A DNA stretch of 38,340 nt from Singulisphaera sp. GP187 (GTDB lineage Bacteria > Planctomycetota > GCA-002687715), in assembly GCA_945907755.1 (NCBI GenBank), contig CAMDTN010000024.1:1-38340 (forward strand). Reading direction: 5' to 3'. The translations under genes and the position numbers were made by a program. The notes under the pieces are model-generated. The model saw only the letters and a list, made by a program, of their open reading frames with translations, was not told the DNA's origin and did no database searches. Shown piece after piece: positions 1 to 38,340 of the stretch (positions are counted from its first letter, which is position 1; every line of letters begins with the position of its first letter).

Positions 1-278
1 CGGCCGATGTCATCGACTGGGACCTCAATGTCACCTTCCCTGCCGACCTACTCGACGGCAATGTCAGTTTCCTGCGCAACGAAGGCCTGACCTACTTAGT
101 AGACCCCACTGCAACCGTTGCGCGCGACGCCGTACTGCAACTTTGCACAGTCGGCGCTGGAGCGCGCGTGGAAGCCCGCGAGCTCACAGAATGTGTGGTT
201 CTGCCCGGGGCCCATGTGCCCGCCGGGCCACCGTTGCAGCGCGCCATCATCTCTGCTGATGTGCTGCTGCGATGCTGA
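1..278 (+). CDS. C-terminal end of a sugar-nucleotide pyrophosphorylase (partial)
   Basis: Only the last 91 or so codons are in the window (frame starting at base 3); the gene begins upstream. The tail has hexapeptide-like turns typical of a left-handed beta helix: a segment reading VDPTATV, then VGAGARVE, then ECVVLPGAHVPAG and RAIIS. This ending is usual in nucleotidyltransferases such as mannose-1-phosphate guanylyltransferase or glucose-1-phosphate thymidylyltransferase, which make activated sugars in the cytoplasm. The catalytic N-terminal domain is not visible, so the sugar and nucleotide cannot be named. The stop overlaps the start of the next gene by 7 bases, which suggests translational coupling. 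The pairing with a membrane protein resembling GT-C glycosyltransferases fits a role in glycan synthesis, but this is inference. Confidence 0.6.
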   Translation, partial: ADVIDWDLNVTFPADLLDGNVSFLRNEGLTYLVDPTATVARDAVLQLCTVGAGARVEARELTECVVLPGAHVPAGPPLQRAIISADVLLRC

Positions 279-2131
279 CGCCTCCATACCGCACTCATGT
301 CTGGGTCTTAATCGGCGTGGCATTAGCGGCATACGCAGCCGGGTTCGGTGTCTATTTCCTCAAAGACGACTTGAGCATGGCCATGTTCACGGCCGCCGAT
401 GGGTCGCTGGATGCTGGCGCTTTCGCTCGCCAATTGCTGTGGCCCGTGGCGCGCACTTGGGACGACATTTGGCGGCCTGTGCCCGGGCTTTCATGGGGCG
501 TGGATTATCTTCTCTTCGGTGCCGACCCATGGGGATTCCACCTTGCCAACATCTTGGGCCATGCCCTCAACTGCGTACTTCTGTATTGGTTGCTGCAACG
601 CCTGCTCCGCTTCCGTGACGCCGCGAGTGCTCTCTACGGTGCTCTGTTCTTCGCGCTGTATCCATTGTTTCCCGAAGCCATCCTGTGGACCACGCAGCGC
701 ACTGTCGTCTTCGGATTGATGTTTTCGTTGGCAGCGTTGCTCGCGTGGCATGTGTGGTTGCTGCGCGCAGAGCGGCGGCATTTTTGGATAGCTACTGCGT
801 GCAGCGGTTGTGCGCTGTTATCGCGAGAACACGCATTGTCTGTTGCACCACTGATGGGAGTCATGGCATTGCTGTGGGCTCCCGCAACGCGCAAGCGCAA
901 AGCATTCCTTGCCGCGGTGGCTGTCGGCTGTCTTACCGTCATTCCCTACTTCTTAGTGCGCCATGCCATCTTCGGGCGCTTCACGGGCGGGTATGCCGGC
1001 TGGGAAAGCATGAGCGCCTACGCACGCGACAACACCATCTTCGAAGACTTGCCGCGGACATTGCAGTTGCTCTTCTTGCCTGTGCCTGCGGGCACGCTGC
1101 CGCCATTCGCCGCAGGAGCGGCCAATGCCGTGCTGGCTCTGGCTTGGATCATGGCCGGCGTTATGTGCTGGCGTGCGCGCACACTTCGCTCCACTGCACT
1201 GCTTGCAGGTGCATGGCTGCTGCTGTCGTGGGCACCGGTGCTGTCGGTGTTCGAGATCTACCCCAATTTGCTGAATGCGCGCAGCGCGTACCACCTCATG
1301 GCACTCCCTATCGGTTTCTTGGGAGCTGCGCTGGGTGCGGGCGCGCGGGGCGGCGCACGCTTGTTGCCGCTGTTGCCCTTGTTGGTGTGTGCAGCGCTGC
1401 TCGCTCAACAAGTTTCCAATTATGTTGGCGCTGGGGCGCAAGTGCGCGGTTTGCAGTGCGCGCTGCTTGCGACCGCAGGACAGCACAGCGTGGTGGTGGA
1501 TGTGCCCACCGAATATCGCGGCGCGCCCTCCGTGGATGCGTATTTGCCTTGGCTGCTTTCTCCGCCGTATGCGCCAACGCGCACGCCAGTCACAGCGCTG
1601 GTGCAAGGTCTTGAAAGCAATTGGTGGCCTGCGCTCAACGCCCCGGGCGCTGCGAACACCGCAGCCGCGCCAGCGCTCGCGTCCGACGTGCACTGGTTTC
1701 GTGCGTGCCCAGAAGCGCCGTGGCTGCAGCCACTGTTTGGCGTCGCTGACGCGCCAGAAGGCGATGCTCCGGAGTTGCTGGCGCCGGCTGATCAAATCCT
1801 CGTGCGCATGCAGGGCGCGGGCTTGCCCGAATTGGAAGTGCGCGTGCCCGCTGGGGCCCACAGTGCGGACCTCCTTCTGGAGGTGCCGGGCCGCAAACTG
1901 ACGCTCCCTATCCCACTGCAACACCTGCGGCCCAGCCCCAACGGCGCGCAGCGCATCGCCTTGGCGCGCATCCTTGAGCAATATCCTGCATTGGCGCAGT
2001 GGCCGCTGCCGAGCGAGGTTTTTGCCAGTGGCAATCCGCTACCGGTGCAGTGGCGCATTGCGGTGAAGGCGGCAGATCAACGCCCTCTGGGTGTGTCCGC
2101 GTCGCGGCGCATGTTGTTGGCCAATTTCTGA
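272..2131 (+). CDS. Polytopic membrane protein, GT-C glycosyltransferase-like
   Basis: A 619-residue protein. The N-terminal two thirds (residues 1-390) is a run of about ten hydrophobic helices, and the last 200 or so residues are soluble. After the first helix comes an acidic loop with the pair LKDDL. An acidic motif in the first external loop is typical of GT-C enzymes that use lipid-linked sugar donors, and the overall plan (many helices, then a soluble tail) also fits. I do not recognise the exact family, and no second diagnostic motif was found. The ATG overlaps the upstream pyrophosphorylase stop by 7 bases, so the two are probably one operon. The gene ends 7 bases from the convergent flavoprotein gene. 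Alternative: a polymerase or ligase of the O-antigen type. Confidence 0.55.
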   Translation: MLTPPYRTHVWVLIGVALAAYAAGFGVYFLKDDLSMAMFTAADGSLDAGAFARQLLWPVARTWDDIWRPVPGLSWGVDYLLFGADPWGFHLANILGHALNCVLLYWLLQRLLRFRDAASALYGALFFALYPLFPEAILWTTQRTVVFGLMFSLAALLAWHVWLLRAERRHFWIATACSGCALLSREHALSVAPLMGVMALLWAPATRKRKAFLAAVAVGCLTVIPYFLVRHAIFGRFTGGYAGWESMSAYARDNTIFEDLPRTLQLLFLPVPAGTLPPFAAGAANAVLALAWIMAGVMCWRARTLRSTALLAGAWLLLSWAPVLSVFEIYPNLLNARSAYHLMALPIGFLGAALGAGARGGARLLPLLPLLVCAALLAQQVSNYVGAGAQVRGLQCALLATAGQHSVVVDVPTEYRGAPSVDAYLPWLLSPPYAPTRTPVTALVQGLESNWWPALNAPGAANTAAAPALASDVHWFRACPEAPWLQPLFGVADAPEGDAPELLAPADQILVRMQGAGLPELEVRVPAGAHSADLLLEVPGRKLTLPIPLQHLRPSPNGAQRIALARILEQYPALAQWPLPSEVFASGNPLPVQWRIAVKAADQRPLGVSASRRMLLANF

Positions 2132-2138
2132 GCGGCGC

Positions 2139-3443
2139 TCAACTGCGCTTGGCGAAATCTGCGGCGAGGTCCATAGCCGCACGCACACACATGTCGGAAT
2201 TGAAATAGCTGTAGTTGCCGAAGCGGCCGACCACATGCAGGCCTTGCTCGGCGCACCAACGGCGTGCGCTCTCCAAGTGTCCTTCCAAACCCGAGCGGTA
2301 AAGAATGTAGGCGTGGTCGACATCGAAGCAGCGAGAGAAAATAACTTGGTCGCGCTGAAAAAAGCCGCCGCGAGTCAAACCAGCAACAACCGCTTCCGTG
2401 GTTTCGGCCTCCGTGCCCGGGCGTTCTCGGTACCAAGTCACTTCCGCCATCACGGACGACTTTCCTGGCGGCGCGTTGCGCGGGCTGTAATTCGACAGCC
2501 ATGTCATGCGGTTTTGCGGGCCATCGTGCGGGTCCGGGAAATACAACCACGAGTGCGGCGGCGCGTCGGATTTATCCAACGCCAAGAACACCGTGCGCAA
2601 ACTGACGTGGTCGAGTGCACCAAAGGCCGTGCGCACTGCTGCAGGCAAGCCTTCCAACATGCGCCCCAAGGTGGCCAGCGGCAGTGTGGACACCACTTCA
2701 TCGAAGCGCTCACCGTTGACGGCATAACCATCAGCGCCGCGCTGCACCGAAGTCACCGGAGTGTTCAAGCGCACGACACCAGCAGGAATGCCCGCCGCGA
2801 TGGCGTGCACCACCGACTCAAAACCACCGGTCAGCGGATAGTGAAAAACCGCTTGGTGCACATAGCCCGCGGTGTGCTGCCCGAGCGCCGACTGCAGCAC
2901 ATCTTCCATGGGCGCATCGGGCACCCGACCTTCCACCCACGCTGTGCCCAACTCTTCCAAGGGCACATTCCAAATCTTGCGGTTGTACGGATGCATGAAC
3001 AGGGCGCAGATCCCCTCACCAAAGCGCCAAGTGCACCAGTCGCGGAAATTTGTGGGCACAGCCGCACCATTGCGCCGCTCATGCCACGCGAGGATGTAAT
3101 CGCGCAAGCAGCGGAACTTGTCGGCTTCGTGTAGGTCGCACAAACCGTTTTCAAACGGATAGCGCACAAACCGATCGCGCAACCAGATGCGGGTGTCGCG
3201 CTTTGTCGTGTGGTAGTTCCCCTGTCCCAGCGCGCCCAACATGAAGTCCAGAACTTGCTTGTCTTTCGAGAATAAAATGTGCCCGCCGGCGTGATCGCTC
3301 ACGAAGCCGTCGATGGTGCTGCTGGCACACAATCCGCCAAGCCGCGGTGCGGCTTCGAAAAGGCACAATTCGTGCCCCGCCGCAGCCAATAGTCTAGCCG
3401 TGGTGCAGCCTGTGATGCCGCCGCCTAAGACAGCGATCTTCAC
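2139..3443 (-). CDS. UDP-galactopyranose-mutase-like FAD-dependent oxidoreductase
   Basis: A 434-residue flavoprotein. It opens with a Rossmann dinucleotide-binding loop (GGGITG, residues 7-12) and an acidic residue after beta-2 (LFEAAPRLGG). Further on are GGHILFS, RFVRYPFENGL and HPYNRKIWNVP. These resemble the UDP-galactopyranose mutase group, in particular the longer eukaryotic-type enzymes, where a PYN-K-WAVP stretch follows the flavin-binding region. UGM isomerises UDP-galactopyranose to the furanose form in the cytoplasm for cell-surface glycans. Related amine-oxidase-fold proteins have other substrates, so the reaction is not certain. The start is GTG with GGGAG 7 bases upstream. The gene lies 57 bases after the RNase H gene on the same strand and may be co-transcribed. 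A glycan role would match the neighbours at 1-2131. Confidence 0.6.
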   Translation of the reverse strand: MKIAVLGGGITGCTTARLLAAAGHELCLFEAAPRLGGLCASSTIDGFVSDHAGGHILFSKDKQVLDFMLGALGQGNYHTTKRDTRIWLRDRFVRYPFENGLCDLHEADKFRCLRDYILAWHERRNGAAVPTNFRDWCTWRFGEGICALFMHPYNRKIWNVPLEELGTAWVEGRVPDAPMEDVLQSALGQHTAGYVHQAVFHYPLTGGFESVVHAIAAGIPAGVVRLNTPVTSVQRGADGYAVNGERFDEVVSTLPLATLGRMLEGLPAAVRTAFGALDHVSLRTVFLALDKSDAPPHSWLYFPDPHDGPQNRMTWLSNYSPRNAPPGKSSVMAEVTWYRERPGTEAETTEAVVAGLTRGGFFQRDQVIFSRCFDVDHAYILYRSGLEGHLESARRWCAEQGLHVVGRFGNYSYFNSDMCVRAAMDLAADFAKRS

Positions 3444-3500
3444 GACATACTCCCAGCAGCATCAATCATGGCTTTCACAGCTTACCGCGCAGATTGCGCT

Positions 3501-4415
3501 TCAGCGGGCGCGCACCATCACGCTGCGATGTTCCGCGAACATGCCGTCGCCTTCGATGGCGGCTAAGAAGCGGCCCGCGTCCTGTGGGTATCCCGCCGTG
3601 GGCTTCAACGCAGCGTGCCGCGACTGCCAAAATCGGTTGAACACATGCATCATCAACTCGCGCACATATTTCGCCAGAATGCTGGCGGCAGCGATTTCCG
3701 CAGCGCAGGATTCACCACCCACCAAGAATTGATACTGCAGTTGGTTGCGACCGCTGACCAGTGTGTAGCTGCTCGCATCCGCGCTTTCTGAAGAGCTCCC
3801 CGACGACCAGAACGGATGCTGCGCCGCGAGCCACTCGCCATAGTGACGGCGCCCTCCGAGGCGATCACAGAGCACAGTGCCGCGGGCGCGCACTGGCAAG
3901 TGCCTGCGCACCAATTCGCCTAACTGCACGAGTTCCAAGTCCGCTTTGTTGTGCCCTTGCTTGAGCCGCGCGTTGAAACTGCCTTCCAGCAACACATCAG
4001 CGCAAGCGGCACCCAAAGACAAATTCGCGCGCTTCAACCCGCGCCACAATGCGGCGGCTGCGCGATCCACATCCGCCGCATCCGCCACCAAAGGCAAACG
4101 CAATTCCAATTGCCCGTACCAAGGATGTGCCTTCAGTCCGTCGGGGCTGCACACCAACAACTCTTGCAAGTTGCGCGGCATGGCCGCACGCGCACAAGTG
4201 AGCAATGCGAGGGCACTGATTTCCAGCTCGCGCAGATTGCCGTGATAGATGCGCTTGCTGTCTTTCACTAACGGCGCGCTTGCACCTGCGAGTTCCAATG
4301 CTTGCGTGAGCCCACCCAAACCATCGACGCGCACCAAGCCCATCACAAAGGGCCCGAGCCTTGGGCCGTAGCCCGCTTCATCAACGCCGATGCGAAAACA
4401 GGAGGAATGATCCAA
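3501..4415 (-). CDS. Ribonuclease HII-like protein of planctomycete type
   Basis: A 304-residue protein, clearly longer than common RNase HII (about 200). The N-terminus reads GVDEAGYGPRLGP, the counterpart of the DEAGRGP catalytic motif, with Asp and Glu kept. LVKDSK (residues about 49-54) matches the L-DSK motif. A later CDRLGGRRHY segment supplies a further acidic residue, and AEIAAASILAKYVRE matches the conserved AAASI-AK--RD helix. RNase H removes RNA from RNA-DNA hybrids, including single ribonucleotides and primers. The DEAGYGP form is one I associate with Planctomycetes. The start is TTG at 4415, chosen because GGGGAG lies 8 bases upstream; the ORF has no better ATG. Middle residues about 110-200 are an expansion I cannot assign. 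Confidence 0.65.
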   Translation of the reverse strand: MDHSSCFRIGVDEAGYGPRLGPFVMGLVRVDGLGGLTQALELAGASAPLVKDSKRIYHGNLRELEISALALLTCARAAMPRNLQELLVCSPDGLKAHPWYGQLELRLPLVADAADVDRAAAALWRGLKRANLSLGAACADVLLEGSFNARLKQGHNKADLELVQLGELVRRHLPVRARGTVLCDRLGGRRHYGEWLAAQHPFWSSGSSSESADASSYTLVSGRNQLQYQFLVGGESCAAEIAAASILAKYVRELMMHVFNRFWQSRHAALKPTAGYPQDAGRFLAAIEGDGMFAEHRSVMVRAR

Positions 4416-4487
4416 CGCGCGAGCTCCCCAGTGCAGATGTCGCGCGGTGACCGCCTACGCGACGCGTGTTTTTTACCCGCTGCATCG

Positions 4488-4503
4488 GGGCTTGCGCAAG
4501 CCC
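4488..4503. promoter_or_regulatory. 16-bp perfect palindrome between RNase H and tRNA-Thr
   Basis: GGGCTTGCGCAAGCCC reads the same on both strands. It lies in the divergent gap between the RNase H start and the tRNA. It could be a protein-binding site or form a hairpin; no T-tract follows on either strand. On the minus strand it contains TTGCGC, and a TAAAAA box follows 18 bases later, which would make a weak promoter for the RNase H gene overlapping the palindrome. Confidence 0.3.
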
Positions 4504-4569
4504 AATCTGCCCCTTGTCCTGTGCTGCGATGTCCAGCATCCTATGCCGCGCTCCGGAACTTGGAGATGC

Positions 4570-4641
4570 GCCGACGTAGCTCAGCGGTAGAGCAGCGGTT
4601 TCGTAAACCGCAGGTCGCGGGTTCAATTCCCGCCGTCGGCT
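4570..4641 (+). tRNA. tRNA-Thr (anticodon CGU)
   Basis: A complete 72-base cloverleaf. The acceptor arm pairs 4570-4576 with 4634-4640, with a T discriminator at 4641. The D stem is 4579-4582 with 4590-4593. The anticodon stem is GCGGT (4595-4599) with ACCGC (4607-4611), and the 7-base loop TTCGTAA puts CGT at 4602-4604. The T stem is GCGGG with CCCGC around TTCAATT. CGU reads the threonine codon ACG. The 3' CCA is not encoded. The gene stands alone and is convergent with the HEAT protein gene. Confidence 0.95.
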
Positions 4642-4703
4642 TCGCAGCGTGCTCCGCCCTCGACTCCAGCGAGGTGGTCTTGGCAGCGCGCTCGCCCGCC
4701 CAA

Positions 4704-4746
4704 AACGAAGCAAGGCGGCGTCGCCGTCATGGCGCGCCGCCTCGTT
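4704..4746. terminator. Hairpin between tRNA-Thr and the convergent HEAT gene
   Basis: AGGCGGCG (4713-4720) pairs with CGCCGCCT (4735-4742), a strong 8-bp GC stem, with AACGA and CGTT outside it extending the arms imperfectly. It sits between two convergent genes, where a bidirectional terminator is expected. There is no clear T-run, so this is a structural guess. Confidence 0.4.
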
Positions 4747-4759
4747 CGGTCGGTGGCGA

Positions 4760-6868
4760 TCAGCCGCCGAGATTCACAGCGACAGAAGCGCGCAGGGCGT
4801 TGAGCCACTGAGCGCGCAGTGCAGCATCCACAGGGGCGATGCCCGCTGCAGTCGCCACAGAAGCCTTCAATTCACCAGTGCAGCCAAGCAGGCCAGCGCC
4901 GATGACAGCGTTGGTGTCAGCGCAGGGGCTGCCGCCAGCGCGGGCGATGCGCGCCGCAGCAATGATGGCCGCGCCGCGGGCCGCGTCAGAAGCCGTCGCA
5001 TCGGCAAACACAGCGATGAGCGCCGGACGAGCAGCGGCATTGCCGATGTTGCCCAAGGTCTTCATGGCCGGGATGCGCACGCGGTCTTCGCCATTCACCG
5101 CAGCCAGCAGGGTTTCCCCAGCGGCAGCAGCAGCGGAGCCGGGCATGTGGGACAGGATGGCCGCGGCCATGGCCGCGCTGGCCGTGGCCGTTTCACGGGC
5201 TGCGTCCAAGGTCTTGAGCAAAGCGCGAACCTGAGGTTCGTAGGCCGCAGCCACCAGAGGCGTGGTCAGAACCAACTGCACCTTGGCACCGAACTGCTCT
5301 GTAGCCGTCGCCGCACCATTCTCGTCAGCGAGCAGCACCACCGGAGTTTCGGAAGTGCGGGAATCGCCACGCAGGGTCTTCACCACTTCGTGAGAAGTGC
5401 GGTCCTTCAAGTCGTAGCGCACGATGACCAAGTCTTCGACTGGCATTTGGCGCACCGCCGACAAACCCTGGCTGCCGCTGGCAATGCCGGTGGCCATGTA
5501 GCCACGAGCATTCAGCTCGGCAACCAATTGCAGGCGCGAGGCCTCTTGGTCGTCGATGACAACCACAGTGCGCAGCGCGTCTTGCGACAGCACTTCGGCG
5601 AGAGCCGCTACAAGAGTGGCGGAATCGGGGTAGCCGCCCATGCGGCCTAAGGCGATCGCCGCAGCGAGGCGCATTTCCTTGTTGTTGCCAGCAAGAGCCG
5701 CAGCAACGGCACAATCGCCGGTGCAAGCAGGAGCCATTGCCGAGAGCATGCGGATGGCCGCAGCGCCAACGCTGCCCCTGCCATCGTTCAGCGCCTTCGC
5801 CACCACGCCGTTCAGCACTTCCGCGCCGAGGGCCTTGGCCAAGGTGGATGCTTCAGCCGCGCCCGCAGCCTTCGCCGCTTCGTCAGCCGCCATGCCTGCC
5901 GCTGCATCCGCTTGTGCCACCAGCACCGAAGCCAGCAACACTTGCGTGTGAACCGACTCAGGAGCGTAGTTGAGCATGTCGTAGAGGATGTCTTCTGCGA
6001 GCTTCAGGTGATAGAGCGCTGCCGGCACTTCGCGCGCCACGAGCTTGCCCTCTTCCATGTTCCACACCGTGGTGCCATCAACAACAATGTTGCCATTGCG
6101 CTGGTAGTAACCCTCGGCCACCGCGAAGAAGAGCCCGCCGATCTCGGCTTGCGTCTCTGCCGCGGAACCCAAGCGGTTGCGAGCATCGATGCCCGCCTTC
6201 TTCACCATGACGCCAGCGCCTTCCGCCGGCATGGATGCCATCGCAGCCACATAAGGCAGTGCGCGCACATCGCCGCATTGACCAAGCAGTGTTAGGCAGT
6301 TCGCGACCACCAGCGGTGACCCCGAGTCCAACATCTGAATAAGCGGCATTGTGGCACGGCGCCCCATGCGACGGATCCATTCCATGGTGCCGGCGCGCAG
6401 GTCAGTGTCATCGCTGCCAAGACGGCGCGCGAGATAGGCCACGGCGTACTCGCCGTGATCAGCGGCGAGTTGCAGCGATGCCTTCTGGCGCACAGCCCAG
6501 TCAGGCGAATCCAGCTTCTCGACGAGACCCTTGATGGCTTCATCGTTGCTGGCCTGTGCCCGTTCGGCTGGAATGGCCAGACGGAACAAGTGCGACACCA
6601 CTGCTTGGTGTTGTTCGCCCTTGATCATGATGCGGGCCCACAGATCTTGTTCCACTGCATTGCGCAGTGACCATGCCTGTTCAGAAGACGGATCTGTCGC
6701 TAGGACAGCACGGAGCTTCTCAAGAGCCGCATCGTTCTGTCCGCGCTCATAGAGGTCGACGGCCTCCTTCAGCGTGGACTGCGCATCCTGAGCCACCGCA
6801 ACCGGTGTCAGGGCGCCAAACGATAGGGCGAACGCGGCAACAATCGAACAGAGTCCCCATAAGCGCAT
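4760..6868 (-). CDS. Exported HEAT-repeat protein with a degenerate receiver domain
   Basis: A 702-residue protein. Residues 1-26 are a signal peptide with an AVA-QD cleavage site. Residues about 30-65 look like a TPR unit. Residues about 105-220 and 380-430, and the region after 560, are alanine-rich HEAT-like helices. Residues about 432-555 read as a CheY-type receiver: VVVIDDQEAS keeps the acidic pair (D439, D440). The phospho-acceptor position aligns with R484, the Ser/Thr position with A514 and the conserved Lys with T536, so phosphorylation looks impossible. A receiver fold on an exported protein is also out of place. The start at 6868 is chosen because GGAG lies 9 bases upstream, the signal peptide begins there, and the earlier ATG at 6958 coincides with the promoter's expected transcription start. 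Probable scaffold or binding protein; function unknown. Confidence 0.75.
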   Translation of the reverse strand: MRLWGLCSIVAAFALSFGALTPVAVAQDAQSTLKEAVDLYERGQNDAALEKLRAVLATDPSSEQAWSLRNAVEQDLWARIMIKGEQHQAVVSHLFRLAIPAERAQASNDEAIKGLVEKLDSPDWAVRQKASLQLAADHGEYAVAYLARRLGSDDTDLRAGTMEWIRRMGRRATMPLIQMLDSGSPLVVANCLTLLGQCGDVRALPYVAAMASMPAEGAGVMVKKAGIDARNRLGSAAETQAEIGGLFFAVAEGYYQRNGNIVVDGTTVWNMEEGKLVAREVPAALYHLKLAEDILYDMLNYAPESVHTQVLLASVLVAQADAAAGMAADEAAKAAGAAEASTLAKALGAEVLNGVVAKALNDGRGSVGAAAIRMLSAMAPACTGDCAVAAALAGNNKEMRLAAAIALGRMGGYPDSATLVAALAEVLSQDALRTVVVIDDQEASRLQLVAELNARGYMATGIASGSQGLSAVRQMPVEDLVIVRYDLKDRTSHEVVKTLRGDSRTSETPVVLLADENGAATATEQFGAKVQLVLTTPLVAAAYEPQVRALLKTLDAARETATASAAMAAAILSHMPGSAAAAAGETLLAAVNGEDRVRIPAMKTLGNIGNAAARPALIAVFADATASDAARGAAIIAAARIARAGGSPCADTNAVIGAGLLGCTGELKASVATAAGIAPVDAALRAQWLNALRASVAVNLGG

Positions 6869-6897
6869 GGGTTTGGATCTCCGAATCCCATTCCAGA

Positions 6898-6936
6898 GGG
6901 TGCGTTGCACCCCATTACCAGCCCTTGTGGCCACAA
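6898..6936 (-). promoter_or_regulatory. Two palindromes in the 5' leader of the HEAT-receiver gene
   Basis: In the leader of about 93 bases, GGGTGC and GCACCC (6898-6912) form a 6-bp stem with a 3-base loop, and TTGTGGCCACAA (6925-6936) is a perfect 12-bp palindrome. They lie between the promoter and the Shine-Dalgarno. They could be RNA structure or a repressor site. No known riboswitch fold was recognised. Confidence 0.3.
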
Positions 6937-6967
6937 CGCTCGCTGCGTCATTCCGCAAGGTCGGGCC

Positions 6968-6995
6968 ATTCTATGGGCGCCGCGCTCTATGTCAA
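6968..6995 (-). promoter_or_regulatory. Sigma-70-type promoter for the HEAT-receiver gene
   Basis: On the minus strand, TTGACA (6990-6995) is a perfect -35 box and TAGAAT (6968-6973) a 5-of-6 -10 box, 16 bases apart. The start of transcription would be near 6961, giving a leader of about 93 bases to the ATG at 6868. This is the best promoter match in the window. Confidence 0.65.
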
Positions 6996-7057
6996 CGCGC
7001 ACCGTTGGATGCAGCCACAGTCGCCAACCCCTTACGGGCCGCTGACTTGCGCTGCGA

Positions 7058-8209
7058 CTACAGCGCGATCTTGCCGAGCCCCGTCGGCCAACGTGCCCCC
7101 GTGGCGCGCGGGATGTTGGTGGCGGCACCCAGAACGCGCTCGTGCGCAAGGAGCGCGAAGAGCAGCGCCTCCTTGCTGTCAGGGTTGATTCCGTAGTCCG
7201 CCAGAGAAGTGACTGGCACTGGCAACATGCGTTGTTTCAGGCGCCGCATCAGCGCCAAGTTGTGCAGCCCTCCACCGCTGACGACCAACTCACGCACATC
7301 ACTCGGCTGCACTTCTTCCACCGCCGCGTGAATCGAGTCCGCAACAAACGCCGTGAGCGTGGCGAGGATGTCCACCAATGCCATGTGCGTTTCTTTGCAG
7401 AGCAAACTGTGAACGAAGACGGCACCGAAATCCTCTCTGCCCGTGGTCTTCGGCGGAGCGCGCAAGATGTAAGGATGGCGCAAGAGTCGCTCGAGCAGCA
7501 CCGCATCAACATGGCCTTGTTCGGCGAGACGGCCACCGGGGTCGTAAGTCTCGCTGCCGTTGGTGAGCTTCTCTGCAACCAAGTCCAGCGGCATGTTGGC
7601 GGGGCCCGTGTCGAAGGCGATGCAGTCTTCGATCTGTTCCGACACAACCGTGATGTTGGCGATACCACCAAGATTCAAACACACGGTGCCAGGGCGGTGG
7701 CGAAAGAGCATCCAATCGAGGAAAGGCATCAGCGGAGCACCCTGCCCTCCGGCAGCGGCGTCCCGTGCGCGAAAATCTCCCACCGTGATGATGCCCGTGC
7801 GTTCTGCAATGACGTCGATGTCGCCCAGTTGCAGCGTCGCGGTCGCCCTGCCGGAATCCGTAGCTGGATGATGCACGACTGTTTGCCCGTGCGATCCAAT
7901 CAAGTCCACCTCTTGAGCGCGCAGACCCGCTTTCGCCATGATGCCCTTCGCCGCGTCGGCGAAGGCAGCACCCAACTCGACATGCAAGTCTGCAGCCTCG
8001 GCCACGGACATGTCCGCAGCACGCAGCAAGCGCGCGCGCATGGCTGCCGGCCACGGCCGCTCGTCGCTTGCGATCACTTCGTGCGCGAGTTCCAGCCCTT
8101 GACCGCGGAAGCGCACCACGATGCTGTCGATAGCATCCGCCGAAGTGCCGCTGTTCAACCCGATGACCACGCGCTCCGGCTTAGTGCGCACTTGCAGCAA
8201 GCGTTCCAT
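7058..8209 (-). CDS. anmK: Anhydro-N-acetylmuramic acid kinase
   Basis: A 383-residue protein of the AnmK family, which phosphorylates and opens 1,6-anhydro-MurNAc during recycling of peptidoglycan in the cytoplasm. GLNSGTSADAIDSIVV near the N-terminus matches the GLMSGTS-DGID phosphate-binding loop, GSHGQTVVHHP follows in the middle, and AFDTGPANMPLD is the second family signature. Length fits the family (about 370). The start is uncertain: ATG at 8209 and GTG at 8215 are both possible and neither has a clear Shine-Dalgarno. I prefer the ATG, which has a TATTCT box 7 bases ahead. The gene is divergent from the NtrC-type regulator with a gap of about 50 bases, so the two promoters must overlap. 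Presence of the gene implies a peptidoglycan turnover product to recycle. Confidence 0.88.
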   Translation of the reverse strand: MERLLQVRTKPERVVIGLNSGTSADAIDSIVVRFRGQGLELAHEVIASDERPWPAAMRARLLRAADMSVAEAADLHVELGAAFADAAKGIMAKAGLRAQEVDLIGSHGQTVVHHPATDSGRATATLQLGDIDVIAERTGIITVGDFRARDAAAGGQGAPLMPFLDWMLFRHRPGTVCLNLGGIANITVVSEQIEDCIAFDTGPANMPLDLVAEKLTNGSETYDPGGRLAEQGHVDAVLLERLLRHPYILRAPPKTTGREDFGAVFVHSLLCKETHMALVDILATLTAFVADSIHAAVEEVQPSDVRELVVSGGGLHNLALMRRLKQRMLPVPVTSLADYGINPDSKEALLFALLAHERVLGAATNIPRATGARWPTGLGKIAL

Positions 8210-8258
8210 GACCACGAGAATATCAGCCTGCCGTGCTACTGTTTTTTGGGAGCAGCGC

Positions 8259-9614
8259 TTGGCCAGAATCCTAGTGATCGATGACGAAGCTTCGATCCGC
8301 AGCGCCGTGGAGATGATCCTGCGCTACGAAGGCCACGCTGTAGTTCTTGCGGCGGACGGTGCGGAGGGCTTGGCACAAGTGCGCGGCGACGACGCGCTCG
8401 ATGCCGTGCTTTGCGACATCAAGATGCCTGGAATGGATGGAATGGAAGTGCTGCAGGGCATTCATTCCCTGCGACCTCACCTGCCTGTGATCATGGTGTC
8501 CGGGCACGCCAGCATCAGCACGGCGGTCAGCGCCACCCGCGAAGGGGCTTGGGATTTCATCGAGAAGCCGCTGGACCGCGACCGTTTGTTGCTGGCGCTG
8601 CGCAACGCGTTGTCCAACCGAGAACTGGGACAAGCCACCGAGCGGCTCGCACGCGCTGCCATGGGGCGCAATGAAATCGTCGGCACCTCGCCGTGCATTC
8701 AAGCCCTGCGCTCTTTGATCGCCCGTGTTGCGGATAGCGATGCCCGCGTGCTCATCTCAGGCGAGAACGGCACTGGCAAGGAACTGGTTGCACAAAACTT
8801 GCACCTGCTGTCGCAACGCCGCGATCGCCCATTTGTCGATGTGAATTGCGCCGCCTTACCGGCCGAACTCATCGAGAACGAACTCTTTGGCCACGAGCGC
8901 GGTTCGTACACCGGGGCCGAGCAACGCCGCGCCGGAAAATTCGAACTCGCCCACGGCGGCACGCTGTTCTTGGACGAAGTGGCCGACATGCCGCTGCCAG
9001 CCCAGGCGAAAGTGTTGCGCGTGCTGGAAGAAGGCAAGCTCAACCGCATCGGTGGCGAACAGACCATCAACTTAGATTGCCGCGTGGTGGCGGCGTCGAA
9101 CAAGGACCTTCCGGCCGCAGTAGCAGCAGGGCGTTTCCGCGAAGATCTCTACTACCGCCTCGCCGTGGTGCCCATTCATGTGCCTCCGTTGCGCGAGCGC
9201 GGCGACGATGTGATCGAGTTATTCACGCGCTTCTTGACGCACTTCGCGAAGCGCGCGCAACGGAGCCCACCGCGCCCAAGTGTGGCTGCGTGCCGTTGGC
9301 TGGTGGCCCAACGCTGGCCCGGCAATGTGCGCGAACTGCGCAACCTCGCCGAGCGAACAGTGCTGCTGTGCAGTGGCGACAGCATCGGGGTGGAAGATTT
9401 CACTGCCGGCAAGCCCGTCGCCGAAGCGCCAGTCGAAGATGTTTTTTCTCTCGACAATTTCGAAGCATTCAAGGACAGCAGCGAGAAGCAGTGGCTGCTA
9501 CGCAAACTCCGCGAGAATGGCTGGAACATCAAACACACCGCCGAACTCCTCGGCATGCAACGCAGCAATCTCTACAAGAAATTGGAACACCATGGCATTC
9601 AACCTCCGCGCTAG
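8259..9614 (+). CDS. NtrC-family sigma-54-dependent response regulator
   Basis: A 451-residue transcription activator. Receiver domain 1-115: acidic pair D8-D9, phospho-acceptor D53 (LCDIKMPGMDG), S81 and K103, all intact. AAA+ domain about 138-375: Walker A GENGTGKE (168-175), sigma-54 contact loop GSYTGA (215-220; usual form GAFTGA), Walker B TLFLDE (235-240), and an arginine-rich LYYRLAVVPI segment. A Fis-type helix-turn-helix closes the protein (about 405-445, HTAELLGMQRSNLYKKL). This is an activator for RNA polymerase carrying sigma-54, closest to NtrC/NtrX. The start is TTG at 8259 with GGGAG 6 bases upstream; an ATG at 8121 would put about 46 unrelated residues before the receiver and overlap anmK. 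No histidine kinase gene is adjacent, so the signal is unknown. Confidence 0.88.
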   Translation: MARILVIDDEASIRSAVEMILRYEGHAVVLAADGAEGLAQVRGDDALDAVLCDIKMPGMDGMEVLQGIHSLRPHLPVIMVSGHASISTAVSATREGAWDFIEKPLDRDRLLLALRNALSNRELGQATERLARAAMGRNEIVGTSPCIQALRSLIARVADSDARVLISGENGTGKELVAQNLHLLSQRRDRPFVDVNCAALPAELIENELFGHERGSYTGAEQRRAGKFELAHGGTLFLDEVADMPLPAQAKVLRVLEEGKLNRIGGEQTINLDCRVVAASNKDLPAAVAAGRFREDLYYRLAVVPIHVPPLRERGDDVIELFTRFLTHFAKRAQRSPPRPSVAACRWLVAQRWPGNVRELRNLAERTVLLCSGDSIGVEDFTAGKPVAEAPVEDVFSLDNFEAFKDSSEKQWLLRKLRENGWNIKHTAELLGMQRSNLYKKLEHHGIQPPR

Positions 9615-10209
9615 TCCCTGTGCACTGTTCTGCTGCGCGTTGCTTTTTTTCGCGGCCTGCGCGCAGACTGCGCCGCTGCAGCCGCAGCCTTCACCTTTGG
9701 GCGCTGGCAAACCGCACCCCGAGCAGATCTTGGTCGAACTCTTCCGCAGCATGGAAGCGCGCGACTGGCCTGCGCTGTGCGCCTGCATTGCGGTGCCCGA
9801 CAGCAAAGGCAAACCCATCGCGCTGGTTCCGGGGCAGACAGCACCCGCTGTGCCGCCTGCCGATGCGTGGCTACCCGAAGCAGAAGTGCAAGGCTTGCGC
9901 TCGTTCCTCAAGGCAGGGTGGAAACGCGTGGTCTACAGCGACGCGCGCACCCTTGCGGACAACGCGACCGTGTTAGCCGTTGCTGTGCGCGTTGCCTACG
10001 ATTTCGGCGCCATTCCCGATGCGGAACGCCGCATGCTCTTGGGTGCTGCGAGCGCGCGCGCCGGCAAAGTGCTGAATTGGGACGGTGTGGCCGCCCAGAT
10101 GCGCGAGCGCGAGCGCATGGAGGCTTCGGGCCTCATCCCGGCACAGCGCTTGGCTTTCGCCCTCGTGCAGGGCCGCTGGCGCTTGTGGCTCGGCCCAGTG
10201 AATCTGTAG
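9592..10209 (+). CDS. Predicted lipoprotein, unknown function
   Basis: A 205-residue protein with a lipoprotein signal: a hydrophobic stretch ending LLFFAAC, so lipid attachment at the Cys near residue 21 is expected. The mature part has a proline-rich start and then a single small domain with no motif I recognise; residues after about 40 (EQILVELFRSMEARDWPALCACIAV) suggest an NTF2- or DUF-like fold, but this is not established. The ATG at 9592 lies inside the end of the regulator gene (23-base overlap in another frame), so translation is likely coupled. It may be part of the same regulatory unit. Confidence 0.7.
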   Translation: MAFNLRASPCALFCCALLFFAACAQTAPLQPQPSPLGAGKPHPEQILVELFRSMEARDWPALCACIAVPDSKGKPIALVPGQTAPAVPPADAWLPEAEVQGLRSFLKAGWKRVVYSDARTLADNATVLAVAVRVAYDFGAIPDAERRMLLGAASARAGKVLNWDGVAAQMRERERMEASGLIPAQRLAFALVQGRWRLWLGPVNL

Positions 10210-10280
10210 GTGAGGGCCGCGCGCTACGGCGGTTGATGCATCCAAGACCCACACGCAACGGTAAGCCGCCCAAAAGATGA

Positions 10281-10312
10281 CGGGCCGCGTCCTTCCCTCA
10301 AGACGCGACCCG
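10281..10312. terminator. Hairpin between two convergent genes
   Basis: Bases 10281-10291 pair with 10302-10312 in 10 of 11 positions (stem of CGGG-CGCGTC type, loop of 10). It stands 71 bases after the lipoprotein gene and about 180 bases beyond the LysM gene end, in a 280-base gap between convergent genes. There is no T-tract. I saw no gene in the rest of the gap. Confidence 0.5.
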
Positions 10313-10489
10313 CCCATCACGAATCAGGTTCAACCTCGACGCGGTGCTGACTCCCCAGCGAGCACCGTGCTGCCGCAGCAGCAGAACTTTCGTTCAGGTC
10401 GCGCGCCATGAGACGCGGCAACCCGCAAGGCCGAACTTCAGGAAGGGCAACACTGTTGCGAGCGGCGCAGCAGCACGACCACGACCTGA

Positions 10490-11293
10490 TTACTTGGCGC
10501 GCGCGGGCAGCTTCAACTTCTGCCCGATCTTCAGCACATTGCCGTCCTTCAAACCGTTGAGCTTCACAATCTCGCTCACCAGTTTGACGGAGCCGCATTC
10601 GCGCTGCGCGATGAGCGCGAGTGCATCGCCCTTCTTGACGGTGTACTCGCGCGCAGCCGTTGGATTGACTGGTGCAACCACTGGCCCTTCGAGCACGCTC
10701 ACCGTCTTCACATCTTCGAAGGGACGCACTTCACTTGTGCCCGCGACCGGAGTCGCAGCGTTTGCAACAGTGCCAGCGTGCGCTGGCAGCTTCAACTTGC
10801 CGCCAACCTTCAAGCGCGCGTTGGTCGCGAGTCCGTTGGCTTCGCGAATTTCTTTGATGTAGCCATCGACTTCGCGCGCGCTCACTTCGCGCGCCGCGAT
10901 TTTCCACAAGCTGTCACCACTCTTGATGACAACTTCCTTCTGCGCAGCGGCAACTACAGACCCGGCGCCACTTGACGCAAGTGGACTCACAACAGGAGTC
11001 ACGAGCGGCTCGGTGCCAGGCGCAATGTTGACGGGTGCTGCCACCACATCAGCTACTGGCGCAACGACAGGGCTCACCACTGGCGCAGGAATGTCTTTGA
11101 CTTCAACCACCGCACTCGGAGTGGTGTTGTCGACATCGCGCACAGCAGAAAGCGCACTCGGCTCTTGTGGTGTCGGTTGCGTTGCAACGTCCACCTCAGG
11201 CTTGGTGTCACCACCGCCCAATAGAGCAACCATCAAGATCACACCCAAGAGGACCACTACGATCCCCACACCGGCCTTTTCAAGCTTCCCCAT
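10490..11293 (-). CDS. Membrane-anchored protein with two LysM domains
   Basis: A 267-residue protein. Residues 7-26 are one hydrophobic helix (signal anchor). A Pro/Val/Ala-rich linker fills about 30-118. LysM 1 lies at about 120-172 (VIKSGDSLWKIAAREV ... LKVGGKLKLPA) and LysM 2 at about 215-264 (YTVKKGDALALIAQREC ... LKIGQKLKLPA). LysM domains bind N-acetylglucosamine-containing glycans such as peptidoglycan; the protein probably tethers to the wall in the periplasm. No catalytic domain is present. The start at 11293 is chosen because GAGGTG lies just upstream and the promoter at 11349-11377 excludes the longer reading frame that opens at 11386. Confidence 0.82.
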   Translation of the reverse strand: MGKLEKAGVGIVVVLLGVILMVALLGGGDTKPEVDVATQPTPQEPSALSAVRDVDNTTPSAVVEVKDIPAPVVSPVVAPVADVVAAPVNIAPGTEPLVTPVVSPLASSGAGSVVAAAQKEVVIKSGDSLWKIAAREVSAREVDGYIKEIREANGLATNARLKVGGKLKLPAHAGTVANAATPVAGTSEVRPFEDVKTVSVLEGPVVAPVNPTAAREYTVKKGDALALIAQRECGSVKLVSEIVKLNGLKDGNVLKIGQKLKLPARAK

Positions 11294-11348
11294 GATGCAC
11301 CTCAGCTCGGCGTCCATCCGCCCCCGGACTTCACTGCAGAGCGCGCAA

Positions 11349-11377
11349 AATTTATGACTCTTTTGCACTTGCGTCAA
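11349..11377 (-). promoter_or_regulatory. Sigma-70-type promoter for the LysM gene
   Basis: On the minus strand, TTGACG (11372-11377) and TAAATT (11349-11354) are 17 bases apart, a good -35 and a fair -10. Transcription would begin near 11341 and leave a leader of about 48 bases. Confidence 0.55.
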
Positions 11378-11566
11378 CGGACACACCTCAAAATGTTGTG
11401 GCTCGCATCAGTGATCACCCCGGATGATGTGCTGTGTGCGCGCTCGCTGCTTCGACCACGCTAGGCTTCCAGTGTCGCCACGGATGGCTATCATGCGCAC
11501 GCGATCCAGCGTTGCGGACCTCGCGCACTCCTGCCCCGCAACAAGCCGGACGCACCAAGGGACCTC

Positions 11567-12142
11567 ATGCGCACTTCCTCGTTACTGCTTTGCCTTCTGC
11601 TCGCGGCTTGCGCCGTGCCGCCTGCCGCCGCGCCGACCGTTGCGACGGATGGAAATCCGACCGCAGTGGCGCGCGCGCGCAGTGTGCGTGTCATCGTTTA
11701 CGCCCATGGCACCGTGCCGCAGACTTTCATCACAGTGAACGCCGGACATCTGGGGCTTGCCGACGCGAAAGGCCGCTTCGCCATCGCCCTCGGGCGCCGT
11801 ACCCAAGGTTTCAAGGTGTTAGATGAAGCCATGGTGGACCGACTCTTGGAGAGTCTTCAGGGCAAAGGCTTCGACGCTGCTGCCACCACTTTTGTGGAAG
11901 GTGACGAAGCCCTGCTACTGGGGCAAGGTTCGCTGCCCGAGCGCTTCCGCGGGACGGTCTATGTCGAGATCGATGGCGTCCGACGCAAGCTGGTGGGCTT
12001 GCGGCCTGCATCGCGCGACGATGAATCTGGGCAAGACCGCCTCCGGCGCTTCACGGAAATCCGCATGACTGCGATCACCTTCTGGGACATGAAAGGGCAG
12101 ACGGATTACCCCAACCCCAACAGCGTGACCGGCCGTCCGTGA
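11567..12142 (+). CDS. Predicted lipoprotein upstream of kdsB
   Basis: A 191-residue protein. The first 15 residues are a lipoprotein signal ending LLLAAC (lipid on Cys15), followed by an Ala/Pro/Thr-rich linker. Residues from about 40 form one domain containing VRVIVYAHGTVPQTFITV and a later LDEAMVDRLLESLQ helix. I do not recognise the family. The ATG has AAGGGA about 6 bases upstream. The gene ends in a 4-base GTGA overlap with kdsB, so the two are translationally coupled; a role in the cell envelope is plausible for that reason only. Confidence 0.7.
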   Translation: MRTSSLLLCLLLAACAVPPAAAPTVATDGNPTAVARARSVRVIVYAHGTVPQTFITVNAGHLGLADAKGRFAIALGRRTQGFKVLDEAMVDRLLESLQGKGFDAAATTFVEGDEALLLGQGSLPERFRGTVYVEIDGVRRKLVGLRPASRDDESGQDRLRRFTEIRMTAITFWDMKGQTDYPNPNSVTGRP

Positions 12143-12897
12143 ACAACCAAGCCTGCATCGTCATCCCGGCACGGTACGGAAGCACGCGCCTACCGGGCAA
12201 GCCCTTGCTGCAGGCCGCCGGTTTGACACTGATTGAGCATGTTTGGCACGCGGCAATGCGCTGCCGGGAGGCGTCCCAAGTGCTTGTGGCCACGGACGAT
12301 GAGCGCATCGCGCAAGTGGTGCGCACCTTCGGCGGGGACGCGCGCATGACCTCAGTCGACGCCGCCACCGGCAGCGACCGGATCGGCGAGCTACTGCCAG
12401 TGATCGCTGCGGGCATCATCGTGAATGTCCAGGGTGACGAACCGGACATGGACCCTGATGTCGTCGACGGGCTGATCAACGCGCTGCGGGCTGACACCAC
12501 GCTGGGAGTGGCCACCGCTGCAGCTCCGTGGCCGACAGGCGTCAGCGTCGCTGACCCGAACCGCGTGAAGGTGGTCACGGATTCACGAGGCCGTGCGCTC
12601 TACTTTTCACGTGCCGCCATTCCGCACTCGAAGACTGGACCGGTCCAAGCTGAGGGCTGGCCACTTCTGCACCTCGGGGTCTACGCTTACCGTCGCGCGG
12701 CCTTGGAACGCTTCCTCGCCCTCCCTCCATCTCCGTTGGAACAACTCGAGTCGTTGGAGCAGTTGCGGCTGCTGGAGGACGGAATCGCGGTGCAAGTGGT
12801 GCGCACTTCGCGTTGCCCCCACGGGATCGACACCGAAGCGGACTTCAAAGCCTTTGAGAGTCGTGTGCGCGGGCGGGGAATTTCACAGGGGAGCTGA
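12139..12897 (+). CDS. kdsB: 3-deoxy-manno-octulosonate cytidylyltransferase
   Basis: A 252-residue protein that joins CMP to KDO (3-deoxy-D-manno-octulosonate), the activation step before KDO is added to lipid A in Gram-negative outer membranes; it acts in the cytoplasm. IPARYGSTRLPGKPL (residues 9-23) is the nucleotide-binding signature. NVQGDEPDM supplies the metal-binding acid. LHLGVYAYRR and LEQLRLLEDG match later family motifs. Length is normal. The start is GTG, overlapping the upstream stop by 4 bases. The gene is followed 3 bases later by pyrG, which makes the CTP that KdsB consumes, so the pairing is metabolically sensible. Confidence 0.92.
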   Translation: MNNQACIVIPARYGSTRLPGKPLLQAAGLTLIEHVWHAAMRCREASQVLVATDDERIAQVVRTFGGDARMTSVDAATGSDRIGELLPVIAAGIIVNVQGDEPDMDPDVVDGLINALRADTTLGVATAAAPWPTGVSVADPNRVKVVTDSRGRALYFSRAAIPHSKTGPVQAEGWPLLHLGVYAYRRAALERFLALPPSPLEQLESLEQLRLLEDGIAVQVVRTSRCPHGIDTEADFKAFESRVRGRGISQGS

Positions 12898-14807
<1,910 letters not shown>

Positions 14808-14810
14808 GCC

Positions 14811-15524
14811 TTAAAGCGCCTTCGTTGCCCACCAGGCCATCAGCCCCAACGCCAACAGACCTGTCGCCGCCGCGAGTACAAACCACACGCGCGGCCTCAG
14901 GCGCCGCGTGGGCTGTGGGGATGGTCGGCGTTGCTTCAACTTTGCGAGTTCAGAGTTCTCCACCCCGTCGAAACGGCGTAGCACTGCCTCGCACACGCGT
15001 TCGTAGATGCCCAACATGGCGCGCTCGGTGTCGCCAGGCGACGACAGCACTTCAACGCTCGAATCGGCGCGGTACACGCCAGCACCACCTGCGCGTTCAG
15101 TCACATCGCAGTAATCAATGGCAAAGATGGGCACCCCCGTGCCCCGAGGCCCGGCGCGCACGTCCTTGACACACGCATCCCACGCCGTGCGAGTTGAAGT
15201 ACCCGCGGGCTCGTCGCGCCGCGGCAAGAACACCACTGCGTCGGCCGACTGCGCCAGTAGCCGATCCAGCGCAAGTGCGCCCACCGCGCCCGGGGCCGCC
15301 ATGAGCAGGAAATTGCACTGAAAGCCGCGCCGCTTTGCAGTTTTGGGTTGGTGAATGAAGCTGGCCACGCGGTCGCCGCTGGCGTGCAACACGCTCACCA
15401 TGCCGGCTTCCGTGCGTGGGAGCGCTTCGCGCAATCCCAGCAGATTGCGGTACTTGGTAGCTCCGTCGGGCCCCGAGAGCAGGATCCTGAAGGTCAGAGT
15501 CCCTGTGGCTGCGTCAAGTTCCAT
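14811..15524 (-). CDS. MglA-like GTPase homologue with lost nucleotide-binding motifs and a C-terminal membrane anchor
   Basis: A 237-residue protein. Residues about 1-200 follow the MglA/Ras-like fold: FRILLSGPDGATKYRNLL stands where MglA has IVYYGPG-SGKTTNL; GFQCNFLLMAAPGAVGALALDRLL matches the RFHLYTVPGQV region; SADAVVFLPRR matches VDGVVFVADS. The P-loop Gly and Thr are replaced (GKTT to TKYR) and the NKxD base-recognition motif is read as DYCD, so GTP binding is doubtful. A positively charged segment at about 198-215 precedes one transmembrane helix to the C-terminus. MglA proteins control cell polarity. Start 15524 is chosen because its distance to the P-loop matches MglA; no Shine-Dalgarno is seen and an ATG at 15632 is possible. 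It is divergent from gcvT. Confidence 0.65.
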   Translation of the reverse strand: MELDAATGTLTFRILLSGPDGATKYRNLLGLREALPRTEAGMVSVLHASGDRVASFIHQPKTAKRRGFQCNFLLMAAPGAVGALALDRLLAQSADAVVFLPRRDEPAGTSTRTAWDACVKDVRAGPRGTGVPIFAIDYCDVTERAGGAGVYRADSSVEVLSSPGDTERAMLGIYERVCEAVLRRFDGVENSELAKLKQRRPSPQPTRRLRPRVWFVLAAATGLLALGLMAWWATKAL

Positions 15525-15630
15525 GCGGCGCGAAAAGTCTAAGAGCTTTCCACGCCAGTTTCTTCGGCCGAAATTGCCCTCGACCTTGCGGCATTGATCC
15601 GTTGGGCTGCTGAAGGACAATGGGCCGCCC

Positions 15631-16743
15631 ATGCAGAAGACCGTCCTTAATGAGTTGCACGCAGCACTTGGTGCGCGTTTGGTTGAATTTGCAGGTTTTG
15701 AAATGCCGGTGCTCTACACCGACATCACCAGCGAACATCAGACCGTACGCCAAGCAGTTGGTGTGTTCGATCTTTCGCACATGGGACGGGTGCGCTTCAC
15801 CGGGCCCAAGGCACTTGCACTTGCCAGCCGCGTGCAAACTTTTGATGCCGCAGGGATGCTGCAAGGGCGCGTGCGCTACGCACTGATGCTGACGCCTGAA
15901 GGCACCGTGATGGACGACATCCTGATCTCGCGTGAGCAAGACGGGTTCTTGCTGGTCATCAACGCGGGCAATCGCGCAGCCGATTTGGAAGTCATCAACG
16001 CCGAAGCCGCGCGCATCGGCGCTACTGTGCGCGACGATTCCGAAGCACTGGCCATGGTGGCACTGCAGGGCCCGAATGCTGCCACGCTGATGGAGCGCTT
16101 GGGGCTCGGATTCGCCACAGCGCTGAAGTACTACACCTTCGCTGATGGCCCGAGTGATTTCGGCGCGCTGACCATTTCGCGCACTGGTTACACCGGTGAA
16201 GATGGTTTCGAGATTCTGGTGCCGCGCGATAACGCCAACACGCTCTTCCGCGCTGCGCTGGACGCTGGTGCGGATCTTGGAGCGCGCCCCTGCGGCCTCG
16301 GCTGCCGCGACACACTGCGCTTGGAAGCGGGGATGCCTCTGTACGGACACGAGATGGACCGCACGGTGAACCCCTTCGAAGCGGCACTCGATCACGCGCT
16401 GCGCTCCAAAGAGGATTACATCGGTTCCACGCGCATCGCAGCTTTCGCGAAGACGCCTCCGAAGCAACGCTTGCAAGCGCTGTTTGTGGATGGACCGCAA
16501 ATCCCGCGCCAAGGCCACGAGATTGTTGCCGATGGACAAGTCGTGGGTGTGGTGTGCAGCGGCACCCGTTCGCCCACGCTCGGGCGCAACATCGCCACTG
16601 CGCGCATCGACACCAGCGTGTTGGACTCAGGCGTCGCGCTGCGCGTGCGCATCCGCCGCAACGAAGCCGCCGCCGAACTTACGCAGTTGCCGTTCTACAG
16701 TCGCAAGCGCGCCAGCGGGCCGCAAAGGGAAATCAAATCATGA
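15631..16743 (+). CDS. gcvT: Glycine cleavage system T protein (aminomethyltransferase)
   Basis: A 370-residue protein that takes the aminomethyl group from lipoyl-GcvH, releases ammonia and forms methylene-tetrahydrofolate. The N-terminus (ELHAALGARLVEFAGFEMPV) and VGVFDLSHMGRVRFTGP follow the family pattern. SRTGYTGEDGFEI and GCRDTLRLEAGMPLYGHEMD are strongly conserved folate-binding segments. Length is normal. The ATG lies within a gap of about 100 bases to the divergent MglA-like gene. The nearest purine-rich site, AAGGA, is 14 bases away, so initiation is not obvious. It opens the gcv operon; its stop overlaps the gcvH start as ATGA. No glycine riboswitch was recognised upstream. Confidence 0.95.
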   Translation: MQKTVLNELHAALGARLVEFAGFEMPVLYTDITSEHQTVRQAVGVFDLSHMGRVRFTGPKALALASRVQTFDAAGMLQGRVRYALMLTPEGTVMDDILISREQDGFLLVINAGNRAADLEVINAEAARIGATVRDDSEALAMVALQGPNAATLMERLGLGFATALKYYTFADGPSDFGALTISRTGYTGEDGFEILVPRDNANTLFRAALDAGADLGARPCGLGCRDTLRLEAGMPLYGHEMDRTVNPFEAALDHALRSKEDYIGSTRIAAFAKTPPKQRLQALFVDGPQIPRQGHEIVADGQVVGVVCSGTRSPTLGRNIATARIDTSVLDSGVALRVRIRRNEAAAELTQLPFYSRKRASGPQREIKS

Positions 16744-17141
16744 CCAATCCGAAGGATCTGAAGTACAGCGAACACGACGAATGGTTGCGCCTGGATGCCG
16801 ATGGCGTTCACGCTTGGGTAGGCATCACTGCGCAGGCAGTGGAAGCCCTCAGCGACCTCGTTTTCTTGGACTTGCCCGAAGTGGGCAAGGAGATTCAGCA
16901 GGGTGAGGTGTTCGGCGAAATCGAATCCGTGAAAGCTGTGGCCGATTTGTACGCACCCATGACTGGCGAAGTCGTGAAGCGCAACGATGCGCTCATCGAC
17001 GACCTCGCCATCCTGAAGAAAGACCCTTACGGCGCAGGCTGGATGCTGCAGATCCGCGTCGAGAAGCGCTCTGAAGCCGACAAGCTGATGCAGGCCGATG
17101 CCTACGCCAGCCACCTGAAGTCCCGGGCCGATCACCACTGA
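16740..17141 (+). CDS. gcvH: Glycine cleavage system H protein
   Basis: A 133-residue lipoyl carrier that shuttles the aminomethyl group between the P, T and L proteins. The lipoyl lysine is K65 in GEIESVKAV. KYSEHDEWLRLD and the SDLVFLDLPEVG stretch are typical. Length is usual. The ATG at 16740 overlaps the gcvT stop by 4 bases. GcvH here can be modified by the ligase encoded at the end of the same operon (19869-20576). Confidence 0.96.
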   Translation: MTNPKDLKYSEHDEWLRLDADGVHAWVGITAQAVEALSDLVFLDLPEVGKEIQQGEVFGEIESVKAVADLYAPMTGEVVKRNDALIDDLAILKKDPYGAGWMLQIRVEKRSEADKLMQADAYASHLKSRADHH

Positions 17142-17162
17142 TCTGAACGCGAGGTTGTTGTC

Positions 17163-18467
17163 ATGCGCTACAGCGCCACCACCCCCGGCGAGCGTCAACG
17201 GATGCTGGACACAATTGGTGTGTCCTCCGTACGCGATCTGTTCGACTCTGTCCCTGCTGCCTCGCGCACCCGCGGCGCCGCAGCAGTTGTCGGCCCTGTG
17301 CCCGAAGCAACGCTTCTGGCGCAACTCGACGCTGGCAAGGTTGTTCCACCACGCGTGGCCTTGGTCGGTGGCGGGCTCTATCGCCACTACATTCCTGCAA
17401 CGGTGGACAGCCTGTGCACGCGCAGCGAGTGGCTCACTTCGTACACGCCGTACCAACCCGAAGTGTCGCAAGGCACTCTGCGCATGTACTACGAGTTCCA
17501 AACCTATGTGAGCATGCTCACGGGCCAGGAGATCTCGAATGGCGGCATGTACGACGGCTCCACTGCCTGCATTGAAGCCGTGTTGATGGCCAAACGATTG
17601 CGCCCTAAAGCCACGAAGGTCTTGGTCAGCGCCGCGCTGAATCCACAGTACATAGAAGTGCTGCGCACTTACCTGCGCTTCCAAGACATTGAGATAATTC
17701 TGTTGCCATTCGACCGCGCAACAGGACGCACGCTGCTGGGCAACGACACCGCTCAAGTTGAAGCCATCGCGGTGGTGCTGCAATCGCCGAACACTTGGGG
17801 CGTCATCGAAGACACAGCGGGCATCGCCGCTGGGGCGTTCCGCATCGTGGTGGTCACCGAAGCGCAATCCATGGCGCTGCTGAAGCCACCGCCCGCTGAC
17901 ATTGTGTGCGGCGAAATGCAGAGCCTCGGCATTCCGGTGCAACTGGGCGGGCCCACCGCCGGATTCTTTGCCACGCGCCGCGAATTCGTACGCAACATGC
18001 CGGGGCGGTTAGTAGGACGCACCAAAGATCGCCACGGCACCGAAGCCTTCTGCATCACGCTGGCCACACGCGAACAATTCATCCGCCGCGAAAAAGCTAC
18101 CAGCAACATCTGCACTTCGTCGGGCTTGATGTGCCTGCGCAGCACCGTCTACATGTCGCTGCTGGGGCGGAAGGGCCTGCAAGAACTGGCGCGCCAGAGC
18201 GCTCGTGCCGCACGCGCATTCCTCGCTGGACTGGAAGAAGTCGGGCTGAAGCGCGCCTTCAGCGGCTCTTTCTTCAACGAGTTTGTGGTGGATTGCACGG
18301 CGCGCCCGCAACTAGCGCGGCAACTGGAAGCCGCTGGATTCTTGTTGGGGATGCCGCTGGATTCTCAAGGTTTGCCGCACCATCGGCTCGTCGCCCTAAC
18401 CGAACTGGAATACCCCGCGGTTGCTGCACTCATCAAGGAGGTGAAGACCCATGCCCACGCCTCTTGA
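17163..18467 (+). CDS. gcvPA: Glycine dehydrogenase (decarboxylating) subunit 1
   Basis: A 434-residue subunit of the PLP-dependent P protein, in the two-gene form (GcvPA plus GcvPB) rather than one 950-residue chain. It opens MRYSATTPGERQRMLDTIG and carries FYTPYQPEVSQG-like (SYTPYQPEVSQGTLR) and TGQEISNGGMYDGSTACIEA segments typical of the N-terminal half. It decarboxylates glycine together with the next gene product. The ATG has GAGG 8 bases upstream; the gene ends in a 17-base overlap with gcvPB, which has a strong Shine-Dalgarno inside this gene. Complete. Confidence 0.95.
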   Translation: MRYSATTPGERQRMLDTIGVSSVRDLFDSVPAASRTRGAAAVVGPVPEATLLAQLDAGKVVPPRVALVGGGLYRHYIPATVDSLCTRSEWLTSYTPYQPEVSQGTLRMYYEFQTYVSMLTGQEISNGGMYDGSTACIEAVLMAKRLRPKATKVLVSAALNPQYIEVLRTYLRFQDIEIILLPFDRATGRTLLGNDTAQVEAIAVVLQSPNTWGVIEDTAGIAAGAFRIVVVTEAQSMALLKPPPADIVCGEMQSLGIPVQLGGPTAGFFATRREFVRNMPGRLVGRTKDRHGTEAFCITLATREQFIRREKATSNICTSSGLMCLRSTVYMSLLGRKGLQELARQSARAARAFLAGLEEVGLKRAFSGSFFNEFVVDCTARPQLARQLEAAGFLLGMPLDSQGLPHHRLVALTELEYPAVAALIKEVKTHAHAS

Positions 18468-19872
18468 ACGCGTCATCTTCCACCGCGCCCATAGCGACAA
18501 GGAATACCTGCGCGTGGTTGCGGCCGACCCCACCCTCGACGCCATCACACTGGATTTCGCTGAGCGCAGCGACGGTGTTGGCGGCATGGAACAAGTTGGC
18601 GAAGTGGAAGTGGTGCGCCACTACACGCGCCTCAGCCTGCTGAACTGGGACATCGACCGCGGGCTCTACCCGCTGGGCTCTTGCACCATGAAGCACAACC
18701 CGCGCTTGCACGAGCGCGTGGCTGCAGACCCCGCTTACTCACAAGCGCATCCGTCGTGGCCTGCTGCGTATTTGGCACAGCACTGCGGCATCATGAACGA
18801 ATTGGCCGCAGACCTCGCCACCCTGAGTGGCTTCGACAAGGTGTGCCTGCAGCCCGCTGCTGGCGCCCACGGCGAACTCACCGCCGTGTTTATGATCCGT
18901 GCTTGGCACTTGAGCCGTGGCGATGCCACGCGTGATGTGTTCCTCATCCCTGACAGCGCGCACGGCACTAATCCAGCGTCCGCCGCCATGAGCGGTTTCC
19001 GCTGCGTGCAGGTGAAGTCAGGCCCCGAGGGCACGCTGCGCGTTGAAGACATCCGCGAGCTCCTCAACGAGCGGCTTGCCGCGATTATGATCACCAATCC
19101 CAACACCTTGGGCATTTACGAAACGCAATTCAGCGACATCGCCGATGCGGTGCACAAGGCGGGCGGGTTGGTTTATATGGACGGCGCAAACTTCAACGCC
19201 GCCATGGGTGTGTTCCAACCGGGCCGCATCGGCGCTGATGTCATGCACTTCAACTTGCACAAGACTTTCACCACACCTCACGGCGGTGGCGGGCCGGGCT
19301 CTGGGCCCATTGGCTTCAACGCCACCCTTGCGCCCTTCGCACCGGACAGTGGCAAAGCTGAATCCATCGGCCGAGTGAAATCTTGGTTTGGTCAGTGGGG
19401 CATGTACATCCGCGCGTGGGTTTACATCCGTACGCTCGGCAGCATTGGTTTGCATGAAGTCAGCGAAGAAGCCGTGCTGAATGCCAACTACATTCGCCGC
19501 CGCCTCGAAGGCGTGCTGTCGATGCCGGTGAAATCCGCAACACTGCACGAGAGCGTGTTCAACGACCGCGACTTGCCCAACAAGATCACGACGCTGGATG
19601 TGGCCAAGCGGCTCATCGACTACGGCTTCCATCCGCCCACGGTCTACTTCCCCATCCATGTCCACGGTGCGCTCATGATCGAGCCCACCGAAACGGAATC
19701 GCTGGACGAGCTCGACCGTTTCTGCGACGCCATGCGCGCTGTGGTGGCAGAAGCCGCCACAGACCCTGAGCGCTTGAAGAGCGCACCGCATACAACCTGC
19801 GTGAGCCGCGTGGACGAAGTGTTGGCCGCTCGTTCGCTGGATTTGCGCTGGGTCGCCACGGAGCGCGGTTGA
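18451..19872 (+). CDS. gcvPB: Glycine dehydrogenase (decarboxylating) subunit 2
   Basis: A 473-residue subunit of the P protein. It contains the PLP lysine K271 in NLHKTFTTPHGGGGPGSG, and GLYPLGSCTMKHNP and PDSAHGTNPASA upstream, all family signatures. With GcvPA it makes the active decarboxylase. The ATG is preceded by AAGGAGGTG, the strongest Shine-Dalgarno of the window. It overlaps gcvPA by 17 bases and its stop overlaps the next start as TTGA. No gcvL (lipoamide dehydrogenase) is in the operon, so that part is encoded elsewhere. Confidence 0.96.
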   Translation: MPTPLERVIFHRAHSDKEYLRVVAADPTLDAITLDFAERSDGVGGMEQVGEVEVVRHYTRLSLLNWDIDRGLYPLGSCTMKHNPRLHERVAADPAYSQAHPSWPAAYLAQHCGIMNELAADLATLSGFDKVCLQPAAGAHGELTAVFMIRAWHLSRGDATRDVFLIPDSAHGTNPASAAMSGFRCVQVKSGPEGTLRVEDIRELLNERLAAIMITNPNTLGIYETQFSDIADAVHKAGGLVYMDGANFNAAMGVFQPGRIGADVMHFNLHKTFTTPHGGGGPGSGPIGFNATLAPFAPDSGKAESIGRVKSWFGQWGMYIRAWVYIRTLGSIGLHEVSEEAVLNANYIRRRLEGVLSMPVKSATLHESVFNDRDLPNKITTLDVAKRLIDYGFHPPTVYFPIHVHGALMIEPTETESLDELDRFCDAMRAVVAEAATDPERLKSAPHTTCVSRVDEVLAARSLDLRWVATERG

Positions 19873-20576
19873 CCGCGAGGCTGCTGCCTTTCTTGGCAGC
19901 AGCGCCAGAGCGTCACATGGCGCTGGACGCCGCTCTGTTGCACTGCGCCGCTGGACCAGCCCTGCGTTTCTATCGCTGGGACCCACCTGCCATTTCGCTC
20001 GGGCATTTCCAACGCAAACCGGAAGACATCGCCGCGCTGCGGGCCACCGGATTGCCGCTGGTGCGGCGCATGACTGGCGGCGGCGCCATCGTGCACTGGC
20101 ACGAACTCACCTACAGCCTATTGCTGCCGTTGCAGCACCCACTGGTAGCAGGCCGTGACCTCGCAGCGTCCTACGCCGCCATCCATGCGCCCTTTCAACG
20201 CGTGCTGACGCAACTTGGGTTGCATGCGCTGCAGCGCGGCGCACTGAACCACGCCAACGCGTCGCCACTGCTGTGTTTCGACCGCGCGACGGATTTAGAC
20301 CTTGTTTGCAACGGCAAGAAGCTGATGGGCTCTGCGCAACGCCGCACACTCACCCATGTGCTCCAGCACGGTTCGCTCATCTTGCGCACTAATATCCACC
20401 AGCCAGACACCGCTGCGCTGGAAGAGTTGACAAGCCAGTCTGTCGATGTGCAGCTTCTGTGGGCAACATGCGCCAGCGCGTTCGCTGTGGAATTGGGCCC
20501 CCTGGAACCGGCAGATTTCACTCCCGAAGAACTGCAACACGCCGCCGCTGTTCAGCCATTGCTGCGCGTCAGTTGA
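19869..20576 (+). CDS. Lipoate/octanoate transferase of the LplA-LipM family
   Basis: A 235-residue protein of the biotin/lipoate protein ligase fold. VRRMTGGGAIVHWHELTYS (residues about 57-75) is the signature seen in lipoate-protein ligases and octanoyltransferases. CFDRATDLDLVCNGKKLMGSAQRR follows: Cys136 fits the nucleophile position of LipM-type octanoyltransferases and GKK-GSAQ is the shared lysine loop. It would transfer octanoyl or lipoyl groups to the lipoyl lysine of GcvH, the fourth gene upstream. The start is TTG at 19869, overlapping the gcvPB stop by 4 bases; no ATG is available early. Whether it is a ligase or a transferase cannot be settled from sequence alone. Confidence 0.78.
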   Translation: MTARLLPFLAAAPERHMALDAALLHCAAGPALRFYRWDPPAISLGHFQRKPEDIAALRATGLPLVRRMTGGGAIVHWHELTYSLLLPLQHPLVAGRDLAASYAAIHAPFQRVLTQLGLHALQRGALNHANASPLLCFDRATDLDLVCNGKKLMGSAQRRTLTHVLQHGSLILRTNIHQPDTAALEELTSQSVDVQLLWATCASAFAVELGPLEPADFTPEELQHAAAVQPLLRVS

Positions 20577-20581
20577 AGCGT

Positions 20582-20629
20582 TTGACGCGCAGCGTCAACT
20601 TGAGCCGTTGACGCGCAGCGTCAACTTGA
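20582..20629. repeat. Two direct copies of a 22-base palindromic unit
   Basis: The 22-base unit begins at 20582 and again at 20608 (26-base period). Each holds TTGACGC and GCGTCAA around GCA, a 7-bp stem with a 3-base loop (20582-20598 and 20608-20624). The pair lies between the end of the gcv operon and the convergent GT4 gene, whose stop codon is inside the first copy. It may act as a bidirectional terminator. Confidence 0.6.
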
Positions 20630-21707
20630 TCAAACCCTCGACCACGCCCGCGGTGTGCTGACGGCTGGTCCACGCGGGCACGGCGATCATCGGCGCAGCA
20701 CTGCGCAACTTCTCGGCCAAAGCAACCACTGCCCCTGGTTCGAATAACTGCTCTCCTTGCAACCACTGCTTCAAGCCACCCGTTGCACTGGCCAAAAGCG
20801 GGCGCCCGCAGGCCAAGGCTTCAGCCGCAACCACCGGCGTTCCTTCTTCGCGTCCCAAGCGCCCGCGTCTGCTGGGAACTACGACAACACGGGCCGCACG
20901 CATGGCGGCTGCGACTTCTTCTGGTGGCAGCAAGCCCGGCAAGTGCAGTGGGACTTTCTCTTGCTCTGCCAATTGCACTAGTTTGCTGCGTTGCGGGCCC
21001 GCACCAATCAGCGCCACACGGTCTCCCGTCAGCGCCGCTGCGCGCAAAATGACATCGAAACCCTTCAGCGTTTCAAAGCGCCCTACGCCTAAAACAGCGT
21101 CACTGCAATCGGCCCGCAACGCGCCAGTGCTACAGAATATGTGCTCGTCGACGCCCATAGGCGTGCAGCGCACAGGCACAGGGCCCAAGACGCGCTCGAT
21201 CATTCCGGCGCGTGGCTCGCGTGCGCAAAGCAGCGCAGCGATTTTGCCGCGCAGCCGCAGCGCGTGCATGCGACCCAACAAGGGCAGCGCCATTTGGTGC
21301 AAGTCGCCGCCATGGCCGATGCCGATGACGGGGCGTTCGCAGCGCGCCGGCAAGGCCCAGCCACAGGGAACCATCCAGTGCAGCAAGAGCGCATCGTGCC
21401 GGGGCAGTTCGCGTTCTAGGGCGCTGCGCGCGACACGCAACCAACGCCATAGTTGTGCGATGCGCCACGGGCGCTGCAACAACTCTGCTTCCAGCCCCCG
21501 TTGGTAGAAAATCGGCTCGACGGCACCGGGGCGTAATACAAGCCCAGCTTCATCCTGCGATTCTGCTGCAACACCTGCCGCCGCTGGAGCGATGGTCACC
21601 ACTTGATGTCCGCGCTGCGCCAAGCCCACATGGAGGTCGCGCACAAAGCGCCCGCAATAGTCGCCCGCGTGGCGCGGATAAGAGCTGGTTAGTGCGAGCA
21701 AACGCAT
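20595..21707 (-). CDS. Glycosyltransferase family 4 (GT-B fold)
   Basis: A 370-residue protein. The N-terminus MRLLALTSSYPRHAGDYCGRFV is the usual beginning of GT4 enzymes. HGGDLHQMALPLLGRMHALRL, PMGVDEHIF, VLGVGRFETLKGFDVILRA and the donor-site pair EEGTPVVAAEALA fit the family. It adds a sugar from a nucleotide donor to a lipid- or glycan-linked acceptor at the cytoplasmic face; substrate unknown. The ATG at 21707 is 19 bases inside the upstream GT2 gene. The last residues (LIKLTLRVNGSS) come from the repeat at 20582-20629. Confidence 0.85.
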   Translation of the reverse strand: MRLLALTSSYPRHAGDYCGRFVRDLHVGLAQRGHQVVTIAPAAAGVAAESQDEAGLVLRPGAVEPIFYQRGLEAELLQRPWRIAQLWRWLRVARSALERELPRHDALLLHWMVPCGWALPARCERPVIGIGHGGDLHQMALPLLGRMHALRLRGKIAALLCAREPRAGMIERVLGPVPVRCTPMGVDEHIFCSTGALRADCSDAVLGVGRFETLKGFDVILRAAALTGDRVALIGAGPQRSKLVQLAEQEKVPLHLPGLLPPEEVAAAMRAARVVVVPSRRGRLGREEGTPVVAAEALACGRPLLASATGGLKQWLQGEQLFEPGAVVALAEKLRSAAPMIAVPAWTSRQHTAGVVEGLIKLTLRVNGSS

Positions 21708-22600
21708 GGCGCTTGCAGGCAGCGTAGCGAATCCAAGAGCAAGGCAGCAACTGCGCAACTCACCCCGACCAAGAACAGCGGCCCCGCAGTGCCGGTGGCC
21801 GCAACAGCCGCGGCAATGCTGCCGCCAAAGGCTGCGCAGGCCGCAGCCCACAGCCCGCGCAGCATCCAGCCATGCGCAGAGCATGCGCCGGTGCGGCGCC
21901 AAAAACCGCGCACTAATAGAGCCGCGATGCGCGGTGCCACCCGCAGCACGCGAATCTTCGAACGCTCTTCGGCATACACAGCACGCACAGGCACATCGGC
22001 GACGCGTCCCTGCGCTAAGGCCACATGCAGCAACATGTCGTTGGGGAAACCGTAGCGCGGGTAAAGCTCGTCCAGCGCGATGCGCGCAAGCACCGCGCGG
22101 GTGCTGGCGGTGTAGCCGCATTGGCTGTCGGCTACATGCCATAGCCCTGTGCTGACACGAGTCCCGATGGTCAGGCCAACATTTCCAAACCAGCGCAATG
22201 CGGGCATGGCCTGCCGCGCTGCCGCAGTGGCGAAGCGGTTGCCTTTGGCGTAGTCGGCACCATCATTGATGGCGGCGATCAAGCCCTTCAAGTCGGCAGG
22301 ATCCATTTGATTATCCCCAGCCATCACAACGCACACCGCGCGCGCATCAGCGCAGTGCGCAAGAAAATGCTGATACCCAGTGACAATGGACGCCCCCACG
22401 CCACGGTTCGCAGCATGGCACACCAACTCCGTGCGAGCACACGCACTAGCACGCACGCTTGCTGCCGTGCCGTCAGTCGAGGCGTCGTCCACCACCACGA
22501 TGTGATCGACTTCTTGGGGCACACCGCGCACCACTGTCGCCACGAGAAGTTCTTCCTGAAACGCCGGGATAACAACCCACACCGTGCGTCCGGCGATCAC
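21689..22600 (-). CDS. Glycosyltransferase family 2, dolichyl-phosphate-mannose-synthase-like
   Basis: A 303-residue protein. WVVIPAFQEELLVATVVRGVP and IVVVDDASTDGTA are the GT-A nucleotide-sugar site; MAGDNQMDPAD is the metal-binding acid motif, and GNRFATAAARQAMP follows. The last 60 residues include hydrophobic helices (two segments from about 245 onward), suggesting membrane association. Likely uses a nucleotide sugar to glycosylate a polyprenyl phosphate or lipid. The start is GTG, overlapping the flippase stop by 4 bases. Substrate unknown. Confidence 0.85.
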   Translation of the reverse strand: MIAGRTVWVVIPAFQEELLVATVVRGVPQEVDHIVVVDDASTDGTAASVRASACARTELVCHAANRGVGASIVTGYQHFLAHCADARAVCVVMAGDNQMDPADLKGLIAAINDGADYAKGNRFATAAARQAMPALRWFGNVGLTIGTRVSTGLWHVADSQCGYTASTRAVLARIALDELYPRYGFPNDMLLHVALAQGRVADVPVRAVYAEERSKIRVLRVAPRIAALLVRGFWRRTGACSAHGWMLRGLWAAACAAFGGSIAAAVAATGTAGPLFLVGVSCAVAALLLDSLRCLQAPCVCSH

Positions 22601-24138
22601 CGCTGTTTACGCCCCAACATGCGCGCGAGTTTTTCGCGGTCTTCACGGCCGAATTCGCCCAAGAGCACCAACGCCGCCAGCATGCTGCCGCCGCAAGCGC
22701 AAAACCGCAGCACGGTGCCCAGCAATCCAGCGCTGGGAATGACATGTGCCAAGGCCGCAACCGCCGCAGCAGCCAGCGCAACACGCACGACAGTGGCCAG
22801 CGGCAAGACATTGCCGAAGCGACGTCCGACGCACACAAACGCAGCAGCGCAGCCAGCCAACATGGCGATGCAACCAGCCATGCCCTGCCCCGCCAGCCCG
22901 AAACGCGGCAGCAGCAACATGCTGAGCACTAATTGCACGCCAGCCACGCCCAAGGCCAGCACGACGCTCCACACCGCGGCGCCAGCGGCGTTCAAGGTGG
23001 AGCACAGCAAGAAGAACAAGGCGAAGCCCACATAGCCCGCGCCCAACCACGACAATCCCGAAGCAGCGTCAGGGTGTTGCGCCAAGTGCGCGGCGCTGTC
23101 TTTCAACAACAAGCCGAGCGTTGGTTCTGGCCGCGCCACCAACACCACCGTAGTGGTTGCGACGATGATCAAAGCCCAACGCAATGCTTCGCGCACATAG
23201 CGCCGTGTCTGTTCGGTGGCCGCAGCAGCAGTGGCGGAGACCAGCGGAAAAAGCACCAAGGTGACGGCAATCACCAACGAGTAAGGGATCTGCGCGAAAA
23301 GCTGCGTCGCACTGTACAGCGCGCGGGCGCTGTCTCTGGCCGCGCCGGAACAATCGAGGAACCACTGCACATACCAGAGGTCCATCTGCACCAACCACTG
23401 CACAGCCATCATGAATGCAACAGTTTGCACCTGATAGCCCAAGAATTCGCCGACGCGCGGCGCCGGCGCTGCAACGCAATCTTGGCGCGCCAGCACGCGC
23501 CTGCTGGCAAACCACGCAGCGATCAACACGAACAGCGCCGAGGCAGCAAAACCTGCGTAGGCACCAGCGGCCGTGCCGGTGATCCAGATTCCAAGACACA
23601 CCAGCACCACCTTGGCCGTAGTGAACGAACCATCCACTGCTGCTTGCAACGAGAAAGCGCGCGCGCCATTCAAGATGCCTAAGAGCACTGCGTAAAGGCT
23701 GTAGATCAATGGAATTGTCGCCGACACGCGCAGGGGTTGCACCAACGCAGCATCATCGCCAGCGATCCATGGGGCCGCAAACCAGTACAACGCCGAGAGG
23801 CTTCCTCCCAGCGCAAGCTGCAACCACAGCACACGCCCGCGCAACGCACGAGCGCATCCGGGATTTGCACCCACATAGCGCGACACAGCCTGCGTTGTGC
23901 CCTGCACCAACACCGTGCTCAAAATGGACAGCCACGCACCAGCGGCTTTGAACTGGCCCAAGATCGAATCACCATCGGTGGCCAAGCGCGGAATGGCGAA
24001 GTAAATGGCATAGCTGGCCGCGAGGAACCACAGTTTGGTGCCCGTGAGCAGCAGCCCGCCCCTCGCAATCTTGGCGGCTTCGTTGGCTGAATTGGTTTGG
24101 CTCATGGTTGGGCGGCAGCAGCCGCGGGGCGGGAGCAT
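22597..24138 (-). CDS. Oligosaccharide flippase (Wzx/MOP superfamily)
   Basis: A 513-residue polytopic protein with about 12-14 hydrophobic segments, typical of MOP-superfamily lipid-linked oligosaccharide flippases. The N-terminal GLLLTGTKLWFLAASYAIYFAIPR and the central VQWLVQMDLWYVQWFLD segments sit in the expected helix arrangement. It would carry the glycan made by the two glycosyltransferases across the inner membrane. I chose ATG at 24138 because GAGGG lies 7 bases upstream; an ATG at 24105 gives a shorter N-terminus with no clear Shine-Dalgarno. It is the first gene of the operon and divergent from the rlmI-like gene. Confidence 0.78.
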   Translation of the reverse strand: MLPPRGCCRPTMSQTNSANEAAKIARGGLLLTGTKLWFLAASYAIYFAIPRLATDGDSILGQFKAAGAWLSILSTVLVQGTTQAVSRYVGANPGCARALRGRVLWLQLALGGSLSALYWFAAPWIAGDDAALVQPLRVSATIPLIYSLYAVLLGILNGARAFSLQAAVDGSFTTAKVVLVCLGIWITGTAAGAYAGFAASALFVLIAAWFASRRVLARQDCVAAPAPRVGEFLGYQVQTVAFMMAVQWLVQMDLWYVQWFLDCSGAARDSARALYSATQLFAQIPYSLVIAVTLVLFPLVSATAAAATEQTRRYVREALRWALIIVATTTVVLVARPEPTLGLLLKDSAAHLAQHPDAASGLSWLGAGYVGFALFFLLCSTLNAAGAAVWSVVLALGVAGVQLVLSMLLLPRFGLAGQGMAGCIAMLAGCAAAFVCVGRRFGNVLPLATVVRVALAAAAVAALAHVIPSAGLLGTVLRFCACGGSMLAALVLLGEFGREDREKLARMLGRKQR

Positions 24139-24178
24139 ATCACTGCCCTCACAGCGCAGGCTGTTACAACACTGCGCT

Positions 24179-25396
24179 ATGCGCCAGACGCGACCCACAC
24201 ACAGGCCTCCCGAAGAAGTGCAATTCCCAGCGGGCATGCCGCCGGAAGGCGTGCTGCTGCGCGTGCCGCGCATGCCCGAAGGCCAATGGGTGTACCGCAA
24301 GATGCTGCGCACGCCGCGCATCACTGTGCAAAACGGCAGCTACCTGCCGCTGTATGCGAAGGATGGTCAGTTGTTGGCACGCGGGTTTCTGAACCGCCAA
24401 AGCGAATTGGCATTCCGCATCCTTGGCGATGCCTCTGCCCCTGCAGAATTCGGCGCAATGCTGGAACAGCGTTTGCGCCCAGCTTGGAACTTGCGCCACC
24501 ATGTCCTGCGCCTCCACGAACGCACCGACGCGTGGCGTGTGGTGCATGCTGAAGGCGACCACCTGAGCGGACTTGTTGTGGACCGTTACGGGGCCACCTG
24601 CGTGGCATCGCTCTACTCCATCGGCTGGGTTGCGCACGCCGAAGCATTAGAGCGCGCGTTGCTCGGGTTGCCCGGTGTGCGCCGCGTTCTCTTCCGCGCC
24701 GATGAACGCGCCGCAAAGCTCGAAGGCTTCAGCATGCCCCCGATGCCCGCAGGCGCCACCGAGCAAGTGCTCGAAGACGGTCTGCGCTACGAAGTGGACT
24801 TGAGCGAAGGGCACAAGACTGGTTTGTTCTTGGACCAACGCGACCACCGCCGCCGCTGCGCCAGCTTGGCTGCTGGAAAGCGCGTGTTGGATATTTGCAC
24901 CAATGCCGGCGGTTTCGCATTGTCGGCCGCCAAAGCAGGCGCGAGCAGCGTCACCGCTATTGATCTTGATGAGGTTGCACTGGCACGAGCCACTGCCAAT
25001 GCGCGGCGCAACAAGCTTCAGGTGGAATGGATCCACAGCGATCTTTTCCCGTGGCTGCGCAGCGCCCGCGAGCGCAAACTCAGTTACGACTTGGTCATTT
25101 TGGATCCAGCGAAACTCGCGCGCTCCCGCGAAGAAGTGCCCAAGGCGTTGGATACGTACTGCGACATGAACGCTTTGGCGTTGCGCGTGGTGGCCCCAGG
25201 CGGATTGTTCTTGACCTGTTCGTGCAGCGGCTCGGTGCGTGAAGACGAGTTCTTGAACATGCTGCGCCACGCTGCGAATGGCGCGGGCCGCGTGGTGCAA
25301 GTCTTGGAGATTGGTGGCGCTGCACCGGACCATCCCATGGCACTCGATGTGCCCGAAACCCGCTACCTCAAGGCGGCCCTGTGCTTGGTGCGCTGA
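24179..25396 (+). CDS. Class I SAM-dependent rRNA methyltransferase, RlmI-like
   Basis: A 405-residue protein. The N-terminus carries a PUA-like region (about 20-75). VVDRYGATCVASLYS and the FLDQRDHRRRCASL segment precede the SAM site DICTNAGGFALSAAKAG (about 240-256). LDPAKLARSREEV and TCSCSGSV match the catalytic region of RlmI, which makes m5C in 23S rRNA. The usual DPP is DPA here. Start at ATG 24179 has no Shine-Dalgarno, but TACAAC lies 8 bases upstream, so it may be leaderless. It overlaps the next gene by 16 bases. Confidence 0.8.
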   Translation: MRQTRPTHRPPEEVQFPAGMPPEGVLLRVPRMPEGQWVYRKMLRTPRITVQNGSYLPLYAKDGQLLARGFLNRQSELAFRILGDASAPAEFGAMLEQRLRPAWNLRHHVLRLHERTDAWRVVHAEGDHLSGLVVDRYGATCVASLYSIGWVAHAEALERALLGLPGVRRVLFRADERAAKLEGFSMPPMPAGATEQVLEDGLRYEVDLSEGHKTGLFLDQRDHRRRCASLAAGKRVLDICTNAGGFALSAAKAGASSVTAIDLDEVALARATANARRNKLQVEWIHSDLFPWLRSARERKLSYDLVILDPAKLARSREEVPKALDTYCDMNALALRVVAPGGLFLTCSCSGSVREDEFLNMLRHAANGAGRVVQVLEIGGAAPDHPMALDVPETRYLKAALCLVR

Positions 25397-25992
25397 CACA
25401 GTGCGCCGCCTTAGTGCCCGCTGCTGGCAGCGGGTCGCGTTTGGGCGAACCCAAAGCCACGCTACTCATCGGCGGCATTCCCCTGCTGGAACGCCAAGTG
25501 CGTCTGTTACGCGCCGCCGGAGTGCAACCAATCGTGGCTGTGGTAGCGGCTGATCAACCCGCGAGCGTGGCGCTCGCGCAACGCTTGCAGTGCATCACCG
25601 TGCTGAATGAGCAGACGCACCTCGGCCAAAGCCATAGCGTGCGTCTCGGCGCGCAAGCGTTGCCCGAAGGACCATTCCTGCTGTTGCCTGTTGATTGCGC
25701 GTGGACCCGCTTGCAGGATGTCCAAGCTCTGTTGCTGGCACACGCTGCGGCGCAGCACGAGCCGCACATGATCTTGCGCCCGCACCACGGCACGAACTAC
25801 GGCCACCCAGTCCTATTCGGTGCGGATTACCGCAGCGCCTTCATTGCTCTGCCTGCTGACCAATCTGCGGCAACGGTCTACCGCACCCACCGCATCCGCG
25901 TACAGCTTGTGCCTGTGGACAACACCCACATCCACGAAGATGTGGACACGCCTGAAGATCTGGAGCGCTGCGTCCGAACTCTCGAGGGTTGA
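25381..25992 (+). CDS. MocA-like molybdenum-cofactor cytidylyltransferase
   Basis: A 203-residue NTP-transferase. ALVPAAGSGSRLGEPKATLL is the nucleotide-binding loop (LxAGxGxRxGxxK). YGHPVLFGADY and VDTPEDLERC are typical of the MocA/MobA group, GHPVLF leaning towards MocA. It would add CMP to molybdopterin to give the cytosine dinucleotide form. The start is GTG within the end of the rlmI-like gene. Its end is only 1 base from the end of the convergent hcrB gene. As the reductase encoded there is of a type that uses molybdopterin cytosine dinucleotide, a functional link is likely. Other NDP-sugar or GMP transfer activities cannot be excluded. Confidence 0.72.
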   Translation: MLGALTQCAALVPAAGSGSRLGEPKATLLIGGIPLLERQVRLLRAAGVQPIVAVVAADQPASVALAQRLQCITVLNEQTHLGQSHSVRLGAQALPEGPFLLLPVDCAWTRLQDVQALLLAHAAAQHEPHMILRPHHGTNYGHPVLFGADYRSAFIALPADQSAATVYRTHRIRVQLVPVDNTHIHEDVDTPEDLERCVRTLEG

Positions 25993-25993
25993 A

Positions 25994-27028
25994 TCACACC
26001 GACATTGCTGGCGCGCCCAAGGGAGTTTCCGGCATTTGTGCCCGCGGTGGCAAACCGCCCAGCTCGCGCAACGCGCCCTCCACCCACACCGCTGTCATTT
26101 GGCGGCGCCAGAGCATGGTGAAGTCTGTGTTGTCTAACGCGTGAGCGACGCCGCGCGCCGCTTCGCCTGCTGCTTTCACAGTGGCTTCGGTGAGTTGCTG
26201 TCCCAGCAACGCAGCTTCGGACTCGGGCGCACGCAACGGCGCGGAGGACACCGCACCAAGGAAGATGCGCGCGTGAGTGACCTCGCCGTGCGCGCCCATG
26301 CGCAAGGCAGCGCCAACTCCAAGCACCGGAAAGTCGATGCTGCCGCGGCGGCGCAGTTTCCAATAAGTCGCTTTCGTGTTCTCTACCGGCGGCAGCAGCA
26401 CTTCCGTCAGAACTTCGTCGTCGGATTTTCCCAGCCATACGATGCCGTCATCCACGAAAAGCTGTTCCACCGGAATCACGCGCTCCCCGCGCACTGAAAC
26501 CAAACGCACCCGCGCGCCGATGGCACACAGGAGCGGAGCCGAATCGCTGGCAGAAATTGCCCAACAACGCGGCGAACTTGGGGCCACCCAGCAGATGTCT
26601 CCGGCTTCCTTCATGCAGCCGCCGATGGCCTGACGCCATTCTTCGCTTTGGTTGTAGTAATTGCAGCGCGTATCGAGGCATAAATTGCCGCCGATGGTTC
26701 CCGTGGTGCGCAACACGGGGCTGGAGATGGATTGCACCGCGCGCACAAAGCCAGGCCAGTGCCGTTGCAGCTTCGCATCGCGCGTGATGGTGCTGAGCGT
26801 GGTCATCGCGCCCACACGCATTTCGCTGTCGCCATGGATGCCGCGCATGTTGGCGACAGCGCGCAGACCAACCAAACGCTGCGCGTGTTGATGGCGCCGC
26901 TTCATGTTGGGCAGCAGGTCCGTACCGCCAGCCAACAAGCGCGTGGACTTCGGTGCTTCCGCCAGAAGCGCACAGGCTTCGCCAATATCGCGCGCAGCCA
27001 CGAAAGAGAATTCTGGCAATCTCAGCAT
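25994..27028 (-). CDS. hcrB: 4-hydroxybenzoyl-CoA reductase-type beta subunit (FAD, extra 4Fe-4S)
   Basis: A 344-residue FAD subunit of the xanthine oxidase family. AGGTDLLPNM (33-42) is the FAD-binding loop; TTGTIGGNLCLDTRC continues it. A Cys-rich insertion follows: Cys122, 138, 146 and 155, in the segment CNYYNQSEEWRQ ... GGC ... GDIC ... SPRC. This extra [4Fe-4S] site is the hallmark of the 4-hydroxybenzoyl-CoA reductase beta subunit and is absent from most relatives. The enzyme removes the phenolic OH of 4-hydroxybenzoyl-CoA in anaerobic aromatic breakdown. Start 27028 has AGGAGA just upstream and overlaps hcrA by 7 bases. A different aryl-CoA or hydroxylase substrate is possible. Confidence 0.82.
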   Translation of the reverse strand: MLRLPEFSFVAARDIGEACALLAEAPKSTRLLAGGTDLLPNMKRRHQHAQRLVGLRAVANMRGIHGDSEMRVGAMTTLSTITRDAKLQRHWPGFVRAVQSISSPVLRTTGTIGGNLCLDTRCNYYNQSEEWRQAIGGCMKEAGDICWVAPSSPRCWAISASDSAPLLCAIGARVRLVSVRGERVIPVEQLFVDDGIVWLGKSDDEVLTEVLLPPVENTKATYWKLRRRGSIDFPVLGVGAALRMGAHGEVTHARIFLGAVSSAPLRAPESEAALLGQQLTEATVKAAGEAARGVAHALDNTDFTMLWRRQMTAVWVEGALRELGGLPPRAQMPETPLGAPAMSV

Positions 27029-29508
27029 GGCTTCTCCTGTGACTGCCGCTGCGTCTCGCTCATGGTGCCACCGCGCACTCCGATGTCGTCGGCATTGCGT
27101 GCTTTGCCATCGCCACCTTCGGCGGGCGTTGGCACATCCAAACTGGCTCCGTAATCCACCGCTGGGAAAGCCTTGGGCCCATACCGCCCCACACCGCCAC
27201 GGCGCTTCTCTTCCAGCGCTTTGAACACCATCCACGGATGAATGGGCACTTGATCCATGCGCACGCCCAGCGCGTGAAAAATCGCGTTGGACACTGCGGG
27301 CATCACCGGCAGCAACGGACCTTGCCCCACTTCCTTGGCGCCGAATGGTCCATTCGCATCAGGCTCTTCGATGATGCTGGTGTGCACTCGCGGCATGTCG
27401 AGGAAGGTGGGGCTCTTGTATTCGAGCATGTTGGGAAACTTGTGCACCAACGCGCTCGAGAGTTTTTCGGGCAAACGCCTGAAGGCTGACTCCTCCATCA
27501 GCGCTTCGCCGATTCCCATGTAAATGCTGCCTTCGACCTGACCCGCGACGAGGGTGGGGTTCAGCGCGCGGCCCACATCGTGAGCAATCCAGACATCCGG
27601 CACGCGCACGATGCCTGTGGCAGGGTCGACGTCCACTTCAACGATGCAGGCGCTGTACGAATACGCTGGCGAGGGGCCAACGCCGGCGCCGCGGTAGCGC
27701 CCCGGGGCGCGCGGCGGCGTGTACGAACCCGTCGTGCCGATCGTCCCGTAGCGCGATTCTGCGGCCTGCACCGCAGCAGCAAAGCTCATGCCGCGTGCAG
27801 GATCGGCCGCGTCGAACACACGGCCATCAGCAAACACGATGTTCGCCCCAGGCAGTTTCAATTCTTCGGCAGCAGCGCGAGCCAAAATCTCGCGCGCGCG
27901 TTCCGCCGCTTGCACCGCAGCGTTGCCCATCATCAGCGTGACGCGCGAGCTGTACGAACCGAGGTCAACCGGAGTCAAGTCAGTATCCGCCACGCACAAG
28001 CGGATCTCTTGCAGCGAGATTCCAAGAATCTCCGCCACGCAAGCCGCCAAAATGCTGTCGCTGCCTTGACCGATTTCGGTTTGTCCGCAAAACACGGCCA
28101 CACCGCCGCTGCGGTCGAGCTTCAGTTGCACGCCCGAATGCGGCATGTGATTCCAATTGATCGGCAACCCGGCGCCCGACAGATACGACGAACAAGCGAT
28201 GCCAAGACCACGGCCCGGCGGCATCGCGTTGCGGCGCTCAAGCCACTTGCTGCCACGCATCACGGCTTCGATGCACGGGCCGAGACCCATGCTGCCCACC
28301 CGCAACCAATTCGCAGTGATGCTGTCTTTCGGCTGCAGTTGCTTCAGGCGCATTGCTGCTGGGTCCAAGCCCAACGCATGGGCGGCCTTATCCAACTGCA
28401 CTTCCAACGCGAAGCGCGGTTGCGGCGTGCCGTGCCCACGCTTCGGCCCACAGGGCGGCTTGTTGGTCCACACGCGCGCACCATCAAACTGATAGTGCGG
28501 CAGGTTGTAGGTGACGGTTTGCAGCGCGCCGGTGTAATAAGTGCTGGCCACGCCGTAGCTGCCGTACGCACCACCATCCAGCAGAGTCTTCAAATGCTGC
28601 GCCGTCATGCTGCCGTCTTTGCGGAAGCCCGTGCGGATGCTCATCAGCGTCGGGTGCCGCCCGCGGTGGCACTGGAACACTTCTTCGCGCGTCAATGTGA
28701 TCTTCACTGGCCGCCCAAGGTTCAGTGCCATCTTCGCGGCAGCGATCTCGTGATTGAACGGATCGCTCTTGCCGCCGAAGCCGCCACCGTTGGTCAGCGC
28801 GATGACGCGAATCCATGGCGCAGGCAAACCCAACACTTTGGTCAAGGCCTTGTGCAAATAATGCGGCGTCTGCGTGCTGGACCACACGGCCACGCGCCCG
28901 TCGCCTTCTGGCACTGCAATGGTGGCGTGCTGCTCCAGCGGCAAATGCGTGTTGCCGTCGAAAAACATTGTGTCCTCCAGCACCAAGTCGGCTTGCTTGA
29001 AGCCAGCCTCTGGGTCTCCAAAGCGCAGCGACACCTTCTTGTGAAAGTTGTGGTCGTCGCCGTAGGTGTGGATCAGATCCTTGCTCGCATCCAGCGCATC
29101 GTCGTAATCGGCGATGGTGTCGAGCTGCTTCCATTCCACGCGCACCAGCGCCAGTGCTGCTTGGGCTTGCTCTTCAGTCAGCGCAGCCACTGCGGCCACT
29201 GGGTCGCCCACAAAGCGCACTTTGTCGGGGCACAGCGCGTGTTCGTCGTGGGACACCGGCAAGATGCCGAAGGGCACTGGCACGTCGCTGCCTGTGAGTA
29301 CTCCGACGACACCAGGCGCGCGCTCGGCTGCCGAAGTATCGATGGACACAATCTGGGCGTGTGGCAGCGGCGAACGCAACAGTTTCATGAACACCATGCG
29401 TGGAAAGCTGAGGTCGTCGGCGAATTGCGTTCTGCCGCTGACTTTGCCCACCGCGTCCACGCGACGGAATGATGTGCCGATCAGTTTGCGCTTATTGGTA
29501 TCAGCCAT
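27022..29508 (-). CDS. hcrA: 4-hydroxybenzoyl-CoA reductase-type alpha subunit (molybdenum)
   Basis: An 828-residue molybdopterin subunit. GGGFGGKSDPF (241-251) is the cofactor loop; HGTPQPRFALEVQLDKAAH and EIGQGSD follow; VDLGSYSSRVT lies in the domain that binds molybdopterin. Glu726, in AKEVGQG, is in the place of the active-site glutamate of the family. Length compared with about 770 for known HcrA: the last 60 residues or so (RRGGVGRYGPKAF onward) look like an extension with no motif I recognise. Start at 29508 has GGGAGG upstream, 7 bases away, and overlaps hcrC by 8 bases. It needs Mo, two [2Fe-2S] clusters in HcrC and the FAD/4Fe-4S of HcrB. Confidence 0.82.
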   Translation of the reverse strand: MADTNKRKLIGTSFRRVDAVGKVSGRTQFADDLSFPRMVFMKLLRSPLPHAQIVSIDTSAAERAPGVVGVLTGSDVPVPFGILPVSHDEHALCPDKVRFVGDPVAAVAALTEEQAQAALALVRVEWKQLDTIADYDDALDASKDLIHTYGDDHNFHKKVSLRFGDPEAGFKQADLVLEDTMFFDGNTHLPLEQHATIAVPEGDGRVAVWSSTQTPHYLHKALTKVLGLPAPWIRVIALTNGGGFGGKSDPFNHEIAAAKMALNLGRPVKITLTREEVFQCHRGRHPTLMSIRTGFRKDGSMTAQHLKTLLDGGAYGSYGVASTYYTGALQTVTYNLPHYQFDGARVWTNKPPCGPKRGHGTPQPRFALEVQLDKAAHALGLDPAAMRLKQLQPKDSITANWLRVGSMGLGPCIEAVMRGSKWLERRNAMPPGRGLGIACSSYLSGAGLPINWNHMPHSGVQLKLDRSGGVAVFCGQTEIGQGSDSILAACVAEILGISLQEIRLCVADTDLTPVDLGSYSSRVTLMMGNAAVQAAERAREILARAAAEELKLPGANIVFADGRVFDAADPARGMSFAAAVQAAESRYGTIGTTGSYTPPRAPGRYRGAGVGPSPAYSYSACIVEVDVDPATGIVRVPDVWIAHDVGRALNPTLVAGQVEGSIYMGIGEALMEESAFRRLPEKLSSALVHKFPNMLEYKSPTFLDMPRVHTSIIEEPDANGPFGAKEVGQGPLLPVMPAVSNAIFHALGVRMDQVPIHPWMVFKALEEKRRGGVGRYGPKAFPAVDYGASLDVPTPAEGGDGKARNADDIGVRGGTMSETQRQSQEKPC

Positions 29509-30031
29509 GGGAGCAACCTCCCGCAGCGTTGCGTTCGCGCAGGCACTGAGGCGGCACCATGTCGCCAGTTGACATGCGGCCCGCCCATTGCACGGCCTCG
29601 ACAATTTTCCAGTAGCCCGTGCAGCGGCATAGATTGCCGGCCAACGCTTCGCGCACTTCCATTTCACTGGCCAACGGATTGGAATCCAGCAGCGCCTTGG
29701 CGGTCATCAGCATGCCGGGGGTGCAATAGCCGCACTGCGCTGCGCCCAGATCGGCAAAGGCTTGCTGCAAAGGATGCAAGGCTGCGCCGTTGCTGAGCCC
29801 TTCCACGGTCTCAACACGCCGGTCTTCGCACTCGACTGCCAACACAAGGCAGGCCAACACAGGCTCGCCGTCCAGTAACACCGTGCAGGCGCCACATTCG
29901 CCCAACTCGCAACCGTGTTTGGTGCCGGTCAACCCGCAACGCTCGCGCAGCACTTCCAGCAAACTGTGGTTTGCGGGTGCCAGCACTTGGCGCACTTCGC
30001 CGTTGACATTCAACTTGAGTGCAGTTTCCAT
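29501..30031 (-). CDS. hcrC: 4-hydroxybenzoyl-CoA reductase-type gamma subunit (two 2Fe-2S)
   Basis: A 176-residue iron-sulfur subunit. The plant-type ferredoxin domain binds one [2Fe-2S] through Cys41, 46, 49 and 61 (CELGECGACTVLLDGEPVLAC). The helical domain binds the other through Cys100, 103, 135 and 137 (CGYCTPG ... CRCTGY). It passes electrons between the FAD subunit and the molybdenum site. The start ATG 30031 has AAGGGAG 7 bases upstream and shares its A with the tetR stop (TGATG). It is the first structural gene after the regulator. Confidence 0.85.
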   Translation of the reverse strand: METALKLNVNGEVRQVLAPANHSLLEVLRERCGLTGTKHGCELGECGACTVLLDGEPVLACLVLAVECEDRRVETVEGLSNGAALHPLQQAFADLGAAQCGYCTPGMLMTAKALLDSNPLASEMEVREALAGNLCRCTGYWKIVEAVQWAGRMSTGDMVPPQCLRERNAAGGCSHG

Positions 30032-30642
30032 CAGTGCGCTCCCTTGCGCCGCGACACGGCCAAACCGTGCAGCATTTGTTCAACAACGCCATCTGCCAGA
30101 GCATCCAAACCCATGCGCCCGTCTGGCCGCCACCACTTCACGGTCCAATTCATGGCGCCCAAAAGTGTTCGCGTGGCCAAGGGCAGATCGGCGCAACGCA
30201 AACAACCCGCTGCGACCCCGCGTTCCAGCACACCTTGCAAGGCGCGCTCGTAACGGCGACGCAAGCGCATGATCCGCGCGCGGTCCGCTGGAGCGAGGCT
30301 CTCAACTTCCAAGTGGGCCAGCGACCCGGGCACTTCGCTGTTCAAACAGCGCACATGCCCGCGCACGATGGCTTGCAACTGCAGCGCAGGTGAAGCACTG
30401 GATTGCTCAGCTTGCGCCACCATGTCCAACAAGCGTCGCAAGCAGTCTTCTTGGCAGAAGGCCAACAACGCCTCTTTGCTATCGAAGTAGTAGTAGAGCT
30501 TGCCCACGGCCACGCCCATGCGTTGCGCGATCTCGCGCATGCCCGCAGCATGAAAGCCACGCTCGCGAAAAACGGCACTGGCAGCGGCAAGGATTTCCAT
30601 GCGCCGCGTCTGCACCCGAGCGGGGTCCATCACTTGAACCAT
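30031..30642 (-). CDS. TetR-family regulator of the hcr operon
   Basis: A 203-residue regulator. The N-terminal helix-turn-helix reads MREIAQRMGVAVGKLYYYFDSKEALL (about residues 35-60), the TetR signature. The C-terminal part is a ligand-binding helical domain; the ligand is not known, but an aryl-CoA or aromatic acid is a reasonable guess from the operon. No Shine-Dalgarno precedes the ATG at 30642; the promoter at 30650-30677 would start transcription at that ATG. A second ATG at 30630 is 4 codons in. The palindrome at 30629-30654 overlaps the start and is the likely operator for self-repression. Confidence 0.85.
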   Translation of the reverse strand: MVQVMDPARVQTRRMEILAAASAVFRERGFHAAGMREIAQRMGVAVGKLYYYFDSKEALLAFCQEDCLRRLLDMVAQAEQSSASPALQLQAIVRGHVRCLNSEVPGSLAHLEVESLAPADRARIMRLRRRYERALQGVLERGVAAGCLRCADLPLATRTLLGAMNWTVKWWRPDGRMGLDALADGVVEQMLHGLAVSRRKGAH

Positions 30643-30654
30643 GGTTCAGATGAT
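30629..30654. promoter_or_regulatory. Putative TetR operator over the tetR start codon
   Basis: An imperfect 26-bp palindrome (22 of 26 positions). Its core TGAACCATGGTTCA (30635-30648) is perfect and flanked by ATCA and TGAT. It covers the tetR start codon and the end of its -10 box, the usual place for an autorepressor to block transcription. Confidence 0.6.
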
Positions 30655-30677
30655 AAACCACCGTGATAGGTGCGCAA
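30650..30677 (-). promoter_or_regulatory. Putative promoter of the tetR-hcrCAB operon
   Basis: On the minus strand, TTGCGC (30672-30677) and TATCAT (30650-30655) are 16 bases apart. Seven bases separate the -10 box from the A of the tetR start, so the message may have no leader. The operator overlaps the -10 end and the start. Confidence 0.5.
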
Positions 30678-30682
30678 CCACC

Positions 30683-30718
30683 GCCGGAAGCGGCACTATC
30701 CACAGCCGGAGGCGGCAC
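30683..30718. repeat. Two near-identical GCCGGARGCGGCAC copies
   Basis: GCCGGAAGCGGCAC at 30683-30696 and GCCGGAGGCGGCAC at 30705-30718, 22 bases apart. Each can fold as a GCCG/CGGC stem with a 4-base loop. They lie in the gap between the divergent tetR and queG genes and resemble a REP-type element. Not seen clearly elsewhere in the window. Confidence 0.4.
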
Positions 30719-30749
30719 CTTCAAGCGCAAGCGCGGCTAAAGTCCGCCT

Positions 30750-31850
30750 GTGGATACCTCCGAAGTGCTGCGCTCCTGCATGCTGCAGGCTGGATTCCAT
30801 GAAGCTGCCAGCTTGCCGTTGGCGGCGCTGCGTGAGCCCCACCTCCAAGCCTGGCTGGACGCTGGCCATGCCGGCGAAATGGACTGGATGGTGCGCCACG
30901 CCAGAGTGCGCCGCGACCCCGAACGCGCCTTCCCACGCACGCGCAGCGTCACCGTTGGCTTGTTCGAATTCGGCGCGGTGGCACCTTCTGCCAGCAACGC
31001 ACGCCTTGCCCATTACGCCAGCGGCAAGGATTACCATCTCGTCATCAAGGACATGCTGCGTGCAGCGGCAGCCGACTTGATCCAGCGTGCGCCCGGAGTT
31101 TGGACGCGCAGCTTCGTGGACGCCGGCCCACTCAATGAAAAGCGTTGCGCTGAATTGGCTGGCCTAGGCTTCATCGGCAAGCACACCAACCTGATTGTGC
31201 CGGATCGCGGCTCTTGGTTTTTCCTCGGGCTGCTGCTGACCTCGCTGACGGTTGACGCAGCCACAGCACCGCAAGCGGAGCGCTGCGGCACCTGCACGGC
31301 CTGCCTCGATATCTGCCCCACCAAAGCCTTCCCCGCACCGTTTGTCTTAGACGCGCGCCGTTGCATTTCGTACCTCACCATCGAACTTCGCGGCGTCATC
31401 CCGCGCGAGTTGCGCGCGCTCATGGGCACCTGGGTTTTCGGATGCGACCTATGCCTCGAAGCCTGCCCATGGAACCGCTTCGCGGTGCGCACGGCTGCAG
31501 GCCCCTTTGCTCCGCGCCCAGCAACGCAGCGCGACTTGAATTCATGGCTGCAACTAACTCCCGCAGAATTCGAAGTGCTGTTTCAAGACAGCGCAGTGCA
31601 GCGCACGGGTTGGCGCGGTTTCTTGCGCAATGTGTTGGTGGCCTGCGGCAACAACGGCAACTCCGCGCTGTTGGAACTGGTGCACGCGTGGACTCGCGAC
31701 GCAGACCCGCTCCTTCGGCTACATGCTCATTGGGCGCTCTGGCGCATGGCCCCTGCGGCAACCCATTTTTGGCGGCAGCAGTGCCTCGATAACGAAACCG
31801 ACCCCCAAGTTCTTGAGGAAATCCAACTCTGCCTGCAAGAATCCAACTGA
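30750..31850 (+). CDS. queG: Epoxyqueuosine reductase
   Basis: A 366-residue enzyme that completes queuosine synthesis by reducing epoxyqueuosine in tRNA, using cobalamin and two [4Fe-4S] clusters. CGTCTACLDICPTKAF and CDLCLEACPWNRF are the two cluster motifs. SFVDAGPLNEKRCAELAGLGFIGKHTNL is the conserved QueG segment. HEAT-like helices occupy the C-terminal third. The start is GTG at 30750, chosen because the N-terminus (MDTSEVLRSCMLQAGF) fits the family; an ATG at 30780 would remove 10 residues. No Shine-Dalgarno; TAAAGT lies 6 bases upstream. Confidence 0.92.
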   Translation: MDTSEVLRSCMLQAGFHEAASLPLAALREPHLQAWLDAGHAGEMDWMVRHARVRRDPERAFPRTRSVTVGLFEFGAVAPSASNARLAHYASGKDYHLVIKDMLRAAAADLIQRAPGVWTRSFVDAGPLNEKRCAELAGLGFIGKHTNLIVPDRGSWFFLGLLLTSLTVDAATAPQAERCGTCTACLDICPTKAFPAPFVLDARRCISYLTIELRGVIPRELRALMGTWVFGCDLCLEACPWNRFAVRTAAGPFAPRPATQRDLNSWLQLTPAEFEVLFQDSAVQRTGWRGFLRNVLVACGNNGNSALLELVHAWTRDADPLLRLHAHWALWRMAPAATHFWRQQCLDNETDPQVLEEIQLCLQESN

Positions 31851-31868
31851 GCTTTCTATGAACCCGTA

Positions 31869-31888
31869 CTGCCCGCATGTGCGGGTAG
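31869..31888. terminator. Hairpin after queG
   Basis: CCCGCA and TGCGGG (31872-31885) form a GC-rich stem with a small loop, extended by one wobble and two more pairs. It stands between the convergent queG and DapB-like genes. A 33-codon reading frame (31858-31959) overlaps it; I do not regard that frame as a supported gene. Confidence 0.4.
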
Positions 31889-31972
31889 GCGCAGGTACCT
31901 CGCGGGGCAGAAAGTGGCCGTCGGGCGACAACTCGATGGTCGCGGTGGGCGCCCCGTGAGGACCCTCGCTTC

Positions 31973-32950
31973 TTATTCGCGCGCGAACGGGGCACACAGT
32001 GCAGGCATGTCCAGCATGGTGCGCAACCCGGGCCCTGCTCGACGGATTTTTTCCGCGGCGTTCAGCGCGATGGCACAGGTGGCGATGTCGCCGTGGTATC
32101 CGCCTTGCACCTCCACGCGAATGCGCGGCGTGCCTTCAATCTCCACCACATCGGCGGGGTTCAGAGCGCCCACATACATCTTCAAGTCCAGTTGGATGCG
32201 GCCACTAGCATCACTGGCCCCTTGGTGGATGCCGGCCACAGAACCAATGGCTACCGTCGCGTGCTCGGTGGCAATCGCGCGCTCAGAAATTACGGGCTCG
32301 ATGAAAGTGGTCGCTCCGGCGGTGTCCAGCCCAAACGCAGCGCACAACAAGTGCAACGATTCCATGAAGCCGCGGTGCCCAAAGCCACCCTGCGCGACCC
32401 GCGCCGCAAACTCTGCAGGCGTCAGCCCTGCGCCAACTTTTTTCTGCAACGGGCCGCGGCGCAAGCCTGCATCCACCACGCGCCATGCACGCAGCGAACG
32501 CACTTCCTCCACCGGCGCGCTCAGAATCACCGGCAAGTAATCCAACACGAAGCCCGGATTGATGCCGGTGCCAAGGCACGCCACCCCGCCCATGCGCGCC
32601 GCCTCATCCAGAGTGCGGGACTCCGTGGGCAAACTCTTCCACGGGTAAATCAGCTCTTCGCAGGTGCTGACCACGGCAACGCCTCTGCGCAAGAATGGGA
32701 TGCAAGTGGCCACCACGCGGCCAAGATCGCTCACTGTGGTCACCAAGGCCACGTCTCCTGCAGGGGCTTCTTCCGGGGTGCCCACGACATGCCCCCGTGC
32801 GGGACAACCCAAGACTTCAGCCAGCGACTTGCCCAATAGCGCAGGGTTGGTGTCGACACCGCCAACCACGCGATGCCCCCGCGCCACGGCCTTGCGCGCC
32901 ATAGCCACGCCGATGGGCCCAAGGCCCACCTGAATGATGTCCAAGCTCAT
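31973..32950 (-). CDS. DapB-like NAD(P)-dependent dehydrogenase
   Basis: A 325-residue protein. VGLGPIGVAMARKAVARGHRV (residues 7-27) is a Rossmann nucleotide-binding site. CLGTGINPGFVLDYLPVILS (about 128-147) and GHRGFMESLHLLCAAFG are shared with dihydrodipicolinate-reductase-like proteins and 2,4-diaminopentanoate dehydrogenase. The catalytic residues of true DapB (HH--K) are not evident, so lysine synthesis is unlikely. The substrate is unknown; an amino acid or imine is a guess. Start ATG 32950 has AGGGG 8 bases upstream. Confidence 0.7.
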   Translation of the reverse strand: MSLDIIQVGLGPIGVAMARKAVARGHRVVGGVDTNPALLGKSLAEVLGCPARGHVVGTPEEAPAGDVALVTTVSDLGRVVATCIPFLRRGVAVVSTCEELIYPWKSLPTESRTLDEAARMGGVACLGTGINPGFVLDYLPVILSAPVEEVRSLRAWRVVDAGLRRGPLQKKVGAGLTPAEFAARVAQGGFGHRGFMESLHLLCAAFGLDTAGATTFIEPVISERAIATEHATVAIGSVAGIHQGASDASGRIQLDLKMYVGALNPADVVEIEGTPRIRVEVQGGYHGDIATCAIALNAAEKIRRAGPGLRTMLDMPALCAPFARE

Positions 32951-33058
32951 GTCATTCCCCTTCGGGCTGCATGCTATGGGCCGAACAGGAAGCGGAAAAG
33001 TCGCCCTCCGCAGCACTCTGGCTTAAGCCCTAGGCGGCGCAGGCCGAAAGGGACTGCA

Positions 33059-33832
33059 ATGAGTGCCTTTTTGTCTGCCGAGGCCGGTGCGGGTGATGCC
33101 CGCGAAAGGTCCTCTTCGCGAATGCCGACTTCGGCTCCCCGCGCTCAAGCTCGCAGCACGCAAGAATTGCGCCTGCCTCTACGCGCGGTTCAGGAGCAGT
33201 GCGCGCTGGTGGCCCAAGGACTGCACCAAGAACAAGTCGCCTTGGAGCAACGTGCTCAAGCGCTGCTTGCTGGCGTGCGGCAGTTGGAACAAGCGCTGCG
33301 TGATGACTCTCCCTGCACCAGCGCAGAATTGAATGCCTTCGAGCAGGCTGTTACGGACCTCCAACTCGCAGAGACGCGCACACGGCGCTGGCAACAGCGT
33401 GCCCGTTGGAACCTGCCACTGAGCTTGAGCGTGCCGTTGCTGGCTGCCGGTGGCTTGGTCGCGTGGGCTGGCGCTATGGCTGGGCTGGAATCGCTTGGCG
33501 ACGCCGCTTGGTGCGTCGCGCTGGGCGTCGGGGCGTCGTCCCTGTTCCAAGTGCTTGCGCGTCTGCGTTGCGGCCAATGCACACTCGCAGTGGATTCCCA
33601 ACGCATCGCGGCGCTGCGCCTGCTGGCGGCCGCGCGTGTCCTGCCAGAAACATCTCAGCCTGACGCCGCCTCGTTACGCCGCAGCGCCGCTCGCTGGCGT
33701 GAGAAGCTGCGCCGAGGTGCCGCGAGTGCCACCCTGTCCTCGCTGCGCGCTCACATCACGCGCTTGCCTTCCTTGGACGATCATTTGCTGCCCTTGCGGG
33801 CGCTGTGCGCCTTCACCAGCGCCGACGCTTAG
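33059..33832 (+). CDS. Coiled-coil membrane protein, unknown
   Basis: A 257-residue protein I do not recognise. Residues about 1-40 are polar and Ser/Arg/Ala-rich. Residues about 40-115 are Gln/Glu/Leu-rich (VQEQCALVAQGLHQEQVALEQ) and look like a coiled coil. Two hydrophobic segments follow (about 121-140 and 147-165), separated by a short loop. The C-terminal part (about 165-257) is Arg/Ala/Leu-rich and helical. The ATG has AAGGGA about 6 bases upstream. It is 11 bases upstream of eboE and may be transcribed with it, but the two could also have separate promoters. Confidence 0.65.
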   Translation: MSAFLSAEAGAGDARERSSSRMPTSAPRAQARSTQELRLPLRAVQEQCALVAQGLHQEQVALEQRAQALLAGVRQLEQALRDDSPCTSAELNAFEQAVTDLQLAETRTRRWQQRARWNLPLSLSVPLLAAGGLVAWAGAMAGLESLGDAAWCVALGVGASSLFQVLARLRCGQCTLAVDSQRIAALRLLAAARVLPETSQPDAASLRRSAARWREKLRRGAASATLSSLRAHITRLPSLDDHLLPLRALCAFTSADA

Positions 33833-33843
33833 AATCTGCGGGC

Positions 33844-35067
33844 ATGCTTCTCCTGCGCGCCGGGGCCCTGCCCTTGGAACTTGGTTACTGCTCGAATGTG
33901 CACCCTGCGAGCAGCGTGCAGGACATTCGCGTCGCTCTGCAAGAACATGCGCGGCCTTTACGCATTCAACTCGGCTGCCCCGCGCTAGTCGTCGGCCTGC
34001 ACTTGGGCGAACAAGCCGTGCGCGAGTTGGCCACAGCGGAAGCCTGCGCAGCATTTGCAAGATTCCTACAGGACGAGCAACTGCGCGTTGTCTCTTTGAA
34101 CGTGTTCCCGCAGCGGCCGTTCCACGAAGCCGTGGTCAAACACGCGGTCTACGAACCCGATTGGACCAGAGCGGAGCGCCGCGACTACACCCTCGCCGCC
34201 GCGCGCTGCTTGTTGGCCATCGCACCGACGAATGCCTCGCCTCTCACTTTGTCCACCCTGCCGTTGGGGCACGCGTCGCTGCGCACTCGCAACGCCGACT
34301 GCGAAGAACACGCCGCGCAAAATCTATTGGATGTAGCCATGGACTTCGCTGCGTTGGAGCAAACGCACTGCCGCACACTGCAACTGGCCATCGAGCCAGA
34401 GCCAGGCTGCTTGCTTGAAACCGCTGCAGACCTCGCTCGTTTTTTCAGCCAAACATTGTTGCCCCTTGCCCAGCAGCGCGGCCTGAGCCCCGACACGATT
34501 CAGCGCCACATCGGTGCGTGCTTCGATTGCTGTCACGGGGCGGTCATGTTCGAACCAGTTGAAACCGCGCTGCAAGCCCTGGCCAGCGCCGGCTGCAAGG
34601 TCTTCAAAGTTCAGATATCTGCAGCCATTGAAGCCGACTTGCCCGCAGCAGCCGCTGCGCTTCAAGCCTGCGCAGAACCGCGCTATCTCCATCAGACCAG
34701 CGTGCTTCGCGACCGCGCGTTTGGGGTGCCCACAGAGTGGCGGCCCGGCCAACAGACAGCGGGGCCACGGCCTGATGTCGTGGACGACCTGCCCCTATTG
34801 CCCGCTCATGCCTGCGGCACCGCGCGCACGCATTTCCACATCCCCATTCATGCCCAACCAACCGCCCCATTGCGGAGCACAGCGGCAACATTGCCTGCAG
34901 CCCTGCAGCTCTTAGCCGCCACAGGCTGCACCCATTACGAAGTCGAAACCTACACTTTTCACGTGCTGCCAGGTGCGCTGCGCAACACAGACGACCTAGT
35001 GGCCAACCTTGCCAGCGAATTGACCACCGCTGCAAAGTGGCTCCGAAAGTGCCATTCAGCCCCTTGA
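33844..35067 (+). CDS. eboE: EboE-like metabolite-traffic protein (TIM barrel)
   Basis: A 407-residue protein. The N-terminus reads LELGYCSNVHPASSVQDIRVAL, the counterpart of the TYCTNIHPGE motif of EboE; LRVVSLNVFPQRPFHEAVVKHAVYEPDW and RRDYTLAAARCLLAI match later EboE segments, and HIGACFDCCHGAVMFE is a probable metal-binding region with His and Cys. EboE is a sugar-phosphate-isomerase-like barrel in ebo clusters, which in cyanobacteria and other bacteria are linked to moving metabolites to the periplasm. The other ebo genes are not in this window. The start at 33844 has no Shine-Dalgarno; TAGAAT lies 8 bases upstream. Confidence 0.78.
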   Translation: MLLLRAGALPLELGYCSNVHPASSVQDIRVALQEHARPLRIQLGCPALVVGLHLGEQAVRELATAEACAAFARFLQDEQLRVVSLNVFPQRPFHEAVVKHAVYEPDWTRAERRDYTLAAARCLLAIAPTNASPLTLSTLPLGHASLRTRNADCEEHAAQNLLDVAMDFAALEQTHCRTLQLAIEPEPGCLLETAADLARFFSQTLLPLAQQRGLSPDTIQRHIGACFDCCHGAVMFEPVETALQALASAGCKVFKVQISAAIEADLPAAAAALQACAEPRYLHQTSVLRDRAFGVPTEWRPGQQTAGPRPDVVDDLPLLPAHACGTARTHFHIPIHAQPTAPLRSTAATLPAALQLLAATGCTHYEVETYTFHVLPGALRNTDDLVANLASELTTAAKWLRKCHSAP

Positions 35068-35112
35068 CGAGCGCCCCGGCGCCGCTCCACAATCGCTGCT
35101 GAGGTGATGCCC

Positions 35113-36195
35113 ATGGAGTCAGCGACAGAGCTGGCAGCGCGATTCGATCGCTTGGGGGAAATGCTGGATCAACATCCCGTATTGCCTTGGATCGAGACGC
35201 GCGACGCATCTGGGTTTGCTGCGCAACTGTTGCAAACACTCGCGAGGATGGACGCACCCTCGTTCCGCAACACCTTGGGTCTGCTGCTTTCGCAACGTAG
35301 CCACACACTCCGGGCCCTAGGCTTGGAAGCCCTGCGCGCGCGGCCCACCCCAGAACTCGTCGACGGTGCACGGCGCGGGCTACAAGATCCTCACCCGATT
35401 GTGCGCGCCACCGCCGCTTGGGCTCTGGAGCATTTCGCTGACGAAAGCAGCTACAGCGCGCTCTTGGAAGTGCGCGACGCCGACGAAGAAATAGTGAAGC
35501 AGCGTGCGGTCGCCACGCTGACGCAGTGTCGCGACCCGCGTTCGATTCCGCTGCTAGTTCGCTGGATGGGCTGCGCTGAAGCCAGCCCCGATTTGCGCAT
35601 CAGCATCGCGCAATCATTGGGCACCCTTGCGGATGACGCAGCGGTGCCGACACTGTTGCGCATGTTGCAAGACGAAACCAACATCAGCGAAGTGCGTGCC
35701 GCGATGGCCCTCGCCCTTGGGCGCATTTCTTGCAAAGACAGTTTGCGCCAGCTCACCCGCGCGACCGCAGACTCGTGCGCCGCGGTGCGCGCCGCTGCAA
35801 TCCTCGGGCTGGCGCTGGCCCGTGCTAGCGCCGCGCCTGGCTTGGCCATGCAAATGTTCGATCATGACAGCACACCTCGTGTGCGTGCAGCAGCGCTGGA
35901 AGCACTGTGCATGTGCGACCGCCAAGGGCTGCGCCACGCATGTAAGGCGCTGAGCGATCAGCACCCCGAAGTACGCGCTCGCGCGGTACACCTCGTCGCG
36001 GCTTACGCACCGCCCAATGCTGCGCAGTTTCTAACGCTCAGTTGCAACGACACTGATGCGGCCGTGGCTTCACTCGCAAGTGAATGCCTCGCGCGCTTTC
36101 AGGTCCGATCGTTAAAGGTGCCCGCTGCGGCGGAGCAGAATGTGCCCGCTGCGGCGGAGCAGAATGTGCCCGCTGTGGCGGAGCAACTCGGCTAA
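35113..36195 (+). CDS. HEAT-repeat protein with a repeated C-terminal tail
   Basis: A 360-residue protein with no signal peptide or membrane segment. From about residue 55 to 330 it is a series of HEAT/PBS-lyase-type repeats, each about 30 residues (for example PHPIVRATAAWALEHFAD and SEVRAAMALALGRISC). HEAT arrays usually bind other proteins. The last 26 or so residues are an 8-residue unit (VPAAAEQN) repeated nearly three times, coded by a 24-base tandem repeat. The start at 35113 has GAGG upstream with a 7-8 base gap; an earlier GTG/ATG pair at 35104/35107 is possible. It follows eboE and abuts the convergent BON gene end with no gap. No partner is known. Confidence 0.75.
   Translation: MESATELAARFDRLGEMLDQHPVLPWIETRDASGFAAQLLQTLARMDAPSFRNTLGLLLSQRSHTLRALGLEALRARPTPELVDGARRGLQDPHPIVRATAAWALEHFADESSYSALLEVRDADEEIVKQRAVATLTQCRDPRSIPLLVRWMGCAEASPDLRISIAQSLGTLADDAAVPTLLRMLQDETNISEVRAAMALALGRISCKDSLRQLTRATADSCAAVRAAAILGLALARASAAPGLAMQMFDHDSTPRVRAAALEALCMCDRQGLRHACKALSDQHPEVRARAVHLVAAYAPPNAAQFLTLSCNDTDAAVASLASECLARFQVRSLKVPAAAEQNVPAAAEQNVPAVAEQLG
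36118..36186 (+). repeat. 24-base tandem repeat in the HEAT-protein C-terminus
   Basis: Two identical 24-base units (36118-36141 and 36142-36165) and a third partial unit (36166-36186) with one substitution (C to T, changing Ala to Val). Being 24 bases, each unit keeps the reading frame and codes for VPAAAEQN. Such exact copies suggest recent expansion and possible length variation between strains. Confidence 0.9.
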
Positions 36196-36765
36196 TCAGC
36201 TCACCAACAACAAGCGATTGCGTAAGCGCGCGCCTTCGACCATGCGGATGGCGATCATGCCCGCAAGCTGCTTCTGCAACACCCGCTTCACCGTGCCACG
36301 CAGGACCAAAGTGCGTGGCGCTGCTCCCACTTGCAGGCACGCCACTTGAATGTCGGCCCCTTCCAATTCGGACACACCTTCCAACGCCAGTTGCACGCTG
36401 CGCGCCGTGTCGCGCTCTTCTTCGCGTTGTGTCGGCGCAATGCGCAAAGTGACTTCGAGGTCGGTAATCCCGCCTTCTTCCATGATCGAATCGCGCACTG
36501 CTTCCAACTCTTCTTGATCGGTCACCAGCCCACGCACGCTGCCGCGCCCGCCGCGCAGGACTAAGTCCAGCGTCGTGGTGTCAACGCCGTGGCGGTACTC
36601 GAGGTCGCCGATGAGTTTGCAAGCCACCTGCTCGTCACGGTTGCCTTCCGACGCCTTCGAATCATCGCCGCGGTCCGCGGCAGCTTTCGAGCGAGAAGTC
36701 TTTGCCGCAACACGACGCTGCGGGGTGCCGACGGGGTTGATTTGCTGTGATTGGCGCTTTTTCAT
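36196..36765 (-). CDS. Small protein with BON-like domains
   Basis: A 189-residue protein. After a basic, Ser/Lys/Arg-rich N-terminus (about 1-45), residues about 50-110 (DLVLRGGRGSVRGLVTDQEELEAV) and about 120-185 (LVLRGTVKRVLQKQLAGMIAIRM) each resemble the BON fold, a beta-alpha unit with a V-L-G-V core thought to bind phospholipid or act in osmotic stress. No signal peptide is clear. The ATG at 36765 is preferred because a promoter at 36785-36814 places transcription start near 36778; an ATG at 36795 lies upstream of that. It ends directly against the HEAT gene stop and is divergent from leuS. Confidence 0.6.
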   Translation of the reverse strand: MKKRQSQQINPVGTPQRRVAAKTSRSKAAADRGDDSKASEGNRDEQVACKLIGDLEYRHGVDTTTLDLVLRGGRGSVRGLVTDQEELEAVRDSIMEEGGITDLEVTLRIAPTQREEERDTARSVQLALEGVSELEGADIQVACLQVGAAPRTLVLRGTVKRVLQKQLAGMIAIRMVEGARLRNRLLLVS

Positions 36766-36784
36766 GAAAAACCAGTGAGGGCGC

Positions 36785-36814
36785 ACTCTACGCATGCATC
36801 GCGGGCAGCGTCAA
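36785..36814 (-). promoter_or_regulatory. Putative promoter of the BON-protein gene
   Basis: On the minus strand, TTGACG (36809-36814) and TAGAGT (36785-36790) are 18 bases apart: good -35, fair -10. The leader would be about 13 bases. Confidence 0.4.
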
Positions 36815-36865
36815 TAGCGGCGCGTGTTCGCAGCGGCCGCGTCAGATAGCATCCGCGGCACCGTG

Positions 36866-36895
36866 CAAGGGAGCAAAGTCCCAGCACTGCCCTTG
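36866..36895 (+). promoter_or_regulatory. Hairpin in the leuS leader
   Basis: CAAGGG (36866-36871) can pair with CCCTTG (36890-36895) around an 18-base loop. It sits directly before the leuS ribosome binding site (GGAG at 36896). No T-box specifier or antiterminator was recognised; its role is a guess. Confidence 0.2.
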
Positions 36896-36908
36896 GAGCT
36901 CGCAGCGC

Positions 36909-38340
36909 ATGCCCTACCAACCCGACAAGATCGAGCCCCGCTGGCAACAATTCTGGGCGCAGCACAGCACTTTCCGCACCGTCGAAGACGCGCGCCGTCC
37001 CAAGTACTACATCCTCGACATGTTCCCGTACCCGTCGGGTTCCGGTTTGCATGTGGGACACCCCGAGGGCTACACGGCCACTGACATCTTGGCTCGCTAC
37101 AAGCGCATGCGTGGCTTCAATGTGTTGCACCCGATGGGCTGGGATGCGTTTGGGCTACCAGCAGAACGCGCTGCTGAGCGAGAAGGCCGCCACCCAGCAG
37201 ACATCACCCGCGAGAACACTGACAACTTTCGTCGCCAGATTCAGAGGCTCGGGTTTTCCTACGACTGGGACCGCGAGATCAATACCAGCACTCCGGATTA
37301 CTACCGCTGGACGCAGTGGCTTTTCCTGCGCCTGCACGAACGCGGTTTGGCGTATCGCGCCGAGATCCCTGTGAATTGGTGCCCTGCACTCGGCACCGTG
37401 CTGGCCAACGAAGAAGTATCGCCCGAGGGCACCTACAAAGAGACCGGCGACCCAGTGGAAAAACGCATGATGACGCAGTGGATGCTGCGCATCACCGCCT
37501 ATGCGGAACGGCTGCTTGCAGACCTCGATCTGCTGGACTGGCCCGAAGCAGTGAAGAAAATGCAGCGCGATTGGATCGGGCAATCCAGCGGCGCCGAAAT
37601 CGATTTTCAGATCGCCGGCAGCAGCAGCAAATTCACCGTTTACACCACACGCCCCGACACCCTCTTTGGTGTGTGCTGGTGTGTGTTGGCGCCTGAACAT
37701 CCGTTAGTCAAGACCATCACGACCCCCGCCTGCCGCGCCGCTGTCGACGCGTATGTACTGAAAAGCAGCCGCCGCAGTGACCGCGACCGCAAAGCTGACC
37801 AATTGGAAAAAACTGGTGTCGACACCGGCGCGCGTGCTGTGCATCCCCTCACCGGGGAAATGCTGCCGATTTGGATCGCTGACTATGTGGTGGGCGGCTA
37901 CGGCACCGGTGCAGTGATGGCCGTTCCAGCCCACGACAGCCGCGACTACGCCTTTGCCAAGACTCATTCGCTGGCGAGCAAAGTTGTGGTGGTGCCGAGC
38001 ACGGGCACCGCACCTGATGACGCGGCCTTCACCGAAGACGGCATCAGCACCAATTCCGGCGTTTACACCGGAATGGATAGCGCCGCAATGCGCGCGCGCC
38101 TCGTTTCAGATCTCGAAGCCGCTGGGCATGGGCGCAGCAAAGTGCAGTACGCGTTGCGCGACTGGTTGTTCTCGCGCCAACGCTATTGGGGCGAACCCTT
38201 CCCCATGGTCATCGGTGCAGACGGCGTGGCGGTGCCGCTGCCGGACGATGCGCTGCCAGTGGAATTGCCGCACCTCGCAGACTTCAAACCCACCAATGAT
38301 GGCCGCCCGCCTTTGGCCCGCGCCGAAGACTGGTTGCAAG
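36909..38340 (+). CDS. leuS: Leucyl-tRNA synthetase (N-terminal part)
   Basis: Only the first 477 codons are in the window; the gene runs past the end and stays open. [16 protein letters not shown] is a typical start. HVGH (residues 48-51, in [13 protein letters not shown]) is the HIGH motif and [13 protein letters not shown] lies after the editing domain, which begins near [10 protein letters not shown]. It charges tRNA-Leu with leucine. The KMSKS motif lies beyond the window. GGAG is about 10 bases upstream of the ATG. Full length is expected near 830-860 residues. It is divergent from the BON-domain gene, with a gap of about 140 bases. Confidence 0.95.

Follow-up and report, generated by a model that had tools for sequence, protein, structure and literature searches.

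The window, by which we mean the whole 38,340-nucleotide stretch of planctomycete DNA analyzed here, carries on its minus strand a gene for a 702-amino-acid protein in which a receiver domain is inserted into a HEAT-repeat solenoid behind an apparent signal peptide (Table 1). Its reading frame runs from an ATG at 6868 to position 4760. A longer, TTG-initiated frame reaching 6958 is unlikely to mark the start, since relatives begin where this ATG does, with N-termini reading MRKWG, MLKWG, MLKRG and MTQRG at the matching place. The solenoid forms the bulk of the protein and places it among HEAT-repeat proteins (Pfam HEAT_2, 50.7 bits against a curated cut-off of 27.7), but the inserted receiver is foreign to the HEAT_2 family. 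An AlphaFold2 model of the whole protein, made with six orthologues, shows a solenoid into which a (beta-alpha)5 unit is set at residues 433-550. A search of the genome contigs with the whole protein returned a near relative as its only match, and a plasmid search with the same 702-residue query gave no match.

Table 1. Features of the locus, in window coordinates
Feature	Position	Strand	Basis
Gene for the 702-aa signal peptide-TPR-HEAT-pseudo-receiver-HEAT protein	4760..6868	-	Translation, Pfam, orthologues sharing the start
Putative signal peptide, residues 1-26 (MRLWGLCSIVAAFALSFGALTPVAVA), AVA cleavage motif	6791..6868	-	Read directly; scan of homologues
N-terminal TPR-like helices, residues 29-71	6656..6784	-	Weak Pfam TPR match at residues 33-67; helices in model
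HEAT solenoid preceding the receiver, residues 109-428	5585..6544	-	HEAT_2, E 2.3e-13; modelled helical repeats; Foldseek HEAT/ARM matches
Pseudo-receiver domain, residues 432-555	5204..5575	-	Pfam, predicted structure, Foldseek
Acidic pair Asp439-Asp440 (GAC GAC)	5549..5554	-	Codons read; alignment to canonical receivers
Arg484 (CGC), phospho-acceptor position	5417..5419	-	Arg in 27/90 homologues, 6/6 of the window's order
DxRT motif of the family, residues 502-505, in the loop leading to strand 4	5354..5365	-	D502 75/90, R504 77/90, T505 61/90
Ala514, conserved Ser/Thr position	5327..5329	-	Alignment to canonical receivers
Thr536, conserved Lys position	5261..5263	-	Alignment to canonical receivers
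HEAT helices C-terminal to the receiver, residues 556-702	4763..5203	-	HEAT_PBS and HEAT_2 matches, model
anmK, anhydro-N-acetylmuramic acid kinase	7058..8209	-	Directly upstream of the HEAT-receiver gene; NCBIfam 431.9 bits, over cut-off
NtrC-type sigma-54 response regulator, intact receiver, likely TTG start at 8259	8259..9614	+	Divergent from anmK; Pfam, NCBIfam

A preliminary description of this DNA, made by eye, had proposed a CheY-like segment at about residues 432-555, and both sequence searches and structure prediction bear this out. Pfam Response_reg (PF00072) matches residues 435-535 at 27.3 bits (E 4.4e-6) in a scan of the protein against all of Pfam, short of the curated threshold of 30.2, and at 31.1 bits, just above it, in a scan of the genome; phmmer against the PDB retrieves PleD and RpaA at about 1e-6. 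Since Foldseek with the whole-protein model matched mostly HEAT/ARM proteins, the receiver was folded alone. In the AlphaFold2 prediction from a 57-sequence alignment (pLDDT 88.7, pTM 0.84), five strands alternate cleanly with five helices to give the complete (beta-alpha)5 receiver fold. Foldseek against the PDB gave 535 matches at E<=0.001, led by RpaA (E 1.8e-9, TM 0.86) and followed by CheY- and PhoB-type receivers, the best 50 of the 535 being almost all receivers. On the combined strength of the sequence matches and the predicted fold, we assign residues 432-555 as a receiver. RpaA, about 30% identical over the domain, and PleD are its nearest solved structures by fold and sequence; unlike the domain described here, both belong to cytoplasmic regulators that work through phosphorylation.

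The residues that carry out receiver chemistry are largely gone. As a reference we took 29 canonical receivers from the loci of relatives in the window's order, all of which (29/29) align Asp to positions 440 and 484, Thr or Ser to 514 and Lys to 536, so the register originally set by eye is right. In this register the protein keeps the metal-binding acidic pair (D439, D440) and lacks the phospho-Asp, Ser/Thr and Lys of a functional phospho-receiver, having R484, A514 and T536 in their place; the true phosphorylation site is thus occupied by Arg and not by an overlooked Asp. A receiver fold without one or more catalytic residues is what a review calls a pseudo-receiver or aspartate-less receiver (PMC12632262), and the domain falls within that definition.

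The same description had placed this domain outside the cytoplasm, and the N-terminus does read, by inspection, as a classical signal peptide, MRLWGLCSIVAAFALSFGALTPVAVA followed by QDA. A crude script found a signal-peptide-like start in 86/90 homologues versus 2/23 AnmK proteins and 1/29 canonical response regulators in the same scan, in which the truncated gene L005 was a spurious positive and L052 and L074 were positive by eye. The 702-residue protein is thus a strong candidate for export. L005 is one half of a gene that in genome G001 is split over two contigs, C86 and C44 (L007 and L005), so that its halves appear as separate matches.

Orthologues are present in six of the 12 genomes of the window's order, and a six-sequence profile matches 273 of 392 sampled Planctomycetota genomes at E<=1e-12, although the weaker of these matches may reflect HEAT repeats alone. 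A search for the HEAT-plus-receiver layout beyond this genome, suggested at the outset, yielded an alignment of 90 homologues from 44 planctomycete families, as counted by family codes; one aligned sequence, L092, has no receiver segment. Because TPR-HEAT-receiver-HEAT homologues span 44 families, the altered receiver is not a one-off case of decay.

Across this family the phospho-Asp position is occupied by Arg (27), Ser (21), Ala (14), Asp (10), Asn (7), Gly (4) and a few others, and all six homologues of the window's own order have Arg. The first Asp of the pair is acidic in about 72/90 sequences and the second in about 27/90. A script run over the alignment flagged a single row, L081, as complete, despite Ser at the second acidic position, so that none of the 90 homologues holds all five canonical catalytic residues; L081, with D, T and K in place, comes nearest to a working receiver and offers a useful contrast to the catalytically depleted members. 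Given the ten acceptor Asp residues and the KP motif kept by some homologues, a phosphorylation role may persist in some members. On an unrooted tree of 88 rows built without the receiver columns, the distinction between Asp and non-Asp at 484 requires at least eight changes, and residue identity there a minimum of 32. The acceptor Asp thus appears to have been lost or regained several times, the unrooted tree giving no direction. An association between Arg484 and the acidic pair, significant over the 88 rows (Fisher p 0.002), was set aside, as phylogenetically independent pairs give it no support.

In place of the catalytic set, the family shares a fingerprint of its own, consisting of R433, LxD489, DxRT at 502-505 and F/Y526. 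DxRT is rare among canonical receivers of the same order, and D489 and F/Y526, each found in 46/57 sequences of the set used for modelling, are near-absent from them. Among the 90 homologues D479 is conserved in 87, R433 in 78 and P509 in 69; D479 is not family-specific, being found also in 25/29 canonical receivers. In the strand order of the AlphaFold2 model, R433, D479 and residues 502-505 come where strands 1, 3 and 4 begin, a topology that would put them at the edge of the sheet that lies across from the phosphorylation pocket, and because of this position we infer that they may dock against the solenoid or a partner.

Estimates of omega between close relatives are 0.083, 0.187 and 0.172 within the domain and 0.109, 0.233 and 0.136 outside it, values that are rough at the high dS of 1.1-1.7. 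The domain is under purifying selection similar to that on the rest of the protein, with no sign of relaxed constraint. A catalytically depleted receiver fold that is under purifying selection and common to a whole family with an export signal argues for reuse rather than decay, and the early suggestion that the receiver had been reused as a module is thereby favored.

The phylum-wide layout and the gene neighborhood were not part of the preliminary description and emerged in the follow-up. In 23 of the 90 loci anmK is the immediate or almost immediate upstream neighbor on the same strand, and it never takes another arrangement; where the stretch available for a locus was cut short, anmK would have gone unseen. 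A divergent NtrC-type sigma-54 regulator lies upstream in nine more loci from distant planctomycete families, while at L101 the match is downstream instead, and within the window's order receivers occupy the places matching 8259-9614 in G001, G003, G004 and G005. No convincing sigma-54 promoter was found on either strand between anmK and the NtrC-type regulator. It is conceivable, if doubtful, that this linkage ties the family to peptidoglycan recycling or its regulation; the evidence for an envelope role is indirect, since the linkage concerns a minority of loci and AnmK is itself cytoplasmic.

Other neighbors were considered as parts of the unit and dropped. A ribonuclease HII-like gene (3501-4415, minus strand), well below NCBIfam cut-offs and with a divergent middle part, adjoins the HEAT-receiver gene in only 4/90 loci, namely in close relatives and in L022. 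A LysM-domain protein is encoded near anmK (10490-11386, minus strand), and in the scan of 90 loci a LysM gene lies upstream of anmK in only two (L076 and L082). Farther away, a MurJ-like flippase (22597-24324, minus strand; 47 bits) lies beside a glycosyltransferase at 20595-22142; the two possibly form an exopolysaccharide locus.

Taken together, these observations lead us to favor, as the probable explanation, a phosphorylation-independent pseudo-receiver fixed within an exported alpha-solenoid, where it serves as a docking or structural module. The signal peptide would export the HEAT-receiver protein, which is predicted to form an alpha-solenoid of TPR followed by HEAT repeats, the pseudo-receiver being inserted between HEAT helices; having kept the receiver fold and lost the phosphorylation chemistry, the module would work independently of phosphorylation, and its conserved non-catalytic residues would either fix it in place on the solenoid or engage a periplasmic partner. 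Docking or structural support is the simplest role to propose for a solenoid that carries such a constant set of non-catalytic residues and is, on this reading, exported. The computed support comprises the receiver fold, the family-wide loss of the catalytic set, purifying selection, the fingerprint, the phylum-wide distribution and the linkage to anmK. The weakest step is a role in envelope or peptidoglycan turnover, which we put forward only tentatively. We regard as improbable the more ambitious proposal that these phylum-wide extracytoplasmic pseudo-receivers sense cell-wall turnover in the periplasm, or act there as adaptors for it, and are expressed beside anmK and the divergent NtrC-type regulator.

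Several other readings have to be weighed against docking. The domain could be a ligand sensor, binding a periplasmic small molecule or cell-wall fragment and relaying the change to a partner through the HEAT solenoid. Ligand binding is an established mode of control in pseudo-receivers, with ShkA and c-di-GMP, or CikA and KaiA with quinones, as examples in PMC12632262, and the linkage to anmK and the divergent NtrC-type regulator would suit a pathway that senses turnover. However, the analysis turned up no signature of a ligand pocket, the residue at the former active-site position differs widely (R, S, A, N, G, D), and the ligands known for pseudo-receivers are cytoplasmic or membrane molecules, all of which makes a sensor unlikely. 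Less likely again is that the receiver was captured once and is now an inert spacer of the solenoid, kept because its removal would disrupt folding: free drift of the catalytic positions, with at least 32 residue changes at 484 on the tree of 88, is what such a relic would show, but purifying selection equal to that on the HEAT part, near-invariant non-catalytic residues and retention in 44 families point the other way.

It is also possible to imagine that some members are still phosphorylated, either before export or by staying in the cytoplasm. An acceptor Asp in 10/90 homologues, Lys in some, the D, T and K of L081 (which lacks the second acidic residue) and the residual activity that substituted receivers can keep (PMC12632262) speak for this idea. 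Yet the acceptor is Arg in the window's protein and in all its order-level relatives, the complete five-residue set occurs in 0/90 and an export signal in 86/90, so that we hold a working receiver to be very improbable.

Receivers are a textbook cytoplasmic phosphorylation module. Like published aspartate-less receivers and pseudo-receivers, the domain described here has a sequence-recognizable receiver fold in which the phospho-Asp and other catalytic residues are replaced (PMC4395418, PMC12632262), and, as is reported for pseudo-receivers, the second acidic residue is lost more often than the first. The planctomycete family differs in its setting, with the domain embedded among HEAT repeats and preceded by an export signal. 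The Arg-rich acceptor position is, on present alignments, also unusual, because in the published aspartate-less set, as given in PMC4395418, the Asp is replaced most often by Glu (26%) and seldom by Arg (about 2%, 63/2,976), whereas Arg accounts for 30% (27/90) here and Glu is absent among the residues tabulated for the family.

Pseudo-receivers are described in PMC12632262 as acting by constitutive activity, protein contacts or ligand binding, and their working mode in bacteria as largely unknown. The same review presents those of ShkA, CikA and KaiA as phosphorylation-independent receiver folds that serve binding, as we propose here; these are parts of cytoplasmic signaling or clock proteins that bind c-di-GMP, quinones or KaiB, and none is described as exported, unlike the planctomycete family with its export signal. 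The periplasm, signal peptides and Planctomycetes go unmentioned in the available text of that review. A literature search for planctomycete HEAT proteins or periplasmic receivers, at the level of titles and abstracts and with most subscription journals outside its coverage, did not find the family. Therefore, while pseudo-receivers as such are known, the phylum-wide, apparently exported TPR-HEAT-receiver-HEAT layout appears to be new. Distributed over a phylum, bearing an export signal and stripped of most catalytic residues, the family would provide a natural set for probing receiver function without phosphorylation. It also gives a lead that can be tested for a protein common among planctomycetes.

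The window's own genome also encodes a second degenerate receiver (L008:1501-1941, corresponding to G000:C17:7582-8022), in a 324-amino-acid reading frame. A GGDEF-like region without the GGDEF motif follows this receiver, which, read by eye, has D-F for the acidic pair and Glu, Ile and Arg in the phospho-Asp, Ser/Thr and Lys positions, respectively.
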